A stretch of 55,966 bases of DNA from Acidobacteriaceae bacterium (GTDB lineage: Bacteria > Acidobacteriota > Terriglobia > Terriglobales > Acidobacteriaceae), in contig PKVW01000060.1 in assembly GCA_003131585.1 (NCBI GenBank), forward strand, positions 9,194 to 65,159. Reading direction: 5' to 3'. The first letter of the stretch is position 1; each line of letters begins with the position of its first letter. The notes beneath the pieces are model-generated. The model was given only the letters and a program-made list of their open reading frames with translations. It was not told the DNA's origin and ran no database searches. Both the position numbers and the translations under genes were made by a program. This document shows positions 1-55,966 of the stretch, piece by piece.

Positions 1-248
1 CCCGCCGCTACTGCAGGACGATCCACATCTACGTTGCCTGCCGCAATCAGAGCACGGATCACGGTGGCTAATTGTGTCGCCGAAAACCCATACACTCGGC
101 GCAGGACCCACGCCAGTTCGCAGAGGCTCGGTACAGCGACCGCAATCAGCTTGGCATTGCGCAACAGTCTGGCGGCGATTTCCCCCTGCGCCTTGTCGTC
201 ACGCACCACGGCCCTGACCAGAACATTGGTATCCGCGGCGACCTTCAC
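1..248 (-). CDS. PIN-domain toxin (VapC-like), 3' end cut by window edge
   Basis: Reading the minus strand from a GTG at 248-246 gives an open frame with no stop before the window edge, so the C-terminus is missing. It opens with the PIN signature AADTNVLVRAVVRDD, whose first Asp is a metal ligand, and continues with a conserved acidic position in SLCELAWVL. PIN proteins of this type are Mg-dependent RNases acting as toxins of type II modules. The GTG overlaps the TGA of the upstream antitoxin gene (GTGA), so the two are translationally coupled. The function of this individual is inferred from family and operon structure; its RNA target cannot be read from sequence. Confidence 0.85.
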   Translation of the reverse strand, partial: MKVAADTNVLVRAVVRDDKAQGEIAARLLRNAKLIAVAVPSLCELAWVLRRVYGFSATQLATVIRALIAAGNVDVDRPAVAA

Positions 249-511
249 TTCTTGGCACTCCCTCTTTTTCCAGCCCAGCCCTCTGCTGCCGCCTCATTCA
301 ACTCCTCGATCGTCGCGACCTTGTTCGTTTTTCCCGCAAGCAGCCCAATGAAGTCATCAATGGTTCCTCCCGGCCGCGCCGCGCGGATCACACCCCGCCC
401 ATCGGGTAGCAAATCCAATTCAATCTTTTCTCCGGGTTTGATCCCAAGGTGCTGCAGCACTTTCTTCCGAAACGTCACCTGTCCTCTCGCCGTTATGCTT
501 AATGTGGTCAT
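245..511 (-). CDS. AbrB/SpoVT-family antitoxin
   Basis: An 88-residue protein that begins with the swapped-hairpin DNA-binding fold typical of AbrB/MazE-type antitoxins (TTLSITARGQVTFRKKVL, then LGIKPGEKIELDLLPDGRGVI). The C-terminal half (about 45-88) is the variable toxin-binding arm. It is the first gene of a two-gene operon whose second gene is the PIN toxin, overlapping by four bases. Such antitoxins bind their own promoter; a good minus-strand promoter lies just upstream. Assignment to the family is firm; neutralisation of this particular toxin is inferred from the gene order. Confidence 0.88.
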   Translation of the reverse strand: MTTLSITARGQVTFRKKVLQHLGIKPGEKIELDLLPDGRGVIRAARPGGTIDDFIGLLAGKTNKVATIEELNEAAAEGWAGKRGSAKK

Positions 512-529
512 CCAATTCCCTCAGGGGGT

Positions 530-559
530 ATTATAATGCGAAACTACATTACCTGTCTA
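530..559 (-). promoter_or_regulatory. Promoter of the AbrB-PIN operon
   Basis: On the minus strand TAGACA (559-554), an 18-bp spacer and a perfect TATAAT (535-530) lie 19 bases upstream of the antitoxin ATG. The -10 box matches the sigma70 consensus at all six positions and the -35 box at five. The short leader leaves room only for the ribosome site, as expected for an autoregulated toxin-antitoxin operon. Confidence 0.7.
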
Positions 560-675
560 TCTCGGCAGTTTGCCCCATGGATTTTCCGAGTTTTGGATCT
601 TCAAGTATCGCCACCCTAAAGCGGAGTTCCCTGGTGTGTTCTCTGTGCCCTCTGGAGTGAGATATCCTTGTACTT

Positions 676-2061
676 ATGCCCTCAACCGAATTGGAAATCC
701 GCCCGCAACCCGCCACCGACCTTCGCGACTTAGCGCAGGACATCGTCCGCCGCGCCATGAACGGAGGCGCAACGGCCGCCGAATGCGTCGTGCGCGAGGG
801 CGATGAGTTCTCCACGCTGGTCCGCTTGGGCCAGGTTGAAACGCTCAAAGAATCTGGATCGCGGTCCATCGGCGTGCGCCTCTTCTCTGGCCAGCGCGCA
901 GCCAGCACGTACTCGAGCGATTTCTCCCGTGCCAGCCTCGACCGTATGGTGGAGTCTGCTCTGGAACTTTCAAAGATCACATCGGAAGATCCGTTCGGCG
1001 GAATTCCCGAGCCGGCGCAGCTCGGCTCACTCACCGGCGACCTCGATCTCTATCACGAAGACGTTTATTCGCTACCCGGCCCGGATCGTATCGACTACGC
1101 CCGCCGCGCCGAGAAAGCCGCGCTCGACTTCGACCCGCGCATCAAGAATTCCGAAGGCGGATCGTTCGACGCTGCCACCGGACACAAGGTTCTCGCCAAC
1201 TCACATGGTTTCGTCGGCGAATACCGCCGGTCATATTGCTCAGTCTCCGCCGTTCCCATCGCACAAACCGAAGACGGCGCGATGCAGCGCGACTATTGGT
1301 ACTCGGTGGCGCGCACTCTGAGCAAACTTGAATCGCCGGAGCAGGTCGGCAAGGTTGCGGCCGAGCGAACGCTGCGCCGTTTAGGTTCGCGTAAAGCTAA
1401 GACGGCGCAAGTACCGATCATCTTCGATCCCATGGTTGCCACGTCAATCCTGGAGCACATCTTCGAAGGGGTGAACGGGGACTCGGTGTACCGCGGCGCT
1501 TCATTTCTCGCTGGGAAGCTAGGACAGAAAATCGCCGGCGCCAACGTAACCATCATCGACGACGGCACCATCCCCGGCGGCTTCGGCACCAGTCCTTTCG
1601 ATGGCGAAGGCGTGCCCACCCGCCGAACGGTCGTCATCGAGAAGGGCGTGCTGAACTCTTACCTGATGAATACGTACACGGCGAAAAAGCTGGGACTCGC
1701 GACCACCGGCAATGCTTCGCGCGGGCTGGCGGGCACGCCGGGCATTGGCCCAGGCAACTATTTCCTGCAGCCCGGACCCAGAACACCGAAGGAACTGATT
1801 TCCGAAATCAACGAAGGCCTCTACGTCACCGAGTTCCTTGGCCACGGCGCGAACCTGGTGACCGGCGATTATTCCCGCGGCGCGTCGGGCATGTGGATCT
1901 CCGGCGGAGAGTTCGCCTACCCGGTCGAAGAGATCACCGTGGCCGGAAACCTGAAAGAAATCTTCTTCAACATCTCCGAGATCGCAAACGATCTCGAGTT
2001 CCGCGGCTCGGTAGCCTCGCCCACTCTGCGCATTGACGGACTCACCGTGGGCGGGGAATAG
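676..2061 (+). CDS. pmbA: TldE/PmbA-like subunit of the TldD/TldE protease
   Basis: A 461-residue protein of the PmbA_TldD family. The N-terminal domain (about 10-210) is followed by the C-terminal domain carrying GFGTSPFDGEGVP (about 296-308) and GHGANLVTGDYSRGASG (about 392-408). It lacks the HExxxH zinc motif of the catalytic partner TldD, so this is the TldE/PmbA-type subunit. In Escherichia coli TldD/TldE degrade unfolded peptides and mature microcin B17 and CcdA. No tldD is visible in the window, so the partner must lie elsewhere. The ATG start follows a short leader. Confidence 0.85.
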   Translation: MPSTELEIRPQPATDLRDLAQDIVRRAMNGGATAAECVVREGDEFSTLVRLGQVETLKESGSRSIGVRLFSGQRAASTYSSDFSRASLDRMVESALELSKITSEDPFGGIPEPAQLGSLTGDLDLYHEDVYSLPGPDRIDYARRAEKAALDFDPRIKNSEGGSFDAATGHKVLANSHGFVGEYRRSYCSVSAVPIAQTEDGAMQRDYWYSVARTLSKLESPEQVGKVAAERTLRRLGSRKAKTAQVPIIFDPMVATSILEHIFEGVNGDSVYRGASFLAGKLGQKIAGANVTIIDDGTIPGGFGTSPFDGEGVPTRRTVVIEKGVLNSYLMNTYTAKKLGLATTGNASRGLAGTPGIGPGNYFLQPGPRTPKELISEINEGLYVTEFLGHGANLVTGDYSRGASGMWISGGEFAYPVEEITVAGNLKEIFFNISEIANDLEFRGSVASPTLRIDGLTVGGE

Positions 2062-2197
2062 CGGGGACGGCCCTCTGCAGACTGATCCTGATTTGCCAAT
2101 TTAAGACGCTTGTTCCGTTTTCGTAACAGGATAGAACGCTTACCAAGAAATACTGATACTCACGCTAGGCTGGTCACTGGGAGAGTGAAAGAGGCTC

Positions 2198-2407
2198 ATG
2201 CAAGACCCAAGTCCTGGCAAGCGCAAACCCTACACCCAGCCAATCCTGAAAAAACTAACGCCAGAACAAGCCACCTTATTCCTGGTGGGCCACGCCTATA
2301 TCGGTAACCCTGGAGCCAAAGAGTTGTTGGAGCTGCTGTTTCCGGAGCCAAGTGACTTGCCGCGAACGGTGGGGACAAAATCACGAGACTCAACGGGCCT
2401 GCCCTGA
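2198..2407 (+). CDS. Small conserved protein of unknown function (acidobacterial type)
   Basis: A 69-residue protein with the pattern KPYTQPILKKLTPEQATLFL, then GHA, then GAKELLELLFPEP. I recognise this layout (KxYxxPxLxKLTPEQA followed by GAKxLLELxFP) from many short orphan proteins of Acidobacteria, but no function is known to me. An AGAGG ribosome site sits just before the ATG. There is no signal peptide or membrane segment. The N-terminal KxYxxPxLxxL pattern superficially resembles leader regions of some RiPP precursors; no modifying enzyme lies nearby, so that reading is speculative. Confidence 0.6.
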   Translation: MQDPSPGKRKPYTQPILKKLTPEQATLFLVGHAYIGNPGAKELLELLFPEPSDLPRTVGTKSRDSTGLP

Positions 2408-2452
2408 TCGCCAGTTTGGAAGCTACGCACTCTTCGGTCTACAATTCCGTTC

Positions 2453-2956
2453 ATGGGCGGCCTGATCCAGCCAACCCCGGTAGCCGCAGAGCGCGATTCC
2501 AGCCGGCGGACCATCGCCATCGCGGTTGCGGTCGTCATTGCCGTTGCCGTTATCATGGCGCTTCTTCTTCGCAGCCAGCCCAAGAGCGCATCCGGACCGC
2601 CTCCCTACGCCACCAGCCTCAAGCTTTCCGATTTCAAAATGAGCGCCGCCGAAAACTTTGTGGGAGCCACCGTCAGCTATGTTGACGGGACCGTCACCAA
2701 CGCAGGTGGCAAAACCGTCACGCACGCGATCGTCGAAGCCAGATTTAAAGACGACATGGGACAGCTCGCCCAGCGGGAAGAGATCCCGATGCAGGTGCTG
2801 AAAACCAGCGGCCCGTATCCAGAAGCCGTGGACTTCAGTGTCTCGCCGCTTGGTCCCGGCCAAAGCCAAACCTTTCGACTGACCTTCGAAAGCATCTCCG
2901 CGCAGTGGAACCGTCAGTACCCCGACATCAAGGTCACCAATGTGGGGCTGAAGTAG
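2453..2956 (+). CDS. Membrane-anchored protein with extracytoplasmic beta domain
   Basis: A 167-residue protein: about 20 hydrophilic residues, one strong membrane helix (about 20-41, IAIAVAVVIAVAVIMALLLR), then an exported domain of about 120 residues. The C-terminal domain has the alternating pattern of DUF2393/FxLYD-type domains (YVDGTVTNAGGKTVTHAIVE, later FRLTFESISAQWN), which are immunoglobulin-like folds found on membrane anchors. The protein is probably a single-pass inner-membrane protein. Its function is not known. It is monocistronic, between another orphan gene and selD. Confidence 0.7.
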   Translation: MGGLIQPTPVAAERDSSRRTIAIAVAVVIAVAVIMALLLRSQPKSASGPPPYATSLKLSDFKMSAAENFVGATVSYVDGTVTNAGGKTVTHAIVEARFKDDMGQLAQREEIPMQVLKTSGPYPEAVDFSVSPLGPGQSQTFRLTFESISAQWNRQYPDIKVTNVGLK

Positions 2957-3018
2957 CGTCGCATCTGACCTCAACTCGGTTTCTACAAGCCACCTGGCTA
3001 TCTCACAAATGGGTTCGG

Positions 3019-3084
3019 GAAGGGAACGGCTTCAGCCGTGCCGCTCGAATCGCCAGAAAAGACCCGGGCTTTAGCCCCTGAGGG
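3019..3084. repeat. Dispersed palindromic repeat, 'cggcttcagccg' type
   Basis: An imperfect palindrome (aacggcttcagccgtgccg) is followed about 22 bp later by ggctttagcccctgag. The same two-part unit recurs three times inside tilS (9710-9945), and single palindromes of this family occur at 31480, 32018 and 53226. It is a REP-like intergenic element. Confidence 0.7.
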
Positions 3085-3143
3085 AGCCGCGAGTTTAGCG
3101 TTTTGGTCCACCGCGAGATGGCTTCTATTCAAGACCCGGCACT

Positions 3144-3170
3144 CGCAACTCGGTACGCGCAACTGGGTAC
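3144..3170. repeat. 13-bp tandem repeat upstream of selD
   Basis: cgcaactcggtac (3144-3156) and cgcaactgggtac (3158-3170) are near-identical neighbours ending 9 bp before the selD ATG. It is one arm of the locus-specific tandem-repeat class described in the findings; no inverted arm is visible here. Confidence 0.6.
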
Positions 3171-3179
3171 AATGAAGCC

Positions 3180-4229
3180 ATGGCCGATGCCAAGCCATTC
3201 CGGTTAACCGAGTCGGTAAAAGCCGCGGGGTGTGCCTCCAAGCTGAGTCCGGCGGCGCTGGACACGGTGCTTGGGAAATTAGCCCGGCAACACGACCCGA
3301 ACGTTCTAGTCGGCTTCGATCACGCCGACGACGCTGGAGTGTATCAAATCGCGCCCGATCAGGCGCTGGTCCAGACCGTCGACTTTTTTACGCCACTCGT
3401 GGACGATCCCTACGTTTTCGGTAAGATCGCCGCGACCAACGCGTTGAGCGATGTCTACGCGATGGGCGGAAAGCCGCTCACTTCGCTGGCTTTGGTATGT
3501 TTTCCCGAGAAGGCAGACTTGGAAATTCTCGAACGCATCCTCGCGGGCGGTCTGTCCAAGATGGTCGAAGCCGGTTGCATCGTGATCGGCGGCCACAGCA
3601 TTCGCGATGACGAAACCAAGTTCGGATATGCCGTTACCGGCCTCGTCGATCCGAAAAAAGTTCTCACCAACGCCGGCGCCAAGCCGGGCGATGCTCTCGT
3701 TTTTACCAAGGCGCTGGGCACGGGCGTGATTTCAACGGCAATTAAGAAAGGTAAAGCCGAACTAACTTGGATCGACGCTGCGGTTCAGTCGATGACCACA
3801 TTGAACAAGCAAGCCGCGGAAATCATCAGGGGAAAGGAACATCAGGTCCATGCCATGACCGACGTTACAGGCTTTGGGCTGATCGGCCATGCCCGCGAAA
3901 TGGCGCTGGCCAGCAACGTCGCGTTGCGATTCTTTTCTAAAGATATTCCAATTCTGCCGGGAGCCCTGGAATGCATTCGCACGGGCTTTATTCCCGGCGG
4001 CCTCAACAACAACCGCGACTTCGCCGAGTGCGTGGTCGGCTACGAAGCCCCCATCGGCGCCGAACTCAAGACCCTACTCTTCGACCCTCAGACTGCCGGC
4101 GGACTTCTCATCTCGATCGCCGAGGACGATTGCGCGAAGCTTCTCCTCGAATTGCAAACCGCTGGAATTCCCGCGCGGCGCGTTGGCAATGTCACTGAAT
4201 CCCAGAAGCCGCTGATCCGCATCTATTAA
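3180..4229 (+). CDS. selD: Selenide, water dikinase
   Basis: A 349-residue AIR-synthase-fold enzyme making selenophosphate from selenide and ATP for selenocysteine and selenouridine synthesis. The catalytic region reads [10 protein letters not shown] (15-24): Cys18 corresponds to E. coli Cys17, which is essential, while the second cysteine of the usual GCGCK motif is Ser here, a tolerated change. [43 protein letters not shown] and [12 protein letters not shown] motifs follow in the family order. This is a cysteine form, not selenocysteine (TGC, no TGA). No selA, selB, selC or mnmH lies in the window, so pathway context must be elsewhere. Confidence 0.95.
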
Positions 4230-4283
4230 CTAGCGCCCGTTTATCGATCCAGCATGGCTTCTTCCGGCGCAAAGGAAATCATC

Positions 4284-5275
4284 ATGCAATTTCGCGAACT
4301 TGGACGCAGTGGCCTCAAAGTCTCGGCGCTCGGACTCGGCTGGCATGGGCATGTCGGAGTTCTATGGTCCACGCAATGATAACGAGTCCATCGCCACCAT
4401 TCACCGGGCCCTCGAACTCGGCCTCAACTTTCTCGATGCGGCGGATATGTACGGCCCGTACACGAATGAAGAACTGGTGGGCCGGGCGATCAAAGGCAAG
4501 CGCGACCAGGTCGTGCTGGCCACGAAATTCGGAATCGTCCGCGATCCCGCGAACCCCGCGGTGCGCGGCGTCAACGGCAAACCCGACTATGTGCCGCCGG
4601 TCGTGCGAAGGCAGTTTGCGCCGGCTGGGCATTGAGGCAATCAACCTTTACTACCAGCATCGCGTCGATCCCGCCACGCCCATCGAAGAAACTGTCTGTG
4701 CGCTGGCGCAGCTTGTGCAGGAAGGAAAAATCCGTCACATCGGCCTTTCCGAGGCTTCGCCACAAACGCTGCGCCGCGCCATGAAAATCCACTCCATCAC
4801 CGCCCTAGAAACGGAGTGTTCGCTCTGGAGCCGCGACCCGGAAGACGAACTCCTCGCCACCTGCCGCGAACTCGGCATCGGCTTCGTCGCTTACAGTCCG
4901 CTCGGACGCGGTTTTCTAACCGGCCAGTTCACGCGCTTCGAGGATCTTCCGGCGGACGACTACCGCAGGTTCTCTCCGCGATTTCAAGGCGAGAACTTCC
5001 AGAAGAATCTGGACTTGGTGCGCCGGGTCGAGGAAATCGCGGCAGAGAAAGGCTGCAAGCCCTCCCAGTTGGCGCTGGCGTGGGTGCTCGCTCGGGATAA
5101 GAACATCGTCCCCATCCCCGGCACCAAACGCCGCAAGTATCTGGAAGAGAATGTCGCGGCGATCGATGTGAAGCTGACCGAGGAGGATCTGCGGCGCATC
5201 GGCGAAATCTTTCCCAGCGGCGCCGCTGCCGGACTTCGCTATCCCGAGCACATGATGAACACGGTGAACGGATAA
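4284..5275 (+). pseudogene. Aldo/keto reductase, interrupted by two +1 frameshifts
   Basis: The gene starts at ATG 4284 (AGGA site upstream) with [19 protein letters not shown]. The family sequence continues in frame +1 as [15 protein letters not shown] and in frame +2 from [20 protein letters not shown] to the stop at 5275. One extra G at 4342-4343 (tggcat for tgcat) and one extra C at 4594-4595 (gtgccgcc for gtgcgcc) account for both shifts. With both bases removed the reading is a normal aldo/keto reductase of about 330 residues with the catalytic region [27 protein letters not shown] and the NADP-binding end [13 protein letters not shown]. Such enzymes reduce aldehydes and ketones with NADPH. 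Either the gene is decaying or these are sequencing indels. Confidence 0.8.
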
Positions 5276-5287
5276 TCTCGGCGAAAA

Positions 5288-5315
5288 ATCCAAAGGCGGC
5301 CATCAGGCCGCCCTT
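5288..5315 (-). terminator. Intrinsic terminator after ftsH
   Basis: A perfect 7-bp stem GGCGGCC / GGCCGCC (5295-5301 with 5306-5312) closes a 4-nt loop. Read on the minus strand it is followed by tttggattttt, a U-rich tract, so it ends the ftsH transcript. It also lies 3' of the aldo/keto reductase on the other strand, where the tail is weaker. Confidence 0.7.
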
Positions 5316-5344
5316 GCTCACATCCAGAAAACGACAGACGATCT

Positions 5345-7255
5345 CTAAGCTCGCACCGGACTTTCCCCACCCTTCGCGATGCCCCGTCCCGGATCCGGCT
5401 TCAATACCTGCTGCACGCCGCCATCATCGGGTTTTGAGGGAGACTTCATCGGAGGCAATCCCTTGCCCTCCACCAGCATCATCACTTCGGAGGCATCCAG
5501 CACTTCCCGCTCCAGCAAAGCCAGCGCAATCTTTTGAAGCGTGTCGCGATTCCCTTGCAGGATCTGCTTTGCCGTTTCATAGCCATTGTTCACCAGCTTG
5601 CGGACCTCGCCATCAATCTTGATCGCGGTGTCTTCGCTGTAATCGCGGTGCTGGCTGATCTCGCGGCCCAGGAATATCTGCTCCTCTTTCTTGCCGAAGG
5701 TGAGCGGGCCCAGATCGCTCATGCCCCACTCGCACACCATCTTGCGCGCCATTTCCGTGGCCCGCTCGATGTCGTTTCCCGCGCCTGTGCTCATCTGGCT
5801 GAGGAACAATTCCTCGGCCAGACGCCCGCCCATCAGAATCGCGAGATCGGTCTGCAAATACTCCTTGGTGTAGTTGTGCCGGTCATCCACCGGCAACTGC
5901 ATGGTCACGCCCAACGCCATGCCGCGCGGAATGATCGTGACCTTGTGCACCGGGTCCGAGCCCGGCAGCTTCGCCGCCACCAATGCGTGCCCGGCTTCGT
6001 GGTAGGCCGTGACCTTCTTTTCGGCGTCGGAAAGGATCAGCGACTTGCGTTCCACGCCCATCAGCACTTTGTCCTTGGCGACTTCGAAGTCGAACATCAG
6101 CACAGCCTTGCGGTTCTGCCGCGCCGCAGCCAGTGCCGCTTCGTTCACCATATTGGCCAGGTCCGCGCCGGAGAATCCAGGCGTGCCGCGCGCCAGCACC
6201 GTCAGATCGACATCCTCGGCAAGAGGAATCTTGCGGGTGTGTACGCGCAGGATTTCTTCGCGGCCGCGCACATCGGGACGGCTCACCACCACCCGCCGGT
6301 CAAAACGTCCCGGCCGCAGCAATGCCGGATCCAGCACGTCAGGCCGGTTCGTCGCCGCCATGAGAATCACGCCCTCATTAGACTCGAAGCCGTCCATCTC
6401 CACCAGCAACTGGTTCAAGGTCTGTTCGCGCTCGTCGTGACCACCGCCCAGGCCGGCGCCACGATGCCGTCCCACAGCGTCAATCTCGTCGATGAAAATG
6501 ATGCACGGCGCGTTCTTCTTGCCCTGCTCGAACAGGTCGCGCACGCGGCTGGCGCCGACGCCCACGAACATCTCCACGAAGTCCGAGCCCGAGATCGAAA
6601 AGAAAGGAACGTTGGCTTCGCCGGCGACGGCTCGAGCCAAAAGCGTTTTGCCGGTTCCCGGAGGTCCAACCAGCAGCACTCCCTTGGGAATCCTTCCGCC
6701 AAGTTTTTGAAACTTCTGCGCCTCGCGCAGGAATTCGATGATCTCGCGCAGCTCTTCCTTGGCCTCTTCCACGCCGGCCACGTCCTTGAACGTGACTTTC
6801 TTTTGCTGCATCGAAAGCAATCGCGCGCGGCTCTTCCCGAACGACAACGCTTTGTTGCCGCCCGTCTGCATCTGGCGGATCATGAAGAACCACAAAGCGC
6901 CCAGCAGAATCAGAGGAGCCCAGGTCCCCAGCAACTGCAGCGGCCAGCTTCCGCTGTTGACATCCTTGATATTGACCGACACGCCCTTGTCGTTGAGGGT
7001 CTTGAACATGTCGGGATAATTCGCCGGAACCGTGCTATGGAAGGCGGAGCCGTCGCGGTATTTTCCCTTTACCTGCTGGCCGTCCAGGGTGACTTCATGC
7101 ACGTTCCCCTGACCCACGTCACTCATGAACTGCGAGAAATTAACTTCCTTTTCCTTCGGCCCGCCGCGTCCCTGCTGAATCACGGTCCACAACAGAAGAG
7201 CGGACAGCCCAATCACCACCCAAAAGACTACGGTTTTTACTGTCGAATTCACCAA
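5345..7255 (-). CDS. ftsH: ATP-dependent zinc metalloprotease FtsH
   Basis: A 636-residue membrane AAA protease that degrades misfolded and regulatory membrane and cytosolic proteins. Two membrane helices (8-24 and 109-127) flank a periplasmic domain of about 80 residues. The AAA module has Walker A GPPGTGKT (197-204), Walker B IIFIDEID (252-259) and the second region of homology ending [10 protein letters not shown] (312-321). The M41 protease domain has HEAGH at 419-423. It is the last gene of the tilS-ABM-hpt-ftsH series, a common bacterial order, and is closed by the terminator at 5288-5315. The length is normal and all key residues are present. Confidence 0.97.
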
Positions 7256-7413
7256 GAAGCTCCTGAAGAAACCGGGGTGCTGCCACTAAGCGCAAAGCCC
7301 CGAGGCTCCTACCTCTAAATTAGATGCCGTTCGGCCAATTTCGATAGGGAAATTCCCTAAGACCACTATTCTACCTTTTCTCTGGGAAAAAGGCGCGTCG
7401 TCTCCCGCGTGAC

Positions 7414-7965
7414 TTAAGTCATCTGCGGGACCGGGGTCGCAGCCAGATACGGGATATTGCGGTTAGTCTGCTCCACCGCACCCAAGCCATAGCCCACTAG
7501 GAAAGCCTCATCCACCAGAAAGCCGAAATAGTCCGGCTGTAAGGCTACGCGGCGGGCCGACTGGCGGTCCAATAGCGTCACCAGCTTCACCGAAGCGGCT
7601 CCTCGAGCGCGCAAGTCGTTCATCAGGAACTCGCTGGTCACCCCGGAATGCACCAGGCCCTCGACCAGCAGGATATGTTGGCCGCGAATATCCGGTTCAT
7701 GACTGAAGAAGATTTCCACAATCTCTCCCGCCTGATGGCCTTGCTGCCTGCTGTATTTCGGCTTGATGAACTGGCACACCACGGGAACCTCGAGCGCCCG
7801 CACCAGGTCGGCCATGAACATGAACGCATTCTCCAGAACGGCCAGCGCCTGGATCGTCTGTCCCTGGTAGTCATCGGAAATGTGGCGCCCGAGTTCCTTC
7901 ACCCGCTTCTGGATCTGCTCGGCCGCAATGACCTGGCGAAGTGGCTCGACTCTCAGTTCGTCCAT
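7414..7965 (-). CDS. hpt: Hypoxanthine phosphoribosyltransferase-like protein with degenerate PRPP loop
   Basis: A 183-residue type I phosphoribosyltransferase. Its position between tilS and ftsH and the C-terminal region ALQPDYFGFLVDEAFLVGYGL (141-161) identify it as Hpt, which converts hypoxanthine or guanine plus PRPP to IMP or GMP. However, the PRPP loop reads VEGLVHSGVT (101-110) where the family has VEDIxDTGxT, losing two acidic residues, and the PPi loop LKG is LEN (44-46). Both loops contact PRPP/PPi, so catalysis may be reduced or lost. The fold and length are otherwise normal. A regulatory or partner-binding role, as some Hpt proteins have with TilS and FtsH, would be an alternative. 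Confidence 0.85.
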   Translation of the reverse strand: MDELRVEPLRQVIAAEQIQKRVKELGRHISDDYQGQTIQALAVLENAFMFMADLVRALEVPVVCQFIKPKYSRQQGHQAGEIVEIFFSHEPDIRGQHILLVEGLVHSGVTSEFLMNDLRARGAASVKLVTLLDRQSARRVALQPDYFGFLVDEAFLVGYGLGAVEQTNRNIPYLAATPVPQMT

Positions 7966-8061
7966 GAAGTGGCGTGCCCTCCCGTTCGACTGCTGTTAGA
8001 CCAATTCTAGCTGGAGCTGTGGACCTGCAGTGCAATGTCGCTTAGTCCGGGGGGTGCGGAG

Positions 8062-8424
8062 TCAGCGGCTCAGTCCTTGCCAGAGTTCGAAGATCTCAGC
8101 CCCGAATCCCGCGAGCATCTGTGCTGCCTTCGGGCCGGGGTCTCCGTAAACCTCGAAGCCGCCGAGGCTCACCGTCTCGAGGAGTTTCGGCACAAGGTCC
8201 TGCACCACCGGACCTGTCAGGTGCGCCAGCGCAGCATTCGCATCCGCGTAGGTTTCCACGAGCCGGCACCGCTTGCGATCCCCACTCAAACACCAATCGT
8301 ACCCGAGGGTACCCGGTTCCTTCTGGCTGCCCGCGATCATCGCCTGCGCAATGGCTTCGAATTCGTCAAACTTTCCCGCGTTGATGGAGAGATCGACGGT
8401 GAAGCGAACTATGTGCTTATCCAT
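8062..8424 (-). CDS. ABM-domain putative monooxygenase (YgiN-like)
   Basis: A protein of about 120 residues of the antibiotic biosynthesis monooxygenase (ABM) superfamily, a dimeric ferredoxin-like fold: HIVRFTVDLSINAGKFDEFEAIAQAMIAGSQKEPGTLGYDW, then RCRLVETYADANAALAHL. I chose the ATG at 8424 because GGAG lies 9 nt upstream; an ATG at 8439 lies closer to tilS without a good site. Family members oxidise quinols or similar small molecules without cofactors, but many have no known substrate. It sits between tilS and hpt, where it is not a usual member of this cluster. Confidence 0.75.
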   Translation of the reverse strand: MDKHIVRFTVDLSINAGKFDEFEAIAQAMIAGSQKEPGTLGYDWCLSGDRKRCRLVETYADANAALAHLTGPVVQDLVPKLLETVSLGGFEVYGDPGPKAAQMLAGFGAEIFELWQGLSR

Positions 8425-8439
8425 ACCCAACTTCTCCAT

Positions 8440-8469
8440 GATCTCTAGATCTCGGATCTCTAGATCTCG
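8440..8469. repeat. Exact 15-bp tandem duplication spanning the tilS stop codon
   Basis: gatctctagatctcg occurs twice head to tail (8440-8454, 8455-8469). The tilS stop codon (8460-8462) lies in one copy and its duplicate in the other. It resembles the stop-codon duplications at 23035, 34706 and 50018. Confidence 0.85.
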
Positions 8470-10340
8470 TTCTCCTCAACTGCCCAAGGCATCTCCCGGA
8501 TCAGCACCGCTTCCTGCTTCGCTTTGGCGCATAATCTGGCGGGAACCGGAAAGCCGCGCATCCACACGATCTCGTCTCCGCTCGCTACGACCGGCCAGAG
8601 CCTGCGCCCTTGTTCCCCAATATGACGCGCCACCTGCCGCTCTTGCAGCAGATCCTTGACCTTCTTCGGCGACTTCGTATGCGCCGGCCAAAACCGGTCT
8701 CCCGGACGCCAGTTCCGCACGATTAACCGTCCCGGCAAAAGCTCTGCGCGAAGAAGTTGCTGCGGATTATACTCCGCCGCCTGCGACTCCGGAATGATCG
8801 ACCCTGCACTGACGCGCAACGCTTCGATTACCGCCCCGAGTTCCGGCACAAAAGCACGCCCCGGCACCGGAAGAGAGTATTCGTAGTCCGGAACCCGCTG
8901 CTCACGCCGCAAATCCGGCGTAACGAAAACCATGGCCTCGGGCTCGCGGACCAGCTTCCAACCCAAGGGCAATGACAACTCTTTACCCGACGGACCTTCC
9001 TGAGCCGCGACGCGAAGAATTTCTTCGATGTGCTTGAACTCCAGCGGAATCCCCGCCTGCTCGCCGATCGCCTTCAACACTCTTCTTTGCACCGCCCGTG
9101 GCTCGGTCAGCAGCCAAGGCCGGCTCACGGAAGCATTCATTACCAGCCAAGGCACATCCGCGATTCGTGACCGCAAACCCAAATCCATTGGCAGACACTC
9201 GGCTTGCGCGCCGCCCACCGGCTCGATCTGAACGAAACTCAAATCCTGCACCTCGCGGGCCCACGCAGGTTCAGACCACTGCACCACCGTCCCCAGCCAA
9301 CCCGAGATTTCATTCTCCCAGTAGTCTTCCTCGTCGCGGGCGATCTCCGCCAGTTCGGCGAAACTCTCCACCACGGCAGGATTGAACTCCCGCTCCAGCA
9401 ATGGAAGCACAAGCTTGCGCACGCGGTTGCGGGTGAACTTGGCATCGGCGTTGCTCGAATCTTCCCGCCAGGGCTGCTTGAGATCGACCAGATACTGCTC
9501 CAGTTCGCGCCGCCGGATTCCCAGCAAAGGACGGACGATTTCGCCGTGACCCTCCCCATCATTGTGCTCGACAACGATTCGCGGATAAATTCCCCCAAGC
9601 CCCCGCAGTCCCGTCCCGCGAATCAGCCGCATCAGCACGGTCTCGGCCTGATCGTCGAGCGTGTGCCCAGTCGCGATCTTGCTCCAAGCACTCTCTTGAT
9701 TTTGTCTTTGAAAGGGCACGGCTTCAGCCGTGCCGTTGGGCGTCAGTTCAGAAAAGGGCTTTAGCCCCTGAGTCTTTGCGCTCTTGGGTGGCGCAGCGCT
9801 TCCAGCGCTGCGATAAGCGGACTCGCGATCCTGGGCTTCAACCCCTGAAGTCCTTGAAGCCTCTGCCGGAGTTGGTTTCGGGAAGGGCACGGCTTCAGCC
9901 GTGCCGCAAGGCTCCCCCATAGACTCGGACTTTAGCCCCTGAGGAACCTCTGGCTCGATCTCCCTATCGGCGCCCTCGCCCGCACCCAGAAGCCGATGAA
10001 AGAATCCGTACCGCAGTTCACGCGCAGCCGCCTCCAGCCCGGAGTGTTCCTCGGCAGCAAGCCGCGCCACGTCGCCGCTCGCAGCATGAAACTCCAACCC
10101 ATGCTCACAAGCCAGCTTTGCGACAAACTCCCGATCCGCCTCTGACTCCGCCCCGCGCAGCTTGTGATTGAAATGAACAACGGAGAGGACGATGCCGAGT
10201 TCTCGACGCAATTCAATCAGCAGCCGCAGAAGCGCAACCGAATCGATCCCACCCGAAACCGCAACTCCGACCCGGTCCCCGGCCCGCAGCAGTTCCTGCC
10301 TTCGGATATGCCCCAATACGCGCTCCGCCAGTGAATGCAC
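8460..10340 (-). CDS. tilS: tRNA(Ile)-lysidine synthetase with an in-frame repeat insertion
   Basis: TilS modifies C34 of the AUA-decoding tRNA-Ile to lysidine, an essential reaction. The PP-loop motif SGGIDS lies near the N-terminus, HFNHKLRGAESEADREFV follows, and KIATGHTLDDQAETVLMRL marks the second half of the N-terminal domain. The C-terminal TilS domain has RNWRPGDRF and KVKDLLQERQVARH. Between RLLGAGE and SKIATGH about 95 extra residues are inserted, including two copies of GTAEAVPF, encoded by dispersed genomic repeats (9710-9945). The total is therefore well above the usual 430-550 residues. The GTG at 10340 fits the family start; a TTG at 10373 is also possible. It heads the ABM-hpt-ftsH series. 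Confidence 0.93.
   Translation of the reverse strand: MHSLAERVLGHIRRQELLRAGDRVGVAVSGGIDSVALLRLLIELRRELGIVLSVVHFNHKLRGAESEADREFVAKLACEHGLEFHAASGDVARLAAEEHSGLEAAARELRYGFFHRLLGAGEGADREIEPEVPQGLKSESMGEPCGTAEAVPFPKPTPAEASRTSGVEAQDRESAYRSAGSAAPPKSAKTQGLKPFSELTPNGTAEAVPFQRQNQESAWSKIATGHTLDDQAETVLMRLIRGTGLRGLGGIYPRIVVEHNDGEGHGEIVRPLLGIRRRELEQYLVDLKQPWREDSSNADAKFTRNRVRKLVLPLLEREFNPAVVESFAELAEIARDEEDYWENEISGWLGTVVQWSEPAWAREVQDLSFVQIEPVGGAQAECLPMDLGLRSRIADVPWLVMNASVSRPWLLTEPRAVQRRVLKAIGEQAGIPLEFKHIEEILRVAAQEGPSGKELSLPLGWKLVREPEAMVFVTPDLRREQRVPDYEYSLPVPGRAFVPELGAVIEALRVSAGSIIPESQAAEYNPQQLLRAELLPGRLIVRNWRPGDRFWPAHTKSPKKVKDLLQERQVARHIGEQGRRLWPVVASGDEIVWMRGFPVPARLCAKAKQEAVLIREMPWAVEENEI
9710..9945. repeat. 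Three dispersed palindromic repeat units inside tilS
   Basis: Unit 1 (9710-9772) and unit 3 (9880-9944) share gggcacggcttcagccgtgccg followed by ctttagcccctgag. Unit 2 (9790-9850) has a different palindrome, gcgcagcgcttccagcgctgcg, with the same tail type (gggcttcaacccctgaa). All three preserve the tilS reading frame, so they are translated. Confidence 0.88.
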
Positions 10341-10420
10341 AGGAACATGGTACAGGCCAGCCGGCCATAACAAGGCAGCTAAAAAAGGCTTTTCTCCGTG
10401 TCTCCGTGGTGAAAAATGTT

Positions 10421-12403
10421 CTAAAGCACCGGACTCTTCTCCGCAATCAGCTTCTTAATCTTCTCCACGAAGTCAACAGCCGCCATGTCCTCAGTCTTCT
10501 CTTTCCCGCGGCTGCGCACGTTCACCTTCCCTGCCTCAGCCTCTTTATCTCCGACCACCAGCAGGAACGGCACCTTCTGCATGGCATGCTCGCGGATCTT
10601 CGCATTCATCTTTTCGTTGCGCGCATCCACTTCCACGCGCACGCCGATCGCCTTAAGCTGATCCGCAACTTTGTTCGCATACTCCGCATGACGCTCACTG
10701 ATGGGAATCATCGCCACCTGCACCGGCGAGAGCCACACCGGGAACGCGCCCGCATAGTGCTCAATCAGCACGCCGAAAAACCGCTCCACCGAACCATAGA
10801 GCGCGCGATGCACCATCACCGGCTGTTTGCGCGTGCCGTCTTCCGCCACGTACTCCAGGCCGAACCGCTGCGGCAGGTTGAAGTCGAACTGCACGGTCGA
10901 TAGCTGCCACAACCTTCCGATGGCGTCCACCAGCTTGATGTCAATCTTCGGCCCGTAAAACGCCGCTTCGCCAGGGATGGTCTTGTACTCGATCTTCCGA
11001 CCTTTCAACACCTTCTCAAGCGATTTCGTGGCGTGGATCCATTGCTCTTCGCTGCCCACGAAATTCTTTCGGTCGTCAGGATTCCACGTCGAGAGCTCGG
11101 TCTGGAACTTGTCGAAGCCAAAATCCTTCAGCACATCCAAAGCAAAGTCCAGACAACTGGCAATCTCATCTTCGATCTGCTCCGGCGTGCAGAAGATGTG
11201 CGCGTCATCCTGGGTAAACCCGCGCACGCGCAACAGCCCGTGCATCACTCCCGAACGCTCGTAGCGATACACCGTTCCCAGCTCACCCAGCCGCACCGGC
11301 AGATCGCGATACGATTTCAGCGAATCCTTGTAAATCAAGATGTGGCCCGGACAATTCATCGGCTTCAGCCGGTATTCGGCGTCGTCGAGCTCCATGGCGT
11401 CGAACATGTTCTGCGCGTAATAGCCCTCGTGCCCCGAAGTAAAAAACAACTGCCGCCGCGCCACGTGCGGCGTGTAGACCAGCGAGTAGCCGCGCTTCAG
11501 ATACTCCTCGCGCATCCAGTCTTCCATCTGTTTGCGGATGATTCCGCCCTTGGGATGCCAGAAGATCAGCCCCGGCCCAGCCAGTTCCTGGATCGAAAAC
11601 AGATCGAGCTGCTTGCCCAGCACGCGATGATCGCGCTTCTTCGCTTCTTCCACCTGCTGCAAGTGGGCGTCGAGGTCTTTCTTCGAGAAAAACGACGTGC
11701 CGTAGATGCGCTGCAGTTGCTGATTCTTCTCATCGCCCAGCCAGTACGCGCCCGCGACGTTGAACAGCTTGAACGCCTTAATTTTGCCCGTGGAAGGCAA
11801 ATGCGGCCCACGGCAAAAATCCGTGAACTTGCCGGTGCGGTAGATCGAAATCTTTTCATCGGGCTTGGTGAATTGCTCGATGAAATGGCACTTCATGAAG
11901 TCGCCTTCTTTTTTGAACTCCGCCAGGCCTTGGTCTCGAGGCAAAAACTCGCGCGCATAAGGGATATTCTGCTGCACCAGCTCCTGCATCTTCTTCTCGA
12001 TCTTTTCGAGATCCTCCGGAGTGAAGGCCGTGGGCCGATAGAAGTCGTAAAAGAATCCGCTCTCCGTCGCCGGACCGTGCCCGAGCTTGGTCTCCGGAAA
12101 AAGCTCCAGCACGGCTGCGGCGAGCAAATGCGCCGACGAGTGCCGGTAAACTTCCAACGCCTCGGGATCGTTGTCGGTCAAAATACGCAGGTCGGTATCT
12201 GTTTCGAGCGGGCGGGTGAGGTCGATGAGATTGCCATCGCCATTCGGCCCTCCCTCGGAAGGCGCAAACGGCCGCGCCTTGGCCGCCAAGGCCGCGTCCG
12301 CCAGCCGCGGGCTGATGGACTTCGCAATCTCCAGCGCAGTCGTGCCCTTGGGAACATCCTTCACGCTCCCATCCGGAAGCTTCACATGAATGCTGTCTGC
12401 CAT
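10421..12403 (-). CDS. thrS: Threonyl-tRNA synthetase
   Basis: A 660-residue class II synthetase charging tRNA-Thr. Order: TGS domain (about 1-65, IHVKLPDGSVKDVPKGTTAL), the HxxxH editing domain starting at HSSAHLLAAAVLELFPE, the catalytic core with motif 2 around RYERSGVMHGLLRVRGFTQDDAH, zinc-binding MNCPGH, motif 3 around HRALYGSVERFFGVLIEHYAG, and the C-terminal anticodon-binding domain. Full length, nothing missing. It is the upstream neighbour of tilS with a gap of about 80 bases, but whether they are cotranscribed is not visible. Confidence 0.97.
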   Translation of the reverse strand: MADSIHVKLPDGSVKDVPKGTTALEIAKSISPRLADAALAAKARPFAPSEGGPNGDGNLIDLTRPLETDTDLRILTDNDPEALEVYRHSSAHLLAAAVLELFPETKLGHGPATESGFFYDFYRPTAFTPEDLEKIEKKMQELVQQNIPYAREFLPRDQGLAEFKKEGDFMKCHFIEQFTKPDEKISIYRTGKFTDFCRGPHLPSTGKIKAFKLFNVAGAYWLGDEKNQQLQRIYGTSFFSKKDLDAHLQQVEEAKKRDHRVLGKQLDLFSIQELAGPGLIFWHPKGGIIRKQMEDWMREEYLKRGYSLVYTPHVARRQLFFTSGHEGYYAQNMFDAMELDDAEYRLKPMNCPGHILIYKDSLKSYRDLPVRLGELGTVYRYERSGVMHGLLRVRGFTQDDAHIFCTPEQIEDEIASCLDFALDVLKDFGFDKFQTELSTWNPDDRKNFVGSEEQWIHATKSLEKVLKGRKIEYKTIPGEAAFYGPKIDIKLVDAIGRLWQLSTVQFDFNLPQRFGLEYVAEDGTRKQPVMVHRALYGSVERFFGVLIEHYAGAFPVWLSPVQVAMIPISERHAEYANKVADQLKAIGVRVEVDARNEKMNAKIREHAMQKVPFLLVVGDKEAEAGKVNVRSRGKEKTEDMAAVDFVEKIKKLIAEKSPVL

Positions 12404-12619
12404 AAGTTGAGACCTGCAGGTGTACTGAATCTTTCAGTTTATTGGAGGGATTCGTGAGGGTCAAACGTGGCCCCTCTGTGGCTTGCGCCGACCGAAAACG
12501 GAAAACTCCAGAATCAGGCAGGCTGAGGACGCTAGCTGCTGTTTAACATTACCCATAGAGCCACGAGTCGTGGTACTTATCAACTATGGCTGCTTCGGCC
12601 CCTGTCAACCGACCACAGA

Positions 12620-13412
12620 TTAGGTCGGCACATCTTTGATATGCGTCGCGATAGACCAGGTATTCCCGAACGGGTCCGTGACGCCCGAGTTGCGGTTGCC
12701 ATAAGGCTGGTCCGCGGGTTCCTGGATCGATTTCGCACCCGCCGCCAAAGCGCGCTGGTACACCGCATCGCAGTCCGGCACATACACATAGAACGTCGAT
12801 TGCATGGGCTGGCAAGGCCCGTGAGCCTCGCCCATTTCGACCACCGAATCGCCGACGCGAATCTCGGCATGATGGACAACACCGTCGGGCGAAGCGTACT
12901 TCGCAAGCTCCTCCGCGCCGAAGGCACGCTTCAGGAAGCCGATCACCGGCTCCGCCCGCAGTGGATGCATATACACATTCACGTTATGCAATCCCTTCGG
13001 AATGTAACTCTCGCCCGTGTGCGTGGCGATATACCAGTAGTTGCCGAACGGATCTTTCACGCTGGCGCCACGCTCGCCGTATTCGTGATCCTGGGGCACG
13101 CCGATTGAGGTCGCTCCCGACTGCAGGGCCTTTTGGTAGGACGCGTCCGTGTCCTCCACATAAATGTGCAATGCCGTCGTGTTCGGCTTGGCGTGGAACG
13201 GCTGGCCCCGGAACTCCGCCGCCCATCATCAGCATCGTGTCTCCGATGCGCGCCTCGCCGTGAATCCCGCCAGCTCCGCCAATCGTCCTGAAAGTTTCTT
13301 CCGCGCCAAACGCATTTTTCGCGAACGCGAGCATCGCGTCTCCGTCTGGCGCGATCATGTATGGCGTCACTGTGTGGAAGCCGCGTGGAATCGAATTCAT
13401 CGCCGGGATCAT
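12620..13412 (-). pseudogene. Two-domain VOC (PhnB-like/glyoxalase) protein, one frameshift
   Basis: The first VOC domain starts at 13412 (AGGAG site upstream): SIPRGFHTVTPYMIAPDG, GDTMLMMGGGVPG. It then leaves frame, and the other frame continues TALHIYVEDTDASYQKAL, GERGASVKDPFGNYWYIATH and a second VOC domain GLHNVNVYMHPLRAEPVIG ending FGNTWSIATHIKDVPT. A run of four C (plus strand 13206-13209) in place of three explains the shift exactly; removing one base gives GVPGQPFHAKPNTTALH and a protein of about 263 residues. PhnB-like VOC proteins bind metals and small ligands; no substrate can be inferred. Real decay or a homopolymer sequencing error are both possible. Confidence 0.8.
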
Positions 13413-13460
13413 CGGTTCTTCGTCTCCTTATCGTTTTTGCCGCGATCATTTTTGCCGCGA

Positions 13461-14282
13461 CTAAGCCGCGTAGTACAAACTCTCGATGGCCTTCTGCACT
13501 TTGGCCGACACCGCTTCCAAATCCCGCACCGTCAATCCCGTGGTCGAAATCGGCTTGCCCACACGCATCTCCAGCGGGCGGCATTTGATGTGGTAGGTGT
13601 CCATCGGCAGCAATTCGTAAGTTCCCACCAGAGCCACCGGCACAATATCCACCTGCGCCTTAAGAGCGAGAAAAAAGGCTCCCGGCAGAAAGGGTTTGAT
13701 CTCGCCGTCCGGCGTACGTCCGCCCTCGGGAAAAATTACCAGCGGCATGCCGGCTTTCAGACTCTTCACCGCCGAACGGATCGCCGCAATCGAATTTGTC
13801 GGCTTCTGCTGATCGATGCAGACCTGCCCCGAGCGCTTCAACTGCCAGCCCACAACCGGATAGATCAGCAGTTCCTTCTTGAACACAATGCGAAATTGAA
13901 ACGGAAGGTAAACGTAGAGAACCGGAATGTCCACCGCCGAGGCGTGATTCACCGCGTAGACATGGGGCTTCAGCGTGTCGATCTTCTCGAGGCCTGTGAC
14001 CTTCACCGGCGACAAGATCGTTTTCATGATGAGCCACGACCAGGCCCGCGAAAACCAGTGCAGCCGGCGTCCGCTCCGGTCGAACCATCCGCCGGGCAGC
14101 GCAAGCACTCCCAAGACCAGCGTGTACACCCAGATCAGCGGATCAAGAATGAAATACGACCGTAGGCGGCTCAACCAGCCGTGCTTCTCCCCGGGAATCG
14201 CATGCGGACTTCGCCGCGGCGCAACCACCCGTGCGGCCTCTGCGCCGCTTTCCACTTCCACCGATGAATTCACTTCCTGCAC
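13461..14282 (-). CDS. plsC: 1-acyl-sn-glycerol-3-phosphate acyltransferase
   Basis: A 273-residue membrane-associated acyltransferase making phosphatidic acid from lysophosphatidic acid. The catalytic HX4D motif is in VNHASAVDIP, and the substrate-binding motif FPEGGRTPDG lies about 80 residues later; GTYELLP follows. An N-terminal hydrophobic stretch (about 45-64, LIWVYTLVLGVLALPGGW) anchors it. The first 30 or so residues are a polar, poorly conserved extension. It lies between a VOC gene and folC on the same strand; lipid synthesis also involves accD two genes upstream. Confidence 0.92.
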   Translation of the reverse strand: MQEVNSSVEVESGAEAARVVAPRRSPHAIPGEKHGWLSRLRSYFILDPLIWVYTLVLGVLALPGGWFDRSGRRLHWFSRAWSWLIMKTILSPVKVTGLEKIDTLKPHVYAVNHASAVDIPVLYVYLPFQFRIVFKKELLIYPVVGWQLKRSGQVCIDQQKPTNSIAAIRSAVKSLKAGMPLVIFPEGGRTPDGEIKPFLPGAFFLALKAQVDIVPVALVGTYELLPMDTYHIKCRPLEMRVGKPISTTGLTVRDLEAVSAKVQKAIESLYYAA

Positions 14283-14319
14283 ACTTCCATTCTAGGGGAA
14301 ACCGCTCCCGGGCGCTGCT

Positions 14320-15708
14320 TCAGACTTCCGCCCCAACCATGCGCATGACTGCGCCCACCAGATAGATCGACCCTGTGATCACAACCACTGTCCCCGCACT
14401 CGCGAGCAATCGGGCCCGCTCCACAGCGCCATGTACGTCCTCTACCGCTTCAATTTCAATTCCAGTTCGGGCCGCCGCTCGCTGAATCTCCTCTGGCGAC
14501 GCTGCGCGCGGATTCTCCGGCCGGGTCGCAATCACTCGATCCGCCAGCGGAAACAAAATTTCCGCCATCTCCGAGATTGCCTTATCCCGCATCGCGCCGA
14601 AAACAAAAATCAGTGGACGATCTTCGTACCGTTCCGAAAGGGCCGAGCGCAGCGCCCATGCGCCCGCGGGGTTGTGCGCCACATCGATAACCAGCTCCGG
14701 CCACCGCGGCCGCGCCGCGATCACTTGAAACCGCCCCGGCCAGCGCGTCTCGCGGATGCCGCTCTCGATGCTCTTCGGCGTGATGCCGCTGAATCCCTGC
14801 TGATTCAACTCTGCCGCGGCCGCAATCGCCAGCGCTACATTGCGCAATTGATGCCGCCCCACCAAGGGCGTCTCCACCAGGATCTGTTCTCCCAGAACCT
14901 GAAGCGGGTAGCGATACACGAACCCGGGGTTGCCCTGCTCGCTACTCGGTACTCGGTACTCGGTACGGCGCGCCATGTACCCGGCACTCCCCGGCGAAAC
15001 CGGCGGCACATACGGAACCGCGTTCACCGCCCGCGCTCCCAGTTCCAGGATCGTATTTCCAATGACGTCATTTGCTTCGGGCTGCTGCGGCAGCGTCACC
15101 ACCACGCCGCCTGCACGAATAATTCCTACCTTCTCCCGCGCAATCTCGCCCACCGTATTTCCGAGAAACTTTTGATGATCGAGCGCTATATCGGTAATCA
15201 CGCTCACTCGCGGCTCAACCACATTCGTCGCATCCAACCGCCCGCCCATTCCGACCTCGAGCACCGCCAGGTCCACTCTCTCCCGCGCAAAATACTCGAA
15301 GGCAATCGCAGTCATCATCTCGAAAAAACTGGGATGCCAGGGCAGTTCCGCCCGTTCCACCAACCTTTCCGCAACCCGATCCACCTCGGCGTGCAGAGAC
15401 GCAAAATCGTCGTCGCTGATTTCTTCTCCGTTCACCCGGATCCGCTCGTTGATGCGCACCAGATGCGGCGATGTGTACAAACCCGTTTTCAATCCCGAGG
15501 CCCGCAGGATCGAGGCCAGCGTCGCCGCCGTCGAACCCTTGCCATTCGTGCCCGCGATCAGCATGCTCGGGAAACGCCGCTCCGGATGATCCATCCCCTG
15601 CAACAGCACCCGCATATGCGCCAGATCGAATTTGTGCGAAGGCATCTGCGCCAACTCATGTCCCAGCGCGAACATGCGGGCCACCGCGGTTTGGTAGGAA
15701 GTGGGCAA
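14320..15708 (-). CDS. folC: Folylpolyglutamate synthase / dihydrofolate synthase
   Basis: A 462-residue Mur-ligase-type enzyme adding glutamate to dihydropteroate and tetrahydrofolate. It has the P-loop AGTNGKGST (52-60), TSPHLVRINERI, the Mg-binding region VLEVGMGGRLDATN (149-162), DIALDHQKFLG, and the C-terminal domain with DVAHNPAGAWAL. Residues 248-258 (RTEYRVPSSEQ) are encoded by the tandem repeat at 14935-14967 and sit in a loop that is short in most FolC proteins, so this is an in-frame insertion. accD lies just upstream across a repeat element. Confidence 0.95.
   Translation of the reverse strand: MPTSYQTAVARMFALGHELAQMPSHKFDLAHMRVLLQGMDHPERRFPSMLIAGTNGKGSTAATLASILRASGLKTGLYTSPHLVRINERIRVNGEEISDDDFASLHAEVDRVAERLVERAELPWHPSFFEMMTAIAFEYFARERVDLAVLEVGMGGRLDATNVVEPRVSVITDIALDHQKFLGNTVGEIAREKVGIIRAGGVVVTLPQQPEANDVIGNTILELGARAVNAVPYVPPVSPGSAGYMARRTEYRVPSSEQGNPGFVYRYPLQVLGEQILVETPLVGRHQLRNVALAIAAAAELNQQGFSGITPKSIESGIRETRWPGRFQVIAARPRWPELVIDVAHNPAGAWALRSALSERYEDRPLIFVFGAMRDKAISEMAEILFPLADRVIATRPENPRAASPEEIQRAAARTGIEIEAVEDVHGAVERARLLASAGTVVVITGSIYLVGAVMRMVGAEV
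14935..14967. repeat. Tandem repeat (actcggt unit) translated inside folC
   Basis: Three head-to-tail copies of actcggt-type units occur in a loop of FolC and keep its frame. The unit recalls the intergenic class seen upstream of selD (cggtac core). Confidence 0.8.
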
Positions 15709-15741
15709 GATTTTCAGCTCTTAAGGTCTTTAGCCGTTTGC

Positions 15742-15952
15742 TTAGCTGTTAGCTCCAGGTTCGCGGCTTTTCCTCATTGCAGATTATCAAACGGACTTGA
15801 CGATTCAGGCAGATACTTCCGAAAGTCATTCGGCAGGAGTCAAGTCGAAGAAGTTAAATCGAAGGTCCGGAAAGCAGTAAACGCCGGCCTGTGGCTACAG
15901 GCCAGCGACTGGAAGCCAGGAGCTATGGGCGAAGAGCTGGAGCTAACAGCTT
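15742..15952. repeat. Inverted-arm repeat element between accD and folC
   Basis: Left arm ttagctgttagctccagg (15742-15759) and right arm agctggagctaacagctt (15935-15952) are inverted copies, with the accD stop codon inside the right arm. Between them is another palindrome, ggcctgtggctacaggcc, near 15884-15901. The element fills the whole gap. Confidence 0.75.
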
Positions 15953-16791
15953 CCCACCATGAAATCCAGCGCCCGCGCGATGTACGGCTTGAGTTCCTTG
16001 CGATGCACCACCGCGTCCAGCATCCCATGCTCCAGCAGAAATTCGCTGCGCTGGAATCCCGCCGGCAATTTCTGGCGGATCGTCTGCTCGATCACTCGCG
16101 GCCCCGCAAACCCAATCAGCGCCCCAGGCTCGGCAATATTCAAATCGCCCAGCATGGCAAACGACGCCGTCACGCCGCCCGTGGTCGGGTCGGTCAGAAC
16201 GGAAACATACGGAACCTTCGCCTGATCCAGCCGCGCCAGCGCCGCCGAAATCTTGGCCAGCTGCATCAGGCTGACCACACCCTCCATCATCCGCGCCCCG
16301 CCCGAAGCGGACACAATAACCAGCGGCGTGTGCGAATCCACCGCGCGCTCGACCGCCCGGGTGATCATCTCGCCCACCACCGCGCCCATACTGCCGCCAA
16401 TGAACGCATACTCCATCACACTGGCGATCACAAGCCGGCCCAGCAGCTTGCCTTGCGCGTTGATCACCGCATCTTTCAGTCCCGTATCGTGCTGCGCCTG
16501 CCGCAGCCGCGACGCGTACGGCTTCAAATCCACAAACTTCAGCGGATCCGTCGACGACAGATTCGCGTCAAACGTCTCATACTGATTCTCATCCAGCAGC
16601 AGCGCCAGTCTCGTCCGCGCATCGATCCGAAAATGCTTTTCGCATTTCGGACACACGTTCAAATTCTCTTCCAGATCTTTCTTCCAGATGATCTGCCGGC
16701 AGTTCTCACACTTCACCCACAACCCTTCGGTGCGAACCGTCTTCGCGCCCGAAGTGTCCAGTTCCCCGGATTCCCGCTTGAACCAAGCCAT
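15943..16791 (-). CDS. accD: Acetyl-CoA carboxylase carboxyltransferase, beta subunit
   Basis: A 282-residue subunit which, with AccA, transfers CO2 from biotin carboxyl carrier protein to acetyl-CoA to make malonyl-CoA. The N-terminal zinc ribbon has Cys28, Cys31, Cys47 and Cys50 (CENC, CPKC). The crotonase-like core has GGSMGAVVGE, SASGGARMMEGVVSLMQL and PTTGGVTASFAMLGD. Normal length. It is flanked by repeat elements that exactly fill the gaps to folC (downstream) and cobO (upstream). Its stop codon lies inside a repeat arm. Confidence 0.96.
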   Translation of the reverse strand: MAWFKRESGELDTSGAKTVRTEGLWVKCENCRQIIWKKDLEENLNVCPKCEKHFRIDARTRLALLLDENQYETFDANLSSTDPLKFVDLKPYASRLRQAQHDTGLKDAVINAQGKLLGRLVIASVMEYAFIGGSMGAVVGEMITRAVERAVDSHTPLVIVSASGGARMMEGVVSLMQLAKISAALARLDQAKVPYVSVLTDPTTGGVTASFAMLGDLNIAEPGALIGFAGPRVIEQTIRQKLPAGFQRSEFLLEHGMLDAVVHRKELKPYIARALDFMVGSC

Positions 16792-16798
16792 AAGAATT

Positions 16799-16892
16799 TA
16801 GCGATTGAGCGATTTTGTGATTTGGCGATTGAGAATCGAACCAAGACGCTGGAAAAAATCGCCCAATCGCCCGATCACAAAATCACTCAATT
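16799..16892. repeat. Inverted-arm repeat element between cobO and accD
   Basis: Left arm 16799-16833 (units of the type gcgattgag / gattttgtgattt) is mirrored by right arm 16858-16892 (cccaatcgcccgatcac, aaaatcactcaat). A spacer of 24 nt separates them. The element starts 7 bp before the accD ATG (minus strand) and ends at the cobO stop codon, so it forms the whole intergenic gap. Confidence 0.8.
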
Positions 16893-17429
16893 TCAGTACT
16901 CGATCCCCCTCTGCGCCATCACGCCTTTCTCGTAAGCGTGCTTTACCTGCCGCATCTCCGTCACTGTGTCCGCTGCCTCCACAATTGTGGGATGCGCGTT
17001 CCTCCCCGTCAAGATAACATGCACCATCTCCGGTTTCTTCTTCAGGCTCTCCACCACTTTCGCCGGGTCAAGCATCCCATAACTGATCGCATAGTTGATC
17101 TCATCCAAGACCACGAGATCCCACTCGCCCGATTGGATCGCCCTTTCCCCCTCCGCCCACGCCTCCTCTACCATCCTCACGTCTTCGGGATCCGGTTTCT
17201 CCGCGCCCACCTTCACAAATCCCCGCCCCATCTGCTTCATCACGAACTTATCTCCGAAAGCCTTCACCGCATCCAGTTCCCCGTAGTGCCATGAGCCCTT
17301 CAGGAACTGCAGCATCAGCACCCGCATCCCCTGGCCCACCGCGCGCAGAGCCGTCCCCATCGCCGCGGTCGTCTTGCCTTTGCCCGGCCCGGTGTTCACG
17401 ATGATGAGACCGCGGCGTACGTCAGTCAT
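16893..17429 (-). CDS. cobO: Cob(I)yrinic acid a,c-diamide adenosyltransferase
   Basis: A 178-residue CobO/BtuR/CobA-family P-loop enzyme transferring the adenosyl group of ATP to cob(I)alamin. The motif GPGKGKTTAAMGTALRA lies at 14-30, followed by VLMLQFLKGSWHYGE, DLVVLDEINYAISYGML and VILTGRNAHPTIVEAADTVTEM. Full length. No other cobalamin gene is in the window, so this may serve salvage rather than de novo synthesis. The downstream repeat at 16799-16892 begins at its stop codon. Confidence 0.94.
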   Translation of the reverse strand: MTDVRRGLIIVNTGPGKGKTTAAMGTALRAVGQGMRVLMLQFLKGSWHYGELDAVKAFGDKFVMKQMGRGFVKVGAEKPDPEDVRMVEEAWAEGERAIQSGEWDLVVLDEINYAISYGMLDPAKVVESLKKKPEMVHVILTGRNAHPTIVEAADTVTEMRQVKHAYEKGVMAQRGIEY

Positions 17430-17727
17430 GGTTGCAAGATGCTTGATTCTACTAGAACGCCCCCTCGAAGGGCAGGCGAACCCTGAAAACTCGTGGCGAC
17501 AAATCGCGGCGATTCTTAAACCAGAAAAGAGCGAACAAAACGCGCGGACGACCGCTCTTTCGCATCGCGCCGTACTTCGTCATCGGCGTCTGGCATTCCT
17601 TCTTCGTTATTTGGAGTTAAGATGCAGCTTCAAAAGTACCGGATTTTCCACAGAACTCGCGCATCCAACCTTGCGTATCCGGATGCAAGCAGATCTCTGT
17701 CCCCCGGCAGACTGCGGAGGTCTCGTC

Positions 17728-18204
17728 GTGATCGACAATCGTATTGTGTTATTGTTTTGCGTGCTCGCGGCCTTACTTGCATTTTCCGCTCAGCACGGTG
17801 CCCTTCACCCCAGGCCCGGCTTCGATTCCGGCGACCAGGAAACCATTCGCCAGATCGTCGACATGGAGCGCCAGGCCAAAGAAGCCAGCCTGCGCCGCGA
17901 CGCCGACTTTTCCCTGCGCATCCTCGCCGCAGACTACGTCGCCATCACCCCCCTCGGGCAGGTCACCACCAAGGAAGAAACTATTTCTGCCCGCCGGAGC
18001 GGGCAACTCCGCTACGAGTCCATGAACGTCACCGACATGGTAGTCCGCCTCTACGGCGAAACGGCAGTAGTCACCGCCCGCGCCGACGTCAAAGGCCACC
18101 AGTTGGGCGAAGATTTCAGCGGACCCTATCGTTATACTCGCGTCTGGGTGCGCCGTGGCGGACACTGGCAAACTGTCAGCTACCAGGCCACCGTCACGCA
18201 GTAA
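17728..18204 (+). CDS. Exported SnoaL-like (DUF4440) protein
   Basis: I place the start at GTG 17728 because GGAGG lies 7 nt upstream and a signal peptide then begins directly (IDNRIVLLFCVLAALLAFSAQHGA). The frame is open further upstream without a plausible start. The remaining 130 residues have the NTF2/SnoaL pattern of DUF4440: ETIRQIVDMERQAKEASLRRD, LAADYVAITPLGQVTTKEE, then VRLYGETAVVTARADVKG and YTRVWVRRGGHWQTVSYQAT. Such domains bind small molecules or act as enzymes; no function can be named. A second DUF4440-like exported protein is at 37616-38110. Confidence 0.82.
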   Translation: MIDNRIVLLFCVLAALLAFSAQHGALHPRPGFDSGDQETIRQIVDMERQAKEASLRRDADFSLRILAADYVAITPLGQVTTKEETISARRSGQLRYESMNVTDMVVRLYGETAVVTARADVKGHQLGEDFSGPYRYTRVWVRRGGHWQTVSYQATVTQ

Positions 18205-18378
18205 ATATGCGCCGCAGCGGCCTACAATGACCTCTCGCATTCGCGGAAGGCCTGCCTTTCGATTTCGCCGATCTCAAGAGTAACGTCCCCGCCATCGGCA
18301 GGCGACCTCGCCAGAGAGATCTTGAACATTCTGGTTGCCGCTCCGGAAACAAAACCCTGAAAGCGGGTGCCAGAGCAA

Positions 18379-18546
18379 TCATCCCAGCTTCCCGGCTCCT
18401 TTGATGGCCACAGGCGTCGTCGAAGCTGCGGCCGAGCCTTCTTCTCCGCCCAACAACGGCAACGCGATCCGCAGCGCCTCGACTTGCCCTTTTACCTTCA
18501 ACAACTCTCGTTCTTTCGCCCGCAGCAGTTCCATTACGTCTCTCAT
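18379..18546 (-). CDS. Small coiled-coil protein of unknown function
   Basis: A 55-residue ORF. It starts at ATG 18546 with GGAGAG about 8 nt upstream and reads MRDVMELLRAKERELLKVKGQVEALRIALPLLG, then an Ala/Ser/Gly-rich tail to the stop at 18379. The heptad pattern suggests a coiled coil. I recognise the pattern (LLRAKExELLKVKxxVEALRIxxPLL) from short acidobacterial proteins of unknown role. The ribosome site and lack of overlap with other genes support it being real. Confidence 0.6.
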   Translation of the reverse strand: MRDVMELLRAKERELLKVKGQVEALRIALPLLGGEEGSAAASTTPVAIKGAGKLG

Positions 18547-18667
18547 GACTCTTCTCTCCGATGATGCGCCAGTGGAATCGATGCACCCCTAATTCACCTC
18601 GACAACTGTAGGCGGCTGCATGGTTCGAGAACAACACACGAAAGTGCACGCCGCGGCCCGCACCGCT

Positions 18668-19129
18668 TCAATGCCCCGAATGATAAGGATGACCCTTCAG
18701 AATCGTGAATGCCCGGTAGACTTGCTCCAGCAATACCACGCGAGCCAATTCGTGGGCCAGCGTCATCCTGCCTAGCGAGATTGTATGCTGCGCCGCGCTG
18801 CGGGCCGCTTCGCTGAATCCATCTGCCGGCCCCACCGCGAGGACCAGCGGCAGCGGATTGCCATCCCGATAGTCTCCAAGAAAACGCGCCAACTCCTCCG
18901 ACGAGAGCTGCTTCCCCCGCGAATCCATTAGCACCAGCGTCGACTTCCCGGCGCTCGTGGTTTTACTCGCCTGGGCCGGCATGGCCCGCCCGCACATGCG
19001 CAGAAGCGCGGCTTCATCCCGCAGCGCCAGCCCTTCCACCTGCGCATAACGCGAGATGCGCTTCAAATACTCGTCCGTCAGCGACTGCATCGCCGGCTCT
19101 TTTGTCTTTCCCATCCATACGATCTTCAT
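18668..19129 (-). CDS. rlmH: 23S rRNA (pseudouridine1915-N3)-methyltransferase
   Basis: A 153-residue SPOUT-class methyltransferase that methylates the pseudouridine in helix 69 of 23S rRNA. Seen: IVWMGKTKEP at the start, LVLMDSRGKQLSSEELARFL, the SAM-binding knot region LVLAVGPADGFSEAARS, and the characteristic C-terminus LAHELARVVLLEQVYRAFTILKGHPYHSGH. The GTG at 19135 is an alternative start. It follows rsfS by about 55 bases in the nadD-rsfS-rlmH order found widely in bacteria, so the three are likely cotranscribed. Confidence 0.95.
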   Translation of the reverse strand: MKIVWMGKTKEPAMQSLTDEYLKRISRYAQVEGLALRDEAALLRMCGRAMPAQASKTTSAGKSTLVLMDSRGKQLSSEELARFLGDYRDGNPLPLVLAVGPADGFSEAARSAAQHTISLGRMTLAHELARVVLLEQVYRAFTILKGHPYHSGH

Positions 19130-19189
19130 CTTCACGGCAGGTAGTCCGGAGGCACAAACGAAACGCAGTTCGCTCCAGGGACGACGAAG

Positions 19190-19657
19190 CTACGCTTTCT
19201 TGCGACGAGGAGCGGCCGCGGAAGAGCGCTTGCGCGACGTTGTCTTTGTCTTCGACGTCGTCTTTGTCTTCGGCGCCGCCTTCGGCGTCATTTTCGGTTT
19301 CAATTCCGAGGGCTCAAGCCGCTTGGCCGTCTTCCACAGGCGCTCCAGATCGTAGAACTTGCGCGCCTTCTCGGAAAACACATGCACGACAAAGTCCACG
19401 TAGTCGACCAGAATCCACTCGCCCTGCTTGTAGCCCTCGACGTGCGCCGGCCGCTGGCCAACCACCTTCAGGCGCAGTTCCACCTCGTCCGCAATGGCCT
19501 GGACCTGCCGCGGGTTGGTGCCGCTGCACAGCACGAAGTAGTCGGTAAATGCTCCCGACCCCTTCTCCATTTCCAGGATGGAAAGTTCTTCCGCTTTCTT
19601 GTCGAGGCAGGCCTGAATGGCTGCCGCTACCTGTCGCTTCAGATCGTTTTTTTTCAT
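19190..19657 (-). CDS. rsfS: Ribosome silencing factor
   Basis: A 155-residue RsfS/Iojap protein that binds L14 and blocks subunit joining when nutrients are short. The conserved core (about 1-112) has ACLDKKAEELSILEM, TDYFVLCSGTNPRQVQAIADEVE, EGYKQGEWILVDYVDFVVHVF and YDLERLW. The last 40 residues are a lysine/threonine-rich tail (KTKTTSKTKTTSRKRSSAAAPRRKK) absent from the usual protein of about 110 residues; L21 in this window has a similar basic tail. It lies between nadD and rlmH. Confidence 0.95.
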   Translation of the reverse strand: MKKNDLKRQVAAAIQACLDKKAEELSILEMEKGSGAFTDYFVLCSGTNPRQVQAIADEVELRLKVVGQRPAHVEGYKQGEWILVDYVDFVVHVFSEKARKFYDLERLWKTAKRLEPSELKPKMTPKAAPKTKTTSKTKTTSRKRSSAAAPRRKKA

Positions 19658-19663
19658 GCGGAG

Positions 19664-19814
19664 GGTTGGTCGTTAGTCGTTAGCCCGCGCACGGGCTGAG
19701 TCTCTATTGTAAACGACTGTTGCTCTGCACGGTCGAGGATGCGCCCTGCGGCACAAGTCTTGGCGAACGACCATTGGCGAACGACCATTGACTAACGACC
19801 AACCACTAACGACT
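19664..19814. repeat. Inverted-arm repeat element between nadD and rsfS
   Basis: The left arm ggttggtcgttagtcgttag (19664-19683) is inverted at 19790-19812 (actaacgaccaaccactaacgac). The right side also has tandem gcgaacgaccattg units (19772-19799). It starts 6 bp upstream of the rsfS ATG (minus) and reaches the nadD stop codon. Confidence 0.8.
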
Positions 19815-20520
19815 ACCGCCCCTTGTACAGTCCAATTTTCTTGATGTAGTCCGCCACGGCGGGGTCCACGAATCGGGCAAGCGGCTTGCCGGCGGCAGCC
19901 GCCTGGCGAATCGCGGTGGAGGAAATAGGCTGGTAGACCTCGTCGAGCAAATGGATGGTCGCACCGCTCAGCACCAGGTCTCCTGTGGCGGCTTGCGTTT
20001 GAAACGGACGTGTCACTTCCAGCCGTGGGCGCAGGCTCGCGGGCAATGCATTGGCTACATCGGCGAGGGAATATCCTGGCCGGCTGGCGACCACGAACTC
20101 ACACTCGCGAAACAGATCCTCCGCCTGGTGCCACTTGGCGATTTCAGAGAAGGCATCGATGCCGATGAGCAAAAAGAGCAGGTCCGCTTTTTTCAACGAC
20201 TGCTTGAGGCGCTTGACGGTATCGATGGTGTAGTTCGGCTTCGCCACGCGCGTTTTTTCTCTGCGGGGGTTGTCAGGCTCAAAGTCCTCGGGCGCTTCGA
20301 GCAGCGAAGGCGCGAAAGTTTTTTCCTGCGCGGTGGCGAGAGCAAGCATGGCATAGCGATGCGGGAAGGCCGACAGCGGCTGCCGCTGCTTGTGCGGTGG
20401 AACGCTGGCGGGTACGAAAAGGATGCGGGAGAGATTGCAGCGCTCACGCGCGGCGCGGGCCAGCGCGAGATGCCCGCGGTGGACGGGATCGAAGGTGCCG
20501 CCGAAAAGGCCGATGTTCAT
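19813..20520 (-). CDS. nadD: Nicotinate-nucleotide adenylyltransferase
   Basis: A 235-residue nucleotidyltransferase making deamido-NAD from nicotinate mononucleotide and ATP. The active-site motif GLFGGTFDPVHRGHLALA (4-21) has the GxFxPxHxGH pattern, and the C-terminal signature PISSTAIRQAAAAGKPL is present. A segment PDNPRREKTRVAKPNYTIDT carries the SYTxDT-type motif. It heads nadD-rsfS-rlmH and is transcribed away from the divergent histidine kinase. Its stop codon lies at the edge of the repeat element at 19664-19814. Confidence 0.95.
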   Translation of the reverse strand: MNIGLFGGTFDPVHRGHLALARAARERCNLSRILFVPASVPPHKQRQPLSAFPHRYAMLALATAQEKTFAPSLLEAPEDFEPDNPRREKTRVAKPNYTIDTVKRLKQSLKKADLLFLLIGIDAFSEIAKWHQAEDLFRECEFVVASRPGYSLADVANALPASLRPRLEVTRPFQTQAATGDLVLSGATIHLLDEVYQPISSTAIRQAAAAGKPLARFVDPAVADYIKKIGLYKGR

Positions 20521-20748
20521 GCGCGCCTAGTGTCTTCGTTTGCCAGCTCGATTGGCAAGCTCAACCTTCCGGGGCAGGCATCGATTGTAATGGTTTCCCA
20601 TTCGTAAGCAGGAAGGTTCAGGGGCATTGGCCGATGGGCCACCGGCTTGTCTGGCCAACCGTTGGATGCCACGGCGGCGATTCCCATGCGGCGCGAGAAT
20701 TTGGAATGGACTCCTGTAATCTCGCGCGTTTGAAAACCTGGCACTAGC

Positions 20749-23040
20749 ATGGGTTCCATGCGAGTAACCCTCCCCCTACTTCGCATCCAACCGACGCGCA
20801 CGACGATTCTGCGCTACGGGGTCGCGGTGCTCAGCACCACGCTGGCCCTGATTCCGACGCTCTTGCTGCCGGATGTCGCGGAGAGCCGCCTCGCCCTGTT
20901 CGGCGTGGCCGTCATGGTGAGCGCCTGGTACGGAGGATGGAAGCCGGGACTGGCGGCCACGGCTTTTGCTCTGACGGTGAGCGCGTATTTCTCGCTCGCC
21001 GGAGAACACACCCCGGCCCAGTACCACACGGCAATTGCCCGTCTGTCGCTGTTCTTTTTTGTGGCGCTTCTGATCTGCTGGTTCAATGCGGCATTGCGAG
21101 CGGCCCAGGAGGGATTGCGGCGCTCCGAAATGAACTTCCGGTCTTTGGTGACCAACGCTCCCTACGGGATTTGCCGCTGCGATTCCGCGGGCCAACTGCT
21201 GGATGCGAATCCGGCCCTGCTGGCGATGCTGGGATATTCCTCCGCGCAGGAGCTGGTGGGGAAGCATCTGGGAGCACTCTACACGGACACGCATCAGTGG
21301 TTCCAGCTGGCGGATTATCTGCGCTCCGTGGCGCCCTTCAATGGGCTGATCGTCGAGTGGAAGCGAAAGGATGGGACGGGCACCGTGGTTCGCGTTTCCG
21401 GGCGCTCCGTTTCAGATGGCGGCAAGGGAAAAGCCTTCGAGCTGTTTGCCGAAGATGTTACGGAACGGCACGCACTGGAGCAGCAGTTTCGCCATTCGCA
21501 AAAGATGGAGGCGGTGGGCAGGCTTGCGGGCGGCATTGCGCACGATTTCAACAACTTGCTGATGGTGATTTCAGGGTACTCGGAATTTCTGCTCGACCGC
21601 CTGGGCCCGGAGCCGGCGCTGCGCGCTCCGGCGCAGGAGATTGCCAGCGCTGCGGGCCGGGCGACGTCGCTCACGCGCCAGCTCCTCGCGTTCAGCCGCA
21701 AGCAGATGCTGGCGCCCAAGATTCTCGATCTGAATGGCGTCGTCACCGAGAACCTGAAAATGCTGACGCGCATGATTGGCGAGGATATCGATCTGGTGAT
21801 GGTACCGACGACCGGGCTGGGCGCGGTGCGGGCCGACGCGGGGCAGATCGAGCAGGTCATCATGAATCTCGCCGTGAACGCGCGGGACGCGATGCCGTCT
21901 GGCGGAAAGCTGACGATCGAGACTTCCAACGTGTCGCTGGACGAAGACTACGCGCACTTTCACGCGCCACTCAAGCCGGGAAACTACGTGATGCTGGCGA
22001 TCAGCGACACCGGCGCCGGCATGGATTCGGAAACCCAGTCTCACGTCTTCGAGCCTTTCTTTACCACGAAAGGGCCGAAAGGGACCGGCCTCGGGCTGTC
22101 CACGGTCTATGGGATCGTGAAGCAGAGCGGCGGTTACATCTGGGTTTACAGCGAGCCGGGCAAGGGCACGACGTTCAAAATCTATTTGCCCCGCGTCGCG
22201 GAAACGGTTGAGAGCCCCGCGCAAGTTGCCGCTCCCGCAGAATCCGCCGCCGCCGAGCCGGGAACGGAAACGATCCTGCTAGTGGAAGATGAGGCCAACC
22301 TGCGTTATCTAGCCCGGCAATTCCTCGAGAAGCAGGGGTATCGGGTGATCGAAGCGGCGGATGGCGCGGCGGCCATGCAGATCGCGGTGGCCCATGAAGG
22401 AGTGATTCGTCTGCTGCTGACCGACGTGATCATGCCCGGCATGAACGGCCGCGAACTGGCGCAGCGGATTTCGGAAATTCGCCCCAACGTGAAAGTGCTC
22501 TACATGTCCGGTTACACGGAAAATGTGATCGGGCGAAACGGCACGCTGGACGCGGGCGTACGCCTCCTCCAGAAACCCTTTACCCTTCGCGACCTGAAAA
22601 GTAAAGTTCGCGAGGTGCTGGATTCCACCCCATTCCCGCGGGAGGTTGCCATGCCAGTTCGAACCGCTCATGTTCATGTTGCGGCGCCCCAAGGACCTTA
22701 TCCATCGTCTTTGTCGCGCGCGCAACGTTTTCAACTTCACTTGCCCTTGAAATACCGCTGCCTCGACGAAGAGAAGTGGCACGATGGGGAAACCAGAAAC
22801 ATCAGCCGCTCCGGTTTGCTGTTTCAGGCGGAGGATCTCTTGCAGCCGAGTGTGATCCTGGAAATCAATCTGGTGCTGCCGGCGGAGATAGCCGGGCTTT
22901 CGCCTACGGAAGTGGTTTGCCGCGGAGAAGTCGTGCGTACGGTCGAGCCTAACGGAGACCAAATGCCTCCCGCGCTGGCCGCGAAGATTCTTCAGTATCA
23001 CTTCCAGCACGGATCGCAGTTGCCGCGGGCGCAGGCGTAG
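20749..23040 (+). CDS. Hybrid sensor histidine kinase with receiver and C-terminal PilZ domain
   Basis: A 763-residue membrane kinase. Order: DUF4118-like membrane region (about 20-115), PAS domain (about 128-240), HisKA with His265 in GGIAHDFNNLL, HATPase (about 360-482; N box NLAVNARDAM, FEPFFTTKGPKGTGLGLSTV), receiver (about 507-625; Asp559, Lys609), then PilZ (about 655-750; RNISRSG). The PilZ D/NxSxxG half is present but the RxxxR half is not clear, so c-di-GMP binding is uncertain. It probably autophosphorylates and passes phosphate to its own receiver. An ATG at 20758 could be the true start. Its stop codon is the first unit of a 13-bp tandem repeat. Confidence 0.92.
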   Translation: MGSMRVTLPLLRIQPTRTTILRYGVAVLSTTLALIPTLLLPDVAESRLALFGVAVMVSAWYGGWKPGLAATAFALTVSAYFSLAGEHTPAQYHTAIARLSLFFFVALLICWFNAALRAAQEGLRRSEMNFRSLVTNAPYGICRCDSAGQLLDANPALLAMLGYSSAQELVGKHLGALYTDTHQWFQLADYLRSVAPFNGLIVEWKRKDGTGTVVRVSGRSVSDGGKGKAFELFAEDVTERHALEQQFRHSQKMEAVGRLAGGIAHDFNNLLMVISGYSEFLLDRLGPEPALRAPAQEIASAAGRATSLTRQLLAFSRKQMLAPKILDLNGVVTENLKMLTRMIGEDIDLVMVPTTGLGAVRADAGQIEQVIMNLAVNARDAMPSGGKLTIETSNVSLDEDYAHFHAPLKPGNYVMLAISDTGAGMDSETQSHVFEPFFTTKGPKGTGLGLSTVYGIVKQSGGYIWVYSEPGKGTTFKIYLPRVAETVESPAQVAAPAESAAAEPGTETILLVEDEANLRYLARQFLEKQGYRVIEAADGAAAMQIAVAHEGVIRLLLTDVIMPGMNGRELAQRISEIRPNVKVLYMSGYTENVIGRNGTLDAGVRLLQKPFTLRDLKSKVREVLDSTPFPREVAMPVRTAHVHVAAPQGPYPSSLSRAQRFQLHLPLKYRCLDEEKWHDGETRNISRSGLLFQAEDLLQPSVILEINLVLPAEIAGLSPTEVVCRGEVVRTVEPNGDQMPPALAAKILQYHFQHGSQLPRAQA

Positions 23041-23073
23041 AAGCTGGGCGTAGAAGCTGGGTGTAGAAGCTGG
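23035..23073. repeat. 13-bp tandem repeat beginning at the histidine-kinase stop codon
   Basis: gcgtagaagctgg occurs at 23035-23047 and 23048-23060, with gtgtagaagctgg at 23061-23073 and a decayed fourth copy. The TAG at 23038-23040 is the kinase stop codon, so each unit carries a stop. Confidence 0.85.
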
Positions 23074-23099
23074 GTATAGAAAAAAAGCTTCGATCAGGC

Positions 23100-24197
<1,098 letters not shown>

Positions 24198-24299
24198 CTA
24201 CAAAACAAAAGCCTCGTCCCGAAGGCGAGGCTGAAGCCGCGTCGGATAGCTCGCCGCGGCCGCTGAAAACGCGATGCCGTTTACGCCGACGGACGCGAA

Positions 24300-24566
24300 C
24301 TACTCCATGACTTCCATCGGCTCGACCATGACGAACTTGCCCATCGAGCCCTTGTTCAGGAACTTGATGCGTCCCGTGATCTTGGCAAACAAAGTATCGT
24401 CCTTGCCGCGGCCCACATTGAGCCCCGGTTTCACGCGGGTGCCGCGCTGGCGCACGATGATGGTGCCGCCGGGCACGATCTGTCCCCCGAATGCCTTGAA
24501 TCCCAACCGTTGCGCGTTGGAGTCGCGGCCGTTTCGTGAAGTGCCTTGTCCTTTTTTATGTGCCAT
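24300..24566 (-). CDS. rpmA: 50S ribosomal protein L27
   Basis: An 88-residue ribosomal protein near the peptidyl-transferase centre. It opens [22 protein letters not shown] and continues [35 protein letters not shown], which is diagnostic. There is no N-terminal cleavage peptide of the Firmicutes type. It follows rplU and precedes obgE on the minus strand. Confidence 0.98.
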
Positions 24567-24608
24567 GAATCAATTCCCAACTCTCAGTTCTCGATTTTCC
24601 GATTCCGC

Positions 24609-25121
24609 TTACTTCTTTTTCTTACGTGAGGATTTCTTGGCCGCTTTCCTGGGCGCAGCTTTCTTCTTTGCGTGACTCTTCTTGGCATGGCCCTTGGCGG
24701 TCTTTGCTTCGTGCGCATGAGCTTCGTGCGCGTGAGCCTCGTGCGCGTGCACCGCAGCGGCCTTCTTCGGCTTGGGTTCCTTCTTCGGCAACTCGGGAGC
24801 CTTGAAGCTCTGTCCGTCAAAGGCGATCTCGACGATGCGCACCGCGGTATATGCCTGCCGGTGCCCGCGCAGCTTCTTGTACTGCTTCTTGCGCTTGTAA
24901 TGGAAGACCAGGATTTTCGGACTGCGGCCTTCTTCCACCAACTGGCCGACGACGCGCGCGTCCGATTGCGGCTTGCCGATCTTTCCCTCGCCGGCTGACA
25001 CCGCCAATATCTCGGGGAACTCCACCAGGCCGTCGGTGCCCGTGGCCTGTTTCTCCACTCGAATCACATCCCCCGGCGCCACCCGGTATTGCTTCCCACC
25101 GGCGCGGATGACCGCGTACAT
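24609..25121 (-). CDS. rplU: 50S ribosomal protein L21 with His-rich basic tail
   Basis: The first 103 residues are L21 (YAVIRAGGKQYRVAPGDVIRVEKQ, ILVFHYKRKKQYKKLRGHRQAYTAVRI). The protein is 170 residues, about 65 longer than usual. Residues 125-139 are a threefold HAHEA repeat, then Lys/Ala-rich segments (KGHAKKSHAKKKAAPRKAAKKSSRKKKK, shown here as separate pieces KGHAKKSHAKK and AAPRKAAKKSSRKKKK). The HAHEA part is encoded by an 18-bp tandem repeat, so it may have grown by slippage. Such a tail could bind metal or RNA, but that is speculation. It is first in rplU-rpmA-obgE with a promoter at 25311-25340. Confidence 0.95.
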   Translation of the reverse strand: MYAVIRAGGKQYRVAPGDVIRVEKQATGTDGLVEFPEILAVSAGEGKIGKPQSDARVVGQLVEEGRSPKILVFHYKRKKQYKKLRGHRQAYTAVRIVEIAFDGQSFKAPELPKKEPKPKKAAAVHAHEAHAHEAHAHEAKTAKGHAKKSHAKKKAAPRKAAKKSSRKKKK

Positions 25122-25524
25122 ACGTCTGCCTCCGTCAAAATATCGTGAACGTCAGATCCTCTCACGTAACCCAAAACGCAACCCACGCGGAACGGGCGCA
25201 CTCTTTGGGGACCGCTCAACTTCCTGTGCTTGCTGTGTTTCCGCCACGGCGCTTCGGCAGCCAAGGCAGGCGTCCCCAGAACGGGTCGGCGAGTACAGCC
25301 AAACTCGTCTATTCTAGCGTGCGCTGTGGAAACCGGTCAATGCGCTCATTGCAGATTGCGGGTCAGGACGGCAAGTGGACGATCATTCACGAACACGTCT
25401 CTGCGCCCTTGCAATAGGATACCTCCGCCACCCGCAACGCGAAGGCATTGGCGGAGGGCTGGCGCCGAAGGATCGTCGGCCTAACCTTTTCCCTGTCGAA
25501 GCGTCGAAAGTTACGGAGCAAGTC
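25122..25524. other. Divergent intergenic region upstream of rplU
   Basis: This 403-bp gap holds the rplU promoter (25311-25340), a leader of about 180 nt before the rplU ATG, and, on the other side, a perfect 9-bp stem CCTCCGCCA / TGGCGGAGG near 25421-25458. No gene is convincing here; ORFs in it lack codon bias and homology known to me. The long rplU leader may hold a ribosomal-protein regulatory RNA, but I do not recognise a known motif. Confidence 0.5.
25311..25340 (-). promoter_or_regulatory. Promoter of rplU-rpmA-obgE
   Basis: On the minus strand TTGACC (25340-25335), an 18-bp spacer and TAGAAT (25316-25311) match the sigma70 consensus at five of six positions in each box. It would give a leader of about 180 nt before the rplU ATG. 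Confidence 0.7.
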
Positions 25525-26064
25525 ATGAAAATACTCTTGCGCACAATTCTATTGCCGTTTCTTTCTTTCTCCTGCCTCTTCTCCCAGCAGTCCACGGCGC
25601 AGGCCGCCCCAAACCCTTGCACTACCGCGGAGCAGAAGCAGTTCGATTTCTGGGTTGGCGACTGGGCTCTGACCTGGCCGGGCCAAAACGCCGGCGACGT
25701 TGGCCGCGGTACGAACAACGTTAAGCGCATCCTCGACGGCTGCGTGGTGCAGGAGAGCTTCTCCGGGCAGGACTCGATGCCCATGCGCGGAACCAGTTTT
25801 TCAGTCTTTGACGCAACCGCCGGCAAGTGGAAACAGACGTGGGTCGACAACGAGGGCGGCTATCTCGATTTTGCCGGCGAACTCAAAGACCGGCAACTAA
25901 TTCTGCAGCGCGAAGCCACGGGGAAAGACGGCACGAAAATCCTGCAGCGCATGGTTTGGAAAAACATTACCGCGAACGAACTGGACTGGAGCTGGGAAGC
26001 CTCGCGCGATGGAGGAAAGAGCTGGCAGGTTCTATGGCCGATTCACTACAAGAGAAAGAGCTGA
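25525..26064 (+). CDS. Exported DUF1579-like protein of unknown function
   Basis: The start is ATG 25525, chosen for GGAG 6 nt upstream and the signal peptide MKILLRTILLPFLSFSCLFS followed by STAQA|AP, a type I cleavage site. The mature domain of about 150 residues reads FDFWVGDWALTWPGQ and RILDGCVVQESFSG, KWKQTWVDNEGGYLDFAGEL, then DWSWEASRDGGKSWQVLW, typical of DUF1579-type lipocalin-like proteins. They probably bind small hydrophobic ligands outside the cell; no specific function is known. The gene is alone in its strand context. Confidence 0.82.
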   Translation: MKILLRTILLPFLSFSCLFSQQSTAQAAPNPCTTAEQKQFDFWVGDWALTWPGQNAGDVGRGTNNVKRILDGCVVQESFSGQDSMPMRGTSFSVFDATAGKWKQTWVDNEGGYLDFAGELKDRQLILQREATGKDGTKILQRMVWKNITANELDWSWEASRDGGKSWQVLWPIHYKRKS

Positions 26065-26544
26065 GCGGCCAGACAAAACAACATGAGACTGTTCCGCAGC
26101 GAAGACGCGTTGCGGAAAATGTTTAGCTTAGAAGCGTTCCGCAGGGGCGTCCCGCTAACCGACATATCGAAGCCGCGTCCAACCAGCGTGACGGAAAGTT
26201 GCAAGAGTCACGGAACTTTCAATCGGGCGGGTACGTAGTTCACAAAGAAGCGGGCCAGGCGCGGAACTCTCTGGTCCATCTTTCTTACGACAGTCTTTGT
26301 TAGGACAGTTTGTCACAACAGCTTTTTGCGGGGTTAGGGGATTCTCTCGCACTCGGTTTGGCGGCCCAGGTGAGAAAACCCCCGTGCACAGCGCGACCGG
26401 CCTTGCGGCTTGTCGTCTGAACCCCGGCGGCTGCATTGTAAGCGATTCGCGGCAAAACACAAAGGTGTTTCTCGCGGAAGTCGTGAGCCGGGCCGCCCCA
26501 AAACCGTTTCCCGACGTGATTTCGGGAAAGAAAAAGGAGCAGTC
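26065..26544. other. Intergenic region with no convincing gene
   Basis: This 480-bp stretch between two exported-protein genes has no ORF that I can support. Short direct repeats such as ttccgcag (around 26093 and 26138) occur, and an A-rich ribosome site lies at its end for the next gene. A promoter for 26545-26937 is expected here but I cannot point to one with confidence. Confidence 0.4.
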
Positions 26545-26937
26545 ATGAAGTTCGCGACAGTGTCAGTATCGAAGAGCCTGGTGTTGGGGTTGGCGTTACT
26601 GTTGGCCTCGAGCGCCTTTGCGGCAACGAAAGCCAGTTTGCAACTTAGCAATCCGGTCACGGTCAACGGAACTCCGCTGAAGGCGGGAGACTACAAAGTC
26701 CAGTGGGAGGGTAACGGTCCCAACGTGGAACTGAGCATTATGCAAGGCAAGAACGTGGTGGCAAAAGTGCCGGCGCATGTGGTTGACTTGCAGACGCCAG
26801 CCGCCAACGATGCCGCAGTGACACGTCAGAATGGCAGCGGACCCAACTCACTGGCCGGCCTCCGCTTTCAGGGAAAGAAATTTGCCCTGGAGTTGAGCGA
26901 AGGCAGCGACGGCATGCAGGGTGGTTCGAGCAAGTAA
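26545..26937 (+). CDS. Small exported protein of unknown function
   Basis: A 130-residue protein beginning at ATG 26545, with an excellent AAAAAGGAG ribosome site. The signal peptide (about 1-26) ends SSAFA|AT. The mature protein has a repetitive beta pattern (ASLQLSNPVTVNGTPLKAGDYKVQWEGNGPNVELSIMQG) similar to carboxypeptidase-regulatory-like or transthyretin-like beta domains common in acidobacterial exported proteins. It ends in a low-complexity GMQGGSSK tail. Function unknown. A hairpin terminator follows at 26973. Confidence 0.78.
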   Translation: MKFATVSVSKSLVLGLALLLASSAFAATKASLQLSNPVTVNGTPLKAGDYKVQWEGNGPNVELSIMQGKNVVAKVPAHVVDLQTPAANDAAVTRQNGSGPNSLAGLRFQGKKFALELSEGSDGMQGGSSK

Positions 26938-26972
26938 CCGCGGCACAATACGGCACAATACGAAACAATCAC

Positions 26973-27005
26973 GGGAGCACACATCGTGCTCCCTGTCTTT
27001 TATTC
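26973..27005 (+). terminator. Rho-independent terminator between convergent genes
   Basis: A perfect 8-bp stem GGGAGCAC / GTGCTCCC (26973-26980 with 26986-26993) has a 5-nt loop and is followed by tgtctttta. It lies between the exported-protein gene (plus) and the M1 peptidase gene (minus). Read on the minus strand the tail is also T-containing, so it may work both ways. Confidence 0.78.
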
Positions 27006-27009
27006 GTTT

Positions 27010-29496
27010 CTAGTTGGGCGAAGCCAGCACGTCGTCATAATAGTTGAGCAAGGCTCGCCGCGGCTTCGCCTTCAGGCCTTTTAGCGGAACCTTCTGCTCG
27101 ACCGAGGTATTCCCAGTCAGCCTCGCGCGCCCCAGAAAGAACATGCCTCCGTCGGCCAGTTCCAGGTAAATCGGCACGGGCATGCGGAAATCGTCATTCA
27201 CCTTGGACTGCGTTACCTTGAAGCTGAAGACGACGACGCCGTCCGCTCCGGTGTCGAACGAATAGTCGATCTTGTATGCGGGCAACTGCGTGCCATAGAC
27301 ATATTCGTTGAAGAACCAATCCATTTTCTGGTTTCCCTCGATGTCCATGTCGTGGGTCATGTGCTTCTCGATCATGGCCTTGAAATCTTCGGTGGTGGCG
27401 GAGCGGCCGGCGTAGGTACTCACGAAATCGTGCATGGTGTCTTTGAATCGCTGATCGCCAGTACGATTGTCGCGCATCATCATCCGGATCATGTGCAGGA
27501 TGTAGGCGCCCTTGGGATAGATGAGGCGCCGCGTCACGTCGAAACCCGTGCGGGAATTGCTCATGCGATATCCCATGGTCACTGGGCCGGCATCGATGGC
27601 GCGGAAACCCTCCGCGTTGCGCTCCAGCAGCAGTTCGCGCTCGTCGTTCCAGAAGCTGATGAACTTTTGCTGGCTTTTCTCAATGTTGTACAAGTAGATC
27701 GAGGCCGACATATCGGCAAACCCCTCGCTCATCCACTGGTCGCGGTACGAATCAAATCCCACGGTGTGGCCCCACCATTGGTGCGCCACCTCGTGCGGCG
27801 TGACCACCTTCCAGTAGCCGCGGTCGCCAAAATCCATGCCCAACTGGTGGCGCACCGTGGTGTCGAAGAAGTAGCACATGGGAATCCATACCAGCTCCGG
27901 CCAGGATTGGCCATACCTGCAATCCGTTTGCTGCGTGATCGCGAGGCGCTTGAATGAAGAAGGTCCGAAGTAGTCGCTATAGATTTCGGTCGCGAGTTCT
28001 CCCTCGGCCAGCGCCTTCTTGATGAGCGTGGTTGTGCTCATCGTGCCCAAGGCCATACCCGACCCTATGTGGGATCCCATGGTGGGTAAATCGTTATTGA
28101 CCGCATGTTGCAAGCTCTCCACCCAGCCCGGTGGCTCCTGGTTGGCGAAGGACTGCACCAGGTATTCCGGTTTGGTCAGCTTGACCTCTTCTTCTTTGAA
28201 TTTGCCGAAGTTGAATCCCGCGAACGTTTGCGGAACTTCGCTCTTCCACACCGTCACGTTCTGCCCGCCATCGTTGGTCTCGCTGACCAGTTCGCCGGTG
28301 GCGGCGATCTTCATCCCTTTCGGAATGCGGAAAGTCATGTCATAACTAACGCGATCGCCGACCGCGCTATTGGGATACCAGTCTTGGCGGGCGATCGGGT
28401 AGTAATTGCCTCCGCCTTCGTCAAACACCGCGTCTTTGCCGCCGTAGATTGTTGTGATGGAGAATTTGTCGCCCGCAGCCAGCGCTTTGGGAAGGATCAC
28501 CGAGAAGCCCGCATCTTCATTCTTATCTTCCTGGATGAAGGACAGGCCCTGTCCATCCGCGCTAACGCTCTGCACCCGCAAGGTAGGGAACAAATCGAAA
28601 GGGATCACGCGCGAACCGTTGACTCGTACGACAAACGTTGTCGTGGCCTTCCCCGTCAGGTGGGCATTTTTCTCGATGGTGGTATCCAGCAGTTGGTGTT
28701 CAATATGGATATGGCCCCGTGCCGTACCTCTTTTCTGCCCACCCGACATAGGGAAAGCGGCCCAAACACCGTACTTATTGTCGTCGTAGGTCATCAACCC
28801 GACGTCTTCCTGCATGACATAACCCGCCCCATGCGGATCGATCACGAAAAGCTCTTTGTCGTTGTAGCGTTTGCCATGGACGAAAGCCACGAACAGCGTG
28901 CCCGGCTCCGGGCTGAGCACGTCTTGCAGAATGCGCGCGTCAAGGTTGTACTTCAGTTCGTGGCCATGACGCATCGCGTTCTGGCTATCCTTGAGCAGGC
29001 CATTGTCGCAGCCGCCCGCAGCCGCGCTCCCGGCTTTCTTAATTTCGTCATAAGTCGAGTCGGTAAAGCGCAGCACCAGGTGGCTGAAGTTTTCGCTGAA
29101 TTCGTTCTCCTTGGTAAACAACTTCAGCATGCTGATCTCGGAGGGCGGCGGCGAGAGCACGAAGTTGCCGTCCCCCGCGAACACCGCCCCAGTAACTTTG
29201 CCTTGCACGGGAGCCGTAAAGCACACCGTTCCGGAGCGCAGATGAAACGTTGCCGCGTCGCGCTTGAGATCGAAATTGCTCACGCTAACCGCTTCGCCCC
29301 CCAGCGCGAGGTTGCGCAGAGCCTGATACGTGGGATCGGAGTTAGGCGCTAATGGCGCGGCATTCTGGCCGTAGGCTGCCGGAGCGGCGGCAAGCAATAA
29401 TCCGGCCATTCCGAGGAAGAAGAAGGTCGCCACACACGTAAACGCCTCCGCCAGGCACACTAAGGCGGAGCGCAGGGACCGGATGAAAAAACGCAT
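27010..29496 (-). CDS. M1-family metallopeptidase (exported)
   Basis: An 828-residue exported peptidase. An N-terminal hydrophobic segment (about 20-42) ends with a type I site near AAYGQ|NA. The zinc site is HEVAHQWWGHTVGF (H568, E569, H572) with the third ligand E591 in WMSEGFADMS, the HExxH-18-E pattern of clan MA M1 peptidases. The exopeptidase motif GxMEN is not recognisable at the expected place; the corresponding region is RYGQSWPELVW, so aminopeptidase activity is not certain. The long N-terminal region (about 50-260) is not typical of M1 and may be a binding domain. Two PEGA-protein genes lie upstream on the same strand. Confidence 0.88.
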   Translation of the reverse strand: MRFFIRSLRSALVCLAEAFTCVATFFFLGMAGLLLAAAPAAYGQNAAPLAPNSDPTYQALRNLALGGEAVSVSNFDLKRDAATFHLRSGTVCFTAPVQGKVTGAVFAGDGNFVLSPPPSEISMLKLFTKENEFSENFSHLVLRFTDSTYDEIKKAGSAAAGGCDNGLLKDSQNAMRHGHELKYNLDARILQDVLSPEPGTLFVAFVHGKRYNDKELFVIDPHGAGYVMQEDVGLMTYDDNKYGVWAAFPMSGGQKRGTARGHIHIEHQLLDTTIEKNAHLTGKATTTFVVRVNGSRVIPFDLFPTLRVQSVSADGQGLSFIQEDKNEDAGFSVILPKALAAGDKFSITTIYGGKDAVFDEGGGNYYPIARQDWYPNSAVGDRVSYDMTFRIPKGMKIAATGELVSETNDGGQNVTVWKSEVPQTFAGFNFGKFKEEEVKLTKPEYLVQSFANQEPPGWVESLQHAVNNDLPTMGSHIGSGMALGTMSTTTLIKKALAEGELATEIYSDYFGPSSFKRLAITQQTDCRYGQSWPELVWIPMCYFFDTTVRHQLGMDFGDRGYWKVVTPHEVAHQWWGHTVGFDSYRDQWMSEGFADMSASIYLYNIEKSQQKFISFWNDERELLLERNAEGFRAIDAGPVTMGYRMSNSRTGFDVTRRLIYPKGAYILHMIRMMMRDNRTGDQRFKDTMHDFVSTYAGRSATTEDFKAMIEKHMTHDMDIEGNQKMDWFFNEYVYGTQLPAYKIDYSFDTGADGVVVFSFKVTQSKVNDDFRMPVPIYLELADGGMFFLGRARLTGNTSVEQKVPLKGLKAKPRRALLNYYDDVLASPN

Positions 29497-29613
29497 GGAA
29501 CCTCCCGGGGGGAAGGAACGGCCATTATGACGAGTCTGGCCAGAAATGCAAGGGCCGTGATCAAAAAGGTTATCCGATTCGGAATGGGCTACCGGCAGCC
29601 CGCTGCGGCGGCG

Positions 29614-30393
29614 CTATGGATTCGACGCCTTCTCCAGTTCCGCATTGAGGTGCACACTGCTCCCGCCACTGACTTTCAACTTCCGCTCCCAATCCTTGAA
29701 TCCTGCTTTCTTCACCGTGACCGTGTGCTCGCCCTCCGTGACCTGAACGTCGGAAGGTGTGTTGCCCACGAAACTACCGTCGACTTCGATGTCGGCACCA
29801 TCGGGAACAGAAACTACGGACAGTTTGCCCGTCAGAGAAACCGCTGGAGCTGCGGCCATGACCGCAGCTTGCGGCGGGGGCGCGGCGGGCTTACTCTGTT
29901 CTGCTGCTGCAGCCGCGGCGGCGCGAATCTCTGAACCATGCTCAGTCCAGTCTTTGCCGATCGCTTCACACGCATCCTGAACCGAGCCACCTAGCGAAAG
30001 AGTTGACTTGCTCACGATGGAATCGCCCGAGACGCGCGCGAACACGGCGACCTTGTTTTTGTGCCGCAAGGCCCCTTTGCCGCCCTCATGGTCAAGAAGC
30101 ACGATGTAATCCGTCTTCGCCTGGATATTGTTAACGATCACATGGGGGCATCGTTCCCCGAAGGTCTTGATGATCTCGGCCGTTTGCGGACGAGCGCCGC
30201 CCGCCATGGAGCCTCCAAATGCTCCTCCGGCGCCTCCGCTCTGCGCGGCGATTGACCACGACTGGCTGTCGGTTATGAAAACTCTGGCTCTCTCTGGGTC
30301 AGCAGCCGCTTTTTGGTTCTCCTGCGCGGGAGCCGAGCACAACCACAAGAAAGGGGACAAGCAGGCAAGCAATGCACCTAAGCTTCTCTTCAT
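29614..30393 (-). CDS. Exported PEGA-domain protein
   Basis: A protein of about 259 residues, starting at ATG 30393 because GGGAGG lies 6 nt upstream; an earlier ATG would give eight more residues. A signal peptide (MKRSLGALLACLSPFLWLC, then SAPA|QE) exports it. A middle region (about 40-140) has no domain I know. The last 70 residues are a PEGA repeat (VPDGADIEVDGSFVGNTPSD, then VQVTEGEHTVTVKKAGFKDW). PEGA domains occur in surface proteins of many bacteria, presumably in binding. Its last 60 residues are nearly identical to the neighbour at 30428-31312, so the domain was duplicated recently. Confidence 0.85.
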   Translation of the reverse strand: MKRSLGALLACLSPFLWLCSAPAQENQKAAADPERARVFITDSQSWSIAAQSGGAGGAFGGSMAGGARPQTAEIIKTFGERCPHVIVNNIQAKTDYIVLLDHEGGKGALRHKNKVAVFARVSGDSIVSKSTLSLGGSVQDACEAIGKDWTEHGSEIRAAAAAAAEQSKPAAPPPQAAVMAAAPAVSLTGKLSVVSVPDGADIEVDGSFVGNTPSDVQVTEGEHTVTVKKAGFKDWERKLKVSGGSSVHLNAELEKASNP

Positions 30394-30427
30394 GGCAACC
30401 CTCCCGGGACTCCTCAAACGACAGTCA

Positions 30428-31312
30428 TCACTGACCGGTTAGCTTTTCCAACTCGGCGTTCAGATGTACGCTGCTGCCCGCGCTGACTTTCAGCTTCCGC
30501 TTCCAGTCCTGGAAGCCCGTTTTCTTCACCGTGACCGTGTGCTCGCCCTCCGTGACCTGTACGTCGGAAGGCGTGTTGCCCACGAAGCTGCCGTCGACTT
30601 CGATGTCGGCACCCGGCGGATTGGACTCGAGCAGCAGTTTCGCGGTCGTGGAGTCCACCGCGCTTTGAGTTGGCGCATTAGGAAGTGCAGCCGGCTGAAA
30701 TTTCGCGATATCGAGCCTCATATCTCCGTTTACATACGCCGTGATCTCGGTCCCCTTCGGAATACTGATGTCCTTGCCGTGCATGAATAGAAAAAAGGGT
30801 GCGGCAGGAAAGAAAATCAGGCTCGTTGCTACCATTCCGCCCACCATGCCGCCGGTGTGACCGCCGCCTTTAACGTCCTTTACCGCTCGCAGCGCCGCTT
30901 TCTCCCCGCTAACCAGTTTCACATAGTCGATGTTGATGTCCAGTTTTCCACCGCGAGCCATTCTTCTCTTGGCCTGAGCTTCGGTAACGGTCGCGAAGGC
31001 GAGGCCGCCTTTTGGTATGACGAGGGTACCATTTACGGTAACGTCGTCCAGGACCTCGAAGTCCACGTTGTCGCCCACGTGCGAATCAGCAGAGGATATG
31101 GTTCGATTCAGTCGTAGCCTTACGGGCGTTTCCTCTTCGAGCACGAATCCCTTGGTGGACGTAGAGTTCGTCTGCACAGGTTGCTGTTGGGCCGCCTGCT
31201 GTGCCGGTTGTTGCTCGGCCGGAGCGGCAGGAGTTGAAGACGCGGCTGTCTGAGCTACCGAAGCACAGGATAGAAACAGCAACGCGAGCCACGAAGACAG
31301 ATACATTTTCAC
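30428..31312 (-). CDS. Exported PEGA-domain protein
   Basis: A protein of about 294 residues. The GTG at 31312 has GGAGG 6 nt upstream; an ATG two codons later is the alternative. The signal peptide is MYLSSWLALLFLSCASVAQT. A Gln/Ala/Pro/Thr-rich stretch (about 25-55) leads into a domain with TPVRLRLNRTISSADSHVGDNV and LVIPKGGLAFATVTEAQ, resembling an LPS-assembly or SH3-like beta domain, then a glycine-rich hydrophobic stretch (about 150-175), and the PEGA domain at the end. Close paralogue of the next gene in its PEGA part. Confidence 0.84.
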   Translation of the reverse strand: MKMYLSSWLALLFLSCASVAQTAASSTPAAPAEQQPAQQAAQQQPVQTNSTSTKGFVLEEETPVRLRLNRTISSADSHVGDNVDFEVLDDVTVNGTLVIPKGGLAFATVTEAQAKRRMARGGKLDINIDYVKLVSGEKAALRAVKDVKGGGHTGGMVGGMVATSLIFFPAAPFFLFMHGKDISIPKGTEITAYVNGDMRLDIAKFQPAALPNAPTQSAVDSTTAKLLLESNPPGADIEVDGSFVGNTPSDVQVTEGEHTVTVKKTGFQDWKRKLKVSAGSSVHLNAELEKLTGQ

Positions 31313-31479
31313 AGGGACCCTCCGGTCACGCGAATCTTCAGGATGTTGGGGGAAAACCCGGGGATACGCCATTATCCTCATGGCGGAAATGAAGTCAATC
31401 CAAATCTGCGAGTCCGTTGCCCAGCAAAAGGGAAGATTCTCGCGCTGCAGCGCCTGAAGGCGGGTTGTCGAGGCGGGCA

Positions 31480-31505
31480 GGTGCGGTACGGCTGAAGCCG
31501 TACCC
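31480..31505. repeat. Dispersed palindromic repeat fragment
   Basis: gcggtacggctgaagccgtaccc is a palindrome whose core (cggctgaagccg) is the reverse complement of the copies at 3019 and in tilS. Confidence 0.65.
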
Positions 31506-32017
31506 GGATACGAATCCGCGTATCAGAAGATGTGGATTTGAATTAGCTTCGGGGTCGAAAAACTGGAACGCGCCCGCACGCACAGGTCACAGCGGTGCCT
31601 GCGAGTGCAGGGCAGCACAGCTAGGCAATAGGCGAGAGTCCTCGACTATCGCGGTGTGTTCCCGCGACGATCCTCGTCTGCTTCGTTCTGGCAGGCTTAC
31701 TCGTTCTTCTTGTTCAATCTTCTGGCTTTGTCCAATCTTCTGGGGTTGCGTTGCGTCCTTTCAAACTTTAATGGTAGTGATCACCACCAACAACGGGCGC
31801 CAAGCCCTGGGCTATCCAGGGTAGCCTATCGAAGCGCCCTGATCAGATGTCCCTCTGTCCCTCACTCACGTGGGAAGGTTGCGGGGCCGTGAGTTTCCTA
31901 GGACTAGGCACGACACACATCCAGGCCTTACGATTCCAACATTAGCGCGATGATTGTAGAAAGGAAAGGTTAGATGTCACAAGCGTGCGAATTTTTCTGT
32001 GGAAATGTGCCGGTTGC

Positions 32018-32096
32018 ACCGCGGCGGCTAAAGCCGCGTTAATTTTGTGGGGCTTTGCGGCGTCGGCGGAAAGCCGCGCCCTTTCAAAACGAGGTC
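32018..32096. repeat. Dispersed palindromic repeat pair
   Basis: Two palindromes, gcggctaaagccgc (about 32023) and gcggaaagccgcgccctttc (about 32069), follow one another. The second matches the copy at 53226-53262 (gcggctgaaagccgcgccctttcaaa). Confidence 0.65.
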
Positions 32097-32155
32097 GCAG
32101 ACCGGGGTCTTCCGAAAAACTGGCAACTGGTCCGCTGGCAACCGGCAACTATTCT

Positions 32156-33322
32156 TCAATACTTCGGCACCTTCGGATCCACGCGGTCGGACCAGGCGGT
32201 AATCCCGCCGGCAAGGTTGTGCACTTTGGTGAAACCCGATTGCTGCAGGAAGGCGACCGCCTTCGCGCTGCGTCCTCCCATTTTGCAATGGACGACGATT
32301 TCGCGGCTGGAATCCAGTTCGTGCACGCGATTGGGCAGGTCGTTCAGCGGAATCAGATGTCCGCCGAGGTTGCAGATCTGATACTCGTTCGGCTCGCGCA
32401 CGTCGAGGACGAAAAGATCTTCTTTCGCGTCCAGACGGCGCTTCAGCTCTTCCACTTGAATTTCCGGAACTCCCGTTCCCACCGGTTTCTCCTCCCCGCG
32501 AATGCCGCAAAACTCGTTGTAGTCTATCAGCTTCGTCACCGTGGGATGCGTGCCGCACACCGGGCAATCCGGATTCTTGCGCAGCTTGAGCTCGCGGAAC
32601 TTCATGCCGAGAGCGTCGATCAGCAGCAGCCGCCCGATCAGAGGCTCGCCCGCTCCGAGAATTAACTTGATTACTTCGGTGGCCTGCATTACACCCACCA
32701 ACCCCGGCAGAATGCCCAGCACGCCGCCCTCCGCGCAGGAAGGAACCAGCCCCGGCGGCGGCGGCTCGGGATAGAGGCAGCGGTAGCACGGCCCGGCTTT
32801 TGTGGCGAATACGCTGGCCTGCCCCTCGAAGCGAAAGATCGAGCCGTAGACGTTGGGCTTGCCGGTGAGCACGCATGCGTCATTCACCAGGTAACGCGTG
32901 GGGAAGTTGTCGGTGCCGTCGGCAATAATGTCGAAGTCGCGGAAGATTTCCAGCGCATTCTCGCTGCTCAACCGCATGTCAAACTTCCGCAGATTCAGGA
33001 ACGGATTGATCGCCGTCAGCTTTTCCGCCGCCGAATCCAGCTTCTTCCGCCCCACATCGGCGGTGGAGTGAAGGATCTGCCGTTGCAGGTTGGTGTAATC
33101 CACCACATCGAAATCGACCAAGCCCAGCGTGCCCACGCCCGCCGCCGCAAGATACAAAGCCAGCGGCGAACCCAGCCCTCCGGCGCCAATGCACAGCACG
33201 CGCGCCGCCTTCAGCTTCTGCTGGCCCTCCATGCCGACCTCGGGCATGATCAGGTGGCGCGAGTAGCGCAGGATTTCGTCCTTGCTCAGGGTTGCTGGAA
33301 TTTCGGTAGTGGTCGTAGCCAT
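32156..33322 (-). CDS. moeZ: MoeZ-like E1 adenylyltransferase/sulfurtransferase with rhodanese domain
   Basis: A 388-residue fusion of a ThiF/MoeB-type adenylylating enzyme with a C-terminal rhodanese domain, as in mycobacterial MoeZ. The ATP loop GAGGLGSP (46-53), the adenylation Asp136 (ADGTDNF), and the zinc cysteines CYRC (179-182) and CPVC (253-256) are in place. The rhodanese active site is CKMGGRS with Cys346. It activates the C-terminal GG of ubiquitin-like carriers and loads sulfur as a thiocarboxylate. The gene lies 130 bp from cysO on the same strand, so the carrier is probably its substrate. A tandem repeat starts just after the stop codon. Confidence 0.92.
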   Translation of the reverse strand: MATTTTEIPATLSKDEILRYSRHLIMPEVGMEGQQKLKAARVLCIGAGGLGSPLALYLAAAGVGTLGLVDFDVVDYTNLQRQILHSTADVGRKKLDSAAEKLTAINPFLNLRKFDMRLSSENALEIFRDFDIIADGTDNFPTRYLVNDACVLTGKPNVYGSIFRFEGQASVFATKAGPCYRCLYPEPPPPGLVPSCAEGGVLGILPGLVGVMQATEVIKLILGAGEPLIGRLLLIDALGMKFRELKLRKNPDCPVCGTHPTVTKLIDYNEFCGIRGEEKPVGTGVPEIQVEELKRRLDAKEDLFVLDVREPNEYQICNLGGHLIPLNDLPNRVHELDSSREIVVHCKMGGRSAKAVAFLQQSGFTKVHNLAGGITAWSDRVDPKVPKY

Positions 33323-33455
33323 AAAATCCTCGATTGAAATTCGAAATTGCTGGATTTCCGCAGCGCCAGACGAGACAGGATGCTACCAACAGGAAGGACA
33401 ACAACAGCGCTTTGTGGCGGAAGGTTTCAACTTTGTAATCCTGGCAAGTCCGCAG

Positions 33456-33734
33456 TCAGACGGCGCCTCCGGCAATGGAAGGCACGATAGAAATGTTATC
33501 ACCTTCCTTCACCGCGGTCGCTTCTTTCTGCAGGTAGCGGATGTCCTCGTCGTTGACATAGAGGTTGACGAAGGCGCGCAGCTTTCCGTCCTCGGTGTAA
33601 AGGTGCCGGCGTACCTCGGGATGCTGCGCCACCAGTGCGGTCATGGCTTCGCCCACGGTGGCGGCCTTCACTTCCACGATGGATTGCTTGCCCACATACT
33701 GCCGCAGAGGCGTAGGGATGTGAATCTTGCTCAT
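33456..33734 (-). CDS. cysO: CysO-like sulfur carrier protein
   Basis: A 92-residue ubiquitin-like MoaD/ThiS-family carrier. It resembles mycobacterial CysO (IPTPLRQYVG, LRAFVNLYVNDEDIRYL, ATAVKEGDNISIVPSIAGG). In CysO the GG C-terminus carries the thiocarboxylate sulfur for cysteine synthesis. Here the GG (89-90) is followed by two extra residues, Ala-Val, so a protease would have to trim it, as QbsD does for QbsE. A JAMM protease gene is at 39939-40379 and moeZ is adjacent. I start at MSKIH; an upstream ATG would add four residues. Assignment to CysO rather than MoaD rests on the sequence match and the gene neighbours. Confidence 0.88.
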   Translation of the reverse strand: MSKIHIPTPLRQYVGKQSIVEVKAATVGEAMTALVAQHPEVRRHLYTEDGKLRAFVNLYVNDEDIRYLQKEATAVKEGDNISIVPSIAGGAV

Positions 33735-33860
33735 AGGTCTAAGCATATTAAAGATGCGACGGGAGAACGCGAGGATTCAGGACGGTCGTAGTTTGGTCCC
33801 ACACCAGCACATACAGCGATGATCGGCGTGCCGTAGAATGCAGGAGACAAGGGAGAGACT

Positions 33861-34715
33861 ATGATGACGATTTTCGATCCAGCTCGGGGCAGAATTATTG
33901 ACGGCGGCGGCGGCGGCGCAGGACTTCTGCGCCTGATCGGACTTGGCATTGCCGCATTTGTATTGGTCATCTTGCTTTTCAGTTCCGTGACCAGGGTGGG
34001 CACCGGCCGCGTGGGCGTGCTCACGCTCTTTGGCAAAGTGCAGACGGGCGGGACCCTGGGCGAGGGAATCCACCTCATCAGCCCGCTCAAAACCAATAAC
34101 GAACTCTCCATCCAGACGCAGACGCTGAAAGAATCCGCCAGCGTGCCTTCCAGCGAAGGCCTAATGATAAGCTTGGATACTTCGCTCATTTACCATCTCA
34201 ATCCCGATCACGCCGCTGACGTGTTCCAGAAGATCGGCGCCGATTACGAAAACGTCGTGGTCGAGCCCACGCTGCGCTCCGCCATCCGTGAAGCCAGCGC
34301 CTCGCATACCGCGAACGCCCTCTACACCGGCGAACGCGAAGAAGTGGCCAAGCAGATTTTCGACCAGGTCAACGCTCAGCTCACTCCGCGCGGTGTGATC
34401 GTAGAGAAAGTTCTCTTGCGCGACATCCAGCTCCCGGCCACGCTGAAGGCCGCCATTGAAGCCAAACAGCAGGCTGAGCAGGAATCGCTCGCCATGAGTT
34501 TCCGTCTGCAGAAGGAAACCCAGGAAGCCCAGCGCAAGCGCATCGAAGCCGCCGGCGTCCGCGACTTCCAGCAGATCGTAGCCCAGGGAATCAGCGCGCA
34601 ACTGTTGGAGTGGAAGGGCATCGAAGCCACCGAGAACCTGGCCAAGAGCGCCAACACAAAAGTGGTAGTCATCGGCAACAACAAGAACGGCCTGCCCCTG
34701 ATCTTGGGCCAGTAG
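33861..34715 (+). CDS. Prohibitin/SPFH-domain membrane protein
   Basis: A 284-residue protein: short N-terminus, one membrane helix (about 23-41, LLRLIGLGIAAFVLVILLF), then the SPFH (band 7) domain with VPSSEGLMISLDTSLIYHLNPDHAADVFQKIG and ANALYTGEREEVAKQIFDQVN, and a coiled-coil C-terminus (EAKQQAEQESLAMSFRLQKE). It resembles bacterial prohibitin-like proteins that assemble rings in the membrane and can modulate FtsH. ftsH is in the window but far away. Its stop codon is the start of an exact 15-bp duplication. Confidence 0.88.
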   Translation: MMTIFDPARGRIIDGGGGGAGLLRLIGLGIAAFVLVILLFSSVTRVGTGRVGVLTLFGKVQTGGTLGEGIHLISPLKTNNELSIQTQTLKESASVPSSEGLMISLDTSLIYHLNPDHAADVFQKIGADYENVVVEPTLRSAIREASASHTANALYTGEREEVAKQIFDQVNAQLTPRGVIVEKVLLRDIQLPATLKAAIEAKQQAEQESLAMSFRLQKETQEAQRKRIEAAGVRDFQQIVAQGISAQLLEWKGIEATENLAKSANTKVVVIGNNKNGLPLILGQ

Positions 34716-34735
34716 ATTCTGGGCCAGTAGATTCT
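34706..34735. repeat. Exact 15-bp tandem duplication at the SPFH-gene stop codon
   Basis: gggccagtagattct occurs twice (34706-34720, 34721-34735). The first copy contains the last codon and TAG stop of the SPFH gene. Confidence 0.9.
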
Positions 34736-34775
34736 GTGCGCGGGGAACATAAGGTTCACGCGTGGACGGCCACCC

Positions 34776-34812
34776 CGTCGGCGTCGCTCAGGGCAGGCTC
34801 GGTTGTCCCGCC
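34776..34812. repeat. Dispersed repeat, 'gcttcgctcagggc' type, copy 1
   Basis: gtcggcgtcgctcagggcaggctcggttgtcccgcc shares its layout with 34923-34962 and, in reverse, 44097-44135. It lies just upstream of oppD. Confidence 0.6.
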
Positions 34813-34853
34813 GCGGCAAGGCGACGGTTTCGCGGCGCTGCTACCATGACACC

Positions 34854-35897
34854 GTGCCTCCACTGCTCGACGTCCGCCACCTGAACGTTGAATTCCCCGC
34901 TACCGCCCGGCCTACGGGTGGACAGCCCCTTCGGCTTCGCTCAGGGCCGGCTCAGGCGGCTCTCCCCACACAGGCACTTCCCGCCGTCCGCGACCTAAGC
35001 TTCTCCATCGCGCCCGGCGAGGTACTGGGCCTGGTGGGCGAATCGGGTTCCGGCAAGTCCATCACTTCTCTTGCCATCATGCGCCTGCTGCCGCCACAGG
35101 CAAGGGTTTCCGGAGAAATTTTCTTCTCGGAGAACGGCACAGCCCGCAGTCTCCTCGCATTGCCCGATGACTCCATGCGCCAACTCCGCGGCTCGCGCAT
35201 CGCCATGATTTTCCAGGAACCCATGACGGCTCTCAATCCCGTCATGCGAGTCGGCGACCAGATCGCCGAGGCGGTGCTGGCTCACGGCACCCGTTCCAAG
35301 AGCGAGGCCGCGAGGCTTGCCGTCCAAGCCATGACGGATGTCGCCATCCCCGAGCCCGACCGCCGGGCCCGCGACTATCCTCACCAGCTTTCCGGCGGCA
35401 TGCGCCAGCGGGTGATGATCGCCATGGCCATCGTGAACCGCCCGCAATTGCTCATCGCCGACGAGCCCACCACCGCGCTCGACGTCACCATTCAGGCTCA
35501 AATACTCGATCTGCTTAGCGCACTGCGCGCCAAGTTTGGCCTGGCCATGCTTTTTATCTCGCACGATCTCGCCGTAGTTTCACAGGTCGCCGGACGCGTG
35601 GCCGTGATGTATGCCGGCAGCGTAGTGGAACTGGGAACCAAACGTGAAATCTTTCAGGCCCCGGCACACCCATATACGCGCGGCCTGCTGCACGCCGTTC
35701 CCGACCTGAAGACGGAGCGTGGGCGTCCGCTTGAAACTATCGAAGGCACGGTCCCGCCGCTGCACGCCATGCCTCCGGGCTGTGCCTTCGAGCCGCGCTG
35801 TGAGTTCCGTCTGCCCGAGTGCACCCGCGCCCTGCCGCCCCTGGTAGAGGTTGCCGAAGGACATTGGGCTCGCTGCCCGGTTGTAAATAGGAAATAG
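34854..35897 (+). CDS. oppD: Oligopeptide/dipeptide ABC transporter ATP-binding protein
   Basis: A protein of about 347 residues. The start is placed at GTG 34854, giving [18 protein letters not shown]. Then comes a Pro/Ala-rich stretch containing [12 protein letters not shown], encoded by a dispersed repeat (34923-34962), before [19 protein letters not shown]. Walker A GESGSGKS, signature LSGGMRQRV, Walker [13 protein letters not shown] and the switch His in [10 protein letters not shown] are present. The C-terminal oligopeptide/dipeptide transporter domain has [15 protein letters not shown] with its cysteine pattern. It would energise peptide or nickel uptake. No permease or binding protein adjoins it, so it is orphaned. 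Confidence 0.93.
34923..34962. repeat. Dispersed repeat copy 2 inside oppD
   Basis: gccccttcggcttcgctcagggccggctcaggcggctctcc. It is translated in frame between beta strands of the OppD N-terminus, where most homologues have a short loop. Copies with the same core lie at 34776-34812 and, inverted, 44097-44135. Confidence 0.7.
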
Positions 35898-35972
35898 CGA
35901 TGGCGGAAGAAACTCTGGCATCTATCCTCTTCCGTTCTCCTCGTTCTATAATCGCCATCCGTCTGGTGTTCA

Positions 35973-36728
35973 TTGCGCATACTGCTGCTTAGCGACATTC
36001 ACGCCAATCTCGAAGCGCTGGAGGCCTGCCTCTCGGCGGCTCCAGCGTTCGATTTCGTAGCCAACCTCGGCGACGTCGTGGGCTATGGAGCCTCGCCCAA
36101 TGAAGTCATCGAGCGCGCCCGCAGCCTGGGAAAGACTTTCGTCCGCGGCAATCACGACAAGGCCGCGACCGGGCTGCTGGAACTGGATGATTTCAACCCC
36201 ATGGCCGCCGCCGCCGCAATCTGGACCCGGGATCAGTTGACGCCGGAGCATCACGAATGGCTGCGCGCTTTACCGCAAGGCCCGCTTCCTCTGGAGGACT
36301 TCCCGCACGTGCAGCTGGTCCACGGTTCGCCGGACGACGAAGATGTCTATGTCGTTTCGCTCGGCGATGCGCTGGTGCCGCTCCTCGCCCTCGCGACGCC
36401 GCTGACTTTCTTCGGCCATACCCACCTGCAGGGTGGATTCTTCGCCAACGGTTCCAGTGCCGATGGTTTCCGTCCGGAATACCGTACGATCGGGCAAGCC
36501 GAGTCGGTCTCGTTGCAACTGAAGCCGGCCACGCGTTACATGATTAATCCCGGCTCGGTCGGACAACCGCGCGACGGAGACTGGCGCGCCGCCTTCGCCC
36601 TGTTCGACACGGAAGCCCAGGTCGTCCACTTCCACCGCACGCCTTACAACCTGAAAGCCGCGCAGGACCGCATCTTCGCCGCCAACCTGCCGGCGCGCCT
36701 CGCTACGCGCCTAGCCGCCGGACGCTAA
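35973..36728 (+). CDS. Metallophosphoesterase
   Basis: A 251-residue calcineurin-like phosphoesterase. Metal-binding motifs in order: DIHANLEAL (first metal site), GDVVGYGASPNEVIE, RGNHDKAA (GNHD), a later His in LVHGSPDDE and FFGHTHLQGGF (GHTH). The TTG at 35973 starts the family sequence RILLLSDIHANL; no better start is visible. It hydrolyses phosphoesters with two metals; the substrate is unknown, and the closest types are YfcE-like and diadenosine-tetraphosphatase-like enzymes. It follows oppD by about 75 bp with no clear functional link. Confidence 0.88.
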   Translation: MRILLLSDIHANLEALEACLSAAPAFDFVANLGDVVGYGASPNEVIERARSLGKTFVRGNHDKAATGLLELDDFNPMAAAAAIWTRDQLTPEHHEWLRALPQGPLPLEDFPHVQLVHGSPDDEDVYVVSLGDALVPLLALATPLTFFGHTHLQGGFFANGSSADGFRPEYRTIGQAESVSLQLKPATRYMINPGSVGQPRDGDWRAAFALFDTEAQVVHFHRTPYNLKAAQDRIFAANLPARLATRLAAGR

Positions 36729-36857
36729 GTCACGTGTGGCGCGGGCGCCCTCGCCCGCGACTCTAACCACCACCCCAACGGTCGCAAGGCCGTAGGTCCT
36801 GGCCAGCATCGCATGTCCTGATTTGTCCAACCCAACTGCCGTTGTAAACTCGGACAC

Positions 36858-37346
36858 ATGCCTTACCGCCGCAGCGCCGGAACTAGAGCTCTCTTTCCCC
36901 ATCGCGAGAACTCCCAGCGCGAAAATCCTCCCGAGCACTACCTGATCGCGCACAGCGACGGCGGCGCGCGCGGCAACCCCGGCCCCGCCGGTTATGGCGT
37001 CGTCATCCAGGATCAGTCCGGACGCAAAGTCGCCCATCTCAGCGAGTACCTCGACCACCAGACCAACAACTTCGCCGAGTATCAGGGCCTGATCGCGGCG
37101 CTCGAATACGCTCTCGAGCACGGTCCCAAAGCCCTCAAGCTGATCAGCGACTCGGAGTTGCTCGTCCGCCAGATCAAGGGCATCTATAAGGTGAAGAACG
37201 CGACGCTTAAGGATCTCCACGGCCGCGCCAAAGAATTAATCGCGCAACTCGAATGGTTCTCCATCGGCCATGCTCTCCGCGAACATAATCGCGAAGCCGA
37301 CCGCCTGGCCAACGAAGCCATGGACAAAGGGACGGGACGGGTGTAG
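36858..37346 (+). CDS. RNase HI-domain protein
   Basis: A 162-residue RNase H-fold protein. Catalytic acidic residues are visible in SDGGARGNPGPAGYG (first Asp), NNFAEYQGLIAAL (Glu), LISDSELLV (Asp) and HNREADRLANEAM (Asp). The N-terminus (about 25 residues) is a basic extension (YRRSAGTRALFPHREN) of the type seen in some bacterial RNase HI homologues. It would cleave the RNA strand of RNA-DNA hybrids. The reading frame stays open after the TAG stop for 78 more codons, ending in a small beta domain (see 37347-37580). Confidence 0.9.
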   Translation: MPYRRSAGTRALFPHRENSQRENPPEHYLIAHSDGGARGNPGPAGYGVVIQDQSGRKVAHLSEYLDHQTNNFAEYQGLIAALEYALEHGPKALKLISDSELLVRQIKGIYKVKNATLKDLHGRAKELIAQLEWFSIGHALREHNREADRLANEAMDKGTGRV

Positions 37347-37406
37347 CCCGCGCCCTCGCCCGCGAACGCCGACCGAGGCAAAGAACCTGAGGGCAAAGCA
37401 GGAGGT

Positions 37407-37580
37407 GTGGGCACCGGAAGCCATTCGGGCACGGGCGACACCCCCGCGCGGTCATCCCCCAATCCCAATCTTGCGCAGCAGGAACTAGAAGGCGTGATTC
37501 GCAACGGAGTCGTGGAGCTGGTGAACGGCAAGCTCCCCGACGGCACCCGAGTGCAAGTGCGAGCGAAAAGGGGAGTATGA
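37407..37580 (+). CDS. Possible small DUF104/AF2212-like beta-domain ORF in frame after RNase H
   Basis: In the same frame as the RNase H gene and after its TAG there are 78 open codons. From GTG 37407 they read GTGSHSGTGDTPARSSPNPN and then the segment ELEGVIRNGVVELVNGKLPD followed by GTRVQVRAKRGV. The last part resembles the AF2212/DUF104 antitoxin-like beta domain (nGvv.L....LP.Gt.V.V). AGGAGG lies only one base before this GTG, too close for a normal start. It may be a separate short gene, a read-through extension of the RNase H protein, or a fusion broken by the stop. Confidence 0.35.
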   Translation: MGTGSHSGTGDTPARSSPNPNLAQQELEGVIRNGVVELVNGKLPDGTRVQVRAKRGV

Positions 37581-37615
37581 GCTCGGAGCTAGCGGCCAGA
37601 AGCTAAAGCTGACTT

Positions 37616-38110
37616 TCACTCCGCAGCCGAAGTATGGTCGTGCACAATCTTCCATCCCTCGGGAAACTTGCGGAACACCAGCGTGAACAGTCCATGCGGC
37701 GTCTTGCCATCGGGCATCGTCAACAGCCACGCCCCGCGCACGAAGGCCGCATCCGAGCCCAGCACCTCGACGCGCAGACCGGAGAATTCCAACTTCCCCA
37801 TCTCGTGCCCGGGACTGGCATACGCCGCGCGGTAACGATCAATCGTGGCCTGCCATCCGTCATGCTCTTTCGCGCCAGAGAAAAATGTGAGCTGCGGAGA
37901 ATTCCAGTAGCCCGCCATGAAGCCCTCGAGATCGTGCCGGTTCCAGGCTTCCTGCTGCGTTCGCAGCACGTGCTCGATGGCAGCTTTCGCGCCGTCGTTG
38001 CCCGAGCCGCTCGATGCGGCCTGGGCAAGGGCCTGATCGCTGGTTGCGAGGAGCATGACCTGCGACCAGCCAAAGAAGAAAAAGAAGTAGAGGATAAACC
38101 GGTTGCGCAT
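37616..38110 (-). CDS. Exported SnoaL-like (DUF4440) protein
   Basis: A 164-residue protein with signal peptide (MRNRFILYFFFFFGWSQVMLL, then DQALA|QA). The rest follows the DUF4440 layout: EHVLRTQQEAWNRHDLEGFMAGYW, FFSGAKEHDGWQATIDRYRAAY, VLGSDAAFVRGAWLLT and GLFTLVFRKFPEGWKIVHDHTS. Function unknown. The fold and export match the DUF4440 protein at 17728-18204, but the two are not close copies. Confidence 0.85.
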   Translation of the reverse strand: MRNRFILYFFFFFGWSQVMLLATSDQALAQAASSGSGNDGAKAAIEHVLRTQQEAWNRHDLEGFMAGYWNSPQLTFFSGAKEHDGWQATIDRYRAAYASPGHEMGKLEFSGLRVEVLGSDAAFVRGAWLLTMPDGKTPHGLFTLVFRKFPEGWKIVHDHTSAAE

Positions 38111-38263
38111 GCAACCTCCGGATCTTTGCTAACCCGAGCGCACCAGTTTCGCACAACTTCCGACGGGGGCACAGAATTACGGGAGCGATTTCGAAGCGGA
38201 CCGCAGAGTCGGTGGCTAAGACGCAACGAAGCTACGTCTCCTTGGAACGCGATGCTTAAAAAC

Positions 38264-38740
38264 TTACGCCCGGCCCTTCTTGACCGCGGCCGCTTTGCCG
38301 GCAACTTCCCAGGGCCGCTTCGGCCGGTCGACAGGCGCCTCGTCGCGATCCTCAACGCGGTCGTAGTGGTAGGACTCGCTTACCGTCCCGAGCGATTCGT
38401 TGTACAGGCTGGGGAGTCCAAGCGCCACTTTCAGCTCTTCGGTAAACGACTGCAGCGCTTTGAGGTGTTCGGCAGTGGCGGGAACTTCCGTCTTCGAGTT
38501 CTTCAAAAACTGCTGGTAGCCGCGGTTGACCAGCTTCGAGATCTCGCTGCCGATCAGGTATCCGGGATAGGCGAAAATCTTCACGCCATCTTCGGCCGTC
38601 TTTTGAATCGCGGACGAGACGTTGTATTTTCTCAGGAATACGCGCCCGTTCGTACCCGGCGCTTCCAGCACGTCGAAACCGTGCTCGCGCAACCAGGTTA
38701 GGGCTTCCTCGTAGGTTCGTGCTTCCATCGCTTTGGACAT
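38264..38740 (-). CDS. Conserved hypothetical protein
   Basis: A 158-residue soluble protein without a domain I recognise. It starts YEEALTWLREHGFDVLEAPG and contains VFLRKYNVSSAIQKTAEDG, FAYPGYLIGSEISKLVNRGYQQFL, and AEHLKALQSFTEELKVALGLPSLYNESLG. The end is charged and ends KKGRA. There is no signal peptide or membrane helix. It lies on the strand opposite cysM and overlaps none of its neighbours. Confidence 0.7.
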   Translation of the reverse strand: MSKAMEARTYEEALTWLREHGFDVLEAPGTNGRVFLRKYNVSSAIQKTAEDGVKIFAYPGYLIGSEISKLVNRGYQQFLKNSKTEVPATAEHLKALQSFTEELKVALGLPSLYNESLGTVSESYHYDRVEDRDEAPVDRPKRPWEVAGKAAAVKKGRA

Positions 38741-38898
38741 TTTCTACGCTTCCAATCCCTTTGATGCGGGGCGCGCAAATCGCGCGACGCTCATTTCGGG
38801 CTGCATCGTCTTGCAATCTGTCATCTAAAGACACCATACTACATAGCGTATTTCGCGCTTTCCTGCATATTACGATAGTCACGAGGAATGCTTCGATC

Positions 38899-39888
38899 AT
38901 GGTTCAGATCCCAGCCGGGCGGGCGGCAACCTTCCCGGCTCATCATGCGCCGGAACCCGCCATCCCCCGTCCGGGGCAGAGTCTGCTGGACCGCATCGGC
39001 AACACGCCGCTGCTGCGCTTTGATCGGCTCACCGCGCATCTTCCCAGCGTGACACTTTTGGGCAAGGCCGAATGGCACAATCCCGGCGGCTCGGTGAAAG
39101 ACCGCGCCGCTGCCAACATCGTCGCCGAAGGCCGGTTGAGCGGCCAGTTCACTCCCGGCAAAATCCTGCTCGACGCCACCAGCGGCAACACCGGCATTGC
39201 CTATGCCATGCTGGGCGCGGCTGAGCGATTCCCGGTCACCTTGTGCATGCCGCAGAACGTTTCCGCCGAGCGTAAAAAGATTTTGAACGCTTATGGAGCG
39301 AACATTATTTATACCGATGCCGGGGACGGCTCCGACGGCGCCATCCGCGCGGCTCGCGAACTTGCCGCCCAGCATCCTGATTTATATTTCTACGCCGATC
39401 AGTACTCCAACGACGCCAACTGGCTCGCGCACTATCACGGTACGGCCAACGAAATCTGGCAACAGACCGGAGGGCGGATCACTCACTTCGTTGCCATGCT
39501 CGGTACCAGCGGCACGTTCACGGGCACGTCGCGGCGTTTGAAGGAACTGAATCCGACGATCCGCTGCATCTCGCTGCAACCCGATTCCGCCTTTCACGGC
39601 ATTGAAGGCGCGAAGCACATGGCCAGCGCCATCGTGCCTAAGATTTACGACCCGAAACTGGCGGATGACAATCTTGAGATCGCGACCGAAGACGCCTACG
39701 CCACGGCCCGCCGCATCGCCCGGGACTGCGGAGTGCTCCTGGGAATCTCGGCCGCGGCCGGCATCTTCGCCAGCCTCAAAATCGCCGAACAGCTTCCACC
39801 CGGAGAAGAGCAGCAGGCCGTGATTGTCACCATTCTCTGCGACTCCGGCGACAAGTACCTGAGTGAGAGATTCTGGACGGAGGAATGA
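38899..39888 (+). CDS. cysM: CysO-dependent cysteine synthase (CysM-type)
   Basis: A 329-residue PLP enzyme of the cysteine-synthase family. The start at ATG 38899 is set by the family N-terminus and a GAGGA site 11 nt upstream; the open frame extends further upstream. PLP lysine Lys67 is in NPGGSVKDRAA, the substrate loop is TSGNTG (94-99), and the PLP-phosphate loop GTSGTFTGTS comes later. The sequence resembles mycobacterial CysM, which uses O-phosphoserine and the thiocarboxylate of CysO. The next gene (50 bp) is the JAMM protease that releases cysteine from CysO, and cysO and moeZ are also in the window. Confidence 0.92.
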   Translation: MVQIPAGRAATFPAHHAPEPAIPRPGQSLLDRIGNTPLLRFDRLTAHLPSVTLLGKAEWHNPGGSVKDRAAANIVAEGRLSGQFTPGKILLDATSGNTGIAYAMLGAAERFPVTLCMPQNVSAERKKILNAYGANIIYTDAGDGSDGAIRAARELAAQHPDLYFYADQYSNDANWLAHYHGTANEIWQQTGGRITHFVAMLGTSGTFTGTSRRLKELNPTIRCISLQPDSAFHGIEGAKHMASAIVPKIYDPKLADDNLEIATEDAYATARRIARDCGVLLGISAAAGIFASLKIAEQLPPGEEQQAVIVTILCDSGDKYLSERFWTEE

Positions 39889-39938
39889 AACCTCACAACT
39901 GAAGGCGAAGGGTGTCTCCGTGGTAACTTCTGATTTCG

Positions 39939-40379
39939 ATGCTGAAACTCGCGCGTAAAGATTATGAAGCCCTCCGCCAGCACGGCGAGGAAACCTACCC
40001 GCATGAATGCTGCGGCGTGCTGCTCGGTCGAGTGGATAACGACGACGGCGACTTCCGCATCGTGACCTCGACGGCACGTTGCGGCAACACCCGCACCGAC
40101 TCGCCCCAGAACCGCTACAACATCGATCCCCGCGAACTGGTGCGCGTCCAGCGCGAGGGCCGTGAGCGCGGCGAGGATATTGTCGGGTTCTACCACTCCC
40201 ACCCCGACCATCCGGCGCGCTGGTCGCAGACCGATCTCGCCGAAGCCCACTGGTTCGGCTGCTCCTACGTCATCACCAGCGTGGAAAAGGGGAAAGCGGC
40301 GATCACGAACTCGTTTGAACTCGCGGGCTCCGACGAGGCTGACAAGCAACTCGTCGCCGAGAAGATCGAGGTGATCTAG
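39939..40379 (+). CDS. mec: JAMM/MPN+ metalloprotease, Mec-like
   Basis: A 146-residue protein with a complete JAMM motif: Glu23 in YPHECCGVLLG, His86 and His88 in FYHSHPDHPARWSQTDLA, Ser96 and Asp99. This is the zinc site of the MPN+/JAMM isopeptidases. In mycobacteria the homologue (Mec) releases cysteine from CysO-Cys; in other bacteria similar enzymes trim two residues from carrier proteins. Here cysO ends GGAV, so both jobs are possible. It follows cysM by 50 bp on the same strand, and they are probably cotranscribed. Confidence 0.92.
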   Translation: MLKLARKDYEALRQHGEETYPHECCGVLLGRVDNDDGDFRIVTSTARCGNTRTDSPQNRYNIDPRELVRVQREGRERGEDIVGFYHSHPDHPARWSQTDLAEAHWFGCSYVITSVEKGKAAITNSFELAGSDEADKQLVAEKIEVI

Positions 40380-41228
40380 GTGCAGCCAGACGCCACCGCA
40401 GATGTGGGGACAGGCGCCCTCGGCTCTCCGTCGGGCCGGAGGCCCGATTTCTGTCTCTCCAAGTCTGTCTCCCTAGGAAGGAGCCGCGGTCCCCCGCATG
40501 TTCCACGCTCTTCGCCGGTGTCGGACTTCCGGCCGCACATGGACAAATCCCTTGCCTGACGCTGGGTTTCTCCATTTTTCACAATGACGCAAAGGTCTGC
40601 CTGTGACTGCAAGCGCGTTTCTCCCTAATACTTTGGGATCGCCAAAAAACTGTCTGGCGTGCCTTCTGCGCGGAATTACTCCCGCCGCTGCACCAATTCC
40701 GGTCACCCGCCTGTGGACAGCCTGCACTTGCCTGAAAACACGAGAGTTACAAACGTAAACTTTTGATTGACTCCTAAAATAGAAGGAGTACAAACATAAT
40801 CGTTCTTTGATGGCTTCTAAAGTTTTTCCGGTTGGTGCCGCGTCCGGGACTCAAGCGTAGTCACCCTCTGCATGAAAATGCGGAGGGAAGGCAAGCAAGG
40901 GTCTATAGCAAAGCGCTGGTCGAGGAGAACAAGAAGAAACGTCGAAGGCAGGATAGAGTTCCGAGGCGTTGGGTAGGTTTTTCCGGTTGGCGGTAAGCCC
41001 GGAGCCCGAGCGAAGATCGCATGCGGCACCCCGCAAGGGAAGCTGCCATAGCAGGTCAAGCAAGGGTCTAACGCGAGCTACTGGCCGAGACGAATGGACC
41101 CAACACCACCTCGGAACTCTTATTTCTTGGTTCCCGCCTCAGCAACCTTGCATCTATTAAGTTCCCGGGCTAAAAACTTACTGGAGGGGATGCTGCTAGG
41201 TTCGAACGTTCGAATTGCCCAGCGACGC
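40380..41228. other. Gene-free stretch with structured repeats
   Basis: No convincing gene. It holds a hairpin with CGGGCC/GGCCCG near 40433, a second ACTCCT/AGGAGT hairpin (40770-40789) with flanking tacaaacgtaa/tacaaacataa repeats, the tandem repeat pair at 40822-41092, and a perfect 14-bp palindrome ttcgaacgttcgaa (41201-41214). It lies downstream (3') of the SLOG-PRTase pair. Confidence 0.5.
40822..41092. repeat. Tandem pair of about 110-bp structured repeats
   Basis: Copy A (40822-40927) and copy B (40978-41092) both start gtttttccggttgg and both contain caagcaagggtcta near the end, followed by a gc-rich tail with ctgg and cgag. Each has a hairpin in the middle closed by a GNRA-type loop: ccctctgcat-GAAA-atgcggaggg in A, ccc-GCAA-ggg in B. 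Conserved ends with variable but structured middles suggest a functional RNA or a mobile element. I do not recognise a known family. Confidence 0.55.
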
Positions 41229-41780
41229 TTAACGGAGATCGGCAAACTGCACGTCGAGTGACGCTGGCTCTCCGATTCCTATTGACGTCAGAAATGCAGG
41301 GGCATCACCGATTCCGTTCGCGCGAAGAGCTTCATGGAGGTCTTCGAAGATGGACAGCTTGAAGAATAGCTTCTTCGGAGCAAGATAAAGGAGAACTTTC
41401 TTGTGGGCATTCAGTAGGCTGACAACATTTGTCAGCGTTCCTTTGCTCTCGCCATCCCACAACATGAAGCCGCACTTTGCATCTTTGGCCATCGCCAAGT
41501 CCTTAATGCCGTAGTAATGGCGATCATGCCTTGAACCTGTGTCCGCCGAATGCACTCGCATAGGCCATTGTCCGACATTGTTGCGACAGACCTCCATACA
41601 GTAGACCACCACCTCTCGATGGCCACACTCCGCGAGATATCGCTGTACCGCCTTATCAACCCCGTTGGCGTCGCCGACCAGGACCGTGAGGCTTTGCTTG
41701 ATGATGTTGTCGAGTCGCTCCCTGACTTGCGAGTTCAGCCTCGGCACAGCACGCGAGCCAGCAACAAAAACACAGGTCAT
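41229..41780 (-). CDS. SLOG-superfamily protein (DUF2493/YpsA-like)
   Basis: A 183-residue Rossmann-like protein. It opens TCVFVAGSRAVPRLNSQVR and LTVLVGDANGVDKAVQRYLAECG, the GSR and G(D/G)A.GVD pattern of the SLOG superfamily (DUF2493, cpYpsA), then DAKCGFMLWDGESKGTLTNV. SLOG domains are thought to bind nucleotides or derivatives, often as sensors in conflict systems; that is established for the superfamily, not for this protein. It starts two bases after the stop of the phosphoribosyltransferase gene with AGGAG in between, so they are one unit. The DNA is visibly more AT-rich than around it. Confidence 0.78.
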   Translation of the reverse strand: MTCVFVAGSRAVPRLNSQVRERLDNIIKQSLTVLVGDANGVDKAVQRYLAECGHREVVVYCMEVCRNNVGQWPMRVHSADTGSRHDRHYYGIKDLAMAKDAKCGFMLWDGESKGTLTNVVSLLNAHKKVLLYLAPKKLFFKLSIFEDLHEALRANGIGDAPAFLTSIGIGEPASLDVQFADLR

Positions 41781-41782
41781 TC

Positions 41783-42390
41783 TTAACTCCTAGTGCGCGT
41801 GAGCGCGATTGCGTAAACCGCTTTCGCTCGGCCCTGTTCCTTAAGTGTCTTCGCCACGACGTTCATGGTTGCACCAGATTGAAGCAAATCATCGATCAAA
41901 GTATTCGCTTGCCTTCGAGATCCTTGCCAACGTTGAATGCGATGTCCAGCGCCGCAACTCGTTCTGAGTAATCGCCGATATCTTTCATTTGAGGGGTAGT
42001 TTTCGTCTTCTCGAGCGACGTAGTGTCGAGAGCGATCCTCAGAGCCTTGCTCAACTCTGAGGCGATCTCAATGACCGGCTGGTAAGGTCGTTGGAGCTTC
42101 GACGGCGGCATCGGGACGATCACGTCCGCATGGATAGCCCGACCTTGCAAGAATAAAACAACAGCTTCGACGATTGATGGAATGGCGTTCCTATCGCCTT
42201 TGTACTTCAGGCGGTAGACCGATTCACCGAGCGGTGACCTTTGAGTGTCGAACTCGGGGTGTCCGAATTCGTTGTACCCGATCATAGTGCTTGATATGGT
42301 ATGCCGATCCAGAACATACCCCTTATCCCATGAGCCCTTGATCTCCGTGGGTTGGATCTCCAACGGCGACTTTTTCTCGTCTGGAGCCAT
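41783..42390 (-). pseudogene. ComF-like phosphoribosyltransferase with one frameshift
   Basis: The frame starting at 42390 (MAPDEKKSPLEIQ) runs to a stop at 41896 after GKDLEGKRIL. Inserting one T in ctttgatc (41904-41907 region) restores the PRPP-binding motif LLIDDLLQSGATMNVVAK and a C-terminus ending AIALTRTRS at 41783. With that base the protein is about 201 residues and has the ComF-type layout VIVPMPPSKLQRPYQPVIEIASELSKAL. The missing T is in a short T run. The gene forms a unit with the SLOG gene two bases downstream. PRTase plus SLOG pairs have been proposed to work on nucleotide-linked molecules in conflict or stress systems. Confidence 0.72.
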
Positions 42391-42414
42391 TTACAAATAG
42401 GCTATCAGTTTCTA

Positions 42415-44010
42415 CTACAGCGGTATATTCCCATGCTTCTTCGGCGGGTTCTTATCCCGCTTGTTCTCCAGCATGGCCAGCGCCTGAATCAGTTTCTTCC
42501 GCGTCTCCCGCGGTTGGATGATGGCATCGACGAAGCCGCGGTCGGCGGCGACGTAGGGGCTGGCGAAGCGGTCGCGGAATTCTTCGATCTTGCTCTGGCG
42601 CAATTCCTGGCGCTCTTGTGGATTTGCCGCGCTGTCCAGTTCGCGCTTGTAGACGATATCCACCGCGCCTTCCGGGCCCATGACCGCGATCTCGGCGGTC
42701 GGCCACGCGTAGTTCACATCGGTGCGGATGTGTTTGGAGGCCATTACGCAATAGGCGCCGCCGTAGGCTTTGCGCGTGATGACCGTCACCTTCGGCACCG
42801 TGGCTTCGGCGAAGGCGAAGAGCAGCTTCGCGCCGTGCTTGATGATGCCGCCGTATTCCTGCGCGGTGCCGGGCAGAAATCCTGGGACATCTTCGAACGT
42901 GATCAGCGGAATGTTGAAGCAGTCGCAGAAGCGGACGAAGCGCGCGCCTTTGACCGACGCGTTGATATCGAGCGTACCCGCCAGCATGGCCGGATTGTTG
43001 GCGACGATGCCGACGGAGCGGCCGTCCAGGCGCGCGAATCCGACGACCATGTTTTTCGCGTAGTGCTCCTGCACTTCGAAGAAGTAGGCGTCGTCGACCA
43101 CGGCGTGGATCACATCCTTCATGTCGTAGGGCAGATTCGATTGCGCGGGGACGATCGTGTCGAGCGCGGCATCGGCGTGGGCGTCGTTACGGGCGTCGTT
43201 ATGATCTTCGCCAGGACTGCGGGGATCGGTGCAGGCCTTGCGCGGCGGGTCGTCCAAGTTATTCGACGGCAAAAAGCTCAGCAACTCCCGCACCATCGAC
43301 AAACACTCGGCATCGTCGTGCGCCAGAAAGTGCGCTACGCCTGAAGTCTCGTTGTGGGTCATGGCGCCGCCGAGCTGCTCTTTGGTGACTTCTTCCATCG
43401 TCACGGTCTTGATGACGTCTGGCCCGGTGATGAACATGTAGGAAGTCTTGTCGACCATGAGGACGAAGTCGGTAATCGCGGGCGAATAGACGGCACCGCC
43501 CGCGCACGGGCCCATGATCGCCGAAATCTGCGGCACCACTCCGCTATACAAGGTGTTGCGCAGAAAAATGTCGGCATATCCGGCCAGCGACGCCACGCCT
43601 TCCTGAATGCGCGCGCCTCCGGAGTCGTTCAACCCGATCACGGGCGCGCCCATCTTCGCCGCCAGATCCATGATCTTGACGATCTTCGCCGCGTTCGTCT
43701 CCGAGAGCGAGCCGCCAAACACGGTGAAGTCCTGCGCGAAAACGTAGACCAGACGGCCTTCGATGCGGCCGTAGCCGGTGATAAAGCCGTCGCCGTAGGG
43801 CTTTTGCTCGGCCATGCCGAAGTCGTTGCAGCGGTGGGTGACCAGCTTGTCCGTTTCTTCGAACGTACCGTCGTCGAGCAGGAACTCAATGCGCTCCCCC
43901 GCCGACATCTTGCCTTCCTTGTGCTGGCGCTCGCGCCGCTTCTCGCCTCCGCCGGCTTCGGCAAGATGGTTGCGCCTTTTCAGTTCTGCGGCTTTTTCTT
44001 CGAGATTCAT
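42415..44010 (-). CDS. Acyl-CoA carboxylase carboxyltransferase (propionyl/methylcrotonyl-CoA type)
   Basis: A 531-residue carboxyltransferase beta subunit. I start at ATG 44010 ([14 protein letters not shown]), the usual family start. Two crotonase-fold halves are visible: [24 protein letters not shown] with [21 protein letters not shown] in the first, and [43 protein letters not shown] with [22 protein letters not shown] in the second. It carboxylates propionyl- or another acyl-CoA with a biotin partner that is not in the window. An Asp/Ala/His-rich insertion lies near residues 255-285 and is encoded by short tandem repeats. Confidence 0.92.
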
Positions 44011-44096
44011 GTGCGGAAGGATTATAGCGGGTGGGTGGGGCAGGTGTGCGTTTGGGGTAGGGACCTCAACTGCGGCTATGCCGGCCGCACAGCCGA

Positions 44097-44135
44097 GAGC
44101 CTCCCTTGAGCGGAGCCGAAGGGGCGGCTGTTCCC
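44097..44135. repeat. Dispersed repeat, inverted copy of the 34923 type
   Basis: gagcctcccttgagcggagccgaaggggcggctgttccc is the reverse-complement counterpart of the gcttcgctcagggc repeats near oppD. It lies upstream of the carboxylase gene on the minus strand. Confidence 0.6.
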
Positions 44136-44159
44136 ACACGTGCAAAGTGCAGCCGAACG

Positions 44160-44786
44160 CTACTCCATGTCCGATCCCAGTATCTGGTAGCGATACTTCT
44201 TGCCGTCCCAGAAGACGACCGATGAAGTTTCTTCGCCCTCGCCCTTCTCTTCCATGTAGACGCCGAGTATGGTCCTCTTTTTCAACGCGAGCCTTTTCAC
44301 GGTGAGCGTTTTGAAGGGAAGGTTGATCAGCAGGAACTTGGGCTTCGGTTTGTCGGAGCGCCAGGCCTCAGGGCCCACGCCGTGAACGATCAGCAGACTA
44401 ACCCCTTTGCGCTCCGGCTCATCCGAGGCAAATGTCGAAGTGACTTTGACCTCGCCGAAGCCCAGAAAGCTGTTATAGGGATCGGCCACGAGAAAACCGT
44501 ATTCGGCCTGATCCGCCAGCGGATTCTTGCAGCGGCCAGCCACCACAAGGTCATCCACGCCGTCGCCATCGAGATCGCCGACAAACTGCGGAGGGCCCGC
44601 CAGCAACGAACAGTTGTCGCCAAATTCCTTGTGCACATACTCATCGGTGACCGCGGGCACAGGAGATTTGGCATGCGTCGGTGGCGGCGGCTGCTTCTTC
44701 GACTGAGCAGCGAGCGTTGCAAACGCGGCAGAGATCACCAGCAAGCCCAGCAAAACACGGAGGAAGGCAATTCGGGAGAACGACAT
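44160..44786 (-). CDS. Exported protein with FG-GAP-like repeat
   Basis: A 208-residue protein with a signal peptide (about 1-27, [21 protein letters not shown], then AQ|SK). It contains [15 protein letters not shown], a calcium-binding FG-GAP/VCBS-type motif seen in beta-propeller domains, but only one unit, so a full propeller is not present. The rest ([40 protein letters not shown]) is unassigned. Function unknown. Confidence 0.75.
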
Positions 44787-44857
44787 GTCCCTACTCTAAT
44801 CCCGATCTTTGCGGGAGGGTATAGACACAGATGGTGACCGGTGACCGAGGTACCCAC

Positions 44858-45859
44858 CTACTTGCGGAAGTGTTCCCATCCCCGTGCCTCAAGTTCGTAC
44901 CCGACGCCGGCGCGGTTCCTCAGGAATATCTTTCGCTGGCGCGTGATGTGCCCGATGTGGGCGATGGGTACTCCCGCAATGCGGGATGGGATGCATTTGC
45001 CGCGGGGCGCGGTGAACAGCAGTTCGTAGTCTTCCCCGCCGTGCAGCGCAAACTGTAGATCGACTTCCCGCGCCGGCTTGCCCAGGCTGGCCCGGGGGAT
45101 GCCTTCTGCCTGAACCTCCGCACCCACGCCGCTTTCTTCACATAGGTGGGCCAGGTCGGTCGAGAGACCGTCGCTGGTATCGATCATCGCGGAGGCCAGA
45201 CCCTTCTCGCGCAGAACGCGGCCCAGCTCAATTCGCGGCTCAGGGAAGAAATGCCGCGGATACTCCCGGGGATTCAACTTCCGCCTGGGCTTTTTCCGCA
45301 TTTCTTTTCGCATCAACCAGACTGCCGCAGCCGAGCCTCCGAGTTCCCCGCTTACATAGATGCGGTCGCCGGGCCGCGCCCCCGAGCGCAACATGGCCTT
45401 CCCCCGCGGCGCGGTTCCCACGACAACAACATCCGCCAGAATTCCATTGGGCGACTCCCCCGTGTCGCCGCCTGCCAGAGTCACGCCGTATCTGTCCGCC
45501 AGGTTGATCAAGCTGCGCGCAAAGCGGCCCACCCAGCTCTGCGGCAGGTCGCGCGGCAGCGCTAGCGAAAGAAACGCCGCCACCGGCTCCCCGCCCATGG
45601 CCGCGATGTCGCTCAGCCCTCGCGCCAGGCATCGGTGTCCCACCGATTCCGCCGAATGCCAGTCCCGCCGGAAGTGGATTCCCTCCAGGGTGAAGTCCGT
45701 CGTAACCAGAGTGTCGTTTTCCTTGCCCCGTTTCTTGCCTCGGCCCGGCAGAAGTCGCAACACGGCGCAGTCGTCTCCGATTCCAGTCGGAATGGCAGCA
45801 TTCGTCGCAGCCCTCGCCATGCGGCGAATTCGGGCAATCAGCGCTTTTTCGGCAATCAC
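44858..45859 (-). CDS. thiL: Thiamine-monophosphate kinase
   Basis: A protein of about 333 residues. ThiL phosphorylates thiamine monophosphate to thiamine pyrophosphate. Seen: GIGDDCAVLRL, TLVTTDFTLEGIHFRRDWHSAESVGHRCLARGLSDIAAMGG, LAGGDTGESPNG, and MIDTSDGLSTDLAHLCEESG, then GGEDYELLFTA. The family sequence starts near IAEKALIARIRRMA, so I prefer the GTG at 45859 (another GTG at 45862) over the ATG at 45904. No other thiamine gene is nearby. Confidence 0.92.
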   Translation of the reverse strand: MIAEKALIARIRRMARAATNAAIPTGIGDDCAVLRLLPGRGKKRGKENDTLVTTDFTLEGIHFRRDWHSAESVGHRCLARGLSDIAAMGGEPVAAFLSLALPRDLPQSWVGRFARSLINLADRYGVTLAGGDTGESPNGILADVVVVGTAPRGKAMLRSGARPGDRIYVSGELGGSAAAVWLMRKEMRKKPRRKLNPREYPRHFFPEPRIELGRVLREKGLASAMIDTSDGLSTDLAHLCEESGVGAEVQAEGIPRASLGKPAREVDLQFALHGGEDYELLFTAPRGKCIPSRIAGVPIAHIGHITRQRKIFLRNRAGVGYELEARGWEHFRK

Positions 45860-46283
45860 CACGGCAACTACTATAAGCGAGGTCCACCTAGCGATGCTGC
45901 CCATCGTTCCCAGGGCTCACCAAGCCTGAAACAGTCTGCCCGACGCCTCGAAGTAACTCGTCCCCCGGTGGCATTCGATTACCCCTCTTAGGTAACTTCT
46001 AATGTCCCTCCGCGTCGTTGACAGGGGGAACCTAGTTTGTTACCTTTTACCAGTCATTAACAAAACCTTAGCTGGGCTAAGTTCTGCATCCCGTAGGAAT
46101 TGCAGACGAGAGGTTTTCGGCTTGGTCCTCGGTTCCGGTAGGAAAAGGGCACGTTAAGAATCTCCATTCCCAAGATGGGAAGCGTAGCCCGAAAAATCAG
46201 GTAGTCCGAACAGGCTTTCTGCAACCTCAGAACTTTGCCTGGAGTTCCGGCCCTGATCATTCAAAAGGGAAGAAGGACGGCAT
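45860..46283. other. Divergent intergenic region with structured leader
   Basis: This 424-bp region between thiL and the M23 gene holds a good plus-strand promoter (46018-46046), then at least three stem-loops before the M23 start: CTTAGC-TGG-GCTAAG (about 46068-46082), TCTGCA/TGCAGA (about 46084-46107), TTCCC-AAGAT-GGGAA (about 46167-46181). The leader is about 230 nt. I do not recognise a riboswitch. Confidence 0.5.
46018..46046 (+). promoter_or_regulatory. Promoter upstream of the M23 peptidase gene
   Basis: TTGACA (46018-46023), a 17-bp spacer and TACCTT (46041-46046). The -35 box is a perfect match and the spacing is ideal; the -10 box is only moderate. Confidence 0.5.
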
Positions 46284-47195
46284 TTGCAGAAGCGCTTTTA
46301 CATCCTTTTCGTGGCTCGCGGGGACGACGGGCAGTTGCGCAAGATCTCCATCCCGGTCCAATACCTGTATGTATTTGTAGTCGGAGCGGCGATTGTATTC
46401 CTCAGTCTCACCGGGATTGCCAGTTCTTATACGCGCATGCTGCTCAAGGTCTCGCACTACAACGAACTGCGCACCGAAAAAGAGCAGCTCAAGGATCGTT
46501 ATTCCCGGCTGGAAGAGGTCGCCAAGGAGCGCGACGTCCAAGTCGCTTCTCTGGGCTCGATCGCCAGTGAAGTATCCGCTCTTTACGGATTGAAGTCGCG
46601 GCCCATGCTGGTCACGGCCTCGCAGCAGCAAATCCAAGACGCCGACGTCACTTCTTCGCTGGACCAGCTTGGCGCCCTGCGCGCTTCCGCCCTCACCGGC
46701 GCCGCCACGGTTGGCATCAGCCTCGGCATGACGCGCAACGCCACCACTGCCGACTGGTTCCGCGCCAACTCCGCGCCCAACCTCTGGCCGGTCGAGGGCC
46801 AGGTCACCGGCAGCTTCGGTGAGCGCATCGACCCATTTAACGGGGAAGGCGCCTTTCACAGCGGCGTGGATATTGGCAGCACTTACGGCCACCCGATCAT
46901 CGCGCCCGCCGATGGCGTGGTCACCTTCGCCGACTTCCTTGGCGGATACGGCAAGGCCATCATGGTGGATCATGGCCACGGCATCTCCACCCGCTACGGC
47001 CACCTTTCCGGCTACGCTGTCGCACCCGGACAGCAGGTCCATCGCGGCGACACCATCGGCTATGTCGGCCTCAGCGGCCGCTCGACTGGGCCCCACCTCC
47101 ACTACGAAGTCCGCATCAACGACACTCCGGTCAATCCTTACAAATACCTTCGCATGACCGTCGCCCACAGCGGCGGCTTCCAGACCGGCAGCTAG
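46284..47195 (+). CDS. M23 (LytM-type) peptidase, membrane-anchored
   Basis: A 303-residue protein. The TTG at 46284 is the only start that leaves the N-terminal membrane helix (about 28-50, YLYVFVVGAAIVFLSLTGIA) intact. A coiled coil follows (about 55-90, NELRTEKEQLKDRYSRLEEVAK). The C-terminal LytM domain has the zinc motifs HSGVDIGS and GPHLHYEVR and a GDTIGYVGLSG turn. All key residues are present, so it may be an active cell-wall hydrolase of the DipM/MepM sort rather than an EnvC-like activator. A structured leader precedes it and a repeat element follows, running up to cysE. Confidence 0.9.
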   Translation: MQKRFYILFVARGDDGQLRKISIPVQYLYVFVVGAAIVFLSLTGIASSYTRMLLKVSHYNELRTEKEQLKDRYSRLEEVAKERDVQVASLGSIASEVSALYGLKSRPMLVTASQQQIQDADVTSSLDQLGALRASALTGAATVGISLGMTRNATTADWFRANSAPNLWPVEGQVTGSFGERIDPFNGEGAFHSGVDIGSTYGHPIIAPADGVVTFADFLGGYGKAIMVDHGHGISTRYGHLSGYAVAPGQQVHRGDTIGYVGLSGRSTGPHLHYEVRINDTPVNPYKYLRMTVAHSGGFQTGS

Positions 47196-47203
47196 AGCAC
47201 CTC

Positions 47204-47375
47204 GCAGTTCTCAGTTCTCAGCCCTTGCACTCTTTCCCTCGCTAGGCTACGTTCATGAGGAAGAAGAAAGAAAGTTTCAATCCCGGTTCTCCGTTCTCAG
47301 TAACGGCGCGCAAACGCCAATCTGAGAAGCAAGCACTCTGAAGGGTTTTACTGAGAACTGAGAACCGAGAACTGC
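47204..47375. repeat. Inverted-arm repeat element between M23 gene and cysE
   Basis: Left arm gcagttctcagttctcag (47204-47221), a middle copy ggttctccgttctcag (about 47284-47299) and right arm ctgagaactgagaaccgagaactgc (47351-47375, quoted in two pieces: ctgagaactgag, aaccgagaactgc). The element fills the gap and ends 3 bp before the cysE ATG. Confidence 0.82.
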
Positions 47376-47378
47376 CCC

Positions 47379-48116
47379 ATGACCAGCTTCTTCCACTCGG
47401 TGCGCGAGGACGTTGCCGCTGTCTTCGAGTCGGACCCCGCTGCCCGCTCCTATCTCGAAGTCCTCATCTGCTATCCGGGTCTGCATGCAGTGTGGGCGCA
47501 TCACTTGAGCCACTGGCTCTGGGGCCACGGCATGCGCTTCCCGGCGAGATTCGTTTCGCAAGTGGCTCGACTGTTCACTGGGATTGAGATTCATCCCGGC
47601 GCAGAGATTGGACGGCGTCTCTTTATCGATCACGGCATGGGCACGGTGATCGGCGAAACGGCCATTGTCGGCGACGACGTCACGCTCTACCAGGGTGTGA
47701 CCCTGGGCGGAACCGGCAAAGAGAAGGGCAAGCGCCATCCAACCATCGGCAACAACATCTCGATCGGCTCCGGCGCAAAGCTGCTGGGCAACATCACGAT
47801 CGGGGACAACTGCCGCGTGGGCGCGGGCTCGGTCGTGCTGCGGAGTGTCCCGGCCAATTCCACGATTGTGGGCGTGCCGGGACACATCGTTCTGCGCGAC
47901 GGCAAACGCGTCGTCATCACCGACCCCAAGGACATTCGCGACCCGCTGTCCGACGTAATCATCAAGTTGGCGGCGGAAGTGCATGAGCTGCGCGAGAAGT
48001 TTCAGGACCATTCGCACGCAGCGCTGGGCGCTGAGCCTGACCTGAGAATCGATGAAGGGACGGCGGCGCCGAATATCTCTCCCCAAGACCTGTTCCAGGA
48101 CGATTACCAGATCTGA
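47379..48116 (+). CDS. cysE: Serine O-acetyltransferase
   Basis: A 245-residue CysE making O-acetylserine from serine and acetyl-CoA. The N-terminal helical part has [30 protein letters not shown]. The left-handed beta-helix shows hexapeptides [43 protein letters not shown] and [30 protein letters not shown], with the catalytic His in FIDHGMG. Its product could feed cysteine synthesis in this genome, though the CysM-type enzyme here probably prefers O-phosphoserine. Stop codon and repeat element (48120) are 3 bp apart. Confidence 0.95.
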
Positions 48117-48119
48117 AAG

Positions 48120-48220
48120 GCAGTGGCCAGTGGCCAGTGATCAGTGGTCAGTGGCCAGTAAAACCAGCCCGTCAACTAGGTCGTTTTCACTGGACACTGA
48201 TCACTGGACACTGATCACTG
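48120..48220. repeat. Inverted-arm repeat element between convergent genes
   Basis: The left arm (48120-48160) is made of cagtggcc / cagtgatc / cagtggtc units. The right arm (48188-48220) is made of cactggaca / ctgatcactg units, in inverted order. A loop with ttttcact precedes the right arm. It starts 3 bp after the cysE stop and ends at the stop codon of the convergent gene. Confidence 0.88.
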
Positions 48221-48222
48221 CG

Positions 48223-48615
48223 CTACTGCCTTAGTCCCATCCAGCTTTCCGAAATCACCAGCGAGTTGCCGGGATTGTGCGGGTCGTACTTCACCGAGGT
48301 GTGCAGCCCCAGCCGGCAGGAATGCAGGTTAATCCACTGGCGCAGGTAGGTAACGTCCTGCGAGCACTCGTACGACACACCCGCGACGTCATATTTGTAG
48401 ATGAGCAACACGGCGGCGTGATGGCCGTTGTTCGGTGGCAATTCCTGTACATCGATGACGGTGCCGTCGGTGATGCGCCCGATGCCGTCAAGCCAGGTGC
48501 GTCGTTCGCGCTCCAGATCAGCCGGCCCCTTGGGCTTGCGCCGCAATAGCGCGTAGACCCCAAGAGCAACCGCGCTGCCCACAGCAACCAGCGAATAGAG
48601 ACTGAATGAATCCAT
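48223..48615 (-). CDS. Conserved membrane protein of unknown function
   Basis: A 130-residue protein. I start at ATG 48615 (MDSFSLYS), giving a membrane helix near the N-terminus (about 6-22, LVAVGSAVALGVYALL). The soluble part contains LDGIGRITDGTVIDVQELPPN and VLLIYKYDVAGVSYECSQDVTYL, with two Cys, then SVKYDPHNPGNSLVISE. This resembles the beta-rich DUF3592 domain of small bacterial membrane proteins, but the match is only by eye. Its stop codon borders the repeat at 48120-48220. Confidence 0.72.
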   Translation of the reverse strand: MDSFSLYSLVAVGSAVALGVYALLRRKPKGPADLERERRTWLDGIGRITDGTVIDVQELPPNNGHHAAVLLIYKYDVAGVSYECSQDVTYLRQWINLHSCRLGLHTSVKYDPHNPGNSLVISESWMGLRQ

Positions 48616-48893
48616 ACTGAGGGTATAGAGACGGCCCGCGTAACCGCCAACTACGTTTTCGTTATCAGCATATGACGGAAGCGCCATCTGCGGAAGTGGA
48701 CGCAGAGTTACCGAGGTGCCACCGAGGCGCCAGCCTGTGGAAATCCGGCCTGGTGAAGATAACAGCGCGGAGCAAGTGAGATTCGTGGCAGGGCAGGCCT
48801 TCAGGCATGCCGTACGGGCCGCGCTCTCAGACCGCCTTCAGGCGCGGGTTCTAGACCGGAGTTCCCAGAGCGGGATGCGCGTGGTGCTTCGCT

Positions 48894-49343
48894 CTATTCC
48901 TGCTTACAGACGAAGTCTCTAGCCATCGCTCCGAAGCCGCCTTCCGCCAACTGTCCGAACTGATCGTCGTGGCGAGTCTTTTTGCTGACCACAAGTTTGC
49001 CACCTCGGTCGCGGGAATAGAACCATTCCGAGTTCGTCACAACGCTCGGCACGGCGCTGCCGCCGGCGCAGTTGAAGCGAACCCGCGCCCGCAGTTCCAC
49101 GAAGGGACCACCCTGCGGCAGTTTGGTGGGTTCTTTGTATTCGACGCGGATCCAGGCGGTGCGCAGACCGTGCTTCTGGGCTGAAACCGAGCTGACCAAA
49201 ACCTGATCGCCGCCGGCGGTAGCGCCAATCTGCCGCCAATCCCCAGCAGCCAGCGCGACCAGCCCGACAAGCAGAACCGGGGCCAGCACCACGGCAAAGA
49301 GGATGAAGAGGCCTTTCTTCACTGGGGATGGGGGTAAGGCCAT
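48894..49343 (-). CDS. Membrane-anchored surface-adhesin-E-like protein
   Basis: A protein of about 149 residues starting at ATG 49343. The N-terminal helix (about 12-33, LFILFAVVLAPVLLVGLVALAA) anchors it. The rest (AWIRVEYKEP, FVELRARVRFNCAGGSA, EWFYSRDRGGKLVVSKKT, then AMARDFVCK) follows the pattern of surface-adhesin protein E domains: a W near the start, an internal FxC, and a Cys at the very end. Function unknown in this group. An upstream ATG at 49370 is possible. Confidence 0.75.
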   Translation of the reverse strand: MALPPSPVKKGLFILFAVVLAPVLLVGLVALAAGDWRQIGATAGGDQVLVSSVSAQKHGLRTAWIRVEYKEPTKLPQGGPFVELRARVRFNCAGGSAVPSVVTNSEWFYSRDRGGKLVVSKKTRHDDQFGQLAEGGFGAMARDFVCKQE

Positions 49344-49484
49344 AAGCACGCCGGAGACACTTTGTTCCAAAAGTGTATTTCTGTCAACTCGGGGCGGCTG
49401 CCGAAAGGCTGCTCAATAAAAGTCCGGGATGCAACTGGCGAATCGTCTGCTATGGTTGTTGGCTGCGACGAGGATCAGTTCCCC

Positions 49485-50021
49485 ATGGAAACCCTTCACA
49501 CCACAAACATGGACTCGGCGATTGGACCGTTGTTTCTGGCAGCTTCCAGTCACGGACTGGTTGCCCTGGAATTCGACGCCAGGTTGCCGGGACAGCAATC
49601 GATTCGTCCGAACCCTCGTCATCTTCGCGAAGAACAAGAAGGCTTCCGGTTCGAGGATTCCGCTCGCCGGATGCGGCCTTACTTCACTGAGCTCGAAGAA
49701 TATTTCGCTGGCAGGCGGCGCGAGTTCACCTTTCCGCTCGACCTTCGCGGCACAGATTTCCAGCTTGCCTGCTGGCGGGCGCTGCTGGCGATTCCGTACG
49801 GAGAGACCCGCAGCTACGCGGACATCGCCCGCGCCGTCGGCAAGCCAAATGCGTTTCGCGCCGTGGGCATGGCCAACAATCGCAACCCGATGGCGATCGT
49901 CGTCCCCTGCCATCGCGTGATCGCCTCCGATGGCACGCTCTGCGGCTACGGTGGCGGCCTCGATGTGAAGCGAAAACTGCTGGAACTCGAAGGCGCACTG
50001 AGCGGTACGCTGGCGGCGTAG
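49485..50021 (+). CDS. ogt: Methylated-DNA-[protein]-cysteine S-methyltransferase
   Basis: A 178-residue MGMT/Ogt-type protein. Start ATG 49485 has GAGGA about 10 nt upstream. The active-site motif PCHRVIASDG carries the acceptor Cys; GTDFQLACWRALLAIPYGETRSYADIARAVGKPNAFRAVGMANN is diagnostic for the DNA-binding domain. It removes methyl groups from O6-methylguanine and is consumed in the reaction. Full length. Its stop codon begins a 15-bp tandem repeat. Confidence 0.93.
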   Translation: METLHTTNMDSAIGPLFLAASSHGLVALEFDARLPGQQSIRPNPRHLREEQEGFRFEDSARRMRPYFTELEEYFAGRRREFTFPLDLRGTDFQLACWRALLAIPYGETRSYADIARAVGKPNAFRAVGMANNRNPMAIVVPCHRVIASDGTLCGYGGGLDVKRKLLELEGALSGTLAA

Positions 50022-50047
50022 AGATTTTGGAGTAAGAGATTTGGAGT
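50018..50047. repeat. 15-bp tandem repeat at the ogt stop codon
   Basis: gtagagattttggag (50018-50032) and gtaagagatttggag (50033-50047), followed by gtagggg. The stop codon TAG of ogt lies in the first unit. Confidence 0.75.
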
Positions 50048-50268
50048 AGGGGTACAGATTGCCGATGGAGACGTCTATCACCCCAGGTTTTCAATCGGCA
50101 GGATTTCAATCGACAATCAGCAATCCACAGTTTTTTTGTTGGGCGCCGCCGCTGACAGCAATGCCCCGTGCGGCGATTTCGAGGGCGCTCCCGGCGCGAA
50201 GAAACTCCGGATCAAGCCCCAGTAGGCGGCGATTTCGGGTCGCTCCACGGGCGAGATCAATCGATTTA

Positions 50269-50293
50269 GGTAATTATCCCTTGACAGTAGGTA
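50269..50293 (+). repeat. Left terminal inverted repeat of the IS1595-type element
   Basis: ggtaattatcccttgacagt, then aggta. It is the exact reverse complement of 52339-52363. The TTGACA in it can serve as a -35 box facing inward. Confidence 0.95.
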
Positions 50294-50361
50294 TTTCACA
50301 ATTCAATACTGTAACCCTATCGCCGGGTAAATTCCACGTCGAAAGGGGCTACGATCCTACT

Positions 50362-51357
50362 GTGCGCGTCCCCGATAATATCTTCAAGGGCATTGCTTTT
50401 ATTGGCGAAGTGGCGGGTCGGGATACATCCGGTCGCGCGCACGGCGATCTTTACGGTACGGGATTCTTTGTGCAGGTCGCTAGTCCGAGATTTCCGCATC
50501 TGCGCTTCGCCTATATCGTCACCGCGAAGCACGTTATTGCCGATCTCAAAGATAGAGAAATTTACATTTTAGTGAATGACACAGAGGGAGGCGTAACTCA
50601 GTTAGCCCGCATCGGGCCTACATGGTGGCTGCATCCCGATGACTCGCCAACATCCTACATAGACGTTGCTGTCCGTCAGGTAGGATTTCAAAACAATGTT
50701 GACCTGTTCGCAGTGACAGAAAAAGATTTCATAACGAAGGAGGCAATCAAAACGGGATATGTGGCTCTGGGAGATGAGGTATTTATGACGGGGCTGTTTT
50801 CTCCAGCTCCTGGAACCAAGCGCAATATGCCCATTATCCGACATGGCAATGTGGCTATGTTTCCAGAGGATCAAATCCAAACAGAATTTGGCTTCGCGGA
50901 TGCATACCTAGTTGAAGCAAGATCAATCGGAGGCCTAAGCGGGTCGCCTGTTTTCGTGCGTCCCCCTCTGCGCTACGGCATTGAAATGCCAGAAGGCTCT
51001 ACCGCTTATTTTGATGCCATCGGCAAGTTTGGTCTGCTGGGGTTGATGCACGGTCACTGGGACATTAAGGAAAGCAAGATCAATGATCCGCAGATAGAGC
51101 ATGACCAGAAGCGTGGCGTTAATCTCGGCATCGGCATTGTAATTCCCGCGACAAAAATTCTTGAAACAATCAATCAGACAGGATTGGCTGTGTTGAGGAA
51201 GTTAGGCGAAGAAAATATGGCTAGACAAAATAAAAGCGTTCCAGGTGCGGATTCGATAAGAAAGCCCGAGTCAGATGCCGAAAAAGCAACTTTTACGAAG
51301 GAAGACTTCGAGGCTGCATTAAGGCAAGCCTCGCGCAAGAAGTCCGACCAAATTTAG
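50362..51357 (+). CDS. Trypsin-like serine protease carried by the insertion sequence
   Basis: A 331-residue protein entirely within the element. I start at GTG 50362; the open frame runs through the terminal repeat into host DNA because no stop intervenes, but host codons should not count. The catalytic triad of chymotrypsin-fold proteases is visible: His57 in VTAKHVIAD, Asp101 in YIDVAV, Ser193 in GGLSGSPVFV. GTGFFV near residue 33 fits the strand before the His. The C-terminal 60 residues are charged and probably disordered. There is no signal peptide, so it acts inside the cell. Its function as a passenger is unknown; a role in defence or regulation is speculation. Confidence 0.85.
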   Translation: MRVPDNIFKGIAFIGEVAGRDTSGRAHGDLYGTGFFVQVASPRFPHLRFAYIVTAKHVIADLKDREIYILVNDTEGGVTQLARIGPTWWLHPDDSPTSYIDVAVRQVGFQNNVDLFAVTEKDFITKEAIKTGYVALGDEVFMTGLFSPAPGTKRNMPIIRHGNVAMFPEDQIQTEFGFADAYLVEARSIGGLSGSPVFVRPPLRYGIEMPEGSTAYFDAIGKFGLLGLMHGHWDIKESKINDPQIEHDQKRGVNLGIGIVIPATKILETINQTGLAVLRKLGEENMARQNKSVPGADSIRKPESDAEKATFTKEDFEAALRQASRKKSDQI

Positions 51358-51361
51358 ACAG

Positions 51362-52297
51362 TCAGAATGGTTCGAGCATCGGCACATCGCGGCGCACAAC
51401 GGCATCGCGCTTCTCGATTCGCTGAATGAAGCTGAGGAACATCGGTTGCGTGTCGAAGCGCCGATTGTAACGAAAGCTGTACTCGTTTAAGTAGCTTTGC
51501 AAATAATGACGGCCAACATTGTGATAAACACCACCAATGCCGCGCTTTATCAAGCTCCAGAATCCTTCCAGCGTATTGGTGTGGGCATCGCCAGCGACGT
51601 AGACCCTCTCTGTGTGCCGGACCCGATGGTGATGGTAACCGCGAACGCCAAGCCCGTTGTAGACGTTGTATTCATCCGTGAAAACCACATTGCGTGGCAT
51701 GACATGCTCACGGATCAAGGGATAGATGGTTTCGATTTTTGTGTCCTGCGCGACGAAAGCGCGGACGTTGCCTTTGCGCTCGGCCATGCCAATGATTGGA
51801 GTCTTGGTAGCAACAGAGCGGCCCGGCTTGCCGCCCCTTCCGCCGAAATAGGTTTCGTCAACTTCGACTCCCTTACCTCTGCCCCCAAGAGGGGTGACGG
51901 GGGTTTCCTCCAGCATGGAGCGAATCTGTTTGAACATGCGCCATGCGGTTTTGTAGGTAACACCAGTCTCGCGCTGAATCTGTTTCGCGCTGATGCCGCA
52001 CCGCGTTTGGGCCATGAGATAGATCGCATAGAACCAAGTCGTGAGCGGAGTGGGCGATTTGTGGAAGATCGTGCCAGCGGTCGGGTGAACGTGATGGCCG
52101 CAATGGTCGCAAGAGTAAGACGGACGGCTCACAACGCGATGGTGTTTGGTGACCGCTTCGCAGGCATTGCAGTAGATGCCCTCTGGGTAGAGGCGATTGC
52201 GAAGCCACTCAAGGCAGGTTGCATCGTCCGGGAACTGTTTCTGGAAATCTTTCAGCGTGTACGGCAGCATGTTCGGCTTGCGGTTGTTATGGGCCAT
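51362..52297 (-). CDS. IS1595-family transposase (ISXO2-like)
   Basis: A 311-residue transposase. The N-terminal zinc ribbon has Cys43, Cys46, Cys63 and Cys66 (CNAC, CDHC). A helix-turn-helix region follows (GISAKQIQRETGVTYKTAWRMFKQIR). The DDE core has Asp147 in VEVDETYFGG, Asp208 in VFTDEYNVYNG and the HTNTLEGFWSLIKRG segment with Asn241 and Glu244. This is the IS1595 (ISXO2-like) pattern. It is transcribed from a promoter that uses TTGACA of the right terminal repeat. Intact. Confidence 0.95.
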   Translation of the reverse strand: MAHNNRKPNMLPYTLKDFQKQFPDDATCLEWLRNRLYPEGIYCNACEAVTKHHRVVSRPSYSCDHCGHHVHPTAGTIFHKSPTPLTTWFYAIYLMAQTRCGISAKQIQRETGVTYKTAWRMFKQIRSMLEETPVTPLGGRGKGVEVDETYFGGRGGKPGRSVATKTPIIGMAERKGNVRAFVAQDTKIETIYPLIREHVMPRNVVFTDEYNVYNGLGVRGYHHHRVRHTERVYVAGDAHTNTLEGFWSLIKRGIGGVYHNVGRHYLQSYLNEYSFRYNRRFDTQPMFLSFIQRIEKRDAVVRRDVPMLEPF

Positions 52298-52321
52298 TTG
52301 GGTTACCTACTGTCAGGTAAA

Positions 52322-52351
52322 ATCCTACCAAATGAGCATACCTACTGTCAA
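52322..52351 (-). promoter_or_regulatory. Transposase promoter built on the right terminal repeat
   Basis: On the minus strand TTGACA (52351-52346, inside the repeat), an 18-bp spacer and TAGGAT (52327-52322). A second acctactgtca-type repeat (about 52306-52316) lies between it and the transposase ATG, likely a transposase binding site that allows self-control. Confidence 0.65.
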
Positions 52352-52363
52352 GGGATAATTACC
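52339..52363 (-). repeat. Right terminal inverted repeat of the IS1595-type element
   Basis: tacctactgtcaagggat, then aattacc; followed by the target duplication tcgattta. Confidence 0.95.
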
Positions 52364-52522
52364 TCGATTTAACTTGCCGGATTAAGTGCTGTGTTTTGAG
52401 TGAGATACGGACCTAGTTTTCCACATACCACGCCTCCTGTAAGGGCCGGGAAATAATGGGTTTGACGGGTTAAGCACCATCGCTTGTGCAATCTACCCCT
52501 GCTTGCCTTCGAACTGGCGTAA

Positions 52523-52545
52523 GATATACAATTGCTGTGTATATC
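52523..52545. promoter_or_regulatory. Operator of the second toxin-antitoxin operon
   Basis: gatataca (52523-52530) and tgtatatc (52538-52545) are perfect inverted half-sites separated by 7 bp, just upstream of the antitoxin ATG at 52560. This is the expected place for autorepression by the AbrB-type antitoxin. Confidence 0.65.
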
Positions 52546-52559
52546 CAAGAGGAGCGCGT

Positions 52560-52811
52560 ATGCAGGTTTCGAAGTGGGGAAACAGCCTGGCAATTCGTTT
52601 ACCCGCCGCGGTCGTGGAAGCGCTGGAATTGAAAGAAGGCGACGATATCGAGATTCGAGTTGCTGGCGAACGCGTGTTCGAAGTGGGCCGCGATGAGAGC
52701 CGGCAACGCGCCCTGGAGACTCTGCGCAAGTTGAGCCGTCCCTTGCCGGCCGGGTTTGTCTTCGACCGCGAAGAAGCACATGAGCGAGGAAGCAGGAGCG
52801 ATGAGCGCTAA
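52560..52811 (+). CDS. AbrB/MazE-family antitoxin
   Basis: An 83-residue protein starting at ATG 52560 with GAGG upstream. The N-terminal fold reads MQVSKWGNSLAIRLPAAVVEALELKEGDDIEIRV, the swapped-hairpin AbrB/MazE DNA-binding domain. The C-terminus (ALETLRKLSRPLPAGFVFDREEAHERG) is the partner-binding arm. Its stop codon overlaps the start of the toxin gene (ATGAGCGCTAA). A perfect inverted repeat upstream is the probable operator. Function inferred from family and order. Confidence 0.87.
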   Translation: MQVSKWGNSLAIRLPAAVVEALELKEGDDIEIRVAGERVFEVGRDESRQRALETLRKLSRPLPAGFVFDREEAHERGSRSDER

Positions 52812-53205
52812 GGCGTTCTTCGACTCCAACGTGCTGATCTACGCGATGGTGAGCGGCGATCCCCGCAGGGAGCGGGCTCAGCAGCTAGTAGCGCAAGGCG
52901 GAGTTATCAGCGTTCAGGTTCTGAACGAATTCGTCGCGGTCGCACGACGCAAGATGCGCATGCCTTTGGAGGGAGTGATCGTAGCACTGGACGCAGTTCG
53001 AATCTTATTCCCTTCGCCGGTTTCAATCACGCTGGATACGCATGAAGGGGCGTTGAAGATCGCGCAGCAGTACGGGTTCGGCATCTACGACGCGCAGATT
53101 ACCGCCTCTGCGCTCGAAGCGAACTGCTCTACGCTTTATTCGGAAGACCTTCAACATGGGCAGGTGATCGACGGTGAGCTGACTATTCGGAATCCGTTCC
53201 GGTGA
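52801..53205 (+). CDS. PIN-domain toxin (VapC-like)
   Basis: A protein of about 134 residues, starting at ATG 52801 that overlaps the antitoxin stop. PIN features: AFFDSNVLIYAMVSGD (first Asp), VLNEFVAVARRK (Glu), and GFGIYDAQITASALE (Asp), then TLYSEDLQHGQVI. The four-acid PIN pattern is recognisable. It is probably an RNase toxin neutralised by the upstream antitoxin. This is a second, only distantly similar, module of the same kind as the one at 1-511. Confidence 0.87.
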   Translation: MSAKAFFDSNVLIYAMVSGDPRRERAQQLVAQGGVISVQVLNEFVAVARRKMRMPLEGVIVALDAVRILFPSPVSITLDTHEGALKIAQQYGFGIYDAQITASALEANCSTLYSEDLQHGQVIDGELTIRNPFR

Positions 53206-53225
53206 CCATGGTTCCCTTTAGAGGA

Positions 53226-53262
53226 GGCCTTGCGGCGCGGCTGAAAGCCGCGCCCTTTCAAA
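53226..53262. repeat. Dispersed palindromic repeat fragment
   Basis: tgcggcgcggctgaaagccgcgccctttcaaag. It matches the copy near 32069 (gccgcgccctttcaaaa). It lies between convergent genes. Confidence 0.65.
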
Positions 53263-53270
53263 GCTCGCCA

Positions 53271-54428
53271 TCACAGCACCGCGGTTTCGTGAATCAGTCG
53301 ATCCTCGGCGAAGCGCGTGAGATTCAGCAACGAAGCATCGATCAAGTCCGTTTCCCCGGTGAGAATGAGGTCGCTGAGAATCTTTCCCGTTGCCGGAGCG
53401 TGCATCACGCCATGTCCGCTAAAACCGTTGGCGAGGAAAAAGCCCGGCACTTCCGGAGCCTCACCCAGAATTGGATGATGATCCGGCGTCATCTCATACA
53501 GCCCGGCCCATGCCCGCTTGGGATTCACCGGAAGATTGGCGAAGCAGGGCACGCGGTCCGCCGCGCGAGTTAGGATCTTCTCGACAAAGGCCGCGTCGAA
53601 ATCCGTCTTGAATCCGGGCGTTTCTTCGGGATCGTTCCAAGCCAGGAGAAAGCCGCGGGCCTCGGGACGAAAGTGGAATCCGTTCGACATGTCGACGATC
53701 ATGGGCGCGGTATGGGGGAATTCGTCAAACGGCTCGCTCGGCACCAGCATGCGGCGCAGCGGCTCGACGGGCAAATCCACGCCCGCGAGCCTGGCCACAC
53801 CCGCGGCCCAGGGACCGGCGCAGTTTACCACCTTGCGAGCCGCCACAGGGCCGCGCGTCGTCTCGACGGACGCAATCCCGGTTGCGTCCCGCGTAAAACC
53901 GGTGATGACGGTATTCTTCCACAACGTTGCGCCCTGCTTGGCCGCGCAGGTCATGAAGCCGGTCATGGCGCTGTACGGATCGACGAAGCCATCGCTGGAG
54001 CAGAAACTTCCGCCGATAATGTCGTCGGCGCGCAATCGCGGAAACATGCTGCCGATCTCATCGCCCGCCATCAGCCGAACGTTCTTCAAACCCGCCTTCA
54101 CTTGTTGGGCATAGTTTGTCCGCAGATAAGCCATGTGTTGGTCCGTGGTGGCGCAGAACAGATAGCCTTGCGGCCGATAGTCACAGGGGCAGCCCAGGCG
54201 CTCCTCGAACGTGGCGTAGAAAGGAATCGAATAGAGCGACATCTGGATGTTGACCGGAGTGGAAAATTGAGCTCGCACCCCGCCCATGCTCTTGCCCGTC
54301 GATCCTTTGCCCTGGGCCGATTCGCGCTCGATGACCAGAACGTTGCGGCAGCCTTTCTCCGTGAGGTGATAGGCGATACTGGAGCCGACGATTCCTCCGC
54401 CGACAATGACGACGTCCGCTGTCTGCAT
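53271..54428 (-). CDS. FAD-dependent oxidoreductase (DadA/sarcosine-oxidase-beta type)
   Basis: A 385-residue flavoprotein of the DAO family. The start at ATG 54428 is fixed by the dinucleotide fold TADVVIVGGGIVGSSIAYHLTEKG; the longer open frame upstream runs into a tandem repeat. KVVNCAGPWAAGVARLAG, PEARGFLLAWNDPEETPG and WAGLYEMTPDHHPILGEAPE are family motifs. The type is that of sarcosine oxidase beta or glycine/D-amino-acid oxidases, which oxidise secondary or amino groups; the exact substrate cannot be read. It is convergent with the PIN toxin gene. Confidence 0.88.
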   Translation of the reverse strand: MQTADVVIVGGGIVGSSIAYHLTEKGCRNVLVIERESAQGKGSTGKSMGGVRAQFSTPVNIQMSLYSIPFYATFEERLGCPCDYRPQGYLFCATTDQHMAYLRTNYAQQVKAGLKNVRLMAGDEIGSMFPRLRADDIIGGSFCSSDGFVDPYSAMTGFMTCAAKQGATLWKNTVITGFTRDATGIASVETTRGPVAARKVVNCAGPWAAGVARLAGVDLPVEPLRRMLVPSEPFDEFPHTAPMIVDMSNGFHFRPEARGFLLAWNDPEETPGFKTDFDAAFVEKILTRAADRVPCFANLPVNPKRAWAGLYEMTPDHHPILGEAPEVPGFFLANGFSGHGVMHAPATGKILSDLILTGETDLIDASLLNLTRFAEDRLIHETAVL

Positions 54429-54460
54429 AGGGCCGTTTGACGCGACCCAGCATTTTAACC

Positions 54461-54563
54461 CAGTGGTCAGTGGCCAGTGGTCACGTGGCCAGTGGTCAGT
54501 GAAGGACAAACCCTGCAAAGATTTCGTTTTTACTGGCCACTGGTCACTGACCACTGGCCACTG
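54461..54563. repeat. Inverted-arm repeat element upstream of the FAD oxidoreductase
   Basis: Left arm cagtggtcagtggccagtgg (54461-54480, plus partial copies to 54501) and right arm actggccactggtcactgac, cactggccactg (54532-54563) are inverted. The unit is the same as in 48120-48220 (cagtgg[ct]c), the only two loci in the window that share a unit. The loop again ends in cgttttt before the right arm. Confidence 0.88.
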
Positions 54564-54612
54564 CCTCACGGTAACTTGCCGCAGTTACCGCGCCTGCCTA
54601 GTCTGGACTAGT

Positions 54613-55966
54613 ATGCCCTTGCGCTGCCTCTTATTCTCGTCGGACGAGGAGATGGTCCAGCCGATCTGGCAGGTACTCACCGATCTTGGGATCGAGGGAG
54701 AGTACTGCCGGAGCGCGGTGGATGCGGTGGAGAGGGTTACGACCCAACTGTTCCAAATCGTGATCACCGACTGGGGGGATCAACCCGAGGCGGCGTTCTT
54801 GCTAAAGACGGCGCGGGATTTGAAGGCGGCGCAGCGCCCGCTGACTTTGGCAATCGTCAGTGATGATGCCAGGCTGCCGGAGGCCTTGAAGGCGGGAGCC
54901 AATTCAGTCCTCGTGAAACCGATTCGCGCCGAACAGGTGCGCGACACGATGAGCACGGCGTGCGAACTGCTTCGGGCGAAGCAGCAGCCGGCAGCGCCGC
55001 ACCCGGCAGCGCCGGCGGTCCAACCAGAGGCGACAGGAATCGTCGCTTTGGCTGCGGCGGCGGCGGCTGGCGCGGTTTCGACGCCGGCCTCTGTGAAGCA
55101 AGCGCCGGAGAGAACCTTCCGGGCGGGAGAATTCCTGCAATCGCCAAGTTCCGCGCTCAAGGCGCAATTCGACACGAAACGTGACGTTCAACAATCGCTG
55201 GATCAAGCCACGGCCGTCGAGGCTGACGCGCTCACGGAGCTCGATCCGGCGGCCGCTGGAGTGAAAGATGCAGCAGCACAGGCAGCCAAACCGCAGGAGG
55301 CGCTCACCGGCTGGGCATCTCTGCAAGCCCGGTTGACCCGAGCGACACCACAAACGGCGAATGATGCTTCCGCGAAGAGCGTATTGCTATCGTACGGCGA
55401 AATGTCGTCCGATGGAGCGTCGCCAGCGGGGTCGTCAGCGGGGTCGCCTGCGGGGTCGCCTGCGGAAGAGGGCAAAGATCCAGCGAAGGATGAGCCGCGA
55501 CAGGACGCCGAATCTGAGGCTGCTCTTTTCGCCTATCTGTCCGAAGGGCCGAAAGAGCGCGCGCAGCCAACGCAGGAGCCTCGTTCAAAGCGCGGCAGAA
55601 CTTTACTGATGGCGGCGTTGGCGGTTGCGTGCGCGGTTCTGTTGGCGATGCCCCGAGCACGACAAAGTTTGCGAATGCTTTATCGGAATGCCGCGCGGGA
55701 GGGAGGGACTTGGCTGAACCCATCGCCTGCGCCCTTACCGCAGGCTGTGGCACAGCATGACAGTTTTGGCCAGTCCGGTGATGAGTACAAACTTCCCACG
55801 CCGGGGAATATCCCGGATGCGACGACGGACCCCTCCCAGATTCGCGTGCTCCCTGTGATTGACCCGACGGCGAAACCGGAGAAGGTGTCGGAGGCGAACG
55901 GCGGGCAGGCGCCAGCGACTACCGGCGGGGACAATCCCGGGGATCAAAGCCAGACAGGACAAAGCC
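54613..55966 (+). CDS. Receiver-like/proline-rich membrane protein, 3' end cut by window edge
   Basis: Open from ATG 54613 to the window end (at least 451 codons). Residues 1-120 look like a response-regulator receiver: Asp53 in VITDWG and Lys102 in VLVKPI, although the motif DxxMP is not present. A long Ala/Pro/Gln-rich segment (about 120-325) is followed by a membrane helix (about 329-346, RTLLMAALAVACAVLLAMP) and another Pro/Gly-rich segment. This is the layout of some TonB-like energy transducers or of signalling proteins with an exported C-terminal domain; the missing end would decide. No strong ribosome site is visible; a ctagtctggactag palindrome precedes the ATG. Confidence 0.7.
   Translation, partial: MPLRCLLFSSDEEMVQPIWQVLTDLGIEGEYCRSAVDAVERVTTQLFQIVITDWGDQPEAAFLLKTARDLKAAQRPLTLAIVSDDARLPEALKAGANSVLVKPIRAEQVRDTMSTACELLRAKQQPAAPHPAAPAVQPEATGIVALAAAAAAGAVSTPASVKQAPERTFRAGEFLQSPSSALKAQFDTKRDVQQSLDQATAVEADALTELDPAAAGVKDAAAQAAKPQEALTGWASLQARLTRATPQTANDASAKSVLLSYGEMSSDGASPAGSSAGSPAGSPAEEGKDPAKDEPRQDAESEAALFAYLSEGPKERAQPTQEPRSKRGRTLLMAALAVACAVLLAMPRARQSLRMLYRNAAREGGTWLNPSPAPLPQAVAQHDSFGQSGDEYKLPTPGNIPDATTDPSQIRVLPVIDPTAKPEKVSEANGGQAPATTGGDNPGDQSQTGQS

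Follow-up and report, generated by a model that had tools for sequence, protein, structure and literature searches.

At the cobO-accD and atpA-atpG gaps of a genus of Acidobacteriaceae, a hairpin made of inverted arrays of short words usually persists through the genus while the word is replaced repeatedly, and both arms of an element change together. The stretch of DNA that we analysed, called the window here, is 55,966 nt long. Its focal element (48121-48221) consists of a left CAGTGNN array, a short loop and an inverted CAGTGNN array, and it lies between two stops, that of cysE and that of a convergent gene with no family assigned.

Direct reading of the window sequence showed all six array sites at about the places listed in Table 1, which bears out the common layout with exchangeable units that a sequence-only reading had described at six gaps. 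Four sites (16801-16891, 47204-47375, 48120-48221 and 54460-54563) have at least two parallel inverted-repeat diagonals, with offsets of 24 (8-nt units), 7, 14 and 14/15/29, respectively, and the other two (19664-19804 and 15744-15951) have a single diagonal each (score 15). Under the 5-mer detector described below, the GTCGTTA array at 19664 passes and the degenerate pair at 15744-15951 fails. The 'tttt-act' start of the right arm, also claimed earlier for three cases, is present at about 47346, 48184 and 54527 and is found again in relatives whose words are of the CAGT type. Four elements of the window have RNA-fold z-scores of -4.8 to -11.0. The detector also marks the window gaps at 4230, 13172 and 48688, which are chance-like by eye. 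The block inside the loop before cysE is suggested only as a candidate promoter, and a sigma-70 scan around it found none. A different, palindromic repeat class is seen at 9715-9905 of the window, where the palindrome GGCACGGCTTCAGCCGTGCC occurs twice with GC-rich palindromes (GCAGCGCTTCCAGCGCTGC) between.

Table 1 Array sites and neighbouring genes in the window. Positions count from the first base of the window.
Feature	Position	Strand	Description
Focal element, left arm	48121..48164	.	CAGTGNN units CAGTGGC, CAGTGGC, CAGTGAT, CAGTGGT, CAGTGGC, then CAGTAAAAC; 4 nt past cysE stop
Focal element, right arm	48184..48221	.	Inverted CAGTGNN units, first letters TTTTCACTGG; adjoins stop (48223) of convergent gene
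cysE (serine O-acetyltransferase)	47379..48116	+	TIGR01172 above cut-off; array gap on either side
CAGTTCT element, left arm	47204..47221	.	Directly 3' of stop of peptidase-like gene (46284-47195)
CAGTTCT element, right arm TTTTACTGAGAACTGAGAACCGAGAACTGC	47346..47375	.	Last base 3 nt upstream of cysE start codon
Loop-internal block CCCTTGCACTCTTTCCCTCGCTAGGCTACGTTCAT	47221..47256	+	Common to G018, G003 and G014 (by eye)
8-nt GCGATTGA-type hairpin	16801..16891	.	Occupies cobO-accD gap (16792-16892)
accD	15943..16791	-	TIGR00515 above cut-off
cobO/cobA-type adenosyltransferase gene	16893..17429	-	Stop abuts the 16801..16891 hairpin
AGCTNNC inverted pair, degenerate	15744..15951	.	Around accD-folC gap; weakest of the six sites
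GTCGTTA hairpin	19664..19812	.	nadD / rsfS gap
CAGTGGT/CAGTGGC left arm	54461..54503	.	Divergent gap 54429-54612
Right arm TTTTTACTGGCCACTGG...	54527..54564	.	Divergent gap 54429-54612
One-armed CGAGTACC array, in frame	14945..14962	-	Within folC coding sequence

Inverted arrays of short words are real and general, and well above chance. Our detector looked for a 5-mer present twice at unit spacing and its complement present twice further on, and genes were called with a simple model of our own that gives approximate start positions. Array-marked gaps numbered 23 of 268 in a sample of 455,966 bases of the window's genome (3.93 Mb, 96% complete), 11 of 222 in the congener G014 and 64 of 245 in G160, a genome of another genus of the same family, compared with 1.7, 1.15 and 4.35 after shuffling; the detector overcounts, and clear arrays by eye are about 14 of the 23, 9 of the 11 and 55 of the 64. 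Coding DNA is avoided, the marked 150-nt coding windows being 11 of 2396, 10 of 1976 and 19 of 1915 in the three samples. The 455,966 bases contain 15 multi-diagonal and 21 single-diagonal inverted-repeat clusters, against 0 and 3 in one Markov shuffle. Lag-match tracts exceeded the shuffled counts at periods 7 (37 vs 8), 14 (55 vs 10), 15 (60 vs 8) and 21 (51 vs 9), where coding DNA also raises multiples of three, including periods 15 and 21. The best unit length among 90 usable elements was 7 nt in 57 and 8 nt in 29. Divergent gaps were marked in 16 of 145 cases.

The vocabulary is broad. G160 alone has well over a dozen words, for example GTCTTTCG, GTTATCGG, CACCGAG, AGTCTTC, AATTTGT, CGATGGT and AGTTTCG. 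The earlier impression that each locus has its own unit is correct only in part: by strict pattern, GTCGTTR was found at 1 locus of the 456-kb sample of the window's genome, CAGTGNN at 8, CAGTTCT at 3 and AGCTNTY at 0. Across the phylum, the CAGTGNN word was present in 20 of 149 genomes sampled; its reversed control word is absent in the window's genome but common in certain other genomes, in which it may itself serve as a word. A rough sample of 20 kb from each of 20 genomes, with a gene model trained on other genomes, gave arrays in 0 of 77 gaps of nine other same-family genomes, 1 of 10 in G203 and 10 of 76 in ten genomes outside the family, and because of the nine array-free samples within the family we regard the trait as patchy.

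Other repeat arrangements were seen in passing. At G160 C11 134917-135182 the structure is nested: CAGTGGC arms bound a 266-nt gap, and ACCGAG arms lie inside the loop. Contig C17 of the window's genome carries at 7108-7272 tandem 17-mers, each palindromic (TACGAATCGTACACGGA) and unlike the 7/8-nt arrays. A longer inverted repeat (ACAGGCTGCGGAAAAACTCGG...), of a conventional repeat family, is present in two almost identical copies, at L017 5102-5242 and L025 8768-8890.

The comparison of orthologous gaps carries the main finding. The cobO-accD gap measures 64-118 nt in all 23 same-genus genomes and contains arrays or hairpin remnants there by eye, whereas it is 1-32 nt in six order-level relatives. 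The strict detector, applied to a set that omits G010 (gene too short) and includes a G022 gap interrupted by Ns, marked 16 of 22 genus gaps, found two more one-armed and missed four; the undetected gaps here and at atpA-atpG are one-armed, degenerate or absent. The words within the genus (GTGATTGG-type 8-mers, CGAGTAC, CGAGTCC, CAGTACT, CAGTTCT and CAGTTGC) are unrelated or loosely related, and the wider family adds AGCTAGT, CGACTGA, GTTGCTG, CGTTGGC and others. The first and last 45 nt of a cobO-accD gap had a mean local score of 18.0 with each other, compared with 9.4 for left arms of different species and 8.0 for shuffled sequence, and 22 of 22 gaps lay above the cross-species mean. This arm test is weaker elsewhere (15 of 19 genomes at accD-folC, 6 of 9 before cysE and 6 of 9 after it).

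On an accD tree of 48 rows, three word classes, assigned by eye as was the CAGTTCT label at atpA-atpG, required 16 changes where the minimum possible is 2, and at least five changes of the 8-mer class are forced by well-supported branches alone. The labels are somewhat clustered on the tree (mean of 21.6 changes when shuffled, as low in 4 of 200 shuffles), therefore descent also contributes. The clearest replacement is between the sisters G004 and G017, in which the end of cobO is 94% and the start of accD 96% identical and the gap between them has an identity of 0.55, against 0.55 when shuffled. Both gaps (93 and 88 nt) are hairpin arrays, with CAGTACT and GTGATTGA, respectively.

Similar results were obtained between atpA and atpG, where the gamma subunit gene was named by family match and the alpha end by eye. 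The set includes a G005 gap that contains the end of atpA, and G016 was dropped (588 nt) and G021 not parsed. Over 20 usable gaps the arm-to-arm score was 14.0, compared with 7.3 for left arms of different species and 7.2 for shuffled sequence, with 19 of 20 above the cross-species mean; the strict detector marked 8 of 21 parsed gaps and found 5 more one-armed. CAGTACT occupies the gap in G017 and another palindrome (GTAGAGACGTAGCTTGCTACGTCTC...) in G004, the compared pieces of atpA being 99% and those of atpG 98% identical. Instead of an array, this G004 gap (L310) has a GTAGAGACGTAGC..GCTACGTCTC-type palindrome in two copies, which represents a further repeat class occupying the space from stop to start. 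Simple descent of the unit, which the sequence-only reading had named as a refutation of its view, thus fails at cobO-accD and atpA-atpG. Descent is visible too at the cysE gaps, because there the word is often retained or slow to drift, as from CAGTGGC to CAGTTGC. The divergent gap 54429-54612 has CAGTGGT in the window and an AGGGGTT hairpin in G014, between conserved flanks.

The tested words are multi-copy and lineage-specific. Counted as overlapping matches and not as loci, CAGTACYCAGTACYCAG occurs in 8 of 25 genus genomes, most often in the sisters G004 (24) and G017 (14); CGAGTACCGAGTACCGAG occurs in 8 of 25, most often in G000 (9), G016 (8) and G007 (7), of which G016 and G007 carry the word at cobO-accD; and CAGTTCTCAGTTCTCAG occurs in 19 of 25, with 1 to 160 matches. 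The five genomes that bear CAGTTCT at atpA-atpG have 12-160 genome matches to it, against 0-57 in the 16 other parsed genomes (p 0.002, and p 0.003 after subtracting three from each, both uncorrected for relatedness). Over 88 nt, the cobO-accD element of G004 shows about 80% similarity to the atpA-atpG element of G017, and the left arms share an exact stretch of 23 nt. A tolerant coding loop of folC holds in-frame one-armed arrays of CGAGTACC in the window's genome, CAGTACT in G004 and G017 and CAGTGGT in L232. Since the words are multi-copy, lineage-specific and common to several loci including folC, we favour a genome-wide vocabulary with ectopic copying over construction from local letters. 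The latter had been the suggestion of the sequence-only reading; it is not supported, because the three tested words and CAGTGNN are multi-copy and lineage-specific, so that for these words the multi-copy repeats which that reading had named as a second refutation largely exist. As a further observation on the folC loop (noted in L076, L068 and L232), the word differs between species, and in others an ACCGC(A/G)(A/G)AGG-type array encodes the peptide TAEDAEKAAEHAEK.

Arrays are placed mainly with respect to the stop codon. Among codirectional gaps of at most 600 nt, the array starts within 12 nt past the stop in 41 of 61 and ends within 12 nt of the next start in 22 of 61, so that the earlier claim of elements exactly filling the space from stop to start holds mainly for its stop side. 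The array is within 12 nt of the gene edge on 23 of 30 convergent stop sides and 3 of 24 divergent start sides. In gaps of at least 140 nt, stop-side anchoring was found in 21 of 36 compared with 3.0 expected for one randomly placed arm, and start-side anchoring in 8 of 36. An SD-like tetramer precedes 2 of 31 starts having an arm within 15 nt, against 249 of 675 other gap-preceded starts (Fisher p 0.0002); these position and Shine-Dalgarno statistics took in all detector-marked gaps of allowed length. Median RNA-fold z-scores are -3.1 to -5.3 in the array-gap sets and -0.1 and -0.4 in array-free codirectional gaps, and the unpaired length outside the stems is not different from that of shuffled gaps. 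The anchoring is not due to arrays supplying the stop codon by invading the gene end, because no more than 5 of the 53 arrays beside a stop extend by another unit into the gene. A choice of units that puts stop codons in all frames was rejected as well, 28 of 52 left-arm units (7-8 nt) being without a stop codon on either strand.

The account that we propose, and to which we give slightly less than an even chance, is that arrays spread and homogenise through slippage, foldback and ectopic copying, and that selection keeps the stem at a junction and not its letters. Slippage would expand a word into an array, which would account for equal units within one arm. Foldback or template switching, or else conversion between the arms, would keep the arms alike; a new word could reach the second arm by the same routes, by copying of the whole element or through selection for pairing. 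Words would be exchanged ectopically with other array copies in the same genome. Finally, in what is the least certain step, selection at the RNA level would retain the stem at a given junction and leave its letters free; we propose this level because the right arm would have replaced the Shine-Dalgarno region and a paired stem would hold stop and start close. Template switching or foldback is a reasonable candidate for the maker of inverted arms. In some elements, for example C37:11990-12099, one arm copies the other almost perfectly in inverted form. Between arms, the agreement in the order of variant units is weak: the mean is 21.3 vs 19.0 permuted, 72 of 90 elements exceed the null mean, and 13 of 90 reach p<=0.1 against an expectation of 9. 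This argues that whole-arm copying is no frequent recent event; we therefore put most weight on unit-by-unit exchange and selection for pairing, with neutral filling a serious rival.

The missing SD-like motif together with the stop anchoring suggest that the stem may hold the next start codon near the terminating ribosome. Since the unpaired distance outside the stems does not fall below that of shuffled gaps, the folds lend this proposed bridge no direct support, and the arrays in divergent gaps and the one-armed in-frame arrays of folC do not fit it. REPs close to stop codons affect translation. In convergent gaps the stem would serve as a structure at mRNA 3' ends; such a role, proposed earlier for the convergent pair at 48120, is possible there but not general, given the elements in cobO-accD-folC, atpA-atpG, S13-S11 and divergent gaps. 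It is conceivable, though we consider it rather unlikely in this full form, that junction elements are inherited as structure with a changing genomic vocabulary, any word being writable into both arms and selection acting only on the pairing between stop and start, even in ATP-synthase and ribosomal-protein operons.

Three further candidates were set aside. A telomerase-like reverse transcriptase adding heptamers was rejected on 0 RVT_1 matches in the window's genome, which is 96% complete; over 21 genomes RVT_1 presence does not track array richness. We also rejected the idea that arrays arise through loss of SbcD, a hairpin nuclease, since none of 21 genomes, whether rich or poor in arrays, has a match above the TIGR00619 cut-off. 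That search gave weak matches in 4 of the 21 Acidobacteriota genomes and matched 13 genomes of a 14-genome control, 8 of them above the cut-off, and the lack of SbcD may reflect a limit of the model or, at most, a background that permits palindromes. An assembly artefact seems unlikely because arrays occur in the same gaps of many independent assemblies.

The elements may also be neutral filler, a possible reading but in our judgement a less likely one, in which slippage and foldback make and homogenise arrays in any dispensable DNA without function, and coding DNA, promoters and ribosome-binding regions set the edges. It agrees with the occurrence of arrays in codirectional, convergent and divergent gaps and in the tolerant folC loop, with a contracted stop-start distance that is not special, and with stop sides being the least constrained part of a gap. 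It does not readily explain the persistence of arrays in the same cobO-accD gap through all 23 congeners, compared with the much shorter gap of order-level relatives, or a stop anchoring in long gaps that is 7 times the random expectation. An exchange of whole gap alleles between species by homologous recombination through the conserved flanking genes seems improbable to us. Different species do share word classes, and the closest match to a gap often comes from a species other than the nearest one by accD; however, the clearest swap (G004/G017) keeps its flanks 94-96% identical right up to the gap, and beyond its words the new element is matched by no sampled gap (best local score 25/93, with limited donor sampling).

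We rate as equally improbable that REP- or MITE-like mobile elements, mobilised by a transposase, are inserted and replaced at preferred sites past stop codons. Multi-copy word families would be expected of them, the similarity between the G004 cobO-accD and G017 atpA-atpG elements could be read in this way, and REP families likewise favour codirectional and convergent gaps, as described in PMC3733652. The loops of same-word elements are, however, unrelated by eye, no target-site duplication was seen, and a single genome has well over a dozen different words. Intrinsic or bidirectional terminators are very improbable as a general explanation. Although the stems are stable and near stop codons, convergent gaps included, a search at 46900-48400 for a G+C-rich hairpin followed by a T-run found 0 sites (shuffled mean 0.8), and elements are present in the atpA-atpG gap of most parsed genomes, at cobO-accD, in divergent gaps and at S13-S11 of G017 (S13 recognised by eye). 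A general terminator role is unlikely because sites of this kind lie inside the cobO-accD-folC, atpA-atpG and S13-S11 operons.

Several known systems resemble the arrays in part. Foldback (FB) transposons are eukaryotic mobile elements with target-site duplications and with terminal inverted repeats of short tandem units; the arrays too are inverted repeats of short tandem units, but no target-site duplications were seen in them. One of the closest known parallels is the P6b stem of the Nostoc tRNA-Leu(UAA) group I intron. It is built from heptanucleotides of Class I (TDNGATT) or Class II (NNTGAGT), and these two unrelated repeat classes, of similar structure, occupy one orthologous place and have replaced one another repeatedly and independently, according to the sections of PMC4476775 on this stem. 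The arrays also have stem arms of degenerate 7-nt units, and at cobO-accD and atpA-atpG also have alternative repeat classes at one orthologous site. As those sections describe it, P6b is one intron site with two classes, whereas the arrays occupy many intergenic, stop-anchored sites with many words; they do not lie in a tRNA-Leu group I intron, and no part of the window matched Rfam at gathering scores.

TAACTGA heptamers form intergenic direct repeats at many loci per genome in Beggiatoaceae, cyanobacteria and Bacteroidetes, often just upstream of starts without canonical ribosome-binding sites, as reported in the relevant part of PMC4679880. Starts beside an arm of the arrays likewise rarely have an SD-like motif, and one-armed AACTGAC-type heptamer arrays much like the Beggiatoaceae ones stand directly upstream of the accD start in some relatives (L257, L289 and L274, from other lineages of the phylum). 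The repeats in that account are of one word in direct orientation (with one indirect repeat in the draft genome), whereas the arrays have other, swapping words and inverted partner arms. The same part of PMC4679880 names heptanucleotides as the most abundant 5-11-nt class of long simple sequence repeats (LSSR) and attributes these to polymerase slippage; the arrays agree with LSSR in the heptanucleotide class and differ in their paired inverted arms, which its LSSR description does not contain. REP/BIME sequences, as described in PMC3733652, have in common with the arrays that they are intergenic, multi-copy, hairpin-forming and often at or near stop codons. They differ in having one conserved sequence per REP family and often linked tyrosine transposases, whereas the letters of the arrays are exchangeable, their words differing between loci and orthologues with no conserved 20-40-nt family sequence. 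In the openly licensed literature we found neither an account of hairpin arrays that swap words genome-wide nor, for Acidobacteria, any mention of elements like these.

Sequence is what usually identifies an intergenic repeat in bacteria. Here homology search fails between sister species while the element is seemingly still present, and for this reason annotation that relies on sequence largely misses such elements. Should the stem be under selection, structure would be decoupled from sequence at dozens of natural sites, which would allow a direct test of the effect of a stop-start mRNA hairpin on gene coupling. If the arrays are purely mutational, they would point to a process that changes the two arms of a palindrome together and distributes new words across the genome. 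Inheritance at these gaps looks more faithful to structure than to sequence.
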